From an uncultured Roseobacter sp. (GTDB lineage: Bacteria > Pseudomonadota > Alphaproteobacteria > Rhodobacterales > Rhodobacteraceae), in assembly GCA_947488305.1 (NCBI GenBank), contig CANKZM010000007.1:198860-262859 (forward strand): DNA of 64,000 bases, given 5' to 3'. The notes beneath the pieces are model-generated. The model was given only the letters and a program-made list of their open reading frames with translations, was not told the origin of the DNA and searched no databases. Shown here piece by piece: positions 1 through 64,000 of this stretch (position 1 is its first letter; each line of letters begins with the position of its first letter). Made by a program: the position numbers and the translations under genes.

Positions 1-477
1 CTGCTTGGGATGGAGCCGGGCAAGGCCGCGAAACATCTCACTACAGAGGATTTGGGCAGCGCTGATCTGCGCACGCCCGAGGTGGCGCAAGCCGCCAGCA
101 GGGTCGCTGTGATCCCGGAGGTGCGCGCGGCACTTCTGGACTTTCAACGCAGTTTCTCTCGACGCGCAGGCGGGGCGGTGCTGGACGGACGGGATATCGG
201 CACTGTCATTTGTCCAAAAGCCGAAGCAAAGCTCTTCGTGACGGCGCGGGCTGAGGTGCGGGCACGACGGCGATACGACGAACTCGTCGCAAAGGGCGAT
301 GCTCTGAGTTACGAGCAAGTGCTTGCCGACGTGCATGAGCGTGACGCCCGTGACCGTGACCGGGCAGAGGCACCGCTAAAACCGGCACCTGATGCGGTCA
401 CAATCGACACCTCCGATTTGGAGATTGACGCAGCCGTTCGGACCGCGATCTCGGCCATCGAAAGTCGGTTAAGTTAG
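1..477 (+). CDS. cmk: Cytidylate kinase, C-terminal part (5' end outside window)
   Basis: Phosphorylates CMP and dCMP with ATP in pyrimidine nucleotide metabolism. The reading frame is open from the first base, so the N-terminus with the P-loop lies upstream of the window; about 158 residues are visible. The family motif DGRDIGT and the arginine-rich lid (RRRYDEL, then RDARDRDR) that binds substrate phosphates are both present, and the C-terminus looks complete. The neighbour rpsA follows 1.5 kb downstream, matching the common cmk-rpsA-ihfB order, here interrupted by a secreted protein gene and a BLUF gene. Confidence 0.96.
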
Positions 478-642
478 CTTGACGCGCGGGTTCTGACCCC
501 AAAGGCAAACACGAGCCGCCGCGATGGCGCGATCGACGGCGCCACCATCGCGATAGTCGGGCCTGATTTCGTCTGCCAAGACCGGCCGCACGCGCCCTTG
601 TGTTGCAAAATGCTCACCAAAGGGTGCTTGGCCTGTGAGCAT
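469..642 (-). CDS. Possible small hypothetical protein (57 aa)
   Basis: An ATG-initiated frame on the minus strand fills the gap between cmk and the next plus-strand gene and overlaps the last bases of cmk tail to tail. A TTG at 666 would give 65 residues. The product (start [12 protein letters not shown], end NPRVKLT) is mixed in composition, has no membrane segment and no motif I recognise. It could be a real short gene or a chance frame in GC-rich DNA; low confidence. Confidence 0.25.
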
Positions 643-687
643 CAAAGCAGCTAGGTTGCCGGACAATCAAAGCGAAAGGTCAGCGTC

Positions 688-1218
688 ATGTTCCGTGCAC
701 TTCTGGTATCCGTTTTTCTTGTCGTGGCGTCAAAGGCAACTGCACAGGACCAACCGGCGCAAGACCCGCCCATGACCATGGATCGTCTCGCCAAGATTGT
801 TCTGGCACTTGACCCGGAAGCGATACGCCAGGGAGCTGCCATGCAGTTCACCATCCAGGACATCCCCGTCGTGCTGATAGCAGATCCACGGGCGGACAGG
901 ATGCGCGCCATGGTGCCAATTCGGTCCGCAGAGGGATTGGAGCCGGACGAGTTGATGCGTTTGATGCAGGCAAATTTCGATTCAGCCCTCGATGCGCGCT
1001 ATGCCGTGGCGCAAGGGCGGCTTTGGGGTGTCTACATTCATCCATTATCGCCACTTGAGCGCGACCAGCTGATTTCCGGTCTCGCGCAAACTGTAAATGT
1101 CGCGTTGAGTTACGGGCAAACCTACTCTGGCGGTGCTTCGGTTTTTGGGGGTGGCGATTCAAACGGAATCTACCGCCAGTTGCTCGAGGACCTGAAACAG
1201 CGCGGCGAGGAGCTTTGA
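688..1218 (+). CDS. Secreted hypothetical protein, possibly YbjN / secretion-chaperone fold
   Basis: A 176-residue protein with a clear Sec signal peptide (residues 1-19, cleavage after KATA), so it is probably periplasmic. The mature part has alternating short helices and strands (a stretch FTIQDIPVVLIADPRADRM, then a helix starting EGLEPDELMRLMQANFD), a layout that resembles YbjN or type III secretion chaperone-like folds; this is a pattern judgement, not a domain match. No catalytic motif is visible. It stands alone between cmk and a BLUF gene that it meets tail to tail with four bases between them. Confidence 0.8.
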   Translation: MFRALLVSVFLVVASKATAQDQPAQDPPMTMDRLAKIVLALDPEAIRQGAAMQFTIQDIPVVLIADPRADRMRAMVPIRSAEGLEPDELMRLMQANFDSALDARYAVAQGRLWGVYIHPLSPLERDQLISGLAQTVNVALSYGQTYSGGASVFGGGDSNGIYRQLLEDLKQRGEEL

Positions 1219-1222
1219 TCTC

Positions 1223-1654
1223 TCAGGCGACCGATGGACGATCGCGCAGGAAAGAGGCATTGGCCGACAGAAGTGCAATCAGGTCTGTCGGATTTGCGTC
1301 TTTGATTTCCGGCACGTCCTGTATCTGAACGCCAAGCAGATCAAACAGCGACAGCGTAGCGCTTTCGACCAATGCCATTTGCCAGCCATCGAAGTACCTT
1401 TGGGTGATATCGTCTTCTGACAACACGACGAATCCAGTGTGGCGCGGATCTCTGCGAATGCGATCCACGACCCTGTGTATCGCTTCGGGTTCACCTTCAA
1501 GATACTGAAGGACGACCTGGTCTTCGATGTGAAGAAAGCCCGTCAAACCGCTCTTTGAATTGTTCCGCTGACTGGTTTCAAGCAAGCTTGCCAGCCCTTC
1601 ATGCGCCAGTGGAGTGACCAGTCGGGAGGCATAAAGCAGGTAGCGGATCGTCAT
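1223..1654 (-). CDS. Stand-alone BLUF-domain blue-light sensor
   Basis: A short BLUF protein (143 aa) that should bind FAD non-covalently and sense blue light. The photocycle residues are all present: Tyr8 (LLYASR), Asn31/Asn32 in RNNSKSGLTG, Gln50 in LQYLEGE, and Trp91/Met93 in FDGWQM. After the domain there is only a short helical tail of about 40 residues and no output domain, so it must signal by protein-protein contact. Start chosen at the second ATG (1654) because AGGAG lies six bases before it; the ATG at 1660 would directly abut the ribosome site. The partner is unknown; it is transcribed away from the rpsA leader. Confidence 0.95.
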   Translation of the reverse strand: MTIRYLLYASRLVTPLAHEGLASLLETSQRNNSKSGLTGFLHIEDQVVLQYLEGEPEAIHRVVDRIRRDPRHTGFVVLSEDDITQRYFDGWQMALVESATLSLFDLLGVQIQDVPEIKDANPTDLIALLSANASFLRDRPSVA

Positions 1655-1734
1655 ATTCATCTCCTGATCCGCTCAGAGTTGAGGTGATAGGTTAATATGT
1701 CAAGACTGCACTGTGATCAGCGGAAGGAGGTTGA

Positions 1735-1917
1735 ATGACCGCCGGAAAGCAGGCTTTGGCGCATTTTTGCGGGATGGCCCAAGATGGCTTGATAATGGAT
1801 GGAAACCGCTCTATACGCACCGCATTGACGGGGCGTGAAAGCCACGCACAAGGGCACTGGGCAGGGTCGGTTATACCGGCCCTTCGTTTGTTTTTGTGTA
1901 AGAGCAGTCCGTCATGA
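1735..1917 (+). CDS. Possible 60-aa leader ORF upstream of rpsA
   Basis: A perfect AAGGAGG Shine-Dalgarno sits four bases before this ATG, which is better than the site of rpsA itself. The 60-residue product is not recognisable. A hairpin followed by T-rich sequence (1864-1895) lies inside the frame, and the stop overlaps the next mini-ORF in an ATGA. This could be a translated leader that controls rpsA, or a remnant. The 328 bases between the BLUF gene and rpsA hold nothing else that I can recognise. Confidence 0.3.
   Translation: MTAGKQALAHFCGMAQDGLIMDGNRSIRTALTGRESHAQGHWAGSVIPALRLFLCKSSPS
1864..1895 (+). terminator. Candidate attenuator/terminator in the rpsA leader
   Basis: A 7-bp stem (GGGTCGG / CCGGCCC, with one G-T pair) and a TTATA loop are followed by TTCGTTTGTTTTT. 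It lies about 94 bases before the rpsA start and inside the leader ORF, so a ribosome on that ORF would cover it. Confidence 0.4.
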
Positions 1918-1970
1918 CCAATCGCGAAAAGACCGGCGGAGACAACCGCGCGGCCAGAAACAAGAACTAG
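1914..1970 (+). CDS. Possible 18-aa mini-ORF coupled to the leader ORF
   Basis: The ATG overlaps the stop of the preceding frame (ATGA) and the frame ends 18 bases before the rpsA start. The peptide is very hydrophilic (MTNREKTGG, then RAARNKN). It may couple leader translation to rpsA. It could equally be chance; only conservation in relatives would decide. Confidence 0.25.
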   Translation: MTNREKTGGDNRAARNKN

Positions 1971-1988
1971 TTAGGAAAACGACGCCAC

Positions 1989-3668
1989 ATGGCAAACACA
2001 ATGGACGAGTTTGAAGCACTCCTGAACGAAAGCTTCGAAATGGACACCCCCGAAGAGGGTTCGGTTGTCAAAGGCAAGGTCATCGCGATCGAAGCGGGCC
2101 AAGCCATTATCGACGTCGGCTACAAAATGGAAGGCCGTGTCGAACTCAAAGAATTTGCAGATCCCGGTGAAGCACCAAAAATCGACGTTGGCGATGAAGT
2201 TGAAGTCTTCTTGCGTCAGGTCGAAAGCTCGCGCGGTGAAGCGGTCATCTCCCGCGAGATGGCGCGCCGTGAAGAGGCATGGGATCGTCTGGAAAAAGCC
2301 TACGCTGATGAGCAGCGTGTTGAGGGCGCGATCTTTGGCCGTGTCAAAGGCGGCTTTACGGTTGACCTTGGTGGCGCCGTGGCCTTCTTGCCCGGCTCGC
2401 AGGTAGACGTCCGTCCCGTGCGCGATGCTGGCCCGCTGATGGGTCTTAAGCAACCGTTCCAGATCCTCAAGATGGACCGTCGCCGTGGCAACATCGTTGT
2501 ATCGCGCCGCGCGATCCTCGAAGAATCCCGCGCCGAACAGCGTGCGGAAGTGATTGGCAACCTCACCGAAGGCCAGACGGTCGACGGCGTGGTCAAGAAC
2601 ATCACCGAATACGGTGCATTTGTTGATCTTGGCGGTGTTGACGGTCTGCTGCACGTCACTGACATGGCTTGGCGTCGTGTGAACCACCCGTCCGAGATCC
2701 TCACCATTGGTGAAACGATCAAGGTACAGGTCATCAAGATCAACAAGGAAACCCACCGCATCAGCCTCGGCATGAAGCAGTTGCAGGAAGATCCATGGGA
2801 TCTGGTGGCCGCGAAGTACCCGCTGAACTCCACCCACACGGGCCGCGTGACCAACATCACCGATTACGGTGCCTTTGTTGAGCTTGAAGCCGGTGTTGAA
2901 GGACTTGTGCACGTCTCCGAAATGTCCTGGACCAAGAAGAACGTCCATCCGGGCAAAATCGTCTCGACCTCTCAGGAAGTCGAAGTCATGGTTCTGGAAA
3001 TTGACGGTGCCAAGCGCCGCGTGTCCCTGGGTCTCAAGCAGACACAGCGCAACCCATGGGAAGTTTTTGCAGAAACACACCCCGAGGGCACAGAAGTCGA
3101 AGGCGAAGTCAAAAACATCACCGAGTTCGGTCTGTTTGTTGGCCTCGAAGGCGACATCGACGGCATGGTTCACCTTTCTGACCTCAGCTGGGACGAGCGT
3201 GGCGAGGATGCAATCCAGAACTACCGCAAGGGCGACATGGTTCACGCCGTCGTATCCGAAGTGGATGTTGAGAAAGAACGCATCTCTCTCTCGATCAAAG
3301 CGGTTGGTGGCGACAAGTTTGCTGAAGCCGTGGGCGGCGTAAAACGCGGCTCCGTGGTCACTGTAAACGTCACAGCGATCGAGGATGGTGGCATCGAAGT
3401 CGAATATGAAGGCATGAAATCCTTCATCCGTCGCTCCGACCTCTCCCGTGATCGCGCTGAGCAGCGCCCAGAGCGTTTCTCTGTCGGTGACAAGGTCGAC
3501 GTGCGGATCACCAATGTCGACGCGAAGGCGCGTCGTCTCGGTGTGTCCATCAAGGCCCGTGAGATCGCTGAAGAGAAAGAAGCCGTGGAACAGTATGGCT
3601 CCTCTGACTCTGGTGCATCGCTCGGCGATATTCTCGGCGCTGCGCTCAAGGGCGACGACGAGAAGTAA
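1989..3668 (+). CDS. rpsA: 30S ribosomal protein S1
   Basis: Brings mRNA to the 30S subunit. The 559 residues contain six S1-type OB repeats; the middle repeats carry the typical GAFVDLGG-VDGLLHVTDM, GAFVELEAGVEGLVHVSEM and GLFVGLEGDIDGMVHLSDL cores. Length is typical for alphaproteobacteria. Only a weak AGGA precedes the start, at 12 bases, as is usual for S1 genes, which tend to be autogenously controlled. A strong terminator follows 22 bases after the stop. Confidence 0.99.
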   Translation: MANTMDEFEALLNESFEMDTPEEGSVVKGKVIAIEAGQAIIDVGYKMEGRVELKEFADPGEAPKIDVGDEVEVFLRQVESSRGEAVISREMARREEAWDRLEKAYADEQRVEGAIFGRVKGGFTVDLGGAVAFLPGSQVDVRPVRDAGPLMGLKQPFQILKMDRRRGNIVVSRRAILEESRAEQRAEVIGNLTEGQTVDGVVKNITEYGAFVDLGGVDGLLHVTDMAWRRVNHPSEILTIGETIKVQVIKINKETHRISLGMKQLQEDPWDLVAAKYPLNSTHTGRVTNITDYGAFVELEAGVEGLVHVSEMSWTKKNVHPGKIVSTSQEVEVMVLEIDGAKRRVSLGLKQTQRNPWEVFAETHPEGTEVEGEVKNITEFGLFVGLEGDIDGMVHLSDLSWDERGEDAIQNYRKGDMVHAVVSEVDVEKERISLSIKAVGGDKFAEAVGGVKRGSVVTVNVTAIEDGGIEVEYEGMKSFIRRSDLSRDRAEQRPERFSVGDKVDVRITNVDAKARRLGVSIKAREIAEEKEAVEQYGSSDSGASLGDILGAALKGDDEK

Positions 3669-3690
3669 GTCAGCAAAAATCGATACGAGG

Positions 3691-3721
3691 AAGGCCCCGC
3701 AGAAACGCGGGGCCTTTTTTG
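3691..3721 (+). terminator. Rho-independent terminator of rpsA
   Basis: A perfect 10-bp stem (AAGGCCCCGC / GCGGGGCCTT) with a six-base loop runs into a T tract directly after rpsA. Confidence 0.94.
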
Positions 3722-3791
3722 TTTGTAGCCGATAGGTATTACTGTCACCCGAAAAACGACCCACCTAAGCCGATACATGTGAGGTTCCAAA

Positions 3792-4532
3792 GTGTTCACC
3801 AAGGTCATGACTTGCGCCGCATTGCTTCTCAGCGTTCTGCCATTCGTGGCCCGATCAGACGCGGCACAAGATGAGTTCGTGGCATCCAACATCCTTGCCA
3901 TTTTCTATCATGAACTGGGTCATGCAGTGATTGATGTGATGGACGTCCCGATTTTTGGGCAGGAGGAAGACGCGGCAGATGTCATGGCTGTCTTGCTGAT
4001 CGATTGGTTATTCGAAGAAGAGACCGCGCAGGCAATCGCCTACGACAGCGCGTTCGGATACCTGAATGAGGCAGATCACGACGGAGAGATTGCCTGGTGG
4101 GACCTGCACGGGCCAGACGAACAGCGGTTCTACAATCATGTCTGTTTGTTTTATGGTGGCAACCCTGAGGCCCGCGACGATTTGGCGGCAGACTTGGGCT
4201 TGCCCGACGAGCGCGCAGAGACCTGCCCCGAAGAGTATGACCTTGCAGCGGACAGTTGGGGAATGGTCTTCGACGAAATGGATCGTGCCGGGCAAGGTGA
4301 GCCCATGACATTTATTCCCGGCACAGAAAAAGGCAGCGCATTCGTCAATGACATTCTGGGCGAAGAGGTCGGGCGCATGTCCGAGGATATTGCCTTGCCC
4401 GCCCGCATCGAAGTCCGCGTTGAAGCCTGTGATGAAGCAAATGCCTTTTACGATCCGGAAGAGCGCTCGATCATTTTCTGCAGTGAATTCGTCGACCATC
4501 TGCGGGACTTATTTGACAGCAGTTTTGAGTGA
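3792..4532 (+). CDS. Secreted DUF4344-type putative zinc metallopeptidase
   Basis: A 246-residue protein with a Sec signal peptide (about residues 1-25) and a zincin motif HELGH (His40, Glu41, His44) followed by GQEEDAADVMA, whose acidic residues probably give the third zinc ligand. This arrangement and the paired cysteines in the C-terminal half fit the DUF4344 family. The natural substrate is unknown. Start is GTG at 3792, in frame with the signal peptide. It stands alone between the rpsA terminator and ihfB. Confidence 0.85.
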   Translation: MFTKVMTCAALLLSVLPFVARSDAAQDEFVASNILAIFYHELGHAVIDVMDVPIFGQEEDAADVMAVLLIDWLFEEETAQAIAYDSAFGYLNEADHDGEIAWWDLHGPDEQRFYNHVCLFYGGNPEARDDLAADLGLPDERAETCPEEYDLAADSWGMVFDEMDRAGQGEPMTFIPGTEKGSAFVNDILGEEVGRMSEDIALPARIEVRVEACDEANAFYDPEERSIIFCSEFVDHLRDLFDSSFE

Positions 4533-4745
4533 TCGCCGCCCTTTGCGAGACTGGAAGCTCATCCGACGGGCGGAAGTCGCCACTACATTAGGCATCACGA
4601 ATCATCGGTGATTCTGCATTGCAGCAAGTATCAGCGGTGCTCCCAGCACGGACAATCCTGCGCTGCACAGCGAAAAACTGCGCAAATACAGGGCCTTCAC
4701 CGCCAAAAAAACCGCAACGCCTGCAATGGCTGGCTTTCCGTGAGC

Positions 4746-4759
4746 TAGGAAACTTCCTA
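4746..4759 (+). promoter_or_regulatory. Palindrome in the ihfB promoter region
   Basis: TAGGAA-AC-TTCCTA is a perfect 14-bp inverted repeat that overlaps a TATAGT sequence (4758-4763) usable as a -10 element, about 50 bases before ihfB. It may be an operator. The rest of the 278-base gap 4533-4810 shows nothing I can name. Confidence 0.35.
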
Positions 4760-4810
4760 TAGTTCGGTGGGGGCGCACATTGCGTCGAAAATTGCTCCGG
4801 GGGTGTTGCC

Positions 4811-5095
4811 ATGATCCGTTCTGAACTGATCCAGAAAATTGCTGATGAGAATCCGCATCTATATCAGCGCGATGTTGAGCGTATCGTGAACACCATATTC
4901 GAAGAAGTTACGGGTGCGATGGCACGAGGCGACCGGGTTGAGTTGCGTGGTTTTGGTGCTTTCTCCGTGAAAAAGCGCGACGCCCGTGTTGGTCGTAACC
5001 CCCGCACAGGTGAAACGGTGCATGTGGAAGAAAAGCACGTGCCGTTCTTCAAAACCGGAAAACTGCTTCGTGATCGGCTGAACGGAAAGTCCTGA
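4811..5095 (+). CDS. ihfB: Integration host factor subunit beta
   Basis: A DNA-bending HU/IHF-family protein of 94 residues, which pairs with IhfA. It has the conserved RGFGAF turn (residues 46-51) and the DNA-intercalating beta arm GRNPRTGE (61-68) with Pro64. The beta assignment rests on the [14 protein letters not shown]-terminus and on the position downstream of rpsA, which is conserved in proteobacteria. The stop shares one base with the start of the next gene (TGATG). Confidence 0.95.
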
Positions 5096-5445
5096 TGCGT
5101 TACATCAAGTATGCGTTGATTGCGGTGTTTGGTATTGCGCTGATTGCCGTGGCGCTTGCCAACAGGGGTATGGTGTCGGTCCAGTTGATCCCGAGCGAGG
5201 TCGCTGGCTGGTTCTCCTTGAACCCCCAGATCGAGTTACCGTTGTTCATCATTATTTTTGGTGGAATCGCGGTTGGTCTTTTCGTCGGATTTGTCTGGGA
5301 GTGGGTGCGCGAATATGGCCATCGCGCGGAAGCTGCCCGCCAGGCGCGCGAAACCCGCCGGTTGCAACGCGAGGTTAATCGTCTGAAAGGCGAGAAGCAT
5401 GAGGGCAAGGACGAGGTTCTTGCGCTTCTGGACGAGGCTGGCTGA
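5095..5445 (+). CDS. LapA-domain (DUF1049) inner-membrane protein
   Basis: A 116-residue protein with two transmembrane helices (about 5-25 and 49-70), the second with the glycine-rich FGGIAVGLFVGFVWEW pattern of LapA/DUF1049, then a charged coiled coil (about 75-106). In E. coli the homologous LapA works with LapB in lipopolysaccharide assembly; in alphaproteobacteria the role is less clear. Translation is probably coupled to ihfB through the TGATG overlap, and trpF follows after 40 bases. Confidence 0.9.
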   Translation: MRYIKYALIAVFGIALIAVALANRGMVSVQLIPSEVAGWFSLNPQIELPLFIIIFGGIAVGLFVGFVWEWVREYGHRAEAARQARETRRLQREVNRLKGEKHEGKDEVLALLDEAG

Positions 5446-5485
5446 GCCACTTGCACCGACGTGGTTTCCATGGTGAAAGCACGGG

Positions 5486-6154
5486 ATGAAGCATCTTACT
5501 TCAGTCAAGATATGCGGGTTGTCCGACCCTGAGCATTTGTCCGTGGCCGCACAGGCTGGTGCGGCATATGTAGGGTTCGTGTTTTTTCCCAAATCACCGC
5601 GAAACGTGTCGTTTGAGCGTGCAAGTGCCCTTGCGGTGGGGACACCGGTTGGCATGGTCAAGGTGGCGTTGACTGTGAATGCGGACGACAGCTTTCTCGA
5701 CCAATTGCTCGCTGCGGTCCCGCTGGACATGCTCCAGTTGCATGGCGCTGAATCGCCGGAACGGGTCGCCGAGGTGAAGGTACGTTACGGGCTCCCCGTC
5801 ATGAAAGCCATTGGGGTTGCTGACCGGAAGGACCTGCAAGCCATCGACACCTATAGCGCGGTTGCAGACCAACTGCTGATCGACGCCAAACCACCCAAGG
5901 ACGCCGAACTGCCAGGCGGGAATGGTTTGTCCTTCGACTGGACGTTGCTGCGCGATCGTAAATACTGGACCAAGCCATGGATGCTGGCGGGAGGTCTGAC
6001 GCCTGCGAACGTAGCGGAGGCGATCCGTTTGACGGGCGCGAAACAGGTCGATGTATCCTCCGGCGTCGAAACAGCCGCAGGGGTGAAAGACAGCGCTTTG
6101 ATCGCTGATTTTCTAAGCGCTGCACAGGAAAAACAAGCTCCAAAGCTAGCGTGA
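5486..6154 (+). CDS. trpF: Phosphoribosylanthranilate isomerase
   Basis: Third step of tryptophan synthesis: Amadori rearrangement of phosphoribosylanthranilate in the cytoplasm. The 222-residue TIM barrel starts with VKICGL, whose Cys10 is the expected general base; the phosphate-binding turns GGLTPANV and VDVSSGVE are present near the C-terminus, the latter carrying the acid Asp. It lies in the ihfB-lapA-trpF-trpB run, while trpA is about 10 kb away on the other strand. Confidence 0.97.
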
Positions 6155-6239
6155 ACTGCTTCACAGACCAGTCGTTATGACTTCGTTAATATCTTCTGTG
6201 CGATCTGCAGTGCAGGGGGTGTGACAGGAGTTATGAGTC

Positions 6240-6386
6240 GTGAGAATTCGTTTCGTTTTATATGTGGCCATCGCCGCCATTCTGGTTACCGCGGCAGGCG
6301 CGGTTGCTGAAGCCCGCAAGGACCGTTTGGCGAAAGACAGGGCGGCAACAGAAGCTGCCGACGAGGTTTCCGCGGCGGTATTCTGA
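6240..6386 (+). CDS. Small membrane or secreted protein (48 aa)
   Basis: A short frame between trpF and trpB. GTG start with AGGAG nine bases upstream; the nearby ATG at 6233 in another frame is too close to that site. The product has one hydrophobic segment (VLYVAIAAILVTAAGAVA) followed by a charged helical tail (KDRLAKDRAATEAADE), so a single-pass membrane or exported peptide. No family recognised. It is placed where it would be co-transcribed with trpB. Confidence 0.5.
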   Translation: MRIRFVLYVAIAAILVTAAGAVAEARKDRLAKDRAATEAADEVSAAVF

Positions 6387-6469
6387 CGCGCGGGACGCGT
6401 GCAATTCACCTTGTTTCCCGACCCGCTGCGCGATAGTCAAAGCGCTGTACAGGAATGAAGGTGCGCGCA

Positions 6470-7702
6470 ATGGCCAACGATCTTTTCAATTCTTTCATGA
6501 CCGGTCCGGACGAAAACGGGCGCTTTGGTGATTTTGGCGGGCGTTTCGTCTCTGAGACGTTGATGCCACTGATCCTTGAACTGGAAGAGCAATACGAAAA
6601 GGCCAAGACCGACGACAGTTTCTGGGCAGAGATGAATGATCTCTGGACCCACTACGTGGGGCGGCCAAGCCCGCTCTATTTTGCGGAGCGGCTTACCGAT
6701 CACCTTGGTGGCGCCAAAATTTACATGAAGCGCGATGAGCTCAACCACACCGGTGCGCATAAGATCAACAATGTTCTGGGCCAGATTATTCTCGCAAGGC
6801 GCATGGGCAAGTCCCGCATCATCGCCGAAACCGGTGCGGGCCAGCATGGCGTTGCGACCGCCACGGTGTGCGCAAAATTCGGGTTGAAATGCGTCGTCTA
6901 CATGGGCGCTCACGATGTAGAGCGACAGGCGCCGAATGTATTCCGCATGCGTTTGCTGGGCGCCGAGGTGGTGCCCGTGACGTCCGGGCGGGGCACGTTG
7001 AAGGATGCGATGAATGATGCGCTGCGCGATTGGGTCACCAACGTTCGTGATACGTTCTACTGCATTGGCACCGTTGCGGGGCCGCATCCATATCCCGCGA
7101 TGGTTCGCGATTTCCAGGCCATCATCGGCAAGGAAGTCCGCGAACAGATGACCGCTGCCGAAGGCCGCTTTCCCGACACGGTTATCGCGGCTATTGGCGG
7201 GGGGTCCAACGCGATGGGGCTGTTCTATCCGTTCCTCGATGACAAGGAAGTCGGGATCATCGGCGTTGAGGCCGGTGGCAAGGGCGTGAATGAAAAGATG
7301 GAGCACTGCGCGTCCCTCACTGGGGGCCGTCCCGGAGTGTTGCATGGCAACCGCACATACTTGCTTCAGGATGACGACGGGCAAATCCTTGAAGGGTTCT
7401 CTATTTCCGCCGGGCTCGATTATCCCGGAATTGGTCCCGAGCATGCCTGGCTGCACGAGATTGGACGCGCGCAATACGTCTCCATCACCGACAAGGAAGC
7501 GTTGGAAGCGTTCCAGCTTTGCTGTGAACTCGAAGGCATCATCCCAGCGCTGGAGCCGAGCCACGCCCTTGCGCACGTCATGAAAATCGCACCTGAGCTG
7601 CCTGCCGACCACATCATCTGCATGAATATGTGCGGTCGCGGCGACAAGGACATCTTCACGGTGGCAAAGGCGCTGGGGTTCGAGATGGGCGAATTCGCCT
7701 AA
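6470..7702 (+). CDS. trpB: Tryptophan synthase beta chain
   Basis: Condenses indole and serine to tryptophan with PLP. At 410 residues it has full family length, with the PLP lysine Lys98 in HTGAHKINN, the GAGQHG loop and the phosphate-binding GGGSNA motif. Start chosen at MANDLFNSF (6470), which matches the usual family N-terminus; an upstream in-frame ATG at 6455 would add five residues. The catalytic partner trpA is separated (16405-17196, minus strand), so the two subunits are not in one operon here. A short inverted repeat (CTAACG / CGTTAG) spans the stop codon but lacks a T tract. Confidence 0.98.
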
Positions 7703-7820
7703 CGCTGGCGCGTTAGCAGGCGGCTCTTACCAGACGCTTACCCGGGGCCTCTATCCCGCAGGCAGATAGTAGGGCGCGCGCCCGTCTTGATTGAGGCTGC
7801 GGTCCTGCTACGCTTGGACC

Positions 7821-8672
7821 ATGAAAGACGGTTTGAAGAAGTTATTTTTGGCGATCACCTTAACGCTGGCGGGGGCGCTGCCATTGGCAGCTCAAACACC
7901 AGAAGACATGGTGCGCTGGATTTACAGCTCGCTCACAAGCAATGGACCCGCATCGCAACAGGGTCTGGATTACATGTCCTCTCCCGCGCAGAGAAAGAAC
8001 TATTTCACCGATCGCATGGTGTCATTCTATGATGCCAATGACAGCTATGGGGATGATCTGGCGCAGGCATGCGTTGATTTCGGGTTCGCCATTCCGGGAC
8101 AGGACTATGACGCAGCAGAAATCATGCGCAGCCTGCGCCTGTCGTCGCAACGCGGTAACGACAGCACCAGAGTGACGGCTGAATTCATCAACTTTGGCGT
8201 GCCCGCAAGAGTGGTCTACGACTTCGTGCCTGAGGCAGGGTACTGGAAAATAGACGACATTACGGGGCAGGGTTTCAGGGTGTCGCAGATCCCGTGCACC
8301 CCAAAGGCCGCAAGTGTGCAATCGCCTGCAACTCCAGAAAATGCTTACTGTTTTCAAAAGGGTGACGACGTGTTGCGTCTGGATTTTGCCCCCGACGGCA
8401 ACGCTCGGCTTGAGTTCTTAAGTTGGCAATCCAATGGGCACACGTGCTCCGGTCGGCAGATGGGAATACGGGTTGCTGACGGATGGCGCTTTCCCGGCGA
8501 TATGGGATGTCAGTTGCAGTTGATTGTTGGCGCTGATGGTGGCGTCGAACTCAAAGATCCGGAATGGGTTTGCAAAAACACGATGTGCGGCCAACGTGCT
8601 GTCGTTGACGGGTTGACCTTTCCACACAGCAGCCGCGTCGATTGCGCCAACTGGCAAGGGATGGGGAATTAG
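7821..8672 (+). CDS. Secreted hypothetical protein
   Basis: 283 residues with a Sec signal peptide (cleavage probably after PLAAQ, about residue 25). The mature protein has cysteine pairs in the second half (SGRQMG, then VCKNTMCGQ), suggesting periplasmic disulfides, and a DUF3828-like first half (fold of small secreted proteins with an initial helix EDMVRWIYSSL); this last point is a guess. Start chosen at MKDGLKK because residues before it would disrupt the signal peptide. It meets the DUF2237 gene tail to tail with a four-base overlap. Confidence 0.8.
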   Translation: MKDGLKKLFLAITLTLAGALPLAAQTPEDMVRWIYSSLTSNGPASQQGLDYMSSPAQRKNYFTDRMVSFYDANDSYGDDLAQACVDFGFAIPGQDYDAAEIMRSLRLSSQRGNDSTRVTAEFINFGVPARVVYDFVPEAGYWKIDDITGQGFRVSQIPCTPKAASVQSPATPENAYCFQKGDDVLRLDFAPDGNARLEFLSWQSNGHTCSGRQMGIRVADGWRFPGDMGCQLQLIVGADGGVELKDPEWVCKNTMCGQRAVVDGLTFPHSSRVDCANWQGMGN

Positions 8673-9052
8673 GCCTCGCGCGATCCTAAGGCGTGGCTCT
8701 GCAACACTTCTAACGGCACAATTTCCAAGGCGCGCTGGTGCGTGGCGTTGAGGTTGACCTTCGGCGCACAACCTTCGTCATGCGCCTGCAAAAAACGCCC
8801 TGCGCACAGACACCACGGATCGCCCGGATTAAGCCCAACAAACCCGAACTCCGGTCGCGGCGTGCTGAGGTCGTTTCCAACATACTTGGAATAGGCGAGG
8901 AATTCCGCAGTCATGATTGCGCATACCGTGTGGCTGCCTTGGTCCTCGTCGCAGGTGTTACAGTGCCCATCGCGAAAAAAGCCGGTTACGGGGTCTGTCC
9001 CGCATAATGCCAATTCCGAGCCGAGAACATTCACACTTTGATGTTTTTCCAT
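8669..9052 (-). CDS. DUF2237 family protein
   Basis: 127 residues that match the DUF2237 consensus along the whole length: NVLGSELALCGTDPVTGF at the start, then CNTC, GSHTVCAIMTAEFL, YSKYVGNDLSTP and GDPWCLCAGRFLQA. The many conserved cysteines suggest metal binding or redox function, but the biochemical role of this bacterial family is not known. It lies 11 bases downstream of a serine hydrolase gene on the same strand and is probably co-transcribed with it. Confidence 0.93.
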   Translation of the reverse strand: MEKHQSVNVLGSELALCGTDPVTGFFRDGHCNTCDEDQGSHTVCAIMTAEFLAYSKYVGNDLSTPRPEFGFVGLNPGDPWCLCAGRFLQAHDEGCAPKVNLNATHQRALEIVPLEVLQSHALGSREA

Positions 9053-9063
9053 AAGGCTTCTTT

Positions 9064-10245
9064 CTATGGGTGACCCGCAATTCTGCGGAAGTAGCTGAGG
9101 TGCTCGTCCTGAATTTTGCGATCCCGAAAATCGGGATCTGCGGCTGTCAGGGCGATAACTGTACCTTGTGGTTCGTTGATGTAGAGGTATTGCCCGTAAA
9201 TGCCACGTCCCATGTATTCGCGCGGGCGGGCGCTACGCGGTATCCACCACTGATAACCGTACCCGATTTCGTCCAGTTCAGTGGGTGCCGAAGCCGTTGT
9301 GGATGCGACAACCCAGTCTTCTGATACGATCCGCTGGCCTTGCCATGTCCCACCTTGCAGCATCATTTGCCCAAAGCGCGCATAGTCGCGAGTGGTCAGA
9401 TTCAACCCTCCAAGCGCAAAGGCCACACCAACACCATCCGTCAGGTAATAGGGGGATTTTTCCAACCTCAATGGGGCAATGATCTTCTCTGCCATCAAGT
9501 CCGATACCTTGCGGCCCGTCGCACCCCGCAGCACCATTCCCAAGACATGGGTGTCGATTGAAACATATTGCCAGTCCGTGCCCGGAGCGGTGAAGGTTTC
9601 CGTGAGACCCGCAGCAAAGTCATCCATGAGACCGCCAAGGGCCAGAATGCGGCCCATGCGATTGATGTCTGAATCGTAGTCCAGATAGTCTTCGTCAAAA
9701 GTGACGCCTGTGGCCATATTCAGCACATTGCGCACTGTTGCCTGATCATATGCTCCGCCTTTCAACTGCGGGACATATTTGGTGACAGGATCTTCCAATG
9801 ACGTGATCGCCCCGTCGCCCACCAGTATTCCTGTCAGGACAGAGATAAAGCTCTTGGCCAAGGACCAGCTCATTCGGAGATCATCCGGTTCAGTGCCAAG
9901 ATAGTAGTCCTCAAACACTAAATCTCCGTCTTTGACGATGACAAGCGAGGTAACGAGGCGGTCGCGCATCCAGTCTTCCATGCCGGCGGGGAGGGGTAGC
10001 GTCTCCCCCTTGGGCAGAGGTGATACAGGATCGTCGCCCCTAGGTAGATCCACATGCAAAAACGCTTTGTCCATATTACTGAAGTTACGGACAATTTTGT
10101 CAGGTTCGAACAACGAATTGACGGCCATCAAGCGCTGAATCTCTTCACGTTTCCAAATGCCTATGACCAATGCCGCGAGTAATAGCGCGAAGAGCACCCG
10201 GCCAAGCCATTTGCCGATCACGCGTATCAAACGACGCCCGACCAC
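9064..10245 (-). CDS. Membrane-anchored serine hydrolase (class C beta-lactamase-like)
   Basis: About 393 residues with an N-terminal membrane anchor (LGRVLFALLLAALVIGIW) and a beta-lactamase/penicillin-binding fold. The catalytic SxxK motif is SLAK (in MSWSLAKSF), the second motif is probably YVS, and the C-terminal YGYQWWIP region is typical of EstB/6-aminohexanoate-dimer-hydrolase-like enzymes. Probably an esterase or amidase acting in the periplasm; not an antibiotic-resistance enzyme on this evidence. Start uncertain: GTG 10245 overlaps the previous gene; GTG 10221 directly after its stop is also possible. Confidence 0.9.
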   Translation of the reverse strand: MVGRRLIRVIGKWLGRVLFALLLAALVIGIWKREEIQRLMAVNSLFEPDKIVRNFSNMDKAFLHVDLPRGDDPVSPLPKGETLPLPAGMEDWMRDRLVTSLVIVKDGDLVFEDYYLGTEPDDLRMSWSLAKSFISVLTGILVGDGAITSLEDPVTKYVPQLKGGAYDQATVRNVLNMATGVTFDEDYLDYDSDINRMGRILALGGLMDDFAAGLTETFTAPGTDWQYVSIDTHVLGMVLRGATGRKVSDLMAEKIIAPLRLEKSPYYLTDGVGVAFALGGLNLTTRDYARFGQMMLQGGTWQGQRIVSEDWVVASTTASAPTELDEIGYGYQWWIPRSARPREYMGRGIYGQYLYINEPQGTVIALTAADPDFRDRKIQDEHLSYFRRIAGHP

Positions 10246-11267
10246 TTGACCCAACGGCCATGGAAATCCACACGACCCAGGTTCAAGGTCACATCGCCCG
10301 GCCACAATCGGAGCGTCAGGGCCGCGCCCAACGCGCCTTTCGTGTCCCCGTCACTTTCCATCGCGAGCCACGCCAAGGGGCGGTTGGCGGTGGCCTGCGC
10401 GCCTGCCGCCTCTATCAGCGCCTTTCCACGGCGTTGGGCCTCAGTGGGGAAGTACTGCCAGGCAACGGTGTGCTGGATCACGTGAACATGGTGCTCCGGG
10501 GCCTGTTTCAGGCGGTGTTCCAACCAGTCGATGGCATCTCCACGGGACACAGGTGCTTTTGCGACAGTGGCAGCGGCCTTAGTCAGTTCCAGCCGTTCGG
10601 GTTGGTCTGGCCAAAGGTAGGCGGTTAGTCGCAAAAGGTCGTTCGCATCTGTTGGGTCCAAGGGGTTCAAATCCACGCCAGCCCGATCCAAAACCGTTGG
10701 CAGAGCCAGCGGCGGTAACGGGCCTTCCCAATCGGGTTTCAGGGTAAGCGCTGGTTGTTGCGCGCCGAGCCGGGCGCCGGGGAGATCGAGCGCATAATGA
10801 TCCCACATGAGATTCAGCCCGCCGCTAGCCCCCAGCTCCGACAACCATACCGGTAAATCAGTGTGCTGCCGCAAAACGGCAGCGGCAGGGAGGAGGGCGG
10901 CGGACCTTCGCACTTCATTTGTTTGGGGCGGGCTTTGAACCCAGTCCAGCAGAAACCCTTCATGTTGCCGAAGAGCCTCGGAAACAGTGGATTGCAGGTC
11001 CGCATCCGACGCCGATGTTGGCGGATATACAGATTTCAATTCAGTCGACTTGCCCGTCAGGACAAGCGCATGCAGCCCACCAGCGATGCGCAGCGGTAGC
11101 GACGCCCCTGCGGGACCGATATCTCCGTCAAACCGGCCGAAATAGTCTCCAAGGCGGCTCTCGTAGGGCCAGCACCTAATGAGAGCTTCGAAAAGTTGCC
11201 CCATGAAGGGTGAGCCGAGCCGCCTACAACTAATGGCCTGATGCTCGAAAGCGCGTGCCAACGTCAC
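10227..11267 (-). CDS. DUF2332 family protein
   Basis: 346 residues with the DUF2332 pattern: an N-terminal helical part (SPFMGQLFEALI), the conserved SELGASGGLNLMWDHYA core, and a C-terminal half with HVIQHTVAWQYFP. The GASGGLNL loop resembles nucleotide- or SAM-binding turns, but no activity is established. GTG start overlaps the stop of pth as GTGA, so it is translated in a pth-DUF2332-hydrolase-DUF2237 run. Confidence 0.9.
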   Translation of the reverse strand: MTLARAFEHQAISCRRLGSPFMGQLFEALIRCWPYESRLGDYFGRFDGDIGPAGASLPLRIAGGLHALVLTGKSTELKSVYPPTSASDADLQSTVSEALRQHEGFLLDWVQSPPQTNEVRRSAALLPAAAVLRQHTDLPVWLSELGASGGLNLMWDHYALDLPGARLGAQQPALTLKPDWEGPLPPLALPTVLDRAGVDLNPLDPTDANDLLRLTAYLWPDQPERLELTKAAATVAKAPVSRGDAIDWLEHRLKQAPEHHVHVIQHTVAWQYFPTEAQRRGKALIEAAGAQATANRPLAWLAMESDGDTKGALGAALTLRLWPGDVTLNLGRVDFHGRWVKWSGVV

Positions 11268-11947
11268 CGAAAGCGCTCCACAAGCCGTTGCAATGCAGAT
11301 CGGTTGTCTTCCTGTGGTGGTTCGGGTGCCGGGGCTTGGGGTTGAGAGGGTAGGTTTTTTTGTCCCGTACCGGAGCGCGGAGGTGTTACGCGGAGTGCGA
11401 CGGCATTGCTGAACTTTGCCGGGTCTCCCGCCGCCAAATGGGGGACCCCGTCACTGACCCCGCGCAGGACATCGTCCAGCCAGTTCTGATCTGCTTTGGA
11501 AAAATCATGCAGGACATATGAGGGCACCTTGTCCTTGTGCCCCGGATGACCCACGCCGAGGCGAACGCGGGCATAGTCTGGTCCGATGTGACTATGGATA
11601 GACCGCAAACCGTTATGACCCGCATGGCCACCGCTCATCTTGTATTTTACCTTGCCGGGCGCGAGGTCGATTTCGTCGTGGAAGACGATCACGTCCGAGG
11701 GCTCCAGCTTGAAAAAGCGCATGGCCGCCTGGACGGATTGACCTGAGTTGTTCATGAAGGTTTCGGGTTTCAACAACGCCGCGCGTGCCGAGCCGAAACG
11801 TCCTTCGGACAGGCTGCCCTGGTGTTTACCTTTCCAAGCGGCAAACCCATGATCGCTTGCGATCTGATCGAGCGCCATGAATCCGATGTTATGCCGGTGT
11901 CCAGCATATTTTGCCCCTGGGTTGCCCAATCCGACGATGAGTTTCAT
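11264..11947 (-). CDS. pth: Peptidyl-tRNA hydrolase with proline/glutamine-rich tail
   Basis: Releases tRNA from peptidyl-tRNA that drops off the ribosome. The 227-residue protein starts at MKLIVGLGNPG (11947); catalytic His19 (HRHNIGF), Asn in ETFMNNSG and Asp in FHDEIDL are present. Beyond the usual ~190 residues there is a low-complexity tail rich in Pro, Gln and Ser followed by a basic-acidic helix (ALQRLVERFR), as is common in Rhodobacterales. An upstream in-frame extension is rejected. It follows rplY on the same strand, an association seen in many bacteria, but a terminator separates them. Confidence 0.98.
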   Translation of the reverse strand: MKLIVGLGNPGAKYAGHRHNIGFMALDQIASDHGFAAWKGKHQGSLSEGRFGSARAALLKPETFMNNSGQSVQAAMRFFKLEPSDVIVFHDEIDLAPGKVKYKMSGGHAGHNGLRSIHSHIGPDYARVRLGVGHPGHKDKVPSYVLHDFSKADQNWLDDVLRGVSDGVPHLAAGDPAKFSNAVALRVTPPRSGTGQKNLPSQPQAPAPEPPQEDNRSALQRLVERFR

Positions 11948-11994
11948 GGTGGCGTTTCCTTCGTATTGCAGTGCAGCATAGCCGAGCCCGTCCG

Positions 11995-12026
11995 GAAACG
12001 AAATACGGGGCCGCAAGGGCCCCGTA
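11995..12026 (-). terminator. Rho-independent terminator after rplY
   Basis: A 9-bp stem (TACGGGGCC / GGCCCCGTA, loop 12013-12017) read on the minus strand runs into TTTCGTTT, 30 bases after the rplY stop. Some read-through into pth is plausible. Confidence 0.82.
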
Positions 12027-12056
12027 CTCAAAGTCTGGCTGTCATTTCGGCCTGAC

Positions 12057-12713
12057 TTATTCTTCTGTGGCTTCTGCCTCATCATCAGCAGTTGTTTCTG
12101 CTTCTTCGCCTTCGTCATCCTCATCTTCGTCGGAAGATGCCAGACCAGCAGGGGCTGACAGCTGGGCAATCACAAAGTCACGATCAATGGTTGGCTTTGC
12201 CCCTTCAGGCAGCGTAACCGAAGAAATCGTGAGGTTGTCGCCAATTTCCATCTCGGAAATGTCGATTGTGATGTGATCCGGAATGTCACCCGCGGTCACA
12301 ACCAGTTCTACTTCAGGACGGATCAACGTCAGGACACCGCCTTTTTTCAGGCCGGGTGCCACGTCTTCACCTTCAACTTCAACCGCGATAAAGAGGTTGA
12401 TTTTGGTGGTGCGGCGCAGGCGCATGAAGTCAACGTGAGTTGGCAGGTCTTTCACTACGTGGCGCTGAACGTCGCGGCAGATGACGCGTACGTCGTCATG
12501 GCCTTCGACTTTCATGTTGAACAGGGTCGACTTGAAGCGCCCTTCTTTCAACTTTTTGAACAACATGTTGAAAGGAATGTTGATCGGCAGCGGATCGACG
12601 TCGCCCCCAAAAACAATACCAGGAACCATGCCGTCGCGGCGTGCCTGACGAGCGGCGCCCTTGCCTGTCCCCGTCCGTTCCTGAGCGACAAGATCCGGAA
12701 TTTCTCCAGCCAT
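12057..12713 (-). CDS. rplY: 50S ribosomal protein L25 / general stress protein Ctc
   Basis: Binds 5S rRNA. The 218 residues comprise the L25 domain ([14 protein letters not shown] start, about 1-95), the C-terminal TL5/CTC beta domain (about 100-185) and a long acidic tail ([12 protein letters not shown]), so this is the long CTC form. Start ATG 12713 has GGAGAG seven bases upstream. A stable hairpin sits just ahead of that ribosome site. Confidence 0.97.
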
Positions 12714-12736
12714 TGATACTCTCCAATTTGTATAGG

Positions 12737-12765
12737 GTGGGGCTCCTCCAAGGCTGTAGCCCCAC
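12737..12765 (-). promoter_or_regulatory. Hairpin in the rplY 5' leader
   Basis: A perfect 8-bp inverted repeat (GTGGGGCT / AGCCCCAC) with a 13-base loop ends about 14 bases before the rplY ribosome site. No T tract follows on the minus strand, so it looks like a leader structure rather than a terminator of the upstream gene. Confidence 0.4.
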
Positions 12766-12848
12766 GTGAAGCCGCGCGTATAGACCGGATTACCCAGCTT
12801 GGAAAGGGGTTTTTGTACCGAATGTCTTCCCGGAGGTAGCCGACTGTT

Positions 12849-13463
12849 TCAGGCCGGACCCAGATAGCCGTCAGAGGCGACCAACTGGTCGTAAAGATCG
12901 AATTCATCCGGGCGCGCATTGCGCAAGATCGCAGTGGTTTCATCCGACAAATCCGCGTCTCGCATTGGAGAGACATTCTTGCGTTTCAGCTTAATCTCCG
13001 TGTTCAAACGGGTGATCATGAATTCAAGAAAAGCGGCCTGTGCCTCGTAGGAAAAGAGATGATCGACCAGCAATTCTCCGGCCTGATTGGTCAGGAAACT
13101 GAACTGGCTGCCAATTTGCGCGTATTCCGGCGGGTCTTCTTGTGCGACAGCCAAAACAAATTCGTCGAACGTCAGCGTGCTTGTTGACCGTGGTTGCCCC
13201 GAAATCCCGTCTCTGCTGCGGTACTTATACCAACTGCGGATCTGGTCGACCGGATCGCGCATAACCGCGATGGTCTCCGCTCTTATGCCGAATGCATCCT
13301 TCAAAAACGGTGCCAGTTTTGTCTTGTATCGCGCGGCATTCATGTGTTTGCGCTTTTTGGCCAGCACAATATCCGCTTTGGGGCGCAAGGCCATTTCCAC
13401 GGCGGTTGAGCCGGTTTTGGGTGTTGCGAGATAGGTCAGGCGGGCATCCGCAAAGATCAACAT
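12849..13463 (-). CDS. Sulfotransferase-fold protein
   Basis: 204 residues. The N-terminal TPKTGSTAVE loop resembles the 5'-phosphosulfate-binding loop of PAPS-dependent sulfotransferases, and VMRDPVDQIRSWYKY resembles the 3'-phosphate-binding strand. It is shorter than most sulfotransferases (about 250-300), so activity is uncertain; in roseobacter genomes similar proteins are often mis-annotated as gamma-glutamyl kinase, a name nothing in this sequence supports. It lies 19 bases downstream of the FMN-dependent dehydrogenase gene and is probably in the same operon. Confidence 0.75.
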   Translation of the reverse strand: MLIFADARLTYLATPKTGSTAVEMALRPKADIVLAKKRKHMNAARYKTKLAPFLKDAFGIRAETIAVMRDPVDQIRSWYKYRSRDGISGQPRSTSTLTFDEFVLAVAQEDPPEYAQIGSQFSFLTNQAGELLVDHLFSYEAQAAFLEFMITRLNTEIKLKRKNVSPMRDADLSDETTAILRNARPDEFDLYDQLVASDGYLGPA

Positions 13464-13482
13464 GAGGCGACCCTACTTTGGC

Positions 13483-14652
13483 TCAGGACTTCTGCCAACG
13501 GCCTTCGAAGTCTTCGGGTATGAGCAGATTGTGGCGTCCCAACTGATTGACGTTGGTTTCTCCACAAAGCGCCATCGTCGTGTCGAGTTCTTTGTGGATC
13601 ACCTCCAGCGCCTTCGAGACACCTTCCTGTCCCATGGCGCCCAGACCGTGAATGAACGCGCGCCCGATGTATGTTCCTTTTGCACCGAGGGCCAGTGCTT
13701 TTAAAACGTCCTGACCGGATCTAATGCCGCCGTCCATATGGACTTCGATCTTGTCACCAACAGCATCGAGGATGGAGGGCAGGGCCTGAATGGACGAGAG
13801 CGCCCCGTCAAGTTGCCTGCCGCCATGGTTCGAGACAATGATGGCATCTGCACCGACGTTGACTGCCTTTTTGGCATCTTCAGCGTCCAATATACCTTTC
13901 AGGATCAGGGGGCCATCCCACATGTCCTTGATTTTCTTCACTTCATCCCAATCCAGCGCTGGATCAAAACTCTCTGCTGCCCAGATTGAAAGCGACGTCA
14001 TGTCGCTGATGCCGTCGATGTGTCCGACGATGTTGCCGAATGAACGTCTTTTCGTCTTCGCCATGGCAGCGATCCAACGCCATTTGGTCGCGAGATCAAT
14101 CAGGTTTGGAAGCGTTGGTTTGATGGGGATCGTCAGACCGTTCTTGATGTCCTTATGTCGTTGACCGAGGATTTGAAGGTCCAGTGTGAGCACAAGTGCA
14201 GAGCATTTTGCGTCCTTCGCGCGTTGAATGATGCGGGCGACAAATGCTTTGTCGCGCATCGCATAGAGCTGGAACCAAAACGGCTTGGTCGTGTGTTCCG
14301 CTACGTCCTCGATGGAGCAGATCGACATGGTCGAAAGGGTGAAGGGGACGCCAAATTTCTCTGCCGCCTGAGCGGCAAGGATTTCACCGTCAGCGTGTTG
14401 CATGCCTGTTGACCCCACAGGAGCAAGGGCGACGGGCATAGACACGTCCTGACCGATCATCTTGCTGGCCGTGCTGCGACCGGTCATGTTTACGGCCACT
14501 TTTTGGCGCAGGCGAAGCTTCTGAAAATCAGAGATATTTTCCCGAAACGTCTGCTCGGTCCAACTGCCGGATTCCGCGTAATCGTAAAACATTCGGGGCA
14601 CGCGGCGTTCGTGCAGATCCTTCAGGTCCTGAATGTTCGTGATTGCAGGCAT
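13483..14652 (-). CDS. lldD: FMN-dependent alpha-hydroxyacid dehydrogenase (L-lactate dehydrogenase-like)
   Basis: A 389-residue TIM-barrel flavoenzyme that oxidises L-lactate or a related 2-hydroxyacid, usually passing electrons to the respiratory chain. FMN and substrate residues are visible: RVPRMFYDYAESG, ALAPVGSTGMQHADGE, the catalytic His with substrate Arg in SNHGGRQLDG, and DGGIRSGQD for the FMN phosphate. Start ATG 14652 has AAAGGGG upstream; an upstream extension is rejected. Substrate could also be glycolate or mandelate, so the symbol is provisional. Confidence 0.88.
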   Translation of the reverse strand: MPAITNIQDLKDLHERRVPRMFYDYAESGSWTEQTFRENISDFQKLRLRQKVAVNMTGRSTASKMIGQDVSMPVALAPVGSTGMQHADGEILAAQAAEKFGVPFTLSTMSICSIEDVAEHTTKPFWFQLYAMRDKAFVARIIQRAKDAKCSALVLTLDLQILGQRHKDIKNGLTIPIKPTLPNLIDLATKWRWIAAMAKTKRRSFGNIVGHIDGISDMTSLSIWAAESFDPALDWDEVKKIKDMWDGPLILKGILDAEDAKKAVNVGADAIIVSNHGGRQLDGALSSIQALPSILDAVGDKIEVHMDGGIRSGQDVLKALALGAKGTYIGRAFIHGLGAMGQEGVSKALEVIHKELDTTMALCGETNVNQLGRHNLLIPEDFEGRWQKS

Positions 14653-14729
14653 GTGCGGCCCCTTTCTGTCAGATGCACTTCGGTACCAACCCGAAACACA
14701 GAGCGCAATCGGACAAATCAACAGGCTTC

Positions 14730-14771
14730 TTGATTGATACGATTTCGTACTATATAGTGCGATATGGTACT
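14730..14771 (+). promoter_or_regulatory. Promoter with overlapping MarR-type operator
   Basis: TTGATT (14730) and TATAGT (14753) are 17 bases apart and form a plausible sigma-70 promoter for the nitroreductase-like gene. A near-perfect 18-bp palindrome (TCGTACTAT / ATAGTGCGA, 14745-14762) overlaps the -10, and GATTTCGTACT at 14741 recurs as GATATGGTACT at 14761, one helical repeat pair apart (20 bp). The neighbouring marR is the obvious ligand; this is inference. Confidence 0.5.
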
Positions 14772-14807
14772 AAAATAATTTTTTGACACTTGCAGGAAGG
14801 AAACATC

Positions 14808-15953
14808 ATGACCTTGTCTCGACGCCAATCCATAGCCCTCATTGGAGGAGGGATCATCTTTGCCGCAGGAAGCGGCGCGGGCTATACGGTTACTCGCCAG
14901 CCGAATAAGGCATTCGCCCCTTGGGCACAGGCCGGCCGGTATGAAGACCCCCGCATGCGCGCGCTCAGTTATGCGATACTTGCGCCTAATCCCCATAACC
15001 GCCAACCATGGATAGTAGATCTATCCACCAAGGATCAGGTCGCGCTCTATGTCGACACGACCCGCCTTTTGCCACACACGGACCCTTTCAGTCGTCAGAT
15101 CACGATTGGTCTGGGGTGTTTTCTCGAAGTGATGCGTCTGGCTGCGCTGGAGGATGGGTTGGAGGTGCGATTTGACCTCTTCCCGGAAGGATCGGATGCG
15201 TCGGCAATGGATGCGAGGCCCGTTGCGATCTGCACCTTCTCGCCGACGACAAAGGCGCCCGATCCGCTCTTTGCGCATGTTCCGGACCGCCGCACGCTGA
15301 AAGAGCCATATGATACGAGCCGTCCAGTTCCACAAAGCGCGATGGACCGGATTGCTGGTGCCGCCATTCATGGCTCCCGAATTGGGTTCTCAGGCGAGAA
15401 GGAGGATGTGGCGGCGATGCGTGCGCTGTCTGCGGAGGCCTTTCTGATCGAATTTCGTACCCATCGGACTTACAAAGAAAGCGTCGATCTCTTTCGTATT
15501 GGCCATGAGGAAATAGAGGCGAATCCCGACGGGATAGACTTTTCCGGTCCAATGTTTGAAACGCTGCGTCTGACGGGCCTGTTCAGCCGGGAAAACGCGA
15601 TGGACCGCGACAGCATGAGCTACAAGTCCGGTGAAGAGATGGTAGTGGCCAATGTCATGACCGCGATGGCCCATTTGTGGCAAGTGACGGCGGACAACAG
15701 TCGGGAAACGCAGATCCGCGCGGGGCAGGATTGGGTTCGGGTCAATCTGGCCGCGACAGCCGAAGGGGTCGGAGTGCAGCCCCTCTCGCAGGGCTTGCAG
15801 GAATTTCCAGAAATGGCCGACATTTATCAGACATTACATGAAACACTGGCGCCCGAAGGTGGGACCGTGCAAATGTGGTGTCGCCTCGGTTTCGGCCCGG
15901 AGGTGCCTGTCAGCCCGCGCTGGCCCATTGATGCGAAAGTGATGAATGCCTGA
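14808..15953 (+). CDS. Tat-type exported nitroreductase-like flavoprotein (Acg family)
   Basis: 381 residues. The N-terminus has a twin-arginine-like SRRQSIALIGGG segment and hydrophobic stretch, so export by Tat is likely. The body matches the Acg-like nitroreductase fold: NPHNRQPW near residue 60 and PDRRTLKEPY in the middle are the family's flavin-contact motifs. The reaction is unknown; members are NAD(P)H-independent or poorly characterised. Start ATG 14808 has AGGAAGG upstream. It overlaps the downstream marR by eight bases. Confidence 0.85.
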   Translation: MTLSRRQSIALIGGGIIFAAGSGAGYTVTRQPNKAFAPWAQAGRYEDPRMRALSYAILAPNPHNRQPWIVDLSTKDQVALYVDTTRLLPHTDPFSRQITIGLGCFLEVMRLAALEDGLEVRFDLFPEGSDASAMDARPVAICTFSPTTKAPDPLFAHVPDRRTLKEPYDTSRPVPQSAMDRIAGAAIHGSRIGFSGEKEDVAAMRALSAEAFLIEFRTHRTYKESVDLFRIGHEEIEANPDGIDFSGPMFETLRLTGLFSRENAMDRDSMSYKSGEEMVVANVMTAMAHLWQVTADNSRETQIRAGQDWVRVNLAATAEGVGVQPLSQGLQEFPEMADIYQTLHETLAPEGGTVQMWCRLGFGPEVPVSPRWPIDAKVMNA

Positions 15954-16413
15954 ACATGACCAAGCCGCACTCTTTGAGCTATTCAATGAGATCGGCATTA
16001 TTGAACAACTCAGCCGCGCCACCCTTGAGGCTCGGCTGCCTTGCGGCTTGATTGCACCGCATTTTACAGTGCTCAATCACCTGACACGTTTGGGGGATGG
16101 CCGTGCGCCAATCGACATGGCGCGCGCGTTTCAGGTGCCCAAAACCACGCTGACCCATACGCTGAAGGGCCTCGAAGCGCAGGGCCTCATCGAGATGCGC
16201 CCGAACCCGAATGATGGCAGGTCGAAACTTGTCTACCTGACAGAAGCTGGCCGCACCTTGCAAAAGGGCATGATCGGGGCGTTGGAACCTGACTTCCAGC
16301 GGTTGATGATGGGGGTCGACATGCAAAAGCTTCGAGAGATTATACCGACTCTTCGAGATTTGCGAATCTTCATGGATGACGACAAAAACCGTGCGCCACC
16401 GCGCTCAGACTGA
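15946..16413 (+). CDS. MarR family transcriptional regulator
   Basis: 155 residues with a winged helix: recognition region [20 protein letters not shown] (second helix pair) and wing [13 protein letters not shown]. Start ATG 15946 lies within the end of the flavoprotein gene, so the two are coupled. It most probably represses its own operon through the palindrome at 14745-14762. It ends nine bases inside trpA, tail to tail. Confidence 0.95.
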
Positions 16414-17196
16414 ATGCGCACCATCTGCCAGTGATTTGACGAAGGCGAGAACGTCCGATGTGCTTTCACCTGCGCCGATTTTGCTAACGATGGCGGAACC
16501 AACAACCACGCCATCTGCAACCTCGGCGATGGCGCGGGATTTCTCGGGCGTGTTTACGCCAAAGCCCACAACCACGGGCAAGCCGCCAGCGCCTTTGATC
16601 CGTGCAACTTCCGGTCCTACGTCGCCCGCTTGCGCCTCGGCGGCGCCTGTGATGCCGGTAATGGAAACATAGTAGACGAAGCCCGACGTGTTTTGCAGCA
16701 CGCGGGGCAGGCGTTTGTCATCTGTTGTTGGCGTGGCCAACCGGATGAAGTTCAGACCAGCCGCTTGTGCCGGGATGCAAAGCTCGGAGTCTTCTTCGGG
16801 GGGCAGATCTACGACAATCAGACCGTCAATTCCCGCAGCTTTCGCTTCTGCCAAAAAGCTCTCGACGCCACGGCTGTAAATCGGATTGTAGTATCCCATC
16901 AGGACAATCGGTGTTGTCTGGTCGGTTTCGCGGAAGGCACGCGCCAGATCGAGCGTTTTCTGGAGCGTCATCCCACCTTCCAGCGCGCGCTGACCGGCGA
17001 GTTGTATAGTAGGTCCATCCGCCATCGGGTCGGTAAAAGGCAAGCCCAGTTCGATGATATCCACCCCCGCTGCGGGTAAACCTTTGACAATCTCCAGTGA
17101 GGTTTCAAAATCGGGATCGCCCGCCATAACGTAAGACACGAAGGCCTTTTTACCTGCTTGGGCGAGGCTTGCGAATTTGTCATCAATGCGGGTCAT
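16405..17196 (-). CDS. trpA: Tryptophan synthase alpha chain
   Basis: Cleaves indole-3-glycerol phosphate to indole and passes it to TrpB. The 263-residue barrel carries the catalytic Glu in [12 protein letters not shown] and catalytic Asp in [11 protein letters not shown], plus phosphate-binding GFGVNTPE and GSAIV. It is monocistronic here and 9 kb from trpB, on the opposite strand. Confidence 0.98.
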
Positions 17197-17348
17197 GAGG
17201 GCACCTTTCAGTCGTCGCGTCTCACATGCCCAAATCGGCCAGGGAAATCAATGCACCATTCGCAGGATTGGACGGTTGCTTGCGTGGGGGTGCGATTTCT
17301 GCTTTTTTCCCCCTCACATTGGTGACCCGTCATCCCCATGTGGTGTTT

Positions 17349-17543
17349 ATGAACTATATTCTCGCGATACTGCTCCCGCCGCTTTCGATCCTGCTCACGG
17401 GCAGGCCCATACTGGCCATCATTGTATTCCTCATCTGGATACCTGCTCTGTTCTTTTCCGGCGGTCTGACCCATCCCATGTTCATACTGCTGGCTTGGGC
17501 GCTGATTTTCCATGCCCGCGAAGACCGGCGCCAGCGCTACTGA
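17349..17543 (+). CDS. Small membrane protein, YqaE/Pmp3-like
   Basis: 64 residues, almost all hydrophobic, with two membrane helices and the LAILLPPLSILL start that is typical of the YqaE/Pmp3 stress-induced proteolipids; the C-terminus ends in a charged HAREDRRQRY. Start at MNYIL (17349) rather than further upstream because upstream residues are not membrane-like. The match to Pmp3 is partial (the central glycine-rich hairpin differs), so the family call is moderate. It sits 69 bases before ychF. Confidence 0.6.
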   Translation: MNYILAILLPPLSILLTGRPILAIIVFLIWIPALFFSGGLTHPMFILLAWALIFHAREDRRQRY

Positions 17544-17612
17544 GGCACCTCAGACCTTGTGCCTGTCGCGCATTCCCTCTAGGGGAGGCGGCAAAACGAG
17601 AGGGACGCTGAT

Positions 17613-18710
17613 ATGGGTTTCAAAATGGGAATCGTGGGTCTGCCGAATGTTGGCAAATCCACCTTGTTTAACGCGCTGACACGCACTGCCGCTGCACAAG
17701 CGGCGAATTTTCCATTTTGCACCATTGAGCCCAACGTGGGCGAAGTGGCGGTGCCAGATGCGCGGCTGGATAAACTGGCTGCAATCGCGAATTCCAAGCA
17801 GGTCATTCCAACCCGCATGACCTTTGTCGATATCGCCGGGCTTGTGAAAGGCGCGTCAAAGGGCGAGGGGTTGGGCAATCAGTTTCTCGCGAACATCCGT
17901 GAAGTCGATGCGATTGCACATGTTTTGCGCTGCTTTGAAGATGGTGACGTGACCCACGTTGAGGGGCGAGTAGATCCCGTGGCTGACGCTGAAACCATTG
18001 AAACCGAGTTGATGCTCGCGGACCTCGAAAGCATCGAAAAACGCTTGCAGAACATCGTGCGTAAGGTACGCGGTGGCGACAAAGAGGCCGTGCAACAGCA
18101 GCGCCTGATGGAAGCGGCGAAAGCAGCCTTGGAAGATGGCAAACCCGCCCGTGTTGTCGAAGTCGACGATGAGGATGCCAAAGCTTGGAAGATGCTGCAA
18201 CTTCTGACGACCAAGCCTGTACTCTACGTTTGCAATGTCGGAGAAGCCGAAGCGGCCTCTGGCAATCAGCACGCAGAACGTGTGGCAGAGATGGCGGCTG
18301 CCCAAGGCAACGCACATGTAATCATCTCCGCTCAGATCGAAGAAGAAATCAGCCAGCTTGAGCCGGAAGAAGCGGAGATGTTCCTGGAGGAGATGGGCCT
18401 GAAAGAGGCGGGTCTCGACCGTTTGATCGTGGCTGGATACGACCTGTTGCACTTGGAGACCTATTTCACCGTGGGCCCGAAGGAGGCGCGGGCCTGGACG
18501 ATCAAGGAAGGGACCTCAGCGCCCAAGGCCGCCGGGGTGATCCACGGTGATTTCGAAAAAGGTTTCATTCGTGCGGAAACCATCGCCTATGATGACTTCG
18601 TTGCTCTCGGTGGTGAACAGCCAGCGAAAGAAGCTGGTAAGATGCGGGCAGAAGGTAAGGGGTATGTCGTGAAAGACGGCGACGTCCTTCACTTTCTTTT
18701 CAACACCTAG
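17613..18710 (+). CDS. ychF: Ribosome-binding ATPase YchF (OLA1 family)
   Basis: A 365-residue Obg-related P-loop protein that hydrolyses ATP and binds ribosomes. P-loop GLPNVGKST (9-17), the [17 protein letters not shown] switch region, a helical insert (about 130-200) and the C-terminal TGS domain (ending [10 protein letters not shown]) are all present. Full length; stop overlaps the convergent neighbour by four bases. Confidence 0.98.
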
Positions 18711-19108
18711 TCCTCACGGGCGAGACGATCCGCCTTCTTTCGAACCAAGACGCTGCGCAGATCGTGCATTGCGAGAAGCAGTTCGTCGGTTATGGTATTG
18801 AGCTCCTCTTCGGATGCCTTGGATTGCGCCCATTGCGTCGTCAGATTGAGGTGATCAACGGTTCGCGCGATGTCGTCAAGCGTCCGTGCTTTCAGAAGTT
18901 TTGAGCGGTCGTCCATCCAGTTTCGGATCACTGAGAGATCTGCATCAGACAACGATCGGTCGCCCTGGGGTTTGATCTCCCCATTTCGGATGTTCACGAC
19001 GGCAATCTGATCCATTTCGATGCGCCGGTGACGGTTTTCTGTATCAATGCGAAAAACCGCCGCCCCGTTTTCGCGCACCCTGAAATAGTAGTCTGGCAGC
19101 TCGGTCAT
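18707..19108 (-). CDS. Conserved hypothetical protein
   Basis: 133 residues, soluble, with an N-terminal beta part (YYFRVRENGAAVFRID) and a helical C-terminal half rich in charged residues. Start at MTELPDYYF (19108) is fixed by GGGAGG five bases upstream; an upstream in-frame extension would run into the aspartate aminotransferase gene. No family recognised; it looks like a roseobacter-type conserved protein. Probably co-transcribed with the aminotransferase gene 17 bases upstream. Confidence 0.8.
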   Translation of the reverse strand: MTELPDYYFRVRENGAAVFRIDTENRHRRIEMDQIAVVNIRNGEIKPQGDRSLSDADLSVIRNWMDDRSKLLKARTLDDIARTVDHLNLTTQWAQSKASEEELNTITDELLLAMHDLRSVLVRKKADRLARED

Positions 19109-19125
19109 TTGGCCTCCCGCTCGCT

Positions 19126-20343
<1,218 letters not shown>

Positions 20344-20414
20344 TTAGAACTCAGGGCGTTCATAGGGGGCGATGAAGCCCCAATCAAGCGCGATAGCGTG
20401 TAGGAGCGGTGAGA

Positions 20415-20822
20415 ATGGAAGACATCAACAACTGGTACGGACCCGAAACGGCAACTTTTGGTGATCGCGTCGCTGCCGCGCGGGAAATGGCGGACATGAC
20501 CCAACCCGAACTGGCGCGTCGGTTAGGTGTCCGCGTTGCGACTCTGCGCTCTTGGGAAGAGGATCTGAGCGAACCCAGAGCGAACCGCTTGTCGATCATG
20601 GCCGGGCTGCTCAATGTCTCCATGATGTGGTTGATCAACGGGCAGGGCGAAGGCTTGGATGCGCCGGTAGAGGAAGCTGCTCTTCCTGCTTCTGCAAGCG
20701 ACATTTTGAATGAAATGCGCGAATTGCGCACCGATATGATCCAGCGGGCTGAGCAGTTGGGGCGTCTTGAAAAGAAGCTGCGGATGGCCCTGCGGGAAGA
20801 GATTGATGACCGAGTTGCATGA
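20415..20822 (+). CDS. XRE-family helix-turn-helix regulator
   Basis: 135 residues: a Cro/CI-type HTH (about 15-75; TQPELARRLGVRVATLRSWE, then SIMAGLLNVSMMWLINGQG) followed by an acidic linker and a C-terminal coiled coil (about 95-133). ATG 20415 is favoured by AGGAG eight bases upstream over a GTG at 20409. The last 17 bases overlap sdhE, so the regulator is co-expressed with a succinate dehydrogenase assembly factor; the target is unknown. Confidence 0.9.
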   Translation: MEDINNWYGPETATFGDRVAAAREMADMTQPELARRLGVRVATLRSWEEDLSEPRANRLSIMAGLLNVSMMWLINGQGEGLDAPVEEAALPASASDILNEMRELRTDMIQRAEQLGRLEKKLRMALREEIDDRVA

Positions 20823-21072
20823 GCACCGCATCAAAAGGCTGAAAATGCGTTCGATGCGGCGCGGGATCAAGGAAATGGATCTGATCCTGCAACGCTTTTC
20901 AGAAGAGCATCTGGACGCTATGAGCAACGCCGATCTCACTTTATATGATGCGATGCTCAATGAAAATGATCACGATCTATATCAATGGGTTACGAGGCAA
21001 TGTGCCCCGCCCGAAAAATACAATGACCTGATTGCAAGCATCATCGCGAATTTGCCTGAAACAAGCGACTGA
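20806..21072 (+). CDS. sdhE: FAD assembly factor SdhE
   Basis: 88 residues. Members help attach FAD covalently to SdhA. The diagnostic RRG motif is present (MRSMRRGIKEMDLIL), followed by acidic helices (LDAMSNADLTLYDAMLNENDHD) of the family. Start at 20806 inside the end of the XRE gene is supported by family length; the sdh operon itself is not in the window. Confidence 0.87.
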   Translation: MTELHEHRIKRLKMRSMRRGIKEMDLILQRFSEEHLDAMSNADLTLYDAMLNENDHDLYQWVTRQCAPPEKYNDLIASIIANLPETSD

Positions 21073-21162
21073 CGCATAACGTACGCATCTTTTTTTTATT
21101 TTTAACGAAATATTGGGCTTTCAAACGCAAGGTCCTGTCAATCACGTAATGACGGAGCGCGT

Positions 21163-21675
21163 ATGAGTATTCTGGATCCTATCAAACAGGAAAAAATTGA
21201 AACCGGTCAGAACCATGGCTTTATGGTCAATTACCTTGAGGCATTGTCGCTGGTTGAGCGGCTGCACAGGTTGCTTCTAGACGTCATCAAGGATGAATTC
21301 GAGCGGGTAGGCGTGCTTGAGATCAACGCCGTGCAAGCCCTTTTGCTGTTCAACATCGGCGACAACGAAGTAACAGCGGGTGAATTGAAAAGCCGTGGAT
21401 ATTACCAGGGCAGCAATGTCAGCTACAATCTGAAAAAGCTTGTTGAAATGGGCTTTATGCATCACCAGCGTTGTGAGATCGACCGTCGGTCCGTTCGCGT
21501 GAAATTGACGGAAAAAGGCCGCAAGATCCGGGATGTTGTCGCGGAGCTATTTGCTCGGCATGCGGATGGTTTGCAGCACAAAGGTGTGTTGGGGCCAGAC
21601 GGGATCGACGATATTACCCATTCGCTGAAGCGTATGGAGCGGTACTGGACAGATCAGATTCGCTACATCTACTGA
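21163..21675 (+). CDS. MarR-type winged-helix regulator (LdtR-like)
   Basis: 170 residues with a MarR fold: dimer helices at both ends, winged HTH around NEVTAGELKSRGYYQGSNVSYNLKKL and the wing CEIDRRSVRVKLTEKG. The YYQGSNVSYN helix and the length resemble the alphaproteobacterial LdtR group, which controls L,D-transpeptidase genes in Liberibacter and rhizobia; that link is inference. It has its own 90-base upstream region with T-rich sequence (TTTTTTTTATTTTT, 21090-21103) after sdhE. Confidence 0.9.
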   Translation: MSILDPIKQEKIETGQNHGFMVNYLEALSLVERLHRLLLDVIKDEFERVGVLEINAVQALLLFNIGDNEVTAGELKSRGYYQGSNVSYNLKKLVEMGFMHHQRCEIDRRSVRVKLTEKGRKIRDVVAELFARHADGLQHKGVLGPDGIDDITHSLKRMERYWTDQIRYIY

Positions 21676-22388
21676 AGCGCGCCGATCACTGTACCTTCAA
21701 GCTCTCGTTTGAGTTTTTGGGTCATTGCATCGGCATAGTCTTCAAACCCCAGAGCGGTTTGCACAAACGCATCCGGGCCAATGATCACTTCGGCCCGGAA
21801 GTATGATGACAGTTCGCCTATCTCAATCTGGCGCCTGTCTCCTGTTGATGGTGCATCAGAACCAATCACAAGCGCATTGATAGTAATCCCGCGTGACCCG
21901 ATCGCATCTTTGACGTGGCGGGGGCGGGGGCCAAGATTTGACTTTCCATCACCCGAGATATCCAGCGTGCGTTTCCAGCACCGCTTTTGCGCATCCAAAA
22001 AGCCTGCACCCACTTCCATGGCTTCGCCGAGTGCGGTCCCCGGCGTCGCTTCGCGTCTTTGTGTGGCCACGAGTTGCGCGCTGATTTCGTCTAAACTCTC
22101 TTGTCCAATGACCGAAGTCCAAGGCACCAGTACGGCGTGATCGTCGGGCCCGCTCCATTCAAAGACCAACAGCGAAATTGGGGCGCTCGGCATCGACAAA
22201 AAGATATTAATCACTTCCGGATCGTTCAAGGCGGTGACGAGTCCGTCGATTTGCAAACGGTACTCGCGCAAGTCGACAGATCCCGATACATCCAAGCCCA
22301 AGGCCAGCGCTTGCCGACAATCCGCTGCGCCGATTGCGGGCAGGAATACCAAAGGCGCCGCATAGATATATTTCCGAAATGTCATCAC
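21669..22388 (-). CDS. Secreted DUF1194 (von Willebrand A-like) protein
   Basis: 239 residues with a signal peptide (about 1-22) and a VWA-like fold with a MIDAS-type DVSGSVD metal-binding motif early in the mature chain; TLDISGDGKSNLG gives the second metal loop. Members are exported and of unknown role. It is the downstream member of a tandem pair: its ATG overlaps the stop of the upstream copy (ATGA), and both end in an EDYADAMTQKLKREL or EDYERAIRRKLEREL helix. It slightly overlaps the convergent MarR gene. Confidence 0.9.
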   Translation of the reverse strand: MMTFRKYIYAAPLVFLPAIGAADCRQALALGLDVSGSVDLREYRLQIDGLVTALNDPEVINIFLSMPSAPISLLVFEWSGPDDHAVLVPWTSVIGQESLDEISAQLVATQRREATPGTALGEAMEVGAGFLDAQKRCWKRTLDISGDGKSNLGPRPRHVKDAIGSRGITINALVIGSDAPSTGDRRQIEIGELSSYFRAEVIIGPDAFVQTALGFEDYADAMTQKLKRELEGTVIGALQ

Positions 22389-23125
22389 CCCCCTGACCTG
22401 ACGGACGGGGTCACAAAGCCGATGACCGGTGGCGTCAATTCCCGTTCAAGCTTACGACGTATGGCGCGTTCATAGTCCTCAAACCCCTGAGCGATTTCGA
22501 CAAATGCCCCCGGACCACGGATAACCTGCCCTTTGTAGAAGGCGATCAACCCCGTCTCAGCTTCGAAGTCTGCGCCGTTTACCACAAGTCCGTTGACGGT
22601 TACTCCTTCAAATGGGAACTCGGCATAGGCCTGTGCGGGGGAAAAGCCTTCGTTGTTCTGTCCATCACCAGCTACGTCGATAGTCTGATACAAGCACTTC
22701 GGGCCGCGCGTGATCATACCTGCGCCATACCCCAGCGCGTATCCCATCGCGGTTGGAAAATCATTGTGGCTCCTCTTGCTCGCCGCCACGGTTTCTGCCA
22801 CGCGCAACAGGGTCGCCGGGCTGTCGATCACCGTCCACTCCACCAGGATTTCCTGATTATAGCGTCCTGACCATTCGTAAATCGCCAGAGCAACATGCTG
22901 ATCACTGGCAAAGAACGCCGCCTGGACTTCGGGCGCGGTGAGGGCGGCAACAAGGCCGCCCCGTTGCAGCAAATCTTCCTCTGCGTCAACAGAACTGGAT
23001 ACATCCATGGCCAGCAATAGCGCGAGCCTGCATTGGCTCGCCGACACCGGCGAGCAGGCCATGCACAACGCAACTGCGAAAAGAGCGGCTCTCACCAATG
23101 CCCGGTATTCTCCATGCTTGCCCAT
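22385..23125 (-). CDS. Secreted DUF1194 (von Willebrand A-like) protein, upstream paralog
   Basis: 246 residues, signal peptide about 1-29, MIDAS-like DVSSSVDAEED and second loop TIDVAGDGQNNEG. Clearly paralogous to the next gene but diverged, so an old tandem duplication. Its first 34 bases lie inside the end of gloA, which places it in a gloA-DUF1194-DUF1194 operon. Function unknown; a surface or periplasmic protein-binding role is the general expectation for VWA folds. Confidence 0.9.
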   Translation of the reverse strand: MGKHGEYRALVRAALFAVALCMACSPVSASQCRLALLLAMDVSSSVDAEEDLLQRGGLVAALTAPEVQAAFFASDQHVALAIYEWSGRYNQEILVEWTVIDSPATLLRVAETVAASKRSHNDFPTAMGYALGYGAGMITRGPKCLYQTIDVAGDGQNNEGFSPAQAYAEFPFEGVTVNGLVVNGADFEAETGLIAFYKGQVIRGPGAFVEIAQGFEDYERAIRRKLERELTPPVIGFVTPSVRSGG

Positions 23126-23520
23126 GGCTCCGCTGGTGGCAAGCTATCGCCTTCCTGCAGCAATTCGATCGAGATATTATCTGGCGACCGAACAAAGGCC
23201 ATGTGCCCGTCGCGAGGTGGACGATTGATCGTCACCCCGTTGTCCATCAGGTGTTGGCAAACATCGTAAATATTGCCGACGCGATATGCTAAATGACCGA
23301 AATGGCGGCTGTCGCTGGGCAATCCGTCATCCCCGTCCCAGTTAAAGGTTAACTCAACGGGGCATTCCTCCTGACCGGGAGGGGCCATGAAGATCAGGGT
23401 AAAGCGACCTCCCTCACTGTCCATACGTCGAGTCTCTTTGAGGCCGAGCAGCTCGTAAAAGGCGATCGATTTCTCCAGATCTTTGACGCGGACCATTGTG
23501 TGTAGATATTTCAGGCTCAT
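23092..23520 (-). CDS. gloA: Lactoylglutathione lyase (glyoxalase I)
   Basis: Converts the methylglyoxal-glutathione hemithioacetal to S-lactoylglutathione. 142 residues from MSLKYLHTMVRV (23520). The four metal ligands are recognisable: His in LHTMVRV, Glu in PVELTFNWD, His in FGHLAYRV and Glu in NISIELLQ. GRFTLIFM and SPDNISIEL are standard. A longer upstream frame is rejected for lack of similarity. Confidence 0.93.
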   Translation of the reverse strand: MSLKYLHTMVRVKDLEKSIAFYELLGLKETRRMDSEGGRFTLIFMAPPGQEECPVELTFNWDGDDGLPSDSRHFGHLAYRVGNIYDVCQHLMDNGVTINRPPRDGHMAFVRSPDNISIELLQEGDSLPPAEPWASMENTGHW

Positions 23521-23700
23521 TAAAATTCTCCAGTCTTGCCGAACAGGTGTGAAGGTAGCACAGCTGCGTTCAGGCACCAGCACCCTCATGCGGTTGTGAT
23601 GCTGCTTTGTGAATTAGGAAAATACTCTATATAGCTGTTCCGCCTTTTGGTGTGTCCAGATATAGTCGGCGGCGACTCACTCCTTTGGAAAGGATAACCG

Positions 23701-24606
23701 ATGCCCCTGACCCCGGAGCAGCAAGCCGAAATCGACGCGCTGCGCACTTCTCCAACCCCGACCCTACGCACCGTCGCGCCGGGAATGGAGCAGCATCTCT
23801 ATAAGGCGCAAGATGTCTTGGACCACGGATTTGTGCGGGTGATTGATTACATGGGAGATGATGCGGCGATTTGCCAGGCCGCACGCGTATCCTACGGCAA
23901 AGGCACAAAGTCGGTTCAAAACGACGAGGGACTCATTCGATACTTGATGCGGCATTGGCACTCCACGCCATTTGAGATGTGTGAGGTCAAGCTTCATGTC
24001 AAACTACCCGTTTTTGTTGCGCGACAATGGATCAGGCACCGGACGGCCAATGTGAATGAGTATTCGGCGCGGTACTCTATTCTGGACCGGGAATTCTATA
24101 TTCCCGCGCCTGAACACATAAACGCACAGTCGCAGGTGAATAATCAGGGTCGGGGCGGCGTGTTGGAAGGCGAAGAGGCCGCGCGCGTACTTGAGATTCT
24201 CAAAGCGGACTCGACACGATGTTACGACAATTACGAAGCGATGATCAGCCAGGATGGGCAGGACGGTCTTGCACGTGAATTAGCCCGTATGAATCTGCCA
24301 GCGAACGTTTACACGCAGTGGTACTGGAAAGTGGATTTGCACAACCTGTTCCATTTCTTGCGGCTGCGTGCCGACAGTCACGCGCAGTACGAGATTCGCG
24401 TCTACGCGGATGCCATCTGTGCGATGGTCGCTGACTGGGTGCCTGCGGCATATAAAGCGTTTGAGGATTATCGCCTTGGCGGCGCAACCTTGTCAGGCAA
24501 AGCGCTCGACTGCATCAAGCGTATGCTGGCGGGCGAAGATGTTACTCAAGAGACATCGGGCATGAGCAAGGGTGAATGGCGTGAATTCCAGAACCTTTTG
24601 GGATGA
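23701..24606 (+). CDS. thyX: Flavin-dependent thymidylate synthase
   Basis: Makes dTMP from dUMP with FAD, NADPH and methylene-tetrahydrofolate. 301 residues, with the ThyX motif [15 protein letters not shown] in the second quarter and the [15 protein letters not shown] segment that contacts FAD and dUMP. The presence of thyX suggests the genome may lack thyA. Confidence 0.98.
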
Positions 24607-24628
24607 GGTATCGCGCTTGCCCGACGAA

Positions 24629-24661
24629 GAAATACCCAACACCGAAGGGGGCGGGTATTTC
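24629..24661 (+). terminator. Possible bidirectional terminator between thyX and the Flp-like gene
   Basis: A 9-bp inverted repeat (GAAATACCC / GGGTATTTC) with a 15-base loop sits between two convergent stops. The T tract is short, so this is tentative. Confidence 0.4.
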
Positions 24662-24673
24662 TCGATAGCCTAA

Positions 24674-25345
24674 TTAACGGCATTTCCGTTTGATATTGCC
24701 ACGTTTGTTGTAAGGGTTCTCGCAACCGGGCTTAACGTTCTGAACGACTTCGGTTTCGTCGTCTACCGGATCATCAGTGCCACTATCGCCTCCGTCAGGG
24801 GTGGTGCCGCCGCCACTTGATGTGTTTTCTGCGTCCCCGGTTTCTGTCTGATTATCCTCGGTTTGCGTTTCAGCGGTTTGCTCTGCCGCTTGATCTTGGG
24901 TTGTTTCGGTTCCTTGATCTGCATTTTGTTGGTCATCTGACGATTCCGCGTCAGCGTTCTGCTCCGAATTGTCTGCCGGAGCACCTTCAGCGTCTGATCC
25001 GCCGCTTTGAGCGGGCATAACCGTCACATTGTTTTTGGGTGTTGGGCCGGCGCCGCCGCCAGACCCGTTGTACTGTTCATAAGCTGTTTGCACATCTTTT
25101 TGTTGATCTGCCAGCTTCTCAAACATTGGCGCCTGGGCTTCCATGGCAGTTACAGTATTGTTTGTCGAGACCGTCGCACCGCCACGCGTGGTGGTAACGC
25201 CGGCGACCCCCAATGCCACAACGAAAGAGGCAATGATCGCGTATTCAGCAGTCGTTGCACCACTTTCACAGGATGTGAACCGCGAAAAACGTTGCAAAAG
25301 ACGTGAAGCAAATAGGTTTGAGCAATTTGAACGGACGTGGAACAT
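24674..25345 (-). CDS. Flp-pilin-like protein with long acidic low-complexity tail
   Basis: 223 residues. The N-terminus matches class III prepilins: a basic leader, then Gly29 followed by ATTAEY, giving the required Glu at +5 and Tyr at +6, and a hydrophobic helix (AIIASFVVALGVAGV). Normal Flp pilins end soon after; here about 150 residues follow, mostly Asp, Glu, Gln, Asn, Thr and Ser, ending in a basic segment with two cysteines (CENPYNKRG, then KRKC). No tad genes are nearby. Start could also be GTG 25363. Probably an envelope-anchored pseudopilin-like protein; function unknown. Confidence 0.75.
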   Translation of the reverse strand: MFHVRSNCSNLFASRLLQRFSRFTSCESGATTAEYAIIASFVVALGVAGVTTTRGGATVSTNNTVTAMEAQAPMFEKLADQQKDVQTAYEQYNGSGGGAGPTPKNNVTVMPAQSGGSDAEGAPADNSEQNADAESSDDQQNADQGTETTQDQAAEQTAETQTEDNQTETGDAENTSSGGGTTPDGGDSGTDDPVDDETEVVQNVKPGCENPYNKRGNIKRKCR

Positions 25346-25620
25346 GACAAGACAACTCTTCACAAATATCGTTGAGTTGATGTCTAGACGCAGCTTGTGG
25401 CGTCAAAAGGATCAAATTTGGATAAGTCTGTATTCAAATTGTGGCGGTGCGACTTTTCAAACGCACTGGGCGAACCGCCCCAGCCAGTCTCTGTCCCGGA
25501 TACACAGCTGCGGCGCAAGCTGGTCTTGTTGGCGGCGTATTCACGAAGGACGCCGCCCCGGGAGGTTTCGATCAGCTAGGTAAGGTGTGCTAGGACTGCA
25601 CGCCTTTTACCGGTCCAAGA

Positions 25621-25827
25621 TCAAAGGAGCTTTAGATCACTGGCCATCTGGCGGCCGTCCCGCCCTTCGGCCAGTTCAAAACTGACTTTTTGGTCATCTG
25701 CAAGGCCTGTCAGGCCGGATCTTTCCACAGCGGAAATATGGACAAAAACGTCTGATCCGCCGCCTTCGGGTGCTATGAAGCCATAGCCTTTGGTCGTGTT
25801 AAACCATTTCACGGTGCCAGTTGGCAT
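25621..25827 (-). CDS. Cold shock protein, CspA family
   Basis: 68-residue single-stranded nucleic-acid-binding OB fold with RNP1 KGYGFIAP and RNP2 VFVHISAV. The usual function is RNA chaperoning. The 275 bases on its downstream side (25346-25620) hold no gene; an imperfect hairpin there (25582-25608, AAGGTGTGC / GCACGCCTT) has its T run on the plus strand and does not fit as a terminator for this gene. Confidence 0.95.
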   Translation of the reverse strand: MPTGTVKWFNTTKGYGFIAPEGGGSDVFVHISAVERSGLTGLADDQKVSFELAEGRDGRQMASDLKLL

Positions 25828-26014
25828 GTTTCCCGTGCCTCCTTCTGAATTAATTCGCTTCCGGTTGAGGAAACGACCTTTCTCTCGGCCATAACCGTGT
25901 GATGCCGAGCATTTCTACACAATAACAGATTGTTCTTTGCCTGGGAAAATCAAGTTAAAGGCGATGTATCGCCCTCAAAATTCCGTTAGGTGTTTGTCCA
26001 GATGGAGAAAAACT

Positions 26015-26332
26015 ATGCAACTATTTGGATTGAAAAACTGTGACACCTGTCGCAAGGCAATGAAGGCATTACCCAATGCGCAGCTCATCGACGTACGCGC
26101 TGAAGGGGTTCCCAAGGATATTCTGGTCGACGCTTTAGAACAATTTGGCGCAGCGCTTGTGAACACCCGGTCTACCACGTGGCGCGGTCTTTCGGAGGAG
26201 GAACGCAGCGCGGAGCCGCTCGAATTGCTCGCGGCACATCCTGCCCTGATGAAGCGACCGCTCATTGTTGACGGATCGCAGATGTATCTTGGCTGGACCG
26301 ATGACGTGAAGGCCGCTTTGGGCGCTGCCTGA
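26015..26332 (+). CDS. ArsC/Spx-family thioredoxin-fold protein
   Basis: 105 residues starting MQLFGLKNCDTC, with Cys9 and Cys12 in a CxxC at the thioredoxin-fold active site. The family includes arsenate reductases and Spx-like redox regulators; the short CDTC version with the later RPLIVDG motif is the YffB-like group, whose members are probably glutathione-dependent thiol proteins rather than true arsenate reductases. GGAG lies eight bases before ATG 26015. No arsenic genes nearby. Confidence 0.9.
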   Translation: MQLFGLKNCDTCRKAMKALPNAQLIDVRAEGVPKDILVDALEQFGAALVNTRSTTWRGLSEEERSAEPLELLAAHPALMKRPLIVDGSQMYLGWTDDVKAALGAA

Positions 26333-26339
26333 GCCGGGG

Positions 26340-26891
26340 TTAATCCGGATTATGTGAGAGGCGGGTCAGAGCGCGGTCCAATGACAGTGGTCCTGCGCCT
26401 TTCACCACTAGCACGATCAAGAGGAATATCCAGAACGTCCGCTGATCCATAATGACGCTGTCAGGAAAGCGGTCAAACCAGGCGCCGAAGGTCTCGGGGT
26501 GTTCCAGACCGCCATGGCCGATGAGGTCGGTCAGCGATTGCACGATCACAAAACCGATCATGCCAAGGGCAGAAAGACGGGTAAACAAACCCACGACGAT
26601 CAGCGCAGGCAGAATAAACTCCGCCCAGGTCCCGGCAACCACGACTGCCCAGTGGAACATGGTCAGTTGTGAGGTGTCATAGACGGCCGCCTCCATGGCT
26701 TTGGGGAAAATCTGGGCATAGGCACCCACTGATGGTTGGAAGATCCCCAGAATTCCGTCGCCTAGCTTGGTCAACCCGGATACCCAGAAGTAGATCAATA
26801 GCGTACCGGCAAAGATTGCACGGGCCAGCGTTGACAGGAGCCAATCCGCGCGGGAAAGCCCATCGGAGACGGCGTTGTATAGGGTAATCAT
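26340..26891 (-). CDS. bufD: DoxX-family membrane protein of a bufferin operon
   Basis: 183 residues with about four membrane helices and the DoxX/SURF4-like pattern FAGTLLIYFWVSGLTKL ... ILPALIVVGLFTRLSALG. It is the last gene of the four-gene operon, starting directly after the bufC stop with no gap. DoxX proteins accompany DUF2282/DUF692/DUF2063 genes in gold- and copper-induced operons; the exact role is not settled (a redox or membrane partner is the usual suggestion). Confidence 0.9.
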   Translation of the reverse strand: MITLYNAVSDGLSRADWLLSTLARAIFAGTLLIYFWVSGLTKLGDGILGIFQPSVGAYAQIFPKAMEAAVYDTSQLTMFHWAVVVAGTWAEFILPALIVVGLFTRLSALGMIGFVIVQSLTDLIGHGGLEHPETFGAWFDRFPDSVIMDQRTFWIFLLIVLVVKGAGPLSLDRALTRLSHNPD

Positions 26892-27644
26892 TCAGCGTTC
26901 CTTTGTAGTGTAGTCTGTCAAGGCGTGTGTTGTCAGCGCAAGCGTCAAAGTTTCTGTGAGGTCGAACGTCGGGTTGGACGAAAGAACCATATCCGTGGCC
27001 TCACCGAATGTCGCACCGGCATGGAGCCGTTCGAGCCAATCGATGCTTCCGGGTGGCAAAAGTGTTGGCTGCGGATCAAACTCAGGCCGGGTAATCATGA
27101 TGTCCTGCGCAATTGCGCGTGGCTTTGGAGCATCGGGTACCATGTTCAAACGCCATATATCGTGCAATGGCCACTTCGACCGAAGCAGTCGCGTTGCAGG
27201 TGCCAGCCTGGCCCGGGCCATCTGCCCGGCGTCCTCTCCTTGCAAGACGGACGGATCGAAAGGCGGCGCATCTGCCGCGTGGTAAGACTGTCGGAATGCC
27301 AGATCGAGCCGTGCGCAATCTGGCAAGTAGCCGATATGTTTCAGAGGTTCAAAATCCCGCAGGAAGTCCGGCAACGCTTCGCCGTAAAACATGATCAGAG
27401 GCGAATCCGGAGGATGAGCGCGCACAAAAACACCCGCCAGCTGCGCGAAGGCTTCAGTTCCAAGCAGCTTGCGTACGAGCGGAAATGCGGTCGCCAAGGC
27501 TTCTGAGAGCGAGACGATGACATTGTTACGGTAAACCGAAAAACGGGCCCCCGCGGGTCCACCGACAGCATTGTTCAAACCCGCGGGCACCGGTCTTTCT
27601 GCGTCCAGAAGTGCTTCGCGAAAACTACTTTGGGAGACGGTCAT
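26892..27644 (-). CDS. bufC: DUF2063 partner protein of a bufferin maturase
   Basis: 250 residues. The N-terminal half matches the putative DNA-binding-like DUF2063 domain ([17 protein letters not shown] ... [19 protein letters not shown]) and the C-terminal half is a second domain with [10 protein letters not shown]. Proteins of this type act as the partner that helps the MNIO enzyme recognise its precursor peptide. Start ATG 27644 overlaps the bufB stop (ATGA); the in-frame upstream extension lies inside bufB and is rejected. Confidence 0.9.
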
Positions 27645-28495
27645 TGAACTGGCTGCAGGGCTTTTGCCGCACGCTCTGCCTCGGCGCGCAGCACAGGCCA
27701 GTCTGGCACGTCGTTGTCCCATTCCACCAACACAGGGCGGGAGCCGGTCTTGCGCAACGTATAGTCCAGAAGGGCCCAAACCGGATCGACCACGGGCTTT
27801 CCATGACTGTCGATCAGAAGAGGCGCGCCTTGGTCATCGGAATCTTCGTCGTGCCCGCCCACATGGATTTCACCGACCGCATGCAAAGGGTATGCGTCCA
27901 CATAGCTTTGGGGCGAATAGCCGAGGTTCGTTGCTGAAATGAAGACGTTGTTTACATCCAGCAGCAATCCGCAGCCCGTACGTTTGACCAATTCGCTGAG
28001 GAAATCCGTTTCGCTCCACGTGCTTTCCTCGAATGCGAGGTAGCTTGATGGATTTTCCAGCAGCATCTGCCGACCAAGTTTATCCTGCACCTGCGTGATG
28101 TGGGATGCCACATGATCAAGCGTGGTGTCAGTATAGGGAAGCGGCAACAGGTCATTCATGAACTCTGCGCCATGGGTCGACCATGCAAGGTGTTCTGAAA
28201 AACTGGCCGGAGAGGTGCGCTCAATCAGAATATGCAACCGGTCCAGATGCTCAGTGTCCAATGGTTCCTGACCACCGATACTCAATCCTACGCCATGCAC
28301 GGAGAGCGCAAATCTCTCTTGCAGGGCGCGCAACTGTGCATGGGGTCTGCCGCCTTCGCCCATGTAGTTTTCTGCATGAACTTCGATCCAGGACACCGGA
28401 CCGGGGGTCTGCATCAGATCGTTGAAATGTTGTGGCTTGTAGCCCACGCCCGGAGCAGAGGGGAGGCGATCATTCTGAGGCGAGGTGTCAAGCAT
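27641..28495 (-). CDS. bufB: DUF692/MNIO maturase of a bufferin RiPP
   Basis: 284-residue TIM-barrel multinuclear non-heme iron-dependent oxidative enzyme. Expected metal ligands are all visible: His40/Glu42 (EVHAENY), His67 (HGVG), Glu101/His102 (SEHLAW), Glu147/Asn148 (ENPSSY), Asp180 with Asn183 (LLLDVNNV), Glu209/His211 and His215 (EIHVGGH), His231 and Glu258 (VEWD). Characterised relatives oxidise cysteines of DUF2282 peptides to thiooxazole-type heterocycles that bind copper. Placed between the precursor gene and bufC. Confidence 0.94.
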
Positions 28496-28537
28496 GGGGC
28501 TCTCCGAAGACTGCGGTCAGCCGTGTTTTTTTGGTAT

Positions 28538-28562
28538 GCGCCCGGCCCGTAGTGCCGGGCGC
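28538..28562 (-). promoter_or_regulatory. Intercistronic hairpin between precursor and maturase genes
   Basis: A perfect 9-bp GC-only stem (GCGCCCGGC / GCCGGGCGC) with a 7-base loop in the 81-base gap. On the coding (minus) strand it is followed by an A run, not a T run, so it is not a classical terminator; it would protect the 3' end of the precursor mRNA and raise its level over the enzyme genes. Confidence 0.6.
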
Positions 28563-28576
28563 TGCCAGAATTTGTC

Positions 28577-28879
28577 TTATGCAGGCAGATCGCGGTCAAG
28601 CTCTTCGAGGGAGCCTTGGCGTGGTGTGCCATCTGCCGTCGCAGGCAGTTCGATTTCCGCGCAAGTACCCTTGTCGACGAGCGTCCAGGCATTGCCCTGA
28701 TAGTCAACGGTGGACGTGCCGGCGCATGTCGTGCCTGGGCCTGCCGCGCAGTCGTTCGCGCCTGCCAGCGATACGCCGTAGCATTTCTCTTTTGCGGCGG
28801 CTTCTACTGTTGTCGTTTGTGCAGCGAAGGCCGCTGCAACAGCACTCGCGAGGGCGACGGATTTCATCGTGTTGGACAT
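28577..28879 (-). CDS. bufA: DUF2282 bufferin-type RiPP precursor
   Basis: 100 residues: a Sec signal peptide (about 1-28, cleavage near VEAAA), then the conserved DUF2282 core with four cysteines, Cys33 ([10 protein letters not shown]), Cys44 ([11 protein letters not shown]), Cys52 and Cys73 (DKGTCAEI). An acidic tail of about 25 residues follows. In described systems the cysteines are modified in the cytoplasm and the product is exported to bind copper. First gene of a four-gene operon; AGAGGAAT precedes the ATG. The 224-base upstream region contains TATAAC at about 28946-28941 on the coding strand but no good -35. Confidence 0.94.
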
Positions 28880-29029
28880 ATGATTATTCCTCTTTTGCGG
28901 GCCTGTCGGCCACCTGTTACAAGCCTTTCGGCTATCGGTGGGTTATATGTAACAAAGCTTGCGCAACATACCATTCACGAGCCTGTGTGTCACAGCCGCG
29001 TCAGATTTGGGTGACCTTTAAGGGGGAAT

Positions 29030-29071
29030 CCAAGAAAAATCCCGCCGAATTGTTTCAATTCCGGCGGGATT
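29030..29071 (-). terminator. Rho-independent terminator of thrS
   Basis: A long stem (AATCCCGCCGAATT opposite AATTCCGGCGGGATT with one bulged base) read on the minus strand is followed by TTTTTCTT, about 33 bases after the thrS stop. It separates thrS from the bufferin operon. Confidence 0.88.
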
Positions 29072-29103
29072 GGGGAGATTTCGATCTGTGATGATATGAT
29101 TTG

Positions 29104-31050
29104 TTACAGCATATCGGGGGGCGTCGCCTCTCGACCAAGCGCTTGTGTTACAAGATCGAGAGCCTCAACAGAGGTTCTTTTTTCGCCCAGACGGCGAATA
29201 GTGACCGTGCGCTCTTCTACTTCGCGCGCCCCAACGGCGAGAATGACCGGGACTTTTCCAACCGAATGTTCGCGGACCTTGTAGTTGATTTTCTCGTTTC
29301 GCAAATCCGCTTCAGCGCGTACGCCCGCAGCTTTGAGGGTTTCCACGACCTCGGTCACATAGTTATCAGCGTCCGATATGATCGACGCCACAACGACCTG
29401 TCGCGGGGCCAGCCAGAACGGCAGTTTACCAGCCGAGTTCTCGATCAGAATACCTATGAAGCGCTCGAACGACCCCAGACAGGCGCGATGAAGCATGTAG
29501 GGGCGATGTTTTGCACCATCTTCACCAATGAATGTCGCACCAAGACGCTCGGGAAGGTTCGGGTCCACCTGGAATGTGCCGCATTGCCACTCGCGTCCGA
29601 TGGCATCTGTCAGTTTGAAGTCGAGTTTAGGTCCGTAAAACGCGCCTTCGCCTGCATCAAGTGTATAGGGATGGCCAGTTGCCTTGATCGCGTTTTCCAA
29701 CGCGGCCTCGACATGATCCCAGCTTTCCTCGGACCCGACCCGCTTTTCAGGCCGGGTGGCAAACATAATCTCGAACATGTCAAAACCGAGATCTTTGTAG
29801 ACCGACGACAAATAGGTGATGAATGCCGCGCATTCCGCCTCGATCTGATCTTCGCGACAGAAGATGTGCCCATCATCCTGAGTAAAGCCCCGCACCCGCA
29901 TAATCCCGTGTAGAGCGCCAGAGGGCTCATACCGGTTGCAAGAGCCAAACTCTGCCATCCGTAGGGGCAGGTCGCGATAGGACTTAAGCCCCTGATTGAA
30001 TATCTGCACGTGGCAGGGGCAGTTCATCGGCTTCAGCGCGTTGATCGCTTTTTCGCGCGCATGTTCTTCATCCACTTCGACGATGAACATGTGCTCCTGG
30101 TATTTGTCCCAGTGTCCTGAGGCTTCCCAAAGCTTGCGGTCGACGACTTGAGGGGTATTCACCTCCTGGTAACCCGCGGCGCGCTGCTTGCGGCGCATAT
30201 AGTCCTGCAAGGTGGTATAAATCGACCACCCGTTGGCGTGCCAGAAGACCTGACCGGGTGCTTCCTCCTGCATGTGGAAGAGATTCATCTCGCGGCCCAG
30301 TTTGCGGTGGTCGCGCTTGGCGGCTTCTTCCAGCATGTTGAGATGCGCGCGCAGTTTCTCTTTGCCGGTAAAGGCCACCCCGTAAATGCGCTGAAGCATG
30401 GCGCGATCACTGTCGCCACGCCAATAGGCACCAGCGATCGACATCAGCTTGAACGCATCACCCGGAACCTGACCTGTGTGCTGCAGGTGTGGGCCTCTGC
30501 AAAGATCCTGCCAGTCGCCGTGCCAATACATGCGCAGCGGCTCATCGCCCGGGATCGCCTCAATCAGCTCGACCTTGTAAGGCTCATTGTTGTCTTCGTA
30601 AAACTTGATCGCACGTTCTCGGTCCCAGACCTCAGTGATTACTGGTTCGCGCTTGTTGATGATCTCTTTCATCTTCTTTTCGATCAGGCCGAGGTCTTCG
30701 GGGGTGAAGGGCTCCTCCCGGTCAAAGTCGTAATACCAACCGTCCTTGATCACCGGGCCGATGGTGACCTTGGTGTCGGGCCAGATCTCCTGCACGGCGC
30801 GCGCCATTATATGTGCAAGGTCGTGGCGGACCAATTCGTTGGCCTGCTCTTCGTCCTGCATGGTGTGAATAGCGATACTGGCGTCATCTTTGATGGGCCA
30901 AGCCAGATCGTAATGCGCGCCGTTTACAGTCGCACTGATCGCCTTTTTGCGCAGTGAACTGGATATGCTCGCGGCGACATCGCCAGCGGTGACCCCGGCG
31001 TCGAAACTGCGGGCATTACCATCAGGGAAGGTGAGAGAGATCTGGGCCAT
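29104..31050 (-). CDS. thrS: Threonine--tRNA ligase
   Basis: 648-residue class II synthetase: TGS domain (1-60), editing domain with [10 protein letters not shown] and the second zinc-like HxxxH/Cys site, catalytic core with motif 2 (GLAR-type [21 protein letters not shown]), zinc ligand Cys in [10 protein letters not shown], and C-terminal anticodon-binding domain ending in LVTQALG. Full length; monocistronic with its own terminator. Confidence 0.99.
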
Positions 31051-31204
31051 CTTGGGCGCTCCTCGTCGGTTTGGCGCCTACGAGACGCCCGGTTGCGGGT
31101 TTGATGCGCTGCTGATGAACCTACGGGGCTATGCTGTCAAGGCCACAAGAATTGTATACCGAAGAATACGTTGACTGCGACATTCTACGTGTTAAATCCG
31201 ACAT

Positions 31205-31220
31205 GTTTCCAATCGGAAAC
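31205..31220 (+). promoter_or_regulatory. Short perfect palindrome before a small gene
   Basis: GTTTCC-AATC-GGAAAC lies 22 bases before the ATG at 31243, close to the ribosome site AAAGGG. It could be an operator or a leader hairpin; TTGACT at 31170 is a possible -35. Confidence 0.3.
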
Positions 31221-31242
31221 CCAAGAAATGAAAGGGTCAGAC

Positions 31243-31488
31243 ATGCCGCGTTATAACAAGACTTTCGAGCTCAGCATCCACGATGTCGATCTAATCGAAG
31301 AGGCAATGCGCGCCAGAGGACGTGAGCTTTGCCGGACGCGCCGGGCTCTCTCGGAAGAAAACCCGGCACATCTGGAATCAATCAGTGTGATTGAAGAGGA
31401 TCAGCGCGAAAATGAAGAGCTTTTGGGACGGCTTCACAACCAAAAGACGTTCTATCGCCCCTTGTCGCAGCCTTATGTCGGAGGCTGA
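31243..31488 (+). CDS. Small conserved-looking hypothetical protein
   Basis: 81 residues, soluble, very rich in Arg and Glu and probably all helical (SIHDVDLIEEAMRARGRELCRTRRAL ...). Start ATG 31243 has AAAGGG six to seven bases upstream; ATG 31228 is possible. No family recognised. It is divergent from thrS and meets the MAPEG gene tail to tail. Confidence 0.65.
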   Translation: MPRYNKTFELSIHDVDLIEEAMRARGRELCRTRRALSEENPAHLESISVIEEDQRENEELLGRLHNQKTFYRPLSQPYVGG

Positions 31489-31494
31489 CGCTGG

Positions 31495-31911
31495 TCAGGC
31501 TGTGAGCGCTGCATAAGCCATCAGCAAACAGCAAATCCATCCGCCCACAAATAACATCGGGCGCGCCGGAAACCTGGCGGTGCCCGAGATCATCCCAATG
31601 GCATGAGCCAACCGCAAAAGCAGAAATGCGATCGCTGCCCACAGCGTGAGTTGGGAATAGGCGTCCATCCGATCCACGATCAGCACGAGAATTGCAAACG
31701 GCAAAAGCTGTTCGAGCAAGTTCAGATGTGCGCGATGTGCCCGGTGGACCCACTCGGGAAAGCCTGAAAGAGCCGGTGGACGTGCAAAAGCGTCGATCCC
31801 CTCTTGCGGGTGCTTGTTGACCCCGACGATGTAGGGGATCCAGAGCGAAGCGGCAAGGATCGACAAAAGCACAACGATCATCATTTCCGTGGGGAGTTGC
31901 GTCACCTGCAT
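31495..31911 (-). CDS. MAPEG-family membrane protein
   Basis: 138 residues with four membrane helices and the MAPEG pattern RAHRAHLNLLEQLLPFAILVL (glutathione-contact region) and AHAIGMISG. Members are membrane-bound glutathione-dependent enzymes or relatives; the substrate in alphaproteobacteria is unknown. It lies four bases downstream of the ArsR fusion gene on the same strand, so probably in its regulon. Confidence 0.9.
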   Translation of the reverse strand: MQVTQLPTEMMIVVLLSILAASLWIPYIVGVNKHPQEGIDAFARPPALSGFPEWVHRAHRAHLNLLEQLLPFAILVLIVDRMDAYSQLTLWAAIAFLLLRLAHAIGMISGTARFPARPMLFVGGWICCLLMAYAALTA

Positions 31912-31915
31912 TTAA

Positions 31916-32671
31916 TCATGCCTCCTGCGAAGGGGTGAACCTCACGCCTTTTCCTGTTTCCAGCCATGTCTTGAGCCCCGCGATCGTGCGGTGCCAACCA
32001 TCTGCGATCCCATCTTGGCCAGTTGGAATGCCATAATGTTCAACCGTCAGCATGCAGTTTTCACCCTGTGGTTCGACCAGATAGACGAACCGTGACGCTT
32101 CGAGCGGAACATCAGGCCCTGCCCAATGGGGTTCGAATGTGCTTTCGATGCGGGTTTTCGGGGTAAGCTTCGTTTCTGTCAGTATCAGCATCAAACTTTG
32201 ATCGGGGAAGCGGAAGACGAGCGTGTTCCCGTCACGCTCACAGCTGCCGGCAACGAAATTGTAGGCCGCATTCGCTTCCGGATCAGTCAACGCGTGCCAC
32301 AGCGCATCCTGTGTGCAGTGAATAAAAGTCTGCATCATGAAATCAGGTTTGGTCATATCGTGTTTTCCTTCGAGTTGTGATTTGAGGTTCAACACCGCTC
32401 GTGCCGCCGGTTTTTCGAGCAAAGGCTCCATCCAGCGATCCATGGCTTCCTGCAAGGGCAGCGTGTTCAGGTAGTGGTACTTGAACCGCCCCTTTTTATG
32501 GGTGACGACAAGTTTGGCGTCTTCGAGCACGCCGAGGTGTTTCATCACCCCAAATCGTGACATCTCCAATTGGCCCTGAAGCTCCTGCAGGCTCTGCCCG
32601 GGAGTTACCCTCAGACTGTCGAGCAGGCTGCGGCGGGTCGGGTCCGCCATGGCTTTGAAGATCGAATCCAT
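31916..32671 (-). CDS. ArsR-type repressor fused to an SRPBCC (AHSA1) domain
   Basis: 251 residues: residues 1-80 form an ArsR winged helix (MADPTRRSLLDSL ... SRFGVMKHLGVLEDAKLVVTHKKGR) and residues about 105-245 an Activator-of-Hsp90-like START/SRPBCC ligand pocket (ending in GLKTWLETGKG). In most genomes these are two adjacent genes; here they are one. No cysteine metal site is visible in the HTH part, so a hydrophobic small-molecule effector in the SRPBCC pocket is likelier than metal. A concentric dyad stands directly upstream. Confidence 0.93.
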   Translation of the reverse strand: MDSIFKAMADPTRRSLLDSLRVTPGQSLQELQGQLEMSRFGVMKHLGVLEDAKLVVTHKKGRFKYHYLNTLPLQEAMDRWMEPLLEKPAARAVLNLKSQLEGKHDMTKPDFMMQTFIHCTQDALWHALTDPEANAAYNFVAGSCERDGNTLVFRFPDQSLMLILTETKLTPKTRIESTFEPHWAGPDVPLEASRFVYLVEPQGENCMLTVEHYGIPTGQDGIADGWHRTIAGLKTWLETGKGVRFTPSQEA

Positions 32672-32680
32672 ATCTTCTTA

Positions 32681-32718
32681 TAGGTTACTAAATAGTCACG
32701 TGACAATATGGTAACCTA
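32681..32718 (+). promoter_or_regulatory. Concentric 38-bp dyad operator, probably for the ArsR-SRPBCC fusion
   Basis: Perfect 8-bp arms TAGGTTAC (32681) and GTAACCTA (32711) flank a perfect 10-bp palindrome GTCACGTGAC (32695-32704); both share the same centre. It starts ten bases before the fusion gene's ATG and lies in the divergent region with the alpha/beta hydrolase gene at 32792, so one site could control both directions. Confidence 0.6.
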
Positions 32719-32791
32719 ATAATTATTTAATTCGGGGATTGAAGCTGGTCATGACCCCGACGCATCATCCTGAGCAAAAAGGGGAGACTTC

Positions 32792-33544
32792 ATGTCAGAG
32801 CCACAGATTTTTGACAGCCCACAAGGGCGCCAGCTTGCCTATCACTTGAGCGAGGGTGCCGGCCCGACCGTCGTGTTCCTCGGGGGGCTGAAATCCGACA
32901 TGGAAGGAACGAAAGCTGTCCATCTGGAAACATGGGCGCGAAAGTCCGGCCGAGCCTTTCTTCGGTTTGACTATTCAGGCCATGGGCAATCCTCAGGTCA
33001 GTTTGAAGAAGGCTGCATTGGCGACTGGGCCGAAGATACTCGGGTTGTTGTCACCGCGCTCACCGACGGGCCCATTGTGCCTGTCGGGTCGTCGATGGGA
33101 GGATGGCAGGCACTTTTGTTGGCCAAATCAGTTCCGGATCGCATAGTCGGGATGGTGACAATCGCCGCAGCCCCCGATTTTACGGAAGACGGCTATTGGG
33201 CCAATTTCACAAACGACCAAAAGCAGCAGTTGGAAGACACCGGGCAGGTGGCGCTGCCGTCAGACTACATGGAGCCCTACATCATCACCAAACGCATGAT
33301 CGAGGATGGACGCGATCAGTTGGTGCTTCGCGATCCTCTGATTCTGAACTTCCCAGTACGGTGTTTGCAGGGAACAGCGGATACGGCCGTGAGTACCCAA
33401 ACCGCCGTGAGACTTTTGGAGCATGCAACCAGTCCAGACATGCGTTTGATGTTGGTCAAAGACGCGGATCATCGCTTTTCAGATGGCCCTTGCCTGGGGC
33501 TGATCGAGGCCGCCGTCGAAGAGGTGCTGTCGCTCGCAGTCTGA
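32792..33544 (+). CDS. Alpha/beta hydrolase (ABHD10-like)
   Basis: 250 residues with an alpha/beta-hydrolase fold: oxyanion region FLGGLKSDM, nucleophile Ser101 in VGSSMGGWQAL, Asp in GTADTAV and catalytic His in DADHRFSD. The FDYSGHGQSSG motif and overall length match the mitochondrial-type ABHD10/CMBL-related hydrolases, which cleave thioesters or glucuronides. GGGGAGA precedes the ATG. Divergent from the ArsR-SRPBCC gene. Confidence 0.9.
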   Translation: MSEPQIFDSPQGRQLAYHLSEGAGPTVVFLGGLKSDMEGTKAVHLETWARKSGRAFLRFDYSGHGQSSGQFEEGCIGDWAEDTRVVVTALTDGPIVPVGSSMGGWQALLLAKSVPDRIVGMVTIAAAPDFTEDGYWANFTNDQKQQLEDTGQVALPSDYMEPYIITKRMIEDGRDQLVLRDPLILNFPVRCLQGTADTAVSTQTAVRLLEHATSPDMRLMLVKDADHRFSDGPCLGLIEAAVEEVLSLAV

Positions 33545-33667
33545 GCGGCAAGAAACAGCGGATGCGTGGGAAAGGTCGCTTGCGGTTTCGCGGTATGAGG
33601 GTAACGATGACACCGAAAAACCACGTCCTGATATAGGATGGAATGACCTGCGGAGGAGATGAGCAGA

Positions 33668-34378
33668 ATGGTTGAACCCCTGGTGTTGTTGCCGGGCATG
33701 ATGTGTGACGCGCGGCTCTTTGGCCCTCAGATTGCTGAGCTATCGGCGGATACGGCCGTAACCGTGGCGCCGATCACGCAAGGAGAGCGCATTGAGGAGA
33801 TCGCCTCAGGATTGCTGGATGTGTTGCCGCAGCGATTTGCTCTGGCAGGATTGAGCATGGGTGGAATCGTCGCCATGGAAATCCTGCGCCGTGCGCCTGA
33901 CAGGGTCACCCGAATCGCGCTCATGGATACGAACCCGCTGGCAGAAACCCCACAGAATGCTGCAGCTCGCGAACCGCAGATTGTTGCGGCAAGGGCAGGG
34001 CGAATGCTTGACGTGATGCGGGACGAGATGAAGCCGAACTATCTTGCGCCCGGTGACGGTCAGAAAGCGGTTCTGGATTTGGTCATGAACATGGCCGATG
34101 CCTTGGGGTCGGACGTATTCGTCCGTCAGTCCCGGGCGCTTCAGCGCCGTCCTGACCAACAGACAACGTTGCGCAAGTGCAAGATACCCGCTCTGATATT
34201 GTGCGGGGCGCATGACGCGTTGTGCCCGGTGAAACGACATGAGTTTATGGCGGAGCTCATCCCCAACGCCAAGCTGAAGGTGTTGGATAATTCAGGCCAT
34301 TTGCCACCCTTGGAACAGCCCGCCGAAACCACCCAGGCTCTGAGGGAATGGATGGCTCAGCCGATGATTTTGTCTTGA
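33668..34378 (+). CDS. Alpha/beta hydrolase
   Basis: 236 residues: oxyanion LLPGMMCDARLF, Ser63 in GLSMGGIVAM, Asp in GAHDALCP and His in NSGHLPPLEQP complete the triad. MhpC/BioH-like small-ester hydrolase family; substrate unknown. ATG 33668 is preferred because GGAGGAG is nine bases upstream; the in-frame ATG at 33659 abuts that site. Lies 15 bases from the convergent phaZ. Confidence 0.9.
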   Translation: MVEPLVLLPGMMCDARLFGPQIAELSADTAVTVAPITQGERIEEIASGLLDVLPQRFALAGLSMGGIVAMEILRRAPDRVTRIALMDTNPLAETPQNAAAREPQIVAARAGRMLDVMRDEMKPNYLAPGDGQKAVLDLVMNMADALGSDVFVRQSRALQRRPDQQTTLRKCKIPALILCGAHDALCPVKRHEFMAELIPNAKLKVLDNSGHLPPLEQPAETTQALREWMAQPMILS

Positions 34379-34393
34379 TGTCGTGAGAAGAGG

Positions 34394-35695
34394 TTAGGCG
34401 GCGGCGTTCTTATTCGCAGGTTTCTTCGGTTTCGCCTGTCTTCGGGCTTTTGAAGGTTTCGGCGCATCGCTGTTAGCGTCGATGAAATCCAGAACCAGTG
34501 GGCGAATGTTTTTCCGCCAGCTTTTGCCTGCGAAAATCCCGTAATGGCCCGCGCCTTCCTCAAGGTGGCTGGCCTTCTTTTCGTCAGGCAGACCGGTGCA
34601 GAGGTTGAGGGCAGCAACGCATTGGCCGGGCGCGGAGATATCATCGTTCGACCCTTCAACTGTCTTGACGGCGACAGTCGTGATCTTGCCGAGATCAACC
34701 TTCTTACCCGCTACCACAAATTCATTTTTGGCGATCTCAAGGTTCTTGAAGATGCGCTCAACGGTGGAAAGATAGAACTCCGCCGTCATGTCCATGACGG
34801 CAAGGTATTCGTCATAGAACCGGTTGTGCTTGTCATGTTCCTGCGCTTCGCCCTGTGCCACGCGGGAAACTTGGTTCATGAAGGCCTTGGCGTGGGTATC
34901 CATGTTCATGGAGATGAAGGATGTCAGCTGCAGAAGGCCGGGATACACCATGCGGCCGACCCCGGGGTATTTGAAGCCGACGCGCTGGATCATCATTTCC
35001 TCAAGCTGACCCATGCCGACGCGACGGCCAAAATCGGTGACGTCCGTTGGCGTCGCATCTGGATCAACCGGCCCACCGATCAACGTCAGACTGCGCGGCT
35101 GAGCGTCTGGATCTTCTTCGGCAAGGTAGGCTGTTGCGGCAAGCGCGAGTGGCGCAGGTTGGCAGACGGCGATCACATGCGTGTCCGGACCAAGTTCCCG
35201 AAGGAATTCGACAAGGTAAAGTGTGTAGTCCTCAATATCGAACTTGCCGGCGCTGACGGGAATGTCGCGCGCGTTGTGCCAATCCGTGATGTAGAGGTCC
35301 GCATCCGGCAAAAGGCTTATGACGGTGGACCGCAGCAGGGTCGCATAGTGTCCGGACATGGGTGCGATCAGCAGAACCTTGCGTTTTGGCGGCTCGCGGT
35401 CCGCGACGACAAAGTGCAGCAAATCACCAAAATCTTTCTGAACAACGATTTCTGTAGATACCAGGTGGTCTTGCCCGTCCATGGAAGGCACCGGCGGGAT
35501 GTTCCAGTCGGGTTTGACGATCATGCGCTGAAAGCTGCGCTCGGTCACTTCGCCCCAGGCGGTCATCCAACTGAAGGTCGGGTTTGGTATCAGAGCAAAG
35601 GCAGGGTATGATCCCATTGCAAGCGCCGAGGCACCGAGCCATTGGTTGGTGTTCCGGATCGTTTCCATCAGGTCGTATGTGGCCATGTAGCGCAT
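34394..35695 (-). CDS. phaZ: Intracellular polyhydroxyalkanoate depolymerase
   Basis: Degrades stored PHB granules. 433 residues; nucleophile Cys178 in the AVCQPAPLAL box that is typical of intracellular short-chain PhaZ (cysteine instead of serine), catalytic Asp in VEGSNDDIS and His in GAGHYGIFAGKSWR. A lysine- and alanine-rich tail (KPSKARRQAKPKKP) may bind granules or nucleic acid. GGAGA seven bases before ATG 35695 fixes the start. Divergent from phaC. Confidence 0.95.
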   Translation of the reverse strand: MRYMATYDLMETIRNTNQWLGASALAMGSYPAFALIPNPTFSWMTAWGEVTERSFQRMIVKPDWNIPPVPSMDGQDHLVSTEIVVQKDFGDLLHFVVADREPPKRKVLLIAPMSGHYATLLRSTVISLLPDADLYITDWHNARDIPVSAGKFDIEDYTLYLVEFLRELGPDTHVIAVCQPAPLALAATAYLAEEDPDAQPRSLTLIGGPVDPDATPTDVTDFGRRVGMGQLEEMMIQRVGFKYPGVGRMVYPGLLQLTSFISMNMDTHAKAFMNQVSRVAQGEAQEHDKHNRFYDEYLAVMDMTAEFYLSTVERIFKNLEIAKNEFVVAGKKVDLGKITTVAVKTVEGSNDDISAPGQCVAALNLCTGLPDEKKASHLEEGAGHYGIFAGKSWRKNIRPLVLDFIDANSDAPKPSKARRQAKPKKPANKNAAA

Positions 35696-35771
35696 TAGGG
35701 GTCTCCAATTGTCAAAATGCCCGGAAAACCGAGACAGTCAGTCGCATCGCCCCCTGAAAGCCAACGACGTA

Positions 35772-35785
35772 ATGCTGCACCTGCA
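35772..35785 (+). promoter_or_regulatory. Possible PhaR box before phaC
   Basis: ATGCTGCACCTGCA, 22 bases before the phaC start, resembles the three stronger boxes upstream of phaP. It would let PhaR regulate phaC (and possibly phaZ, divergent). Confidence 0.4.
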
Positions 35786-35807
35786 AACATAAGAGGGAAA
35801 GGTCCAG

Positions 35808-37613
35808 ATGACAACAGAAAGTGACGAGAGCACGCTCCCAAGTGCGGAGACGCTTGAGAAAATGACCCACAACCTCAAAAAAGTAGAGGAGTTGTCGGAA
35901 CGTTTGCAGCGCGTATTTTTGAACAAGCAAGGTCACCACCCTGCGCTGGATGGGCCGAATCAAGAGCTTTTCGGGAAAGCGGCACAAGCCTATTGGACGG
36001 GGATGATGCAGAACCCCGCAAAGCTGGTTGAGCATCAGATGTCCTACTGGTCTGAAACCATGAAGCATTTTGTAGAAGCGCAACAGACGCTGGCGAAAGG
36101 AAAGCTTTCCGCACCGGAGAACCCCGGGCCCTCTGATCGCCGTTTCGCCAACCCGCTGTGGGACACGCATCCTTACTTCAACTACGTAAAGCAACAATAC
36201 CTTATCAATGCCGAAGCGCTTTCCAAGGCAGTGCAGGATACAACGGACCTCACGCCGTTGGAAAAAAACCGGTTGGACTACTTTGCCAAGCAGATCATCG
36301 ACATGATGTCGCCGACGAATTTTCTGGCGACCAACCCTGATGCACTGGAGAAAGCCGTTGAGACCGAGGGCCAGAGCCTTGTGCAGGGGCTTGAGAATCT
36401 GATCAGCGATCTTGAAGCCAACAATGGCGAGATGGTCGTCAAACTGGCGGATGAGAATGCGTTTTCATTGGGCGACAACATTGCGACAACGCCAGGCAAA
36501 GTCGTCTTTCGCAACCGCATGATGGAATTGATCCAATACACGCCGGTGACCGAAGAGGTGTATAAAACGCCTGTCGTTATTTATCCGCCGTGGATCAACA
36601 AATACTACATTCTGGATCTGAAGCCGCAAAACAGTCTGGTGAAATGGCTGGTGGAGCAAGGCCATACCGTCTTTGTCGTGTCCTGGGTGAACCCGGACCC
36701 GACCTATCGCGACATCGGCATGGAAGACTATATTCAAGATGGCTACCTCGCCGCGATCCAGGAAGTAAAAGCAATCACCGGCGAAAAGCAGATCAATGCT
36801 GTCGGGTACTGCATTGCAGGCACGACGCTTGCATTGACGTTATCCCTGCTCAAGCAGAAGGGGGACAAGTCGATCAAGTCGGCGACCTTCTTCACCGCAC
36901 TGACGGATTTTTCCGATCAGGGGGAGTTCACGCCGTTTCTGACAGACGACTTCATTGATGGCATCGAGGCTGAGATTGAGGACAAGGGCGTCCTGCCATC
37001 GGTCATCATGGCGCGGACGTTTTCATTCCTGCGTTCCAACGATCTGATCTATGGTCCTGCAATCAAGAGCTACATGATGGGGCAACCCCCGCCGGCCTTT
37101 GATTTGCTCTACTGGAACGGCGATGGCGCAAACCTGCCCGGCAAGATGGCGATGCAGTATCTGCGTGGTCTGTGCCAGCGCAACGAGTTGGCGACGGATG
37201 GGTTTGAGCTGATGGGGCACAAGCTCACTCTTTCGGATGTGACTGTACCTCTTTGTGCGATCGCATGCGAAACAGATCACATTGCCGCCTGGAAAGACAG
37301 CTACCGCGGTATTCAGAAAATGGGGTCGCGGGACAAGACCTTTGTCGTGGCTCAATCCGGACACATAGCAGGCATCGTCAATCCACCAAGCAAGAACAAG
37401 TATGGTCACTATTTGAACCCGGATATGAAGCTCGACTACACCGACTGGCAAGCCGGTGCGGACTTCCATGAAGGCTCGTGGTGGCCGTTTTGGGGAAACT
37501 GGTTGAAAAAGCGCTCGGGCGCCAAGGTAAAAGCAAGATTACCCGGTGATTCGAGCCATCCGGTGCTCTGTGATGCGCCGGGAACCTATGTTGCCAAGAA
37601 GGCAACTCTCTGA
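35808..37613 (+). CDS. phaC: Class I poly(3-hydroxyalkanoate) synthase
   Basis: Polymerises hydroxyacyl-CoA to PHA on the granule. 601 residues; nucleophile Cys335 in GYCIAGTT, catalytic His in QSGHIAGIVNPP and Asp in CETDHIAAW. N-terminal 100-residue helical domain is typical of class I. Upstream gap to the divergent phaZ is 112 bases. Confidence 0.98.
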   Translation: MTTESDESTLPSAETLEKMTHNLKKVEELSERLQRVFLNKQGHHPALDGPNQELFGKAAQAYWTGMMQNPAKLVEHQMSYWSETMKHFVEAQQTLAKGKLSAPENPGPSDRRFANPLWDTHPYFNYVKQQYLINAEALSKAVQDTTDLTPLEKNRLDYFAKQIIDMMSPTNFLATNPDALEKAVETEGQSLVQGLENLISDLEANNGEMVVKLADENAFSLGDNIATTPGKVVFRNRMMELIQYTPVTEEVYKTPVVIYPPWINKYYILDLKPQNSLVKWLVEQGHTVFVVSWVNPDPTYRDIGMEDYIQDGYLAAIQEVKAITGEKQINAVGYCIAGTTLALTLSLLKQKGDKSIKSATFFTALTDFSDQGEFTPFLTDDFIDGIEAEIEDKGVLPSVIMARTFSFLRSNDLIYGPAIKSYMMGQPPPAFDLLYWNGDGANLPGKMAMQYLRGLCQRNELATDGFELMGHKLTLSDVTVPLCAIACETDHIAAWKDSYRGIQKMGSRDKTFVVAQSGHIAGIVNPPSKNKYGHYLNPDMKLDYTDWQAGADFHEGSWWPFWGNWLKKRSGAKVKARLPGDSSHPVLCDAPGTYVAKKATL

Positions 37614-37625
37614 AATTTCGAACAA

Positions 37626-37687
37626 TTCTGCACTGCGGCATTTTTTTATGCTGCGGTGCAGAAAAAACTTGCAATGCCGCAGTGCAG
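37626..37687 (+). promoter_or_regulatory. Cluster of three PhaR-type boxes before phaP
   Basis: Box 1 TTCTGCACTGCGGCAT (37626-37641) faces box 2 ATGCTGCGGTGCAGAA (37648-37663), a 16-bp inverted pair with two mismatches; box 3 ATGCCGCAGTGCAG (37674-37687) is an exact reverse copy of the box 1 core. TGC-rich sites of this kind are bound by PhaR in Paracoccus and Rhodobacter. They lie 66-127 bases before phaP, where they would cover its promoter. Confidence 0.72.
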
Positions 37688-37752
37688 CATCTATATTCTT
37701 TTCAGACGCAAGAAGCCGGGGTGTTCTCGGAACGCGACGAAAGGAAAAAACG

Positions 37753-38199
37753 ATGACAAAGACTCCTGATCTGACTGCTGTATTCAAAGACGTACTTGGT
37801 GCATTCCCTGTTGACGCAACTGCTTTTGAAGATGCCTTCAAGACATCCGCATCCCTGAACGAGAAACTGTCCGCAGTTGCTCTGACAGCCGCCGAGAAGT
37901 CCACAGACATCTCCAACAAATGGGCACAAGACACATTCTCCAAATTGGCAGAAATGTCCAAAGCCAAAGCCGAGCCTGCAGACTACGCAAAAGCGATGAC
38001 CGATTTCGCTTCCGCGTACTCCGAAGCAGCGGCAGAGCACATGGCGGCTTTCGCAGAAGTTGCGAAAAAAGCGCAAATGGACACTGTTGAGCTGATGATG
38101 GCCGCTGGCAAAGACATGAGCGAAGATGCTCAAGCTGCAGTCAAGCAAGCCACAAAAGAAGTGACTAACGCTGCGAAGAAAGCTGCCAAAGCCAGCTAA
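37753..38199 (+). CDS. phaP: Phasin
   Basis: 148-residue granule-coat protein. All-helical, rich in Ala, Lys and Glu, no Cys, phasin-like amphipathic helices (AEKSTDISNKWAQDTFSKLAEM ...) and an AAKKAAKAS tail. AAGGA precedes ATG 37753. Expected to be the most strongly expressed gene of the locus and de-repressed when PhaR leaves DNA for granules. Confidence 0.93.
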   Translation: MTKTPDLTAVFKDVLGAFPVDATAFEDAFKTSASLNEKLSAVALTAAEKSTDISNKWAQDTFSKLAEMSKAKAEPADYAKAMTDFASAYSEAAAEHMAAFAEVAKKAQMDTVELMMAAGKDMSEDAQAAVKQATKEVTNAAKKAAKAS

Positions 38200-38249
38200 G
38201 TTAAGCTTCAGATTTGCGCCGGATCCTCCCTGACAGGCGCAATGATGCG

Positions 38250-38282
38250 GGGCGAGCTTGAGAAAGCTCGCCCTTTCTTTTT
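38250..38282 (+). terminator. Rho-independent terminator of phaP
   Basis: A perfect 10-bp stem (GGGCGAGCTT / AAGCTCGCCC) with a GAGA tetraloop, then TTTCTTTTT. Confidence 0.93.
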
Positions 38283-38299
38283 GTTCCACAGTGCCTTAA

Positions 38300-38312
38300 G
38301 CTGCGGTGCAGC
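38300..38312 (+). promoter_or_regulatory. PhaR box before phaR (autoregulation)
   Basis: GCTGCGGTGCAGC matches the core of the boxes upstream of phaP and lies 22 bases before the phaR GTG. Confidence 0.5.
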
Positions 38313-38334
38313 GCTGGAATAAGGGAGATATTCT

Positions 38335-38901
38335 GTGGCGGAAAAACAAACACCTTTGCTGATAAAGCGCTACGCCAGTCGCAGATTGTACAACACGGAA
38401 ACAAGTGACTACGTCACATTGGAAGATATCGCAGGATTCATCCGTGAAGGTCGCGAGGTTCAGATCGTTGATCTGAAATCCGGGGATGACCTGACGCGCC
38501 AGTACCTGCTTCAAATCATTGCCGAACATGAGAGCCGGGGCGAGAACGTTTTGCCCGTAGACGTGCTGAATGACTTGGTGCGCAGCTACATGACGCCGGG
38601 GGCAAGTGTTGTGCCGCAGTTCCTGCAGGCCTCCTTCGAGATGCTGCGCAATGGTCAAAGCCAGATGATGGACCAGATGACCGCGATTAATCCAATGGCA
38701 AAGATGCCCGGGTTTGAATTGATGCAGGCGCAGCAAAAAGCGTTCATGAAAGCAATGACAGGTGGGCTATCGGGCAAACCAGGCTGGCCACCGACCGAGG
38801 AAGCCGCTGAAGAGCAGGGCGATGGCGAAAAGGGTGAAGACCTTGACGCGATCAAGCAGCAGCTTTCTGACCTGCAGGACAAGCTTTCAAAACTAAAGTG
38901 A
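38335..38901 (+). CDS. phaR: Polyhydroxyalkanoate synthesis repressor
   Basis: 188 residues. The N-terminal PHB-accumulation-regulatory DNA-binding domain is exact (IKRYASRRLYNTETSDYVTL, residues about 10-30); a second PHB-associated domain follows (LLQIIAEHESRG), then a Met/Gln-rich region and an acidic C-terminal coiled coil (LDAIKQQLSDLQDKLSKL). Binds both the phaP promoter and PHB granules. GTG start with AAGGGAG upstream. Confidence 0.95.
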   Translation: MAEKQTPLLIKRYASRRLYNTETSDYVTLEDIAGFIREGREVQIVDLKSGDDLTRQYLLQIIAEHESRGENVLPVDVLNDLVRSYMTPGASVVPQFLQASFEMLRNGQSQMMDQMTAINPMAKMPGFELMQAQQKAFMKAMTGGLSGKPGWPPTEEAAEEQGDGEKGEDLDAIKQQLSDLQDKLSKLK

Positions 38902-38905
38902 ACCG

Positions 38906-40210
38906 TTAAAGGCCAAGCCGGTCCCGCATTGCGTACCACGTCATTGCAAGCACAAGCAGCGGCGTGCGCAGGGCACCACCTCCGGGGAAACTCGGGGTTG
39001 GCATGCACCCCATCGCGTTAAACCCGTTATCCTGACCCTCGATCGCTTGCGCCATTAGAAAACCCGCGTGGGTTGCGGTGCCAACCCCATGCCCGGAATA
39101 CCCTGAAGCGGACAGGACATTTGGTGCGATCCTGGCAAGATAGGGAAAGCGTTTCATCGTGATGCCCAAAGTGCCTCCCCAGGCATAATCGACGCGCACA
39201 TCTTTCAGGCCTGGAAACACCACCGACATGGGTTTGCGGACAACGGCGGCAATATCTTGCGGGAACCGATAGCCGTAGCTTTCGCCGCCACCGAACAACA
39301 AACGCCCGTCATGCGACAGGCGGAAGTAGTTCACAACAAAACGGCTGTCCGCGACCGCGATGTCCTTCGTCAGCACTTCTTTGGTGCGGTCGCCCAGAGG
39401 CTCGGTTGCCAAGATGAAATTGTTGATAGGCATCACGCGCGCAGTGACTTCGGGCGCAAGCCCTGAAAGGTATCCGTTGCAGGCCAACACGATGTGATCT
39501 GCTGAAACCGTACCCCGCTCCGTATGGACGACGGCACGTGCACCATGCTCGATCTTCGTCACACGGGTGCTTTCGTGAATGATCGCCCCGGCATCCTGTG
39601 CAGCACGCGCCAACCCCAAAGCATAGGCGAGGGGGTGAAGGTGGGCCGCCCCCCAATCGATAACGCCCCCCTTGTAGTCCGGCGACCGACAAACGGCATG
39701 GCAGGCTTGGGCATCAAGGATTTCGAGCTGCTCGTACCCGTAGGACGCCTCCAGATGATCGGCGTAGCTATGTAGTTCAGAGACCTCTTTCGCGCTGGAC
39801 CCAGTCCACGCAACACCGGGTTTGAGATAGCAGTCGATTTGGTGATCCGCGATCAGGCCCTTTACAAGAGCCTTGGCATCTTCGCCCAGCCGCCACAGTA
39901 TTTGGGCGCGGTCCTTTCCAACTGCTGCTTCAAGGGTTGTCTGGTCGACGCGTTGTCCGCTGCCCAACTGCCCGCCATTGCGTCCTGACGCTCCGAAGCC
40001 GACCCGCTGCGCTTCCAGCACCACAACCCGCCGACCTGCTTTTGCCAGATGCAGCGCGGTTGAAAGCCCGGTGTAGCCCCCGCCGATAACACAGACATCC
40101 GCAGAAATGGTCTCCGTCAATGGTGCGAACGGGGGCAATGAGGGTGTCGTCGCAGCGTACCAACTCTTTGGGTACTCTCCACGCTGATCATTGGCATAGA
40201 GCAGGTCCAT
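38906..40210 (-). CDS. puuB: FAD-dependent amine oxidoreductase (PuuB-like)
   Basis: 434-residue DAO-family enzyme. FAD fold VCVIGGGYTGLSTALHLAKAG near residue 35, GFGASGRNGGQLGSGQR and the C-terminal YSGHGVGTATHAG that closes the FAD site. This matches gamma-glutamylputrescine oxidase and related glycine/sarcosine oxidases. Placed last in a cluster with two glutamine synthetase-like ligases, so an oxidase for a gamma-glutamylated amine is likely. Symbol by context. Confidence 0.92.
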   Translation of the reverse strand: MDLLYANDQRGEYPKSWYAATTPSLPPFAPLTETISADVCVIGGGYTGLSTALHLAKAGRRVVVLEAQRVGFGASGRNGGQLGSGQRVDQTTLEAAVGKDRAQILWRLGEDAKALVKGLIADHQIDCYLKPGVAWTGSSAKEVSELHSYADHLEASYGYEQLEILDAQACHAVCRSPDYKGGVIDWGAAHLHPLAYALGLARAAQDAGAIIHESTRVTKIEHGARAVVHTERGTVSADHIVLACNGYLSGLAPEVTARVMPINNFILATEPLGDRTKEVLTKDIAVADSRFVVNYFRLSHDGRLLFGGGESYGYRFPQDIAAVVRKPMSVVFPGLKDVRVDYAWGGTLGITMKRFPYLARIAPNVLSASGYSGHGVGTATHAGFLMAQAIEGQDNGFNAMGCMPTPSFPGGGALRTPLLVLAMTWYAMRDRLGL

Positions 40211-40222
40211 GAACTTGCGATC

Positions 40223-41581
40223 CTAGACGTTCAAAAGAAGGTGTTCACGCTCCCACGGGGAAATGACCTGCAGGAACTCGTCGTATTCGGCACGTTTCAC
40301 GATGGAATAAACGCGCGCAAATTCCGTCCCCAGAACGGCGTGCAGATCCTCCGCCGCTTCAAAAAGATCAAGCGCCTGCCCAAGAACCTGTGGGATGTCA
40401 CCATCGCCTTCATAAGCATCCCCCTTGAATTGTTTTGCCGGGCGGATTTCAGTTGTCATGCCAAGATAGCCACAAGCGAGTGACGCCGCGATGGCAAGGT
40501 ATGGGTTGCAATCCATACCGGCGATTCGGTTCTCGACACGGCGCGAATCCGCACCCGACAAGGGCACGCGGATACCTGTTGTGCGATTGTCGCGTGCCCA
40601 TTCCAGATTGATAGGTGCTGCGTGATCTTTGACGAACCGCCTGTAAGAGTTCACATACGGCGCCATGACGGCAAGAGCCGCTGGCATGTGGGTCTGCAAT
40701 CCGCCGATGAAATGATAGAAGGCATCTGTCTCACCGCCGCCTGGCCCTGAAAAGAGGTTAGTACCCCGTTCGATATCCACAAGCGAGTGATGAATGTGCA
40801 TAGCTGAGCCGGGCTCATCCATGATCGGTTTGGCCATGAAGGTGGCAAAGCACTCATGGCGCAGCGCGGCCTCTCGGATAAGCCGTTTGAAGTAGAAAAC
40901 CTCATCGGCCAGCTTCACCGGATCGCCATGGCGCAGGTTAATCTCCAACTGGCCAGCGCCGCCTTCCTGCGTGATCCCGTCGATCTCGAATCCTTGCGCT
41001 TCTGCAAAGTCATAGATGTCATCGATCACCGGGCCAAATTCATCAACTGCGGTCATCGAGTAAGCTTGTCGAGCAGCGGCAGGTCTGCCTGAGCGCCCCA
41101 TCATGGGTTTGATGTCCTGCGCAGGGTCCAGATTGCGTGCGACCAGAAAGAACTCCATCTCCGGTGCGACAATCGGTTTCCAGCCTTTCTTGCGGTAAAG
41201 CTCACACACCCGCTTCAGCACGTTGCGGGGCGAGAATGGGACAGGCACGCCTTCGCGATCGAAAGCGTCGTGAATGACCTGCAATGTCCAGTCACCGGTC
41301 CACGGGGCGGCGGTCGCCGTGCTCATGTCAGGACGCAGGATCATATCGCGTTCGATGAAGCCATCAGCGCCTGCGGCTTCTCCCCAACCTCCCGTGATGG
41401 TCTGGTAGAAGATGCTATCCGGCAGGTGGAAATAGTCCTGCCTGTCGAATTTTGAAGCTGGCACAGCTTTGCCGCGCGCGATGCCGGGCAGGTCTGAAAT
41501 AATGCATTCAACCTCGTCTAGGCGACGACCCTCCAGATAGGTTTGCGCCGCTTGTGGTGTTTTCTCGATCCAACCGGCCAT
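40223..41581 (-). CDS. puuA: Glutamine synthetase-family ligase (PuuA-like)
   Basis: 452 residues with GS catalytic folds: N-terminal beta-grasp with SDLPGIARGKAV, ATP site EGGAGQLEINLRHGD, the metal/ATP loop HIHHSLVD, NRTTGIRVPL and the C-terminal NPYLAIAASLACG. These proteins ligate glutamate to an amine (putrescine, ethanolamine or similar) rather than ammonia. Its start overlaps the amidotransferase stop by one base. Confidence 0.9.
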   Translation of the reverse strand: MAGWIEKTPQAAQTYLEGRRLDEVECIISDLPGIARGKAVPASKFDRQDYFHLPDSIFYQTITGGWGEAAGADGFIERDMILRPDMSTATAAPWTGDWTLQVIHDAFDREGVPVPFSPRNVLKRVCELYRKKGWKPIVAPEMEFFLVARNLDPAQDIKPMMGRSGRPAAARQAYSMTAVDEFGPVIDDIYDFAEAQGFEIDGITQEGGAGQLEINLRHGDPVKLADEVFYFKRLIREAALRHECFATFMAKPIMDEPGSAMHIHHSLVDIERGTNLFSGPGGGETDAFYHFIGGLQTHMPAALAVMAPYVNSYRRFVKDHAAPINLEWARDNRTTGIRVPLSGADSRRVENRIAGMDCNPYLAIAASLACGYLGMTTEIRPAKQFKGDAYEGDGDIPQVLGQALDLFEAAEDLHAVLGTEFARVYSIVKRAEYDEFLQVISPWEREHLLLNV

Positions 41582-42258
41582 CAGGCCCTCTCTTTCTTGA
41601 AAAAGTCTGCCATGATCTGCGCCACATCCATCCGATCGTTTGGAAGCTCAAGCTTTGCTTTCGCCTCCGTCAGGAGCGTATCGGGCACAACGCCTTTGCC
41701 GCGCGTCTCAATCAGGCCATCGATGTAGTCTGATGCGTATTCCGGGTGAGGCTGAATGGTCCACATGCGGTCCCCGTAAAGCAGCCCGGCAAATTCGCAG
41801 AAGTCCGTTCTCGCAAAAACCTCGGTGTCCTTTGGTCGATCGACGACCTGATCCTGGTGCCATGCATTGATCGCGTAGGTCCGGCCATTCATCTCGTACT
41901 CTGTCAGCCCAACAGACCACCCTTTGTCGAATTTCTCGACTTTTCCACCTAGCGCCTGAGCGATGATCTGATGCCCGAAGCAAACGCCGATCATGGGGAC
42001 AGTTTCCGTGTATGCCCGTCGAATGAACTCTTCGAGCGGCGGTATCCAGTCATGGGGCTCATAGGCGCCATGTTTGGACCCGGTAATGAGCCATCCGTCC
42101 GCCTCTTGAACGGACGATGGCAGTATTCCATCCACAACAGCCCAGCTTTGAAATGTGAACCCGTGGCCGTCGAGCAGCCGGGCAAAGTATTGGTCGTACT
42201 CACCACCTTCTGACAGATCATCGGGCGGATGGCCTGCAAGCAGAATTCCGATCTTCAT
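41581..42258 (-). CDS. Class I glutamine amidotransferase-like protein
   Basis: 225 residues with the triad Cys93 (GVCFGHQ), His and Glu in QPHPEY. It sits between two GS-family ligases. In this setting such proteins are thought to hydrolyse gamma-glutamyl intermediates, as PuuD does, although PuuD belongs to another branch; the exact substrate is unknown. Confidence 0.9.
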   Translation of the reverse strand: MKIGILLAGHPPDDLSEGGEYDQYFARLLDGHGFTFQSWAVVDGILPSSVQEADGWLITGSKHGAYEPHDWIPPLEEFIRRAYTETVPMIGVCFGHQIIAQALGGKVEKFDKGWSVGLTEYEMNGRTYAINAWHQDQVVDRPKDTEVFARTDFCEFAGLLYGDRMWTIQPHPEYASDYIDGLIETRGKGVVPDTLLTEAKAKLELPNDRMDVAQIMADFFKKERA

Positions 42259-42260
42259 GT

Positions 42261-43595
42261 CTATACCGTGTCCAGATAGAGGGCCGTTTGTTCGGCTGGT
42301 GTCAATTCTTCCATATAGGCCAGTTCCTGCCTTTTCGTCAGGACGAAATTCTGGATGAGTTCCGGATGGAAAATGCGTTTGACCTGGCGGTCGCTTTCAA
42401 AAACATCGATGGCTGATTTCCAGTCGCCAGGGATCTGAGGCAGCTCGGCGGCATAGGCATTGCCGGTGATCGGTGCAGGGGGGAGATCTGCATCTTCGAT
42501 GCCATTGAGGGCCGCGCCCAAAACTGCGGTGAGCAAAAGGTAGGGGTTCACGTCGCCCCCAGCGACGCGATGCTCGATACGGCGCGCCGCCGGGTTTCCG
42601 GACGGAACCCGGATCGCCGCTGTGCGGTTTTCATAGGCCCAACTGATGCCGGTAGGGGCATGGCTGCCCGGCACCATCCGGTCGAAACTATTGGCATGAG
42701 GGGCAAAAACCAAAGCGGACCCCGGCATCGCTTTCAGGCACCCTGCCACCGCATGGCGCAACACGTCTGTTCCGTCGTCCGAACCATTGTCAAAGATGTT
42801 CTTGCCGTTCTGGTCGAGGACCGAGAAATGCATGTGCAAACCCGACCCAGCATAGTCTTCGTAAGGTTTGGCCATGAAACTCGCCGCAAACCCATGTTTG
42901 CGGGCCATCCCCTTGACCAGCATCTTGAAGAGCCAAGCGTCATCAGCGGCGCGCATGGCGTCATCGCCGTGCATCAAGTTGATCTCGAATTGACCAAGAC
43001 CCGCTTCGGAGATTGCCGTGTCTGCGGGAATGTCCATCTCTTCACATGCATCGTAGAGATCCGTGAAGAAGACATCGAACTGGTCAAGAGCACGTAACGA
43101 CAGGATCTCTCCTGCGACACGACGTTTACCGGATCGGGGCGACGGGGGGACCTGCAAGGTCCTGCCGGAGTCGTCGATCAGAAAGAACTCCAGTTCGACT
43201 GCGCAAACCGGAGTTAGCCCCCGTAATCGATACCGTTCCAACACGGCATGCAGCGCATGACGGGGGTCGCCAGCAAAGGGACGGCCGTCTTCATGGAACA
43301 TCCATATCGGAAGCAGCGCAGTGGGCGCATCCAGCCACGGCATCGGCATGAAACCCCGCTCGGTCGGCTTCAACACGCCATCTCTGTCGCCGGTTTCATA
43401 GACCAGCGGGCTATCGTGGATGTCTTCGCCCCTGATGTCGAGGTTGAGCACCGACATGGGAAAGCGGGTGCCATCCTCAACGACCTTATCGGCAAATCGT
43501 GACGGCACGCGTTTTCCGCGCGCTTGTCCGTTCAGGTCAGCCGCAGCCACGCGGATCGTGCGTACCTGAGGGTTCTTGCGAAGCCAGTTCTTCAT
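42261..43595 (-). CDS. Second glutamine synthetase-family ligase
   Basis: 444 residues, paralogous to the ligase at 40223-41581 but clearly different. Same GS landmarks: AADLNGQARGKRVP near the N-terminus, EAGLGQFEINLMHGDD, HMHFSVLD, NRTAAIRVPS and NPYLLLTAVLGAA. Two different GS-like ligases in one operon suggest two amine substrates or a hetero-oligomer. Confidence 0.9.
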   Translation of the reverse strand: MKNWLRKNPQVRTIRVAAADLNGQARGKRVPSRFADKVVEDGTRFPMSVLNLDIRGEDIHDSPLVYETGDRDGVLKPTERGFMPMPWLDAPTALLPIWMFHEDGRPFAGDPRHALHAVLERYRLRGLTPVCAVELEFFLIDDSGRTLQVPPSPRSGKRRVAGEILSLRALDQFDVFFTDLYDACEEMDIPADTAISEAGLGQFEINLMHGDDAMRAADDAWLFKMLVKGMARKHGFAASFMAKPYEDYAGSGLHMHFSVLDQNGKNIFDNGSDDGTDVLRHAVAGCLKAMPGSALVFAPHANSFDRMVPGSHAPTGISWAYENRTAAIRVPSGNPAARRIEHRVAGGDVNPYLLLTAVLGAALNGIEDADLPPAPITGNAYAAELPQIPGDWKSAIDVFESDRQVKRIFHPELIQNFVLTKRQELAYMEELTPAEQTALYLDTV

Positions 43596-43684
43596 ATCAC
43601 ACCAGTCATTCGGGCTGGCTATGGACGCGATTTGAAGTCCCTCCCGCAGCCAGCGCCACGGATAATTTGATCAAATTACGGATA

Positions 43685-44491
43685 CTACCGGATTACGTTA
43701 GGACGCAACCTCAATTTACGACGCGCTTCTTGCGGCAAGTGACGATTCAGTTTGGCGTTCACAATGCCGAAGATGCTCACGATGACGAGCGTCAACAGAA
43801 TGAAATAGAAGGCGAGGATCGGGTAGGGGACAAACGGGTTGAACGTCTTGTCTGCGAAGTAATTGGCATAATAAAGCGCGTCGCCACGTTGCTGCCATGC
43901 TGGAAACCCAGAAAAGAAAACCAATGCTGTTGCGTGAAACAAAAAGATGGCCTCGTTGGTATAGGCGGGCCAGGCCAGTCTGAGCATGGTGGGCCAGATC
44001 ACCCGGCGAAAGCGGGACCAACCGGTCATTCCATAGGCGTCCGCTGCCTCGACATCTCCCTTTGGTATGGATTGAAGAGCACCGTAGAATATCTCACCCG
44101 TATAGGCGGCGGTGTTCAGGAACAGAACGATCAATGCGCCAAGCCAGGCTGCGGTAAAGGGATCAAAGAAGGGATATGCCGACTTCAGGCTGAGGAAGAG
44201 AAAATATCCAAAGAAGAACTGGATAAAGAGCGGCGAGCCACGGAAGATAAAGATGAACCATTCCGATGGTTTTCGAAAAAGCTTGTTTGGAGAGGCCTTG
44301 CCAACGGCCAGTGCGGTGGCGAAGAAAAAGCCAAAGACCAATGCGAAGACACCAAAATAGATGTTCCAGATCATGCCCGACCCGATCAGCGTGAATTGCT
44401 GGCAGAGCGTGAAGTCCTCCCGCGGAAGTAGCCGTTCACCGATGCCGATTGCGCGCAGGCCGTAATCCTGAATGGTTTGCAGGCAGCTCAT
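43685..44491 (-). CDS. Polar amino acid-type ABC permease (HisM/ArtM-like)
   Basis: 268 residues with five to six membrane helices. The EAA loop that contacts the ATPase is AADAYGMTGWSRFRRVIWPTMLRLAWP. First residues overlap the stop of the other permease (ATGA). Forms the transmembrane heterodimer with the product of 44488-45372. Confidence 0.93.
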   Translation of the reverse strand: MSCLQTIQDYGLRAIGIGERLLPREDFTLCQQFTLIGSGMIWNIYFGVFALVFGFFFATALAVGKASPNKLFRKPSEWFIFIFRGSPLFIQFFFGYFLFLSLKSAYPFFDPFTAAWLGALIVLFLNTAAYTGEIFYGALQSIPKGDVEAADAYGMTGWSRFRRVIWPTMLRLAWPAYTNEAIFLFHATALVFFSGFPAWQQRGDALYYANYFADKTFNPFVPYPILAFYFILLTLVIVSIFGIVNAKLNRHLPQEARRKLRLRPNVIR

Positions 44492-45372
44492 GCGGCAGCT
44501 TTCCGTTGTGCTTCACCGCCCGCAGTTGCCTGACCATGGGTCAGGCGCTTCATCAAGCGGTCCAATACGATCTCAGAAATCCGCGTGAAAATCAGGTAGA
44601 AGACGAGCAGCGCCAGAAAATACCACATGCGCCAATCCCCATGAGGATAATCCGTGAAGCGGGAGGTTTTTGTCCCGCCCAACTCGCGTGCCCAGTAAAC
44701 GATGTCCTCGACGCCCAGCAGGAACAAAAGCGGTGTGGCCTTGATCAGAACCATCCAAAGGTTGCTGAGCCCGGGCAGGGCGAAGACCCACATTTGAGGC
44801 ACCAACACCCGCCAGAACGTCTGGCGCTGGCTCATGCCATAGGCTTCGGCGGTCTCAAGCTGCGCACGCGGCACGGCACGCATTGCACCAAAGAGCACAT
44901 TTGCGGCAAAAGCCCCGAACACAATCGCAAAGGTTAATACAGCCAGTGAAAAACCATAGGTTTCGTGCACCCATTGCGGCGCATCGCCCAAGGGCATCTT
45001 TGCGGCCTGACAAACAACGAAGTCGTTGCCCTGGCGCACTGGCTCCGTCCAGTCACGGCATAGCGCCTTGTGCCGCAGATACTCGATGCCCTGATCCAGC
45101 GCGATCACGAAGAACAGAAAGAACGCAATGTCGGGAACGCCGCGCACAATCGCGATGTAGGATTTTCCGAACCACCGCAACGGCGCGAAAGAGGAGCGCG
45201 CTGCCGTTGCGCCACCAAATCCGAAGGCAAGCGCAACTGGCGCTGTAATCGCCAGCAGCAACAGCACGGTGAAGACCGAATAATAGATCGACATATGCTT
45301 GCCGGTCGTGAGGTAGCAGGCCATCCAGGGCCGGTCGGACAACACGCTCGGGTCTGTGCAGAAACTGAACAC
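44488..45372 (-). CDS. Polar amino acid-type ABC permease (HisQ/ArtQ-like)
   Basis: 294 residues, about six membrane helices; EAA loop AEAYGMSQRQTFWRVLVPQMWVFALPG. It carries a periplasmic insert (about 85-130) with several cysteines (LCRDWTEP ... VCQAAKM), longer than usual. GTG start overlaps the TAG of the small upstream gene (TAGTG), so translation is coupled to it. Confidence 0.93.
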   Translation of the reverse strand: MFSFCTDPSVLSDRPWMACYLTTGKHMSIYYSVFTVLLLLAITAPVALAFGFGGATAARSSFAPLRWFGKSYIAIVRGVPDIAFFLFFVIALDQGIEYLRHKALCRDWTEPVRQGNDFVVCQAAKMPLGDAPQWVHETYGFSLAVLTFAIVFGAFAANVLFGAMRAVPRAQLETAEAYGMSQRQTFWRVLVPQMWVFALPGLSNLWMVLIKATPLLFLLGVEDIVYWARELGGTKTSRFTDYPHGDWRMWYFLALLVFYLIFTRISEIVLDRLMKRLTHGQATAGGEAQRKAAA

Positions 45373-45629
45373 TAGTTATCAATCAATTCATATGGCCAAG
45401 AGTGATGCGAGTACAGGAATTTGCCGCCTCCGTCGCGATTGGTTAGTTTCACCCTCAATTTGAAACGCGTTCCAACTGGGTGGCTCTCGCGCATTTTTTT
45501 AGAGCATTCCACAAGTAGCCCTTCCTCAAAGATTTGATTAGCAGCTAAGCGGACACGGATCTTTTTTCTCTCTGCGTCCCAGAAAGACTCTGCAACTAGT
45601 TGATGATAAATTTCGAACGGTTCTGTCAT
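45372..45629 (-). CDS. Small unknown gene inside the ABC operon
   Basis: 85 residues from ATG 45629 (92 if the upstream start at 45650 is used). Mixed beta-type pattern (KKIRVRLAANQIFEEGLLVECSK ... RFKLRVKLTNRDGGGKFLYS); no family recognised. It is visibly more AT-rich than its neighbours. The stop overlaps the GTG of the permease gene (TAGTG), which argues that it is real and translated. Its origin by insertion is likely because typical amino-acid ABC operons go directly from binding protein to permease. Confidence 0.6.
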   Translation of the reverse strand: MTEPFEIYHQLVAESFWDAERKKIRVRLAANQIFEEGLLVECSKKMRESHPVGTRFKLRVKLTNRDGGGKFLYSHHSWPYELIDN

Positions 45630-45640
45630 GTATCCAACTA

Positions 45641-45667
45641 CTTGGCGCATGTTTCCGATGCGCCAAG
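45641..45667 (-). promoter_or_regulatory. Intercistronic hairpin after the binding-protein gene
   Basis: A perfect 10-bp stem (CTTGGCGCAT / ATGCGCCAAG) and a 7-base loop 16 bases after the stop of the binding-protein gene, with no T tract. It probably stabilises the upstream mRNA so that the binding protein is made in excess over the permeases. Confidence 0.75.
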
Positions 45668-45683
45668 AGAGACTCTTATGAGC

Positions 45684-46409
45684 TCAGAAGGAGCCGCCGA
45701 TTTCCCATTTGTCCAGCAGCGCGTTGAGCGAGCCGTCGTCCTTCATGGATTGGATCGCTGCGTCAAACTTGTCGCGTAACTCGCCGTCGCTTTCGCGCAG
45801 GCCCATGCCGATGCCGCCACCGATCAACTCTTCCTGCTCCATGAACATCAGATCGGGATCATCCGCCTCGATTGGCGACAGGAAGGCCTTGTCGGCCAGA
45901 ACCGCATCCGCTTCGCCGTTCTTCACAGCTGCGATGGTTTCCTCCGGTGTTGCGAATTCGACCAGTGTAGCACCGGATTCAGCGATGAAGGCGGCCTGGA
46001 TGGTGTTGGTTTGAGCAGCAACAACGCCACCAGCGATGTCCGCGTCTGGCGATGCCACCAGATAGGCAGATGGGTCGGGCAAGGTGTAGTTCTGCGTGAA
46101 ATCAATCACTTCGTCACGTTCATCGGTGATCGACATGCCGGCGATGATGGTGTCGTAGTTGCCGGAGACGAGGTTGGGGATGATGCTGTCCCATTCGTTT
46201 GTCACCCATTCGCAGGTGAGTTCTGCACGTTTGCACAGCTCGTCGCCCAACTCGCGCTCGAATCCGTCGACTTCGCCCGCGTCATTGATGAAGTTGTAGG
46301 GAGGGTAAGCGCCCTCGGTGCCCATGCGGACGGTTTTGCCATGGCCGTCGGCCAGTGCCAGTGTGGCGGTCATCGCAATGGCCGCCGTTGTCAGGAAAAG
46401 TGTTTTCAT
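45684..46409 (-). CDS. Periplasmic binding protein of a polar amino acid/amine ABC importer
   Basis: 241 residues of the family 3 solute-binding fold: signal peptide to about ALADG (residue 22), then AYPPYNFINDAGEVDGFERELGDELC, DGIIPNLVSGNYDTIIAGMSITDERDEVIDFT and the closing KWEIGGSF. Longer upstream residues are not a signal peptide and are excluded. Substrate should be an amine-like compound given the downstream ligases, inferred from context only. Confidence 0.95.
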   Translation of the reverse strand: MKTLFLTTAAIAMTATLALADGHGKTVRMGTEGAYPPYNFINDAGEVDGFERELGDELCKRAELTCEWVTNEWDSIIPNLVSGNYDTIIAGMSITDERDEVIDFTQNYTLPDPSAYLVASPDADIAGGVVAAQTNTIQAAFIAESGATLVEFATPEETIAAVKNGEADAVLADKAFLSPIEADDPDLMFMEQEELIGGGIGMGLRESDGELRDKFDAAIQSMKDDGSLNALLDKWEIGGSF

Positions 46410-46440
46410 GGTGATACTCCCGTTTGCTTTTCTTATTGGG

Positions 46441-47217
46441 TTACGCTGCCTGGGTTGCTGATAGAAACCCGCGCAGGCGTTCGGATTTGGGCGCACCAAA
46501 GAGTGTCTCGGGCGGCCCTTGTTCTTCGATCAGGCCCTGATGCAGGAACACAACGTGATCCGATACATCCGCAGCCAGTTTCATGTCATGGGTCACGATC
46601 ATCATCGTGCGGCCTTCCGCGGCGAGGTCCTTGATGACCCGGACAACCTCCTGCTCCAACTCTGGATCAAGGGCGGATGTTGGTTCGTCAAAGAGCAAAG
46701 CTTCAGGTTCCATGCAGAGCCCGCGTGCGATCGCGGCCCGCTGTTGTTGTCCGCCTGAAAGCTGTGCGGGGTAAACATCGCATTTGTCGCCGATGCCAAC
46801 CTTGTCCAGATAGTTTCGGGCAGCTTCTTCGACCTGTGCGCGATCCCGTTTCAAAACGGTCACCGGCGCTTCCATCACGTTTTGAAGGATGGTCATATGG
46901 GCCCACAGATTGAACTGCTGGAAGACCATGCTGAGGTTCGTCCGGATGCGCAGCACCTGCTCCGCATCTGCAGGTCTGCGTCCATGACCGTTACCATTCC
47001 ACAAGACCGGCTCGCCTTTGAAGATGATCTCACCCTGCTGGCTGTCTTCCAGAAGGTTGCAACATCGCAGTAGTGTAGACTTGCCGGAGCCAGAGGATCC
47101 GATGAGCGAGATGACGTGGCCTTTCGGGGCCGTGATATCGACACCTTTGAGCACTTCGAGGGCGCCGTAGGCTTTGTGCAGGTTCTTGATCGCGATGACC
47201 GGCGCCTGAGTATTCAC
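46441..47217 (-). CDS. ABC transporter ATP-binding protein (HisP-like)
   Basis: About 258 residues: Walker A GSSGSGKST, signature LSGGQQQR, Walker B LLFDEPTSALDPE, H-loop VTHDM. This is the type pairing with HisQ/HisM permeases. Start taken at GTG 47217, which gives the family length; ATG 47277 would add 20 residues that look like leader. First gene of the long unit ending at 38906. Confidence 0.97.
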   Translation of the reverse strand: MNTQAPVIAIKNLHKAYGALEVLKGVDITAPKGHVISLIGSSGSGKSTLLRCCNLLEDSQQGEIIFKGEPVLWNGNGHGRRPADAEQVLRIRTNLSMVFQQFNLWAHMTILQNVMEAPVTVLKRDRAQVEEAARNYLDKVGIGDKCDVYPAQLSGGQQQRAAIARGLCMEPEALLFDEPTSALDPELEQEVVRVIKDLAAEGRTMMIVTHDMKLAADVSDHVVFLHQGLIEEQGPPETLFGAPKSERLRGFLSATQAA

Positions 47218-47344
47218 AAATGAGCTCTTTAACTGTTGTCCGCTGCGTATAAGGCGGCAATTCTCCGCAGTTTGCAACTTCGAATGCTGAAAAAGAGGGG
47301 TTCCGCTAGGTAAGCTTGCAAAATTAGGCGCTAAGGGTCGCCGT

Positions 47345-48079
47345 TTACGGCAAAGGGATTTCCAAATACGCGCTGCGCGGGATAAAAACGATGTCGTTCA
47401 GCAGAAGGCAATGGCGATCTTCGGGCCCGAGAGTGGCGATCGCCTGTTTTATGGCGTCAAACAAGGCAGGCGCGTTTTCTTTTTTGCCTGCAATAAACGG
47501 CAGCCCTGGTGTCGGGCGGGTCTCTTCCAATACGCGAAGACGGGCAGCGGCTGGATCATCACGCCGCAGAATTTTCCAGGTCACCGCGTCAACAGCTGCG
47601 ATATCTGCAATTCCCTTGGCGACCGTTCGGGCCGATTCCGCATGGCAGCCGGTCTCGACGATATCGTCATCGAACTGAAACTCGGCATCCAGCGCGCGCG
47701 CATGTTCGAGAATGGCGGCCCAGCCGGATTGGGATCCGATGTCGTTCCGGGCCAGTCTTGCGCCCTGAAATTCCGTGAAAGTCGCTCGACTGTCATCGGC
47801 ACGTACAACGATGCAGGATCTGTAGTATCCGGGCGGACATCCCGTCACGCCATAGTCCGGCGTGCCGACCAATTGGACAGAGCGATGCAGACCACTGCGG
47901 TAGGGCAAACCGCAGGTTTGAGACAGCACAAGGTCGGGTGCCCGCCATGTCTCCTGCAGATTTTTCTCATGGTCGAGCGTTTCCGGCCCGCGTTGATAAT
48001 TGTTGCGGATTGCTTGCCAGAGCTTGTTGTTTGCCGATGCCGTCTGTGGCGTGTCGTACATCGGCAGGCTTGCGATCAT
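47345..48079 (-). CDS. PhnD/SsuA-like substrate-binding-fold protein without signal peptide
   Basis: 244 residues with the periplasmic-binding fold of the PhnD/transferrin-like group (LVLSQTCGLPYRS ... YRSCIVVRADD ... GIADIAAVDAVTWKI). No signal peptide: the N-terminus MIASLPMYDTPQTA begins the domain itself. So it may be a cytoplasmic sensor of a small molecule. Start overlaps the stop of the TerB-like gene (ATGA). Confidence 0.8.
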   Translation of the reverse strand: MIASLPMYDTPQTASANNKLWQAIRNNYQRGPETLDHEKNLQETWRAPDLVLSQTCGLPYRSGLHRSVQLVGTPDYGVTGCPPGYYRSCIVVRADDSRATFTEFQGARLARNDIGSQSGWAAILEHARALDAEFQFDDDIVETGCHAESARTVAKGIADIAAVDAVTWKILRRDDPAAARLRVLEETRPTPGLPFIAGKKENAPALFDAIKQAIATLGPEDRHCLLLNDIVFIPRSAYLEIPLP

Positions 48080-48516
48080 GCGCCGCCTGCGATGTCCTGT
48101 CGGGCCAAAGCGCTATCACGGTCGCTGATACCGAGGAAATTGGCAGCCATACGGACAAGAGCATCTTCTTCCTGCGCGCGCGCTCCATCCGCGAGCACGA
48201 CTTCCCAAAGCGCCTTCACGACAGACAGGCGATCCTCGTAGGGTACGGCGTCCTTGATCGCACGGGTGAAGCGAACCGTGTCAGGCGCCTCTGCTTCCAG
48301 TGCTTCGGCCTCTTCGCGCAAGGCGCCGACCGCGCCGGGTCCAAGGTTGTACCGGCGCGCATTGATGCGATCAATCCTGTCTTTCTCATCTGCGCTGTAG
48401 TCGTTATCCGCCCGCGCAATCCGAACCAATAGTGCCGTCAGAGCCAGACGCGCGTCTTCATCAGGCAACGCTTCGCTCTCGGGCTGGGTCAGGCGTTTTA
48501 GCAAATCTCCAAACAT
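48076..48516 (-). CDS. TerB-like protein, downstream copy
   Basis: About 146 residues of the TerB helical fold: acidic metal-like loop RIARADNDYSADEKDRIDRI, and VLADGARAQEEDALVRMAANFLG. Start MFGDLLKRL (48516) mirrors MFERLFPRR of its paralog; GTG 48561 or ATG 48525 are possible. TerB-type proteins bind Ca2+ or similar and occur in tellurite-resistance and stress loci; no other ter genes are here. Confidence 0.85.
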   Translation of the reverse strand: MFGDLLKRLTQPESEALPDEDARLALTALLVRIARADNDYSADEKDRIDRINARRYNLGPGAVGALREEAEALEAEAPDTVRFTRAIKDAVPYEDRLSVVKALWEVVLADGARAQEEDALVRMAANFLGISDRDSALARQDIAGGA

Positions 48517-48553
48517 GAGAGCCATATAGTCAGCTTTGGCAATGAAGCCAATA

Positions 48554-48991
48554 TCAATCACGCCTCAGGGCAGTTTGCCGCGCCATTGCGATATCTTCGG
48601 TGCTCAAACCAAGTGCGTTTTCGATTTCCTGAAGCATTTCTTCTTCTTCGTCGTCCCGTTCGCCGTCTGCCAGAGCGACCGACCACATGGCATCTGCCAG
48701 TGATTTCCGGTCATCGTAGGCGACTTCGTCTCTGAGTATTTTTGCAAACTCCGGGGTGCCGGGGGCGTGGCGTTCCAACGCCTCGCAGGTCGCCCTTAGT
48801 TTCGCTGCTTCCAGTGGTTTCAACCCGAATGTCGCCGATAATATGCGATCAATCTGCCCGACTTCAGACGCGCGATACTGCTTGTCAGCAAAGGCCACAC
48901 GCACCAGCAGCGCGCCCAGGGCAAGTTGCGCATTTGGTTGTGGGAGCGGTTCCGGTGTCGGTGCGCGGCGCGGAAAGAGACGTTCAAACAT
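48554..48991 (-). CDS. TerB-like protein, upstream copy
   Basis: 145 residues with the same TerB fold (RVAFADKQYRASEVGQIDRI, then VALADGERDDEEEEMLQEIE). The tandem pair probably arose by duplication. With the PhnD-like gene it forms a three-gene operon linked by overlaps. The proline-rich linker after MFERLFPRR (APTPEPLPQP) is unique to this copy. Confidence 0.85.
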   Translation of the reverse strand: MFERLFPRRAPTPEPLPQPNAQLALGALLVRVAFADKQYRASEVGQIDRILSATFGLKPLEAAKLRATCEALERHAPGTPEFAKILRDEVAYDDRKSLADAMWSVALADGERDDEEEEMLQEIENALGLSTEDIAMARQTALRRD

Positions 48992-49000
48992 ATATCGGGA

Positions 49001-49657
49001 TTAACTCAGGTCGGGGCTCTTGCCGAAACGAACGTTGTCCAAAGCAAGACCTTGGGGATCGGTGTTGGTGATGACGATACCGGCTATATCGGCGACACCG
49101 TTAGAGCGAATGAATCCGTAATGATGTTCGCCCGTCGGTGGCAGCTCAAGCGTGGCGATGGGCGCGCCATCACGCGAGAAGAAGACAGCTTGTGCCCCGC
49201 CGGCTTCGCCGCCGCGAATTTGGAATGACAATGCCGACTGGTCTTCGTCAAACAGGAAGGAGATTGCGCCTTCACCTTGAGCGTGACGCTTGGGGTAGCC
49301 TGCAACGCCATACCCGTTCAACACGTTGTTTCCGTCAAAATAGACAATGGACAGGTTTTCACCACTTGCGCCGGGCATAACCGTCAAAGGTTTAAGAGCA
49401 GTGCCAGTAATGCGATCGTGATCCCCACTGGCTTCAACAGACTGACCAGCAAACCGCTCCCCAAAAACCGCGCCATCCATCACAAGAACATTCGGTATCT
49501 GTCGGCCCGGCCCCCGAGTTGAATGGGTTTCATCAAATGTGATGATCCGGGTCAGTGCAAGTTCGTCGGGATCAACAAGGCAGACGCCTTGATCTTGATC
49601 GCAGGCGAATGCGGAAACGCTGCTCAGAAAAACGCATATGACCCATCCAAAACGCAT
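49001..49657 (-). CDS. Secreted hypothetical protein (beta-sandwich like)
   Basis: 218 residues with a signal peptide (about 1-17, VSAFAC). The mature part has many beta strands and ends GLALDNVRFGK, a pattern seen in secreted jelly-roll/PEP-CTERM-type domains, but there is no C-terminal sorting helix. Two cysteines near the N-terminus (CDQDQGVC). It is transcribed in the same direction as the TerB genes, with a nine-base gap. Function unknown. Confidence 0.8.
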   Translation of the reverse strand: MRFGWVICVFLSSVSAFACDQDQGVCLVDPDELALTRIITFDETHSTRGPGRQIPNVLVMDGAVFGERFAGQSVEASGDHDRITGTALKPLTVMPGASGENLSIVYFDGNNVLNGYGVAGYPKRHAQGEGAISFLFDEDQSALSFQIRGGEAGGAQAVFFSRDGAPIATLELPPTGEHHYGFIRSNGVADIAGIVITNTDPQGLALDNVRFGKSPDLS

Positions 49658-49703
49658 GAAAACAGTCTGGCATGAGTCGGGTCAGGATCAAAGCCCCCAG
49701 CGA

Positions 49704-50486
49704 TCAGTTAACAATGCGCTGGAAATATCGATCTATTTTCGCGACGCTTTCCGCCAAGCCATAAGGCGGGTTGATGAAAAACATGCCGGACCCAACCATC
49801 CCATGCCCATCCCGCGCCGGCGGAAACCGGACCTCGCTTCGAAGTGTGTCGGTGTGGTTTTTTTTAAGTATTGCCAGCATCTTATCATGCGCCTTGGCTT
49901 TCAAGACAGGATACCACAAAGCAATGATCCCAACGTTCCAAGCTTTGGTAATCTTGGCGATATGGCGGGGGATGGTATCATAATCGGTTTTGATCTCCCA
50001 GCTTGGGTCGATCACCATCAGCCCCCGCCTGGGTGTCGGAGGGCATTGCGAATGCGCGAGATCAAAGCCGTCTTGCCTGTAACAGTTTGCCGAAAAAGGC
50101 GACATGTTGGTCTGCAAAGCTTCGTTTTCCCGGGGGTGCAGTTCGGCCAGGTGGATGTGATCTTCCGCGCGCAAAATCGACGCCGCAATAAGGGGGGAGC
50201 CTGGATATGCGAAGCGCCCATGCTGGTTTCTGATATCGATCAGGATGCTCGTGTAAGGATGATCAGCCTCCAGCATTGGGAACATTTTTTCGATGCCTGC
50301 TGCCGCTTCACCGGTTTTCCGCGCTGCGCTATCCGATAGATCATAAAGCCCTCGCCCGGCGTGAGTTTCGATGTAGGAGAGAGGTTTATCTTTCCTGATC
50401 AGATATTCCAGCACCGATGCCAGCAAAAAATGCTTGTGCACATCGGCGAGATTTCCTGCGTGGTAGCTGTGCTGGTAGCTGAGCAT
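49704..50486 (-). CDS. rlmJ: 23S rRNA (adenine-2030-N6)-methyltransferase
   Basis: 260 residues starting MLSYQHSYHAGNLADVHKH, the hallmark of the RlmJ family, with the SAM site ETHAGRGLYDL and the adenine-methylase motif DPSWE (DPPY-type in E. coli). Methylates A2030 of 23S rRNA. Monocistronic. Confidence 0.94.
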   Translation of the reverse strand: MLSYQHSYHAGNLADVHKHFLLASVLEYLIRKDKPLSYIETHAGRGLYDLSDSAARKTGEAAAGIEKMFPMLEADHPYTSILIDIRNQHGRFAYPGSPLIAASILRAEDHIHLAELHPRENEALQTNMSPFSANCYRQDGFDLAHSQCPPTPRRGLMVIDPSWEIKTDYDTIPRHIAKITKAWNVGIIALWYPVLKAKAHDKMLAILKKNHTDTLRSEVRFPPARDGHGMVGSGMFFINPPYGLAESVAKIDRYFQRIVN

Positions 50487-50572
50487 CTAATGCACCGTGA
50501 TACTGTGTGTTGCGGGCTGTTCAACCGGTAGATTTTGGCTGCCGAATTAGCTCAGGGTTTCGTGCGTGGGCT

Positions 50573-51460
50573 CTATTGAACTGCTCTGTCGCCCTCTTCA
50601 AGCCATGCCTGTTCCTCTGTGGAGGCCATTTCGGAGATACGCTTGTTGTAGGCGGCAATTTGGTCATCGTTCAGTCGTCCGACCCATTTGTTGCTGGTTC
50701 CACTGTCAAAAAACTTGTGCTCAACGCGGAACGCGCCTGAGCTGGCCGTGGAGGAAATCTTTTTTGCGGTCGATTTCATTGAGCCAAAAGAGGCGGCTTG
50801 CGCAATCTCACTCACGAGCGCGTCGGACGGGGTCAAGCCAATGGCCGTCGCATAGCGACGAATGTAAGTGGGAAGATCCCGTGACAGATCCGCATAATGA
50901 AACAGATGCACATTCGGCAGATGTGCCCATTTCGCAAAACTGCGGTAGTGCGTCAGGAGTGAATCCAATGTCAGATCATCTGTGCCGGTATCGTTCGCGG
51001 GCGTTTCCAGAAAACGGGTGAAAGCGGCACCTGGCTCGGGCGGTGAAAGAAAATCGAGAATATCGGACTCCATATTCTCCACATGTTTCATCATCGAAAA
51101 ATGGACATCAATGGGGTGCCGATAAACCGAAATGTAGACAGCCTGCGGATCGAAAGGAATACCATCAAAAGGCGTGTGGGATTTGATGCATCGTTGGTGC
51201 GTTTGCTCCTCAAGACGGCTTTTCAGTTCGGGTTGGTTGCGAAACCCGCAATCCAGCCACAGACTATCTCGCCAAACCGGTCGGTCGGTCACTGCCGCCT
51301 CATGAATCAGCATCATCAGAATTGCCTGGCTCCAAGTGGTGCCGCATTTTGGGGGTGTGCTCAGGATCACATCGCCAGGGCGAAGATCGAAATCATCCCA
51401 GACACGCGTATCGGTCACGGGCCCTTTATAGTCGCGAATTCGCGCTGGATGGTTCTGCAT
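50573..51460 (-). CDS. Cytosolic-type sulfotransferase
   Basis: 295 residues: PAPS 5'-phosphosulfate loop STPPKCGTTW near residue 35 and the 3'-phosphate region VYISVYRHPIDVHFS. Domain type Sulfotransfer_1, related to eukaryotic aryl/alcohol sulfotransferases. The C-terminal RVGRLND-type motif appears as KWVGRLND. Start at ATG 51460 is supported by GAGGA. Acceptor unknown. A second, shorter sulfotransferase-fold gene lies at 12849-13463. Confidence 0.9.
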   Translation of the reverse strand: MQNHPARIRDYKGPVTDTRVWDDFDLRPGDVILSTPPKCGTTWSQAILMMLIHEAAVTDRPVWRDSLWLDCGFRNQPELKSRLEEQTHQRCIKSHTPFDGIPFDPQAVYISVYRHPIDVHFSMMKHVENMESDILDFLSPPEPGAAFTRFLETPANDTGTDDLTLDSLLTHYRSFAKWAHLPNVHLFHYADLSRDLPTYIRRYATAIGLTPSDALVSEIAQAASFGSMKSTAKKISSTASSGAFRVEHKFFDSGTSNKWVGRLNDDQIAAYNKRISEMASTEEQAWLEEGDRAVQ

Positions 51461-51520
51461 GCTGTGTTCCTCAAAATCTTTCGTTGAGCTGCGAAGGTCC
51501 AACGCGAGTTTAGAGAGGTT

Positions 51521-53164
51521 TCACACCAGACGCGAGATTTCCTTGGCGGCCCTGATAAAATCCGCGAAGAGTGGATGTGGATCAAATGGCTTAGACTTCA
51601 GTTCGGGGTGAAATTGAACTCCAATGAACCAAGGATGCTCTGGCCATTCCACGATCTCCGGCAGCTTCCCGTCGGGTGACATGCCGGAGAAAACCAGACC
51701 GGCATCCTCCAGCTGGTCGCGATATTTGATGTCGACCTCGTAGCGATGCCTATGACGTTCATCTATCGCGGTTGTTCCGTAGACTTCAGCGACCCGGGTG
51801 CCCGCCGTCAATGCTGCGTCATAAGCGCCAAGCCGCATCGTGCCACCTTTGTCGTCGCCAACCTTGCGCGAAACCTTGGCGTTGCCCTGCACCCATTCCT
51901 TGAGGTGATAAACTACTGGCTCAAAACGTTTTTTGCCCGCTTCATGGTCAAATTCCTCTGAGCCGGCGGTTTTGATATTTGCAACGTTTCGGGCCGCTTC
52001 AATGACGGCCATCTGCATGCCGAGGCAAATCCCGAGGTAAGGTACCTTGTTCTCGCGCGCATATTGCGCGGCCTTGATCTTGCCTTCTGTACCCCGTTCT
52101 CCGAAACCACCGGGGACCAGTATTGCGTGGAACCCTTCCAGGTGCGGCGCCACGTCTTCAGTGTCAAAGATCTCCGCGTCGACCCATTCGACCTTTACCT
52201 TTACCCGGTTCGCCATCCCGCCATGGGTCAGCGCTTCCGCGATGGACTTATACGCGTCTTCCAACTGTGTGTATTTGCCGACGATGGCCACTTTGACCTC
52301 GCCTTCGGGGTTATGGACCCGGTCGGAGACGTCTTGCCAGACGCTCAGGTCGGGTTTGGGGGCGGGGGAAATGCTGAACGCATCAAGCACCGCCTGATCC
52401 AGGCCCTGCGCGTGATAGGCCAATGGCGCGTCGTAAATGCTCTTGAGATCGTATGCCGCGACCACGTCTTCTTTGCGCACGTTGCAGAAAAGCGCAATCT
52501 TTTCGCGCTCTTTCTCCGGGATGGGGTGCTCAGACCGGCAGACCAGAATGTCGGGCGCGATCCCGATGGACTGCAATTCCTTGACGGAGTGTTGGGTAGG
52601 TTTTGTCTTCAACTCGCCCGATGCGGCTAGATAAGGCAACAGCGTCAGATGCATGAAGATGCACTGGCCGCGTGGCTTGTCGTGGGTGAACTGGCGGATC
52701 GCTTCAAAGAATGGCAAACCCTCAATATCACCTACGGTACCGCCGATTTCACACAGCATGAAGTCCACTTCGTCATCGCCGATGCCAATGAAATCCTTGA
52801 TCTCATTTGTGACATGGGGAATGACCTGAATTGTTTTGCCGAGATAATCGCCCCGCCGCTCTTTTTCGAGCACTGTGGAGTAGATGCGGCCGGAAGAGAC
52901 GGAATCAGTGTTGCGCGCTGCGACCCCGGTAAAGCGCTCGTAGTGACCCAGATCCAGATCGGTTTCCGCACCATCATCCGTGACGAAAACTTCGCCATGT
53001 TCAAATGGGGACATCGTTCCGGGATCGACGTTGAGATAGGGATCCAGTTTGCGCAGGCGTACGGAAAATCCGCGTGCTTGCAGCAGCGCGCCAAGTGCCG
53101 CCGATGCCAGCCCTTTACCAAGAGAGGACACCACACCACCTGTGATGAAGATATAACGTGCCAT
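51521..53164 (-). CDS. pyrG: CTP synthase
   Basis: Makes CTP from UTP with glutamine. 547 residues: synthetase domain (1-265, [28 protein letters not shown]), then amidotransferase with Cys in YLGICLGMQ and the His/Glu pair in VQFHPELKS. Full length. It lies 173 bases after secG on the same strand, a pair common in Rhodobacterales. Confidence 0.99.
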
Positions 53165-53337
53165 TGCTCGATCTGCTCCCGTGTCGACGCGGATTTCTGT
53201 TGAAGCCGCCCTCTCAGCCTGTGATTCATCACAGCACCACGGGATTTAAGGCTATCAGGATTCGGAGGGTCAAGGCAAGGGTGTCCGCAACATGATGTTG
53301 CAGAAATTAACCTTGCCTCAAGGTGTTGTGGGTGGTG

Positions 53338-53703
53338 TTAATCCAGAGTTGGGACCAGGGGTGCATTGTCACCCGGCGCTGGCGGCAACAGTTCGTCGCT
53401 GGACGGAACCGCAGGTGTCGGGCTGTCTTCTGAGGCTGGTGGGGTAACGCCCAACCGATCAATTACCGAAGAACCTGATGCGTTTTCAGCGGCAAAGATG
53501 GTCAAGGTGATCGACGTACAGATAAAGGCAATGGCCAGTATCCAGGTCAGTTTCCCGAGGGCAGTGGCCGCTGCGCGCCCGGTCATGGCGCCGCCACCGC
53601 CGCCGCCCATGCCAAGTCCACCGCCCTCGGAGCGCTGAAGCAGCACGACGGCGATTAGGCCGAGCGCGAGGATGAGGTGGACGATCAGGACGACGTTTTC
53701 CAT
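53338..53703 (-). CDS. secG: Preprotein translocase subunit SecG
   Basis: 121 residues with two membrane helices (about 2-20 and 50-70) separated by the typical glycine-rich GGGLGMGGGGGGAM loop, then a proline-rich periplasmic or cytoplasmic tail. Start ATG 53703 is the family start; the upstream extension is rejected. Confidence 0.95.
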   Translation of the reverse strand: MENVVLIVHLILALGLIAVVLLQRSEGGGLGMGGGGGGAMTGRAAATALGKLTWILAIAFICTSITLTIFAAENASGSSVIDRLGVTPPASEDSPTPAVPSSDELLPPAPGDNAPLVPTLD

Positions 53704-54210
53704 GAATACCCTGTAAGGTTCGAAACAGCTTTGGGGGTATCTAGGCAAGTTTGCCATCGCTCGCAAGGGAGGATTCGACCAGAGGACGTCCGTCCTAAGT
53801 TTAAAAGTGACGCTCTTTCAGAGTATCCATAAATCTGGATGTTCGATCCGATGGCGCCCCGCCGATAGTAACGGGTCAAACAGGCACCAAAAGCGTCATC
53901 ATCTTATAGTAATAATCGCAGGCAAAACCGCCACGCGAGGCGCAGCGGTTTGTCAAAGCATCTATGGCTCGCGCATGCTCTAAGAGGGAAATCCTGGAAT
54001 TGAGGCGCTGCAGTCGTGCTTTGGAAAACTATAGCACAATTCCGCGAAAACCGCGCCAAGTTCTTTTCCTTTCATCTGGGGGTCTTAGGCTGCAACCCTG
54101 AGTTGCGGCATTGCAGCAATTCCGTTTTTCACATGACGGCGACTCAGGCCCGCTGAAATGATCTGATCAGCCGCTGGACAATCGCCGCCAAATTGGCTCA
54201 TTTTCGCTGC
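53704..54210. other. 507-base gene-free region between secG and nthA
   Basis: No convincing gene. It holds the secG promoter side and the nitrile hydratase upstream region. Notable: GCTGCAA / TTGCAGC arms at 54089-54117 that overlap an alternative short hairpin GCAAC / GTTGC (54092-54106), so the RNA could fold two ways; and an imperfect AAACCGC / GCGGTTT repeat at 53925-53951. A TATAGC at 54030 is the best -10 but lacks a -35. Confidence 0.4.
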
Positions 54211-54837
54211 ATGCCTCATGACCACCACGATCACCCGCACAGTCTTTTGCCCTCTGATCCCGCGCTCCGCGTCAAAGCGCTGGAGACGCTTCTGACACGC
54301 AAGGGGCTTGTCCATCCCGAAGCCCTTGATGCGATTATAGATACATATGAAAACAAAATTGGTCCGCGCAATGGCGCGCATGTTGTCGTCAAAGCCTGGA
54401 CGGACCCGGAGTTTAAGGCCGCATTGCTTGCGGATGCCACAGCGGTAGTGTCAGAGCTGGGGTATTATGGACGACAGGGCGAACATATGGTGGCGGTCGA
54501 GAACACCGACACTCAACACAATATGGTCGTCTGTACGTTGTGCAGCTGTTATCCTTGGCCGCTTCTTGGCGTCCCGCCTGCCTGGTACAAATCTGACGCT
54601 TACCGAGCCCGGGCCGTGCGTGAGCCGCGCAAGGTTCTATCTGATTTTGGCGTCAGCCTGCCGGATGATGTAGCGGTACGCGTGTGGGACAGCACGGCGG
54701 AGGTTCGCTATCTGGTGATCCCGCAACGTCCAGCGGGCACCGAGGGCTGGAATGAGGACGCGCTCATGGCGCTTGTCACCCGCAATAGCATGATCGGGAC
54801 AGGACTGGCGTTGTTGCCAGAGCAGGTGTCTGAGTGA
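54211..54837 (+). CDS. nthA: Nitrile hydratase alpha subunit, cobalt type
   Basis: Hydrates nitriles to amides. 208 residues from [11 protein letters not shown]; metal site Cys108-Thr109-Leu110-Cys111-Ser112-Cys113, where VCTLCSCY with Thr marks the non-corrin cobalt class (iron enzymes have VCSLCSC). Cys111 and Cys113 are expected to be oxidised to sulfinic/sulfenic forms. The first 10 residues contain five His, which may bind metal. A TTG start at 54193 is less likely. Confidence 0.97.
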
Positions 54838-55508
54838 CCCGCCCGCATGATATGGGAGGGCGGTTTGGTGACGGACCCGTCCTTCAAGATCCGAACGAGC
54901 AGGTATTTTCGCAAGAATGGCATGCGCGTGCGCTCGCAGTGACGCTTGCAGCCGGCAGCCTCGGTCAGTGGAACATTGATGTGTCGCGCCATGCGCGTGA
55001 GTTGCTCTCACCAAAAGATTATGCGCGGTTTTCCTACTATGAAAAGTGGGTTTCCGCTCTTGCCGACCTTCTGGTGGAGAAAGGAATCGTGACCCGGGAT
55101 GAACTTGCCGGAGCTGAGCCGACACCGAGCCCGCTTGCGGACCGTGCCCTTCAGGCGGATCGTGTCGCCACCGTATTGGCGGCTGGCGGTCCGGCAGACC
55201 GGCCCAGCGACGTCGCTGCAGTGTTTCGGAACGGGGATGCGGTAAAGACCAGACGCATGCCGTCGAACAGATTGATTGATGGTGGTCATACCCGTTTGCC
55301 GAAATACGCTGCCGGCGCGCGCGGCCGTGTCGTCAGGTGCCATGGGGCGCATGTGCTGCCTGATAGTTCTGCGCACGGGTTCGGCGAAGCACCAGAGCCG
55401 CTCTACGCCGTGGCTTTTCCAGCATCTGCATTATGGGCCCACCCAGAGCATCCTCGCGATGAAGTGGTTCTTGATCTCTGGCAAAGCTACCTGGAACCCG
55501 TGGAATGA
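54834..55508 (+). CDS. nthB: Nitrile hydratase beta subunit
   Basis: 224 residues, GTG start overlapping the nthA stop (GTGA). N-terminal [12 protein letters not shown] and the C-terminal SH3-like barrel ([21 protein letters not shown] ... [12 protein letters not shown]) are those of the beta chain. Arginines needed for the alpha metal centre are present in the HARELLSP region. Confidence 0.95.
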
Positions 55509-55819
55509 GTATAGCTGAACCAGCCTTTTCTGAGCCCTGGCATGCTCAGGTATTTGCATTGACCGTTCATTTGAACGAGACCGGCCGTCTGGCGTGGCCG
55601 GATTGGGCCGCCGCCTTCGGCGAAACGCTCAAGCGCCATGGCCTGACCCATGACCTCGATGGCGGAGACGACTATTTTGGGGCATGGCTCGAAACGCTCG
55701 AGGCGTTTCTGATGAAAGAAGGTGTCGCCGCAGCTGGGGAGCTATCTGCCCTCAAAGGGGCATGGGAAAACGCATATCTCACCACGCCTCACGGCGCACC
55801 GGTCCTGCTCGCAGATTAA
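55505..55819 (+). CDS. Nitrile hydratase accessory/activator protein
   Basis: 104 residues, similar to the N-terminal half of the beta subunit (EPWHAQVFALTVHLNETGRLAWPDWAAAFG), as in the P14K/NhlE-type cobalt chaperones that load metal by subunit swapping. ATG overlaps the nthB stop (ATGA). No amidase, P47K or cobalt transporter follows. The 226 bases downstream (55820-56045) show no gene; a 38-codon frame there is not convincing. Confidence 0.88.
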   Translation: MSIAEPAFSEPWHAQVFALTVHLNETGRLAWPDWAAAFGETLKRHGLTHDLDGGDDYFGAWLETLEAFLMKEGVAAAGELSALKGAWENAYLTTPHGAPVLLAD

Positions 55820-56045
55820 CAGTTTGGGCGCCGTGTCAGCCCGGCTTTATTCAAGAACCGACGCCATATTCCTTTGCGAAGCCGCCAGCTCAAAACAGGC
55901 GCGCATTTTCCGGCCTGGCGTTCAAATTCATGCACATCGATGACGCGCTCCGCGCAGCCGCAGCCTTCGCCCAATCCAACCTAGGCGTAGTAGAATTTTT
56001 GGAAATCTGCTGTTTGATCTTTTGGCCGGCGCATGCGGCACACTC

Positions 56046-56441
56046 CTAGTCTTCCACATCGTCCACGTCTGTCTGGCCCGATAAGGCCCGACGCACATGG
56101 CTCCATCCTAACCCTATCCCCAGAACCACTGACAAGGCAAAAATTCCCAGCCATACGTTAAGGCTATTGTTGTCCAGACGCAGGACACCGACATCGTAAA
56201 GCACCCAGACAACGGCACCAACAATCGCGAGCACCAGAGCCATGCCGAAGGTGCCGATCGACCGCAGCGTTGCGCGCAGAAAGATAATATACCCCACGGC
56301 CAATAGTAATCCGACAAGAACCGCGATGGACAAGTTAGTGCTGCCGTGATCCTGAAGCCATGTCAGGTAGTTGTACTGCGTGGGATTGAAGGTCACTGTC
56401 AGCAAGGCAAAGGCTGCCAGCCATCTTGAGAATATACTCAT
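56046..56441 (-). CDS. DUF6524-like membrane protein
   Basis: 131 residues with four membrane helices and an N-terminal FNPTQYNYLTWLQDHGS loop that is characteristic of this conserved alphaproteobacterial group, to my recollection DUF6524. Acidic C-terminus. Monocistronic; divergent from purA. Function unknown. Confidence 0.8.
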   Translation of the reverse strand: MSIFSRWLAAFALLTVTFNPTQYNYLTWLQDHGSTNLSIAVLVGLLLAVGYIIFLRATLRSIGTFGMALVLAIVGAVVWVLYDVGVLRLDNNSLNVWLGIFALSVVLGIGLGWSHVRRALSGQTDVDDVED

Positions 56442-56612
56442 ACTGAAGCCTCAAGGTTCATTGGTTATTCGTGGTGAGATATCCCCGGTGTTGGTGCAAT
56501 GTCCATGGCGAGGAGGCAAGCGGTCGGGAATGGGTCGAATTTTTGTGGTTTCGCCCCCAGCCATGCCTCGTTATACCGGCGCGGGTTTCAACCGAATGCA
56601 AAAGGACCAGAC

Positions 56613-57908
56613 ATGGCTAACGTCGTCGTCGTCGGCGCCCAATGGGGTGATGAAGGAAAAGGCAAGATCGTGGACTGGTTGTCCGAGCGAGCGGATGTGA
56701 TCGCGCGGTTTCAAGGCGGGCATAATGCGGGCCATACGCTTGTCATCGACGGTGCTGTCTACAAGTTGAACGCTTTGCCGTCAGGGGTCGTGCGGGGTGG
56801 AAAACTGTCGGTCATCGGGAACGGTGTGGTTCTGGATCCATGGCATCTGGTGAAAGAGATCGAGACAATACGAGGCCAGGGCGTTGAAATCTCTCCCGAA
56901 ACTTTCATGATTGCTGAGAATACACCGCTGATTTTGCCGATCCATGGTGAGCTTGATCGAGCACGTGAAGAAGCCGCCAGCAAGGGAACCAAGATCGGAA
57001 CAACCGGGCGCGGCATCGGGCCAGCCTATGAAGATAAAGTCGGCAGACGTTCGGTGCGCGTTGCAGACTTGGCTGATCCGGCAACGCTCGAGGCGCGTGT
57101 GGATCGTGCCCTGCAACACCATGATCCCTTGCGCAAAGGGTTGGGCATTTCGGCGGTTGATCGTGATGAATTGATCGCCAGATTGCAGGAGATCGCACCA
57201 GAGATTCTGCAGTATGCGGCACCGGTCTGGAAAGTGCTCAACGAAAAGCGGCGCGCGGGCAAGCGCATTCTGTTCGAAGGGGCGCAAGGTGCTTTGCTGG
57301 ATATCGATTTCGGAACCTATCCCTTTGTAACCTCCTCGAATGTCATCGCGGGACAGGCCGCGACGGGCGTTGGCATTGGTCCGGGCTCGATAGATTATGT
57401 CCTGGGTATCGTGAAAGCTTACACGACCCGTGTAGGGGAGGGACCATTTCCTGCGGAACTTGATGATGCGGATGGACAACGTCTCGGCGAACGTGGACAT
57501 GAATTTGGCACTGTCACTGGGCGCAAACGCCGCTGCGGATGGTTTGATGCAGTCTTGGTGCGCCAAACCTGTGCGACGTCGGGTGTCAACGGTATCGCTT
57601 TTACCAAGCTGGATGTGCTGGATGGGTTCGAGACGCTCAAGATTTGCGTTGGATATGAGATGGACGGGCAGCGCATGGACTACTTGCCAACGGCAGCGGA
57701 TCATCAAGCGCGCTGCAAGCCGATCTATGAAGAAATGCCCGGATGGTCCGACAGCACCGAGGGTGCGCGCAGTTGGGCGGATTTGCCAGCGAATGCCATT
57801 AAATACGTGCGTCGAGTGGAAGAGTTGATTGAGTGCCCTGTCGCGCTACTTTCCACCTCGCCGGAGCGGGAAGACACCATTCTTGTGACGGACCCATTTG
57901 CAGACTGA
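56613..57908 (+). CDS. purA: Adenylosuccinate synthetase
   Basis: First step from IMP to AMP with GTP and aspartate. 431 residues beginning [18 protein letters not shown] (P-loop-like), with [11 protein letters not shown], the IMP loop [13 protein letters not shown] and the C-terminal GTP motif [12 protein letters not shown]. Upstream frame before MANV is rejected. Confidence 0.99.
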
Positions 57909-57918
57909 CAGGAGCCTC

Positions 57919-58143
57919 ATGTCCCTGAGCTACAAATCCCGTCGCCGATTGGCACTGTTGATCCTTTTGGTAGGTTTGCCAGCATACATCGTGCTGTCGA
58001 TAACGGTAATCAACTGGCTTGAACGCCCATCTATCTGGGTAGAACTGTTGGTCTACGTGGCACTGGGCCTGCTTTGGGCCTTACCATTCAAGTTTATTTT
58101 CAAAGGGGTGGGGCAGGCGGACCCGGACCATCCCGAAAAATAG
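57919..58143 (+). CDS. DUF2842 small membrane protein
   Basis: 74 residues with two membrane helices (LALLILLVGLPAYIVL and LVYVALGLLWALPFKFIF); the second and its LLWALPFK end fit DUF2842, often downstream of purA in alphaproteobacteria. AGGAG precedes ATG 57919. Function unknown. Confidence 0.86.
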   Translation: MSLSYKSRRRLALLILLVGLPAYIVLSITVINWLERPSIWVELLVYVALGLLWALPFKFIFKGVGQADPDHPEK

Positions 58144-58158
58144 GCAGCTTATAAATGA

Positions 58159-58187
58159 AAACGGCAGCCCACTCTGGACTGCCGTTT
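58159..58187 (+). terminator. Bidirectional terminator
   Basis: A perfect 9-bp stem (AAACGGCAG / CTGCCGTTT) with an 11-base loop between convergent genes; A/T-rich arms give T tracts on both strands. Confidence 0.72.
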
Positions 58188-58211
58188 ATCTGGAACGTGA
58201 TGCGCTTGAGG

Positions 58212-60605
58212 TTAACCGGCTGCGCGATGATCCGGTTTGAAGCTGATGGCGTCGGATGCGGCAAAGCGGCCACCCCGGATTTTCTCAATCTTGCCGGTTC
58301 TCAGCAGTTGTCCGAAGGCCCGCAGACCGTCTTCCCGAGTGAACTCACCGCCATTTGCCTGACGCACACGAGACATCAGCTGAGGGCGGGAAAACTGTTC
58401 ATGCCCTTCGACAAATGCAAGATAAGCGGCCGCGGCTTCCAAAAGCTCAGGGAGGCTTTCTGCACCGCGTTCTTCCGCATAGGCCGCAAAGCCCGTGTCC
58501 TCGGCCAAATCCATGTCATGGTCATCGGCTGCCGCAACACGACGTGGCGCCACCGGACCACGTTGCGGGCCAGCATCCGGATCAATGCGTTGCTCTGCCA
58601 CCAGTTTGAGCGGAGCAGGGCGCGTGTCCGTTGGGCGTTCACTGCGTGTCTTGGCGATAGGGCGACGTGGTTTGACAACTTCTGCGAGGTCACTGCGATA
58701 TGCTTCGGCAGCTTCTTCAACCGTCTTGTCAGTCTCGTCCATGGAACGGTCTGCAAAGCGCGCCGCAACTGCGGCCCGCAAATGCGCAAATGCACTGCGT
58801 CTGGTCTTGCCCTCAGGTTCCTGCATCTGATGGTCGGCCTCTGCCATCAAACGGGATACGTCCTCCCCTGAATCGGAGTCGATATTGGGCAAGCTTTCCC
58901 GGGCAGAAGATGGCGCCGCGGCCATTGGGGCGTCCTCGACAGCGTCGTCGGACACCTCAAGTTCATCTGACAGGATGAGCTCATCTTCTTCAGCGAAAGC
59001 TGACGTGCCAAGCGTTTCTTCTTCGTATTCCTGAAGATCACCCGCTTCCAACGCCGCTTCGAGATCGGCGCGATTGACCTTTAGCACACGACCATGAACA
59101 TCGGTCGCGTCTTCGTCCTCATCCTCATCGGACGCGGCAAACAGATTTTCTGCGGGCTCTTCGTCTTCGTCGATTTCTGCTGAAAGATCGAGCGCTTGTA
59201 CATCTTCGGATGCATCATCTTGCTCTTCTATGCGGCGCAGCAATGCGTCCAGTTCGTCATCTTCGCCGGAAGCCTCCGCTACGTCTTGTCCCTCGACAAA
59301 TGCGTCATCTGCTTCGAACGCGTCGGAAATATCCTGAGCGGCTTCTGCGATGACGTCATTTGGCACGTCTTCCCGGGATTCTTCACTCTCGGTATCGTCC
59401 GCAGAAGTCTCTGCCGTCAACTCTTGGAAAGCATCAAATCCTTCACCAATTGTCGGCTCTTCAATGTCTTCTACATACTCAGCGGTTTGTGTGTCTTCCG
59501 TACGCTCGGAGACAACCGCGCGAATACGTTGCAGCTTCTCAGCAAGGCTCTCGTTGTCAAAACTCGAATGCGAGGTTTCAACGTTTTCGACTTCAAACTC
59601 TTCAACCGCGTCGGCGATGTCTTCAGCTTCGGAAACGGTGGCGGCAAACCCGGTTTCTGAGATTTCTTCTTCGGTGCCCATATCCGGCTGGTGCGCAAGC
59701 TCGCTATCGGCAAAGAACGCCGCGACATCTTCAATGTCCGACTTTTCATCTTGCGTACTTGTCTCAGGAGTGTCTGTCGCATCTTCATGTGCGAGATTGC
59801 TGATTTCGAGAGGCTCTTCCTCGATCGGAGCGTCCTCTGCAAAGATGCTTTCTTCGGTAGCATGGAAGCTGTCTTCAACGACTGCTTCCACACCCTCGTC
59901 GGTCTCAGCGTCGATATCAGCCAACTGTACTTCAGGCTCTTCATCTTCGTCTTGAGCCTCTGAAGTGATCAGCTCTTCTGGTGCAGCTGCTTCGATTTGC
60001 TCTTCATCGGTTGGGTCTGCAACGTCTTCCGAAGCAGTTTCCTCGACTTGATCAACCTCAGGCTCCAGCTCTGCCTGTTGCGTCTCGTACGTCTCATCGT
60101 GCGTCACAGTCTCTTCTTCGATTGAGACCTCAGGCGCAGGCGCCACAAGCGGTTCCGCTTCTTCAACGGCCGGAACAGCTTGGGCCTCGTCCTCCGCCGC
60201 CGCGTCAACATGGGTGTCCTGTTCAGCAGATGCTTCCTGCTGGATCTCAGCCGTTGGCTCTTCCAGAGGGGAGCTCGGCTCCGAAACGGCCGCTTCTTCC
60301 TGCTCCGCTTCTTTCTCAACAGCAGCGACGGCGGCCGGAACAACCGTGTCCTGATGTGCTTTCAACATGATTCTGCCGTCATGTTCATGCGCTTCGACCC
60401 GGCGAGAGACTTCGCGCTGCGCAATACGTGCGAGCATATCCGCATCAGGCTGTGGGGGTTCTGCACCAAAGTAGCGGTCGTCTGCAGCGAGATCACGGAA
60501 GTACTCCGCGATGGCCTTCATGGTATCGAAGGAGTCGTCAAACCCTTCCAGAGTACAGGAAAATGTCCCATAAGAGACGGTAAGAATCTTGTTGTTATTA
60601 TTCAT
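58212..60605 (-). CDS. Large very acidic low-complexity protein with conserved ends
   Basis: 797 residues. The first 95 form a conserved-looking domain (ILTVSYGTFSCTLEGFDDSFDTMKAIAEYFRDL), the last 70 a winged-helix-like segment (SRPQLMSRVRQANGGEFTREDGLRAFGQLLRTGKIEKIRGGRF), and the middle about 600 residues are Glu/Asp/Ala-rich, mostly disordered, with scattered basic islands near residue 620-680. No signal peptide. Similar proteins in roseobacters are often called lipoprotein or CheA without good reason. The function is unknown; an RNA/DNA- or polymer-binding scaffold is a guess. Confidence 0.87.
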   Translation of the reverse strand: MNNNNKILTVSYGTFSCTLEGFDDSFDTMKAIAEYFRDLAADDRYFGAEPPQPDADMLARIAQREVSRRVEAHEHDGRIMLKAHQDTVVPAAVAAVEKEAEQEEAAVSEPSSPLEEPTAEIQQEASAEQDTHVDAAAEDEAQAVPAVEEAEPLVAPAPEVSIEEETVTHDETYETQQAELEPEVDQVEETASEDVADPTDEEQIEAAAPEELITSEAQDEDEEPEVQLADIDAETDEGVEAVVEDSFHATEESIFAEDAPIEEEPLEISNLAHEDATDTPETSTQDEKSDIEDVAAFFADSELAHQPDMGTEEEISETGFAATVSEAEDIADAVEEFEVENVETSHSSFDNESLAEKLQRIRAVVSERTEDTQTAEYVEDIEEPTIGEGFDAFQELTAETSADDTESEESREDVPNDVIAEAAQDISDAFEADDAFVEGQDVAEASGEDDELDALLRRIEEQDDASEDVQALDLSAEIDEDEEPAENLFAASDEDEDEDATDVHGRVLKVNRADLEAALEAGDLQEYEEETLGTSAFAEEDELILSDELEVSDDAVEDAPMAAAPSSARESLPNIDSDSGEDVSRLMAEADHQMQEPEGKTRRSAFAHLRAAVAARFADRSMDETDKTVEEAAEAYRSDLAEVVKPRRPIAKTRSERPTDTRPAPLKLVAEQRIDPDAGPQRGPVAPRRVAAADDHDMDLAEDTGFAAYAEERGAESLPELLEAAAAYLAFVEGHEQFSRPQLMSRVRQANGGEFTREDGLRAFGQLLRTGKIEKIRGGRFAASDAISFKPDHRAAG

Positions 60606-60743
60606 CGGATGCTCGTCCTCTGCGCTTTATCAACAAGATGTCTAACATTTTAGCCAAGTCCAAAGGGGTCCGAATCTGTGATTTTATTCGTATCATTTCG
60701 TGGCAGAAATGTGGCCTGTTTCGCGCATGGGCGTTAAACTTCC

Positions 60744-61439
60744 GTGAATTTTCCAATTGTCGACACATTTGAACCAGTGACTGTGATCGGTGGTGGTGAT
60801 TCTCCGCCGCAAGATGTGGCAATCGCGCGCGAAATTGCCTCAATTTGCGTGGCGGCTGACAGTGGAGCGCATTTGGCGCTGGAATTAGGCATCGATCTGG
60901 CAGCCGTTATCGGCGACATGGATTCTATATCAGACGCAGCGCGCGCGCAAATTCCGGCGGAGCGTTTCCACCAGATTGCCGAGCAGGATAGCACTGATTT
61001 TGACAAGGCACTGCGCAATATACGCGCGCCCCTGGTAGTTGCGGTTGGCTTTACCGGGGGGCAGATTGATCATTCGCTTGCGGCTCTGAACACGCTGGTC
61101 AGGCGCCGAGACAAGATGGTCGTTTTGCTGGGCCAGCAGGATGTCGTCTTTCTCTGCCCAAAAACACTTCACCTTCCCTTACCTGCTGGCACACGAGTAT
61201 CCCTCTTTCCAATGGGGCCGGTCAGCGGGTGTTCAAGCGGGCTTAAGTGGCCCATCGATGGCATTGAATTTGCGCCAGGCCAAAGGTCGGGGACCTCGAA
61301 CCAGGCTCTAGGTGACGTTCATCTGGAGTTTTCGGCGGCTTCTATGCTTTGCATCCTGCCGCGCTCATTCATTCACCTGGTAGCGGCTCAGTTGCAGAGC
61401 GTACCGGCGCACGCGCGATGGCCCGCTCGCGTAGAATGA
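60744..61439 (+). CDS. thiN: Thiamine diphosphokinase
   Basis: Makes thiamine diphosphate from thiamine with ATP. 231 residues: GGGDSP start, AADSGAHLALELGI, VIGDMDSIS, QDSTDFDKAL, GFTGGQIDHSLAAL and GTSNQAL are the TPK landmarks. GTG start 60744. The last 71 bases overlap the convergent EamA gene; the overlap encodes the end of the beta-sandwich plus a short tail. Confidence 0.92.
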   Translation: MNFPIVDTFEPVTVIGGGDSPPQDVAIAREIASICVAADSGAHLALELGIDLAAVIGDMDSISDAARAQIPAERFHQIAEQDSTDFDKALRNIRAPLVVAVGFTGGQIDHSLAALNTLVRRRDKMVVLLGQQDVVFLCPKTLHLPLPAGTRVSLFPMGPVSGCSSGLKWPIDGIEFAPGQRSGTSNQALGDVHLEFSAASMLCILPRSFIHLVAAQLQSVPAHARWPARVE

Positions 61440-62298
61440 TGTAGAGACCGGCGGCAACCGTGATCCCGATCCCCGCTGTTGCTAAAGGATTTGGCAGATC
61501 GCCAAAAATCAAAAAACCCAGCACTGTCGCAAAGGGTATTTCCAGATATTGCATCGGCGCCAATGTCGCTGAAGGTGCATAGCGCAGGGACCATGTCATC
61601 AGCAAATGTGCCGCTGTTCCGAGCATTCCGATGCTGAGTAACAAGCTCCAGTCAAAGGTCGATACTTCGATGATCTGGAGCTGTTCGAAACGACTGCCTT
61701 GAAAAACCAGCAAAACGGGAAGCATGACGGCCACTGCCATGATGCCACTGACCGCTTGCAAACCAATTGGATCCGTTTCTTTCGCGATCTGGCGCGTCAC
61801 CAGCATGAAGAACGCAAAGTTCAGAGCGACAAAAACCGGCAACAACGCAGGCCACCCGACTTCAGCGAAACTGGGCTGGATGATCAGAAGTGTACCTAGA
61901 AAACCGATGGCACATGCAATGATGCGCCGGGCGCCCACTTCTTCTTTCAACGCATATTTGCCCAAAATCAGCATGATGAACGGCATAACGAAAGCGATCG
62001 CGATGGCATCCGCCAAGGGGAGGTATTTGAGGGCAGTGACCATCGTCCCGATGCCAACAATGTGGAGCAAGGTGCGGATGAAGGTCAAAAGAGTGATCCG
62101 CGGGGTCATCCGCCAGGCCCTTCCAGTGGCCCAAACCAGCGGGACAAGCACCAATGCCTGAACGGCAAAACGCACCAGCACAAGCTGCCCAATGGGTACG
62201 GTTTGTCCCAGAATTTTGGCAATAGCATCGCCCATTGGTGCAAGCACACAGAATCCCAGCATCAGCATGATGCCAAGCAGAGGGCGGTCTATTGTCAT
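61369..62298 (-). CDS. EamA/DMT-family transporter
   Basis: 309 residues, ten predicted helices in two EamA repeats (GDAIAKILGQ ... PLADAIAIAFVMPFIMLILG and MLGTAAHLLMTWSLRYAPSATLAPMQYLEIPFATVLGFLIFGD). Metabolite exporter type; substrate unknown. Starts 54 bases after sdaA on the same strand, so co-transcription with serine dehydratase is likely, which would suit an amino-acid exporter. Confidence 0.94.
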   Translation of the reverse strand: MTIDRPLLGIMLMLGFCVLAPMGDAIAKILGQTVPIGQLVLVRFAVQALVLVPLVWATGRAWRMTPRITLLTFIRTLLHIVGIGTMVTALKYLPLADAIAIAFVMPFIMLILGKYALKEEVGARRIIACAIGFLGTLLIIQPSFAEVGWPALLPVFVALNFAFFMLVTRQIAKETDPIGLQAVSGIMAVAVMLPVLLVFQGSRFEQLQIIEVSTFDWSLLLSIGMLGTAAHLLMTWSLRYAPSATLAPMQYLEIPFATVLGFLIFGDLPNPLATAGIGITVAAGLYIILRERAIARAPVRSATEPLPGE

Positions 62299-62352
62299 GG
62301 ACAAAGCCTATGCGTGGGCAAAAGGCAATGCAAGCGAAGGTTGTAGAGCGGC

Positions 62353-63729
62353 TCAGCAGTTTGGGATATTGACCGCCAATCCGCCTAAAGATGTCTCTTT
62401 GTATTTTTCGGACATGTCCAAACCGGTTTGCCGCATCGTTTCAATGCACGCATCCAGCGGAACCAAATGCGTGCCGTCCCCCCGAAGTGACAATGATGCC
62501 GCAGACACTGCCTTGATCGCGCCCAGGCCATTGCGTTCGATGCAAGGAACCTGCACCAGCCCTTTTACGGGGTCGCAAGTCATTCCCAGATGATGCTCCA
62601 GCGCGATTTCTGCCGCGTTCTCAACCTGTTCAGCAGTCCCCCCCATGACGGCGCAAAGGCCCGCAGCAGCCATTGCGGCGGCTGATCCCACCTCGGCCTG
62701 GCATCCCGCTTCTGCCCCAGAGATCGAGGCATTGAACTTGACCAGGCCGCCGATCGCGGCAGCGGTCAGGAGAAAATCCTCGATATGCGTTTCCGACGCG
62801 CCGGGCACGTGATCGAGATAGTAGCGTAGCGTCGCAGGAAGCACACCCGCAGCCCCATTGGTTGGAGCAGTAACGACCTGACCTCCTGCGGCGTTTTCTT
62901 CGTTGACGGCCATGGCGTAGACGCTTATCCAATCGTTGATCGTGTGAGGCGCGTTAAGGTTCATCCCCCGCTCAGCCATCAAGGCGTCGTGAATGGCTTT
63001 CGCCCGGCGTTTTACTTTCAGTCCCCCGGGCAACTCTCCCTCTGTGGACAGCCCCCGGTCGATACAATCGTTCATGACCTGCCAGAGCCGTTTCGTCCCT
63101 TTGGTCAGGTTTTCAATACCGCAGCGCGCCGCTTCGTTCGCACGCTTCATCTCCGCAATGGATTTGCCCGACTGGGCGGCCATTTCGAGCATTTGCGCGG
63201 CGGATTTGAAGGGAAATGGAATTGGTGCCCCTTCTTCCTCAGTGTCTTTGCCAGCCGCCAGCTCAGCTTCGGTCATGACAAAACCGCCACCAATGGAATA
63301 GAACACCTCGCTGAGGATGACGTCGCCTTGTGCGTCGGTCGCCAGGAGTTTCATGCCGTTGGCATGGCCCGGCAATGGAGTGTCATAGTCAAAAAGGAGA
63401 TCGGTGCCGGGATCGAAGTGCATGGGCGGCAAATCGGCGGGTTTGATCGTCTTCGAGTTCCGGATGTCGTTCAGGGCCACCTCAGCCTTCTCGGCATCAT
63501 AGGTATCGGGCGTGAAGCCTGCCAGGCCCAGAATAGTCGCCCGGTCCGTGGCGTGGCCGACGCCGGTAAAGGCGAGTGAGCCGTGTAGGGAGGCACGCAA
63601 ACCATGAAACTCAAACGGCGAAGCCCGCATCATGTTCAGAAAACGCGACGCGGCAACCATCGGTCCCATCGTGTGAGAGGAAGAGGGACCGATCCCCACC
63701 TTGAACATGTCGAAAACAGAGAGAAACAT
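62353..63729 (-). CDS. sdaA: L-serine ammonia-lyase (iron-sulfur)
   Basis: Deaminates serine to pyruvate with a [4Fe-4S] cluster. 458 residues; GPSSSHTMGP near the N-terminus, GAEAGCQAEVG, and the C-terminal cysteine region MTCDPVKGLVQVPCIERN for the cluster. One-chain type with both alpha and beta domains. Stop of the upstream gene overlaps its ATG (TGATG). Confidence 0.98.
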   Translation of the reverse strand: MFLSVFDMFKVGIGPSSSHTMGPMVAASRFLNMMRASPFEFHGLRASLHGSLAFTGVGHATDRATILGLAGFTPDTYDAEKAEVALNDIRNSKTIKPADLPPMHFDPGTDLLFDYDTPLPGHANGMKLLATDAQGDVILSEVFYSIGGGFVMTEAELAAGKDTEEEGAPIPFPFKSAAQMLEMAAQSGKSIAEMKRANEAARCGIENLTKGTKRLWQVMNDCIDRGLSTEGELPGGLKVKRRAKAIHDALMAERGMNLNAPHTINDWISVYAMAVNEENAAGGQVVTAPTNGAAGVLPATLRYYLDHVPGASETHIEDFLLTAAAIGGLVKFNASISGAEAGCQAEVGSAAAMAAAGLCAVMGGTAEQVENAAEIALEHHLGMTCDPVKGLVQVPCIERNGLGAIKAVSAASLSLRGDGTHLVPLDACIETMRQTGLDMSEKYKETSLGGLAVNIPNC

Positions 63730-64000
63730 CAGGTCGGACTTCCTTCTGAAGGGGTTGCAGGCTTGGGATTGGTAAAGGGGGCGTTCCCCAGACCTTCTGC
63801 ACGAAACGCAGAATGGAGGGAAGGACGTTGTTCCAGAGCTCTTGCCGCATGAAATAGCGCAGGGTAACGCGAAAGCTCAAACCAACTGGTGTCACTTTGG
63901 CTGGGATAAAGCGCAAGCCAGCGCAACATGGGGCCTAGGTAGATATCCATTATCAACCCATCGCGGTGCGTCTCAAAACGGCTGTTCAATGCGCCCAGAT
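63729..64000 (-). CDS. GST-like protein, C-terminal part (5' end outside window)
   Basis: Frame open to the window edge; about 90 residues visible. LGALNSRFETH, YPALFHAARALEQRPSLHSA and EGLGNAPFTNP match the C-terminal all-helical domain of glutathione S-transferases; the thioredoxin-like N-terminal half is missing because it lies outside. Overlaps sdaA by one base. Confidence 0.7.
   Translation of the reverse strand, partial: LGALNSRFETHRDGLIMDIYLGPMLRWLALYPSQSDTSWFELSRYPALFHAARALEQRPSLHSAFRAEGLGNAPFTNPKPATPSEGSPT

Follow-up and report, generated by a model that had tools for sequence, protein, structure and literature searches.

A Buf1 bufferin operon in a Roseobacter genome with a conserved pair of CenR-box-like dyads ahead of bufA

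Known bufferin operons and the CenKR system

Bufferins, or captophorins, of the Buf1 type are encoded by operons that combine a four-cysteine precursor, a BufB-type MNIO enzyme, a PME-type 1 partner protein and a DoxX protein; thiooxazoles are formed on the two central cysteines of the precursor, and the peptides have been associated with copper binding and protection (PMC12452194, PMC12668002). An operon of this kind, CC3254–CC3257 with the order DUF2282-DUF692-DUF2063-DoxX, is controlled by sigma-F in Caulobacter crescentus (PMC3511200), where sigma-F and the regulator CC3252 are encoded in the immediate vicinity and the promoters follow the scheme GTAACC-N16-CGAA. The regulators of Buf1 clusters named in a survey are likewise sigma factor and NrsF genes (PMC12452194), and unspecified transcriptional regulators are reported to be frequent in bufferin clusters (PMC12668002). 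CenR is not named as a regulator in the available text of these two accounts of Buf1.

CenR is the response regulator of an essential two-component system of the cell envelope in Rhodobacter sphaeroides, and its tree shows a supported clade of CenKR homologs from Rhodobacterales (PMC9275681). Its motif is given as a direct repeat, TGA-N8-TGA, and Table 1 of the same paper contains 31 ChIP-derived sites, 28 of which adjoin the -35 element; cenR itself has the site ACACGAGCGCGTGAG, an L,D-transpeptidase gene has TGACGCGGGCGTGAA, and msrA has TGGCGCGAGCGTGAT. In Sinorhizobium meliloti, the srlA promoter harbors the inverted repeat AGTCAC-N6-GTGACT, centred at -42 and thus beside the -35 element; mutation of the repeat arms lowers promoter activity, which requires cenK/cenR either directly or indirectly (PMC9561847). 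Going by the names in the R. sphaeroides list, none of the 31 targets is a bufferin gene, and a literature term search found no link between CenR or CenKR and MNIO enzymes or bufferins among the matches listed.

Gene content of the operon

The operon described here lies in a 64-kb window, i.e., the whole stretch of DNA that was analysed, and comprises four genes that, according to the list of open reading frames, follow each other from 5′ to 3′ on the minus strand in the order DUF2282, MNIO, DUF2063, and DoxX (Table 1). Gene families and order are identical to those of the Caulobacter buf1 operon (PMC3511200). A complete four-gene bufferin operon had been proposed in the initial annotation, and this proposal is borne out by the profile searches, in which all four products match their respective families: the precursor is a DUF2282 protein, the enzyme matches MbnB_TglH_ChrH (E = 6.2e-105) and also exceeds the cut-off of 310 bits of the bufferin-maturase equivalog NF050167, and the DoxX protein matches its profile with an E-value of 4.4e-07. 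Two details required revision. The four genes do share one strand, as had been stated, and this is the minus strand; of the tight gene joins that had been described, the ATGA overlap between the MNIO and DUF2063 genes and the zero gap between the DUF2063 and DoxX genes are present, whereas bufA and the MNIO gene are 81 nt apart (28496–28576). Judged by its sequence, the locus is a typical and complete Buf1 bufferin operon and, as a gene set, of a kind already known; what is new is the promoter of bufA rather than the gene content.

Table 1. Position and assignment of the genes and sequence elements of the bufferin operon (window coordinates)
Feature	Position	Strand	Basis
bufA, Buf1/DUF2282 bufferin precursor, 100 aa	28577..28879	-	PF10048, E 1.8e-24
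bufB, MNIO maturase, 284 aa	27641..28495	-	NF050167 MNIO_BufB, 374.5 bits
bufC, DUF2063 partner protein of MNIO, 250 aa	26892..27644	-	PF09836, E 2.3e-24
bufD, DoxX-family membrane protein, 183 aa	26340..26891	-	PF07681, 30.9 bits (cut-off 23.6)
Outer CenR-box-like dyad, TGACG-CGGC-TGTGA	28990..29003	-	Pattern match 28971-29003; CenR matrix
Inner CenR-box-like dyad, ACACA-GGCT-CGTGA	28975..28988	-	Operator pattern; CenR matrix rank 3
-35-like element, TGGTAT	28968..28973	-	Inferred from alignment of 119 type-B promoters and window sequence
-10-like element, TACATA	28946..28951	-	Inferred from (C/T)TAnnnT peak in type-B promoters
9-bp GC stem-loop in the bufA-bufB gap	28538..28562	-	Stem search

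The precursor, BufA, starts with what by eye resembles a signal peptide, ends in a conserved C-terminal tail, and carries its cysteines at positions 33, 44, 52, and 73, exactly as first annotated. All 187 family precursors have exactly four cysteines past residue 22, a count in which the first two are partly built in, as these precursors were chosen by a cysteine-containing pattern. BufB had been said to possess all metal ligands expected of an MNIO enzyme; its His, Glu, Asp, and Asn motifs do align to the structure 3BWW, and the alignment to MbnB, likewise at the level of motifs, is partial. Its solved relatives are 3BWW, MbnB, and 8hci_D, and in the related enzyme HvfB the residues N175, D242, and H244 are required for activity (PMC13419390). 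The nearest named MNIO in the scan, from an uncultured Roseobacter, is 84% identical, and the genome to which the window belongs contains a single MNIO match and a single DUF2282 match. The structure model of BufC is confident (pLDDT 93.4) and retrieves three Foldseek matches at E < 0.001, namely 8hci_A and 8hi7_A, both from TglHI, and 3dee (NGO1945); the TglHI partner chains and NGO1945 are classed as MNIO partner proteins in the survey (PMC12452194). By its PF09836 match and this fold, BufC is a PME-type 1 partner with a recognition domain, although against the NCBIfam model for HvfC it scores 33.8 bits, below the cut-off of 142. Scans of the window for Rfam families (at gathering scores) and for tRNAs returned no matches.

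DUF2282 proteins are present in 19/19 genomes of the genus, 211/295 of the family, and 100/289 of the class, and the genus and family figures indicate that the operon is more than a chance arrangement.

The dyads upstream of bufA and their match to the CenR box

Upstream of bufA, the alignment of the genus sequences reveals a conserved block, which in the window consists of two abutting dyads (28975–29003) spaced 15 bp apart, the outer one upstream and the inner one nearer to the gene, each with one imperfect arm. The -35-like element begins one base beyond the inner dyad, and the -10-like element is not an exact fit to TAnnnT. The dyad pattern found at 28971–29003, which was written from genus sequences, is absent from 100 shuffles. 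A mismatch-free copy of the operator pattern GTGANNCACNNNNNCGTGANTNG occurs once per genome in 19/19 genomes of the genus, always at bufA; since this pattern was drawn from bufA sites, the weight of the result lies in the absence of other occurrences. With one mismatch allowed, 12 matches are obtained in the genus as compared with 19 for the reversed control (up to one mismatch), so that such matches are at chance level; one of them that was inspected sits in coding DNA and was discarded.

The dyad extends to the family. Exact CACG-N4-CGTG is found in 49 of 108 family upstream regions (one of 109 loci having been dropped), as compared with a mean of 0.58 and a maximum of 3 in letter shuffles and none in reversed sequences; at seven of eight letters the figure, for which there is no control, rises to 98/108. 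Removal of 8 sequences that share their last 150 nt reduces the 187 upstream regions to 179 distinct ones, which fall into two main architectures. In the first (n = 22), the dyad is followed by GTAAC, the -35 element of sigma-F, and in the second, termed type B (n = 119), by nT(G/T/A) at -80 to -130, the T at the first place of this -35-like element being part of the selection. The remaining 38 belong to neither architecture, 23 with a dyad at seven of eight letters and 15 without. Two features of type-B promoters lie outside the selection: a further dyad 15 bp upstream, and peaks of (C/T)TAnnnT at offsets 36 (48/119) and 37 (17/119). On this classification of sequences, the window promoter is of type B.

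The bufA dyad had been defined ahead of the comparison with the published CenR sites (PMC9275681), and a matrix built from those 31 sites has the consensus TCACGAAATCGTGAT, the same as the bufA dyad. Over the 200 nt that precede bufA, the CenR matrix scores at least 10 in 126/179 family promoters as compared with 3.2% of first-order shuffles. In the set of 108 loci before duplicate removal, the same score is attained by 67 promoters, by 1/107 coding stretches, and by 0/59 far-upstream stretches, and when the five closest published sites are removed from the matrix, 58/108 promoters still attain it as compared with 1/107 coding stretches. Within the window, the top position on either strand is the 15-mer of the outer dyad at 28989–29003, and ranks 3 and 8 also lie in the dyad block, rank 3 being read on the plus strand at 28975; 7/20 random windows of equal composition reach the same maximum, so that the score of the window alone is not exceptional. 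The antisense strand scores at least 10 in 140/179 promoters, which follows from the near-palindromic nature of the dyads, whereas the published motif is a direct repeat. The inner dyad adjoins the inferred -35 element in the alignment of 119 promoters, and as a near-palindrome it has weak direction. The bufA dyad is placed at about -43 of the inferred promoter, whose predicted transcription start is near 28938, and the srlA repeat has nearly the same place. The box sequence, and probably its position beside the -35 element, are alike in the CenKR regulon of R. sphaeroides and S. meliloti (PMC9275681, PMC9561847) and at bufA; differences are that the window box is doubled with a spacing of 15 bp and that the listed regulon targets include no bufferin gene.

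Taken as sequence evidence, these matches suggest that CenR probably binds the two abutting dyads and activates the Buf1 operon, which would wire the bufferin of Rhodobacteraceae to the envelope system CenKR. Boxes of OmpR-type regulators are short and similar, and the dyads might instead be bound by another regulator with a similar site, be it ChvI, a further OmpR-type protein, or a dedicated metal sensor. Such a regulator could account for the operator pattern being private to bufA within the genus, and the repeat known from S. meliloti srlA recurs in imperfect form at the chvI promoter (PMC9561847). It is nevertheless unlikely, as the ChIP-derived CenR matrix separates the bufA promoters from the controls, further genes preceded by dyads are similar to those listed for CenR, and inspection by eye of the 40 largest ORF clusters around 59 family loci yielded no recurrent regulator gene; regulator ORFs were never seen at more than 4 of the 59 loci (NrsF at 4, an ArsR-like ORF at 3).

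The other genes preceded by such sites bear on the assignment to CenR. When up to one mismatch is allowed, 70 of 295 family genomes contain the tandem pattern and none contains its reversed control. Twenty places with a tandem site were inspected, mainly ones not already known to lie at bufA: by script, 11 are at bufA, three accompany MNIO genes and thrS, and six lie elsewhere. Among the latter, one site precedes an L,D-transpeptidase gene (Pfam YkuD) and another, consisting of three dyads, precedes a gene for MsrA (Pfam PMSR) with an export signal by eye; both classes also figure in the R. sphaeroides CenR list (PMC9275681). A third site is located ahead of a gene whose product lacks a Pfam match and has a twin-arginine-like start (its assignment as a YHS protein was dropped, as Pfam did not confirm it), and a fourth ahead of what by eye is an OmpA-like lipoprotein. 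The fifth lies in coding DNA, by eye inside a cbb3-oxidase-like gene, and the sixth has no clear target gene.

Single dyads were also traced in the genus. A gene for an exported DUF302 protein is present in 19/19 genomes, with the copy of the window's own genome at G000:C3:597238. Among the 19 upstream regions, all taken by coordinates and one of them with an offset start, a strict single dyad is found in 6, a CenR matrix score of at least 10 in 14, and the core CAC-N6-GTGA, located between -63 and -84, in all 19, a conservation that is partly due to the close relationship of the genus genomes. Elsewhere in the window's own genome there is a single strict dyad, 113 nt before a gene whose product has a twin-arginine-like start and which is followed by a ferric-reductase-like gene. 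Overall, strict TCACG-N4-CGTGA is not enriched in the genus (31 occurrences as compared with 38 for the reversed control).

Promoter type, NrsF, and the proposed control of the operon

In contrast to the situation in Caulobacter, where NrsF is the anti-sigma partner of sigma-F, the window genome is devoid of NrsF (PF06532: no match, all 23 candidates scored), and its bufA carries two CenR-like dyads before a sigma-70-like promoter. NrsF exceeds the cut-off in 40/295 family genomes, far fewer than carry DUF2282. A comparison of 91 family loci with a searched NrsF state, made apart from 17 genus loci, relates promoter type to this protein: tandem dyads at bufA are seen at 0/22 NrsF-positive as opposed to 40/69 NrsF-negative loci, the sigma-F motif at 13/22 as opposed to 1/69, and a single dyad at seven of eight letters at 20/22 and 60/69, respectively; since the loci are related by descent, these counts, which are uncorrected for kinship, are not independent. 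The sole NrsF-negative locus with a sigma-F match is the window itself, and the match is a loose one. In a tree of 112 MNIO proteins (FastTree, with a midpoint root whose position is without test and one NrsF-positive locus not included), 17 of the 21 family operons depicted with NrsF fall into one clade, and the window and most operons lacking NrsF fall into another. The tree needs six changes of NrsF state, and dyads occur in both clades. That an ECF sigma factor and its anti-sigma factor control the window operon, with the dyads as auxiliary elements, is improbable: the sigma-F-controlled Caulobacter operon of the same order (PMC3511200), the loose match in the window, and the mostly dyad-bearing NrsF-positive loci with their sigma-F motifs point in this direction, but NrsF, the anti-sigma factor that was searched for, is missing from the genome and the motif from nearly all NrsF-negative loci.

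The initial annotation had left the regulation of the operon open. It named no regulator, and the field is now narrowed by the conserved two-dyad CenR-box-like site and by the lack of NrsF from the genome. For the same two reasons, the inducers known for gig and buf operons elsewhere cannot simply be transferred to this one.

Under control by CenR, the phosphorylated protein would occupy the two dyads, of which the inner adjoins a putative weak sigma-70 -35 element, and would recruit sigma-70 polymerase to transcribe the operon; here and in most Rhodobacteraceae lacking NrsF, transcription would thus not depend on the sigma-F/NrsF pair of Caulobacter. Transcription would run through the stem-loop between bufA and bufB, which may favour the precursor. 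The recognition domain of BufC would then bind the translated BufA, and BufB, presumably as an iron enzyme acting together with BufC, would modify the two central cysteines to thiooxazoles. BufA would be exported by the Sec pathway and would hold copper in the periplasm, with the DoxX protein as a possible accessory membrane protein.

It is an even call whether, more generally, bufferin is an effector of the general envelope-stress response, with CenKR having replaced the metal-responsive sigma-F/NrsF pair across most of the Rhodobacteraceae and, perhaps, across further alphaproteobacterial lineages whose bufA lacks a sigma-F motif. If so, a thiooxazole peptide would be made upon damage to the periplasm or cell wall, with copper as one cause among others, and would be co-produced with an L,D-transpeptidase, MsrA, and an exported DUF302 protein, so that a widespread metal-binding peptide would belong to the programme by which a major marine group maintains its envelope. 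Cell-wall or periplasmic stress should then induce the operon without added copper, which would provide a handle on the signal sensed by CenK. This matters since bufferins have been described as copper-stress peptides, for which a sigma factor and NrsF are the Buf1 regulators named.

Beyond the family, the use of dyads is a lead rather than a result. Dropping six of 110 loci left 79/80 named and 25/30 other-family loci; a CenR matrix score of at least 10 is reached by 10 of these 25, eight of them without a sigma-F motif, but the ten include three near-copy pairs, and for five of them the site is located between -160 and -179, farther from the gene than in the family. On plasmids, five of the 352 records with a match were inspected. 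Sigma-70 and NrsF/DUF1109 genes are located within the operon region of all four annotated copies, at about 3 kb from the operon in the Gemmobacter plasmid, and no gene in these four regions bears a copper-related name; the fifth record carries no annotation.

The gap between bufA and bufB is the site of a further element. The folding energy of the gap is ordinary, with a z-score of -1.4 in the window and values below -2 in 22 of 77 relatives, and an unusual RNA folding energy was ruled out; what is exceptional are long perfect stems. Stems of at least 8 bp are found in the gaps of 32/77 named relatives as compared with 1.2% of shuffles and 0/237 coding controls, and the stem-loop of the window could possibly set the ratio of precursor to enzyme.

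BufA tail and the bufA-bufB gap

The C-terminal tail of BufA, the DUF2282 bufferin precursor, is strongly conserved, a relaxed form of its 12 residues recurring in 159 of 187 family precursors, and it is placed C-terminal to the last cysteine. This tail could be a recognition sequence for BufC, the DUF2063 partner of the MNIO enzyme, i.e., a follower rather than a leader. Stems of at least eight pairs occur in the bufA-bufB gaps of 32 out of 77 relatives, their sequences varying.

Features of the operon, its surroundings and the candidate second target
Feature	Position	Setting
BufA C-terminal tail	window 28580-28615	within bufA
GC stem-loop	window 28538-28562	between bufA and bufB
thrS	window 29104-31050	bufA's strand, upstream of bufA
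ArsC-family gene	window 25937-26332	convergent with the operon's 3′ end
DUF302 gene, own genome	G000:C3:597238	

Genomic setting

The chromosomal place of the operon seems to be conserved, since thrS also adjoins it at three family loci (L277, L279, and L284) and an ORF shadowing thrS was found repeatedly upstream of it (26/59 family loci). No connection between the neighboring ArsC-family gene and the bufferin operon was seen.

Further CenR-like sites

At the family locus L271, closely spaced CenR-like dyads form a tandem site (position 1978, reverse strand) with no evident target gene at the locus. An exported DUF302 protein is encoded in all 19 genus genomes (L304-L322), with a CenR-like dyad approximately 70 nt ahead of the start. 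Its gene is likely a second target of the regulator proposed for the bufA dyads.
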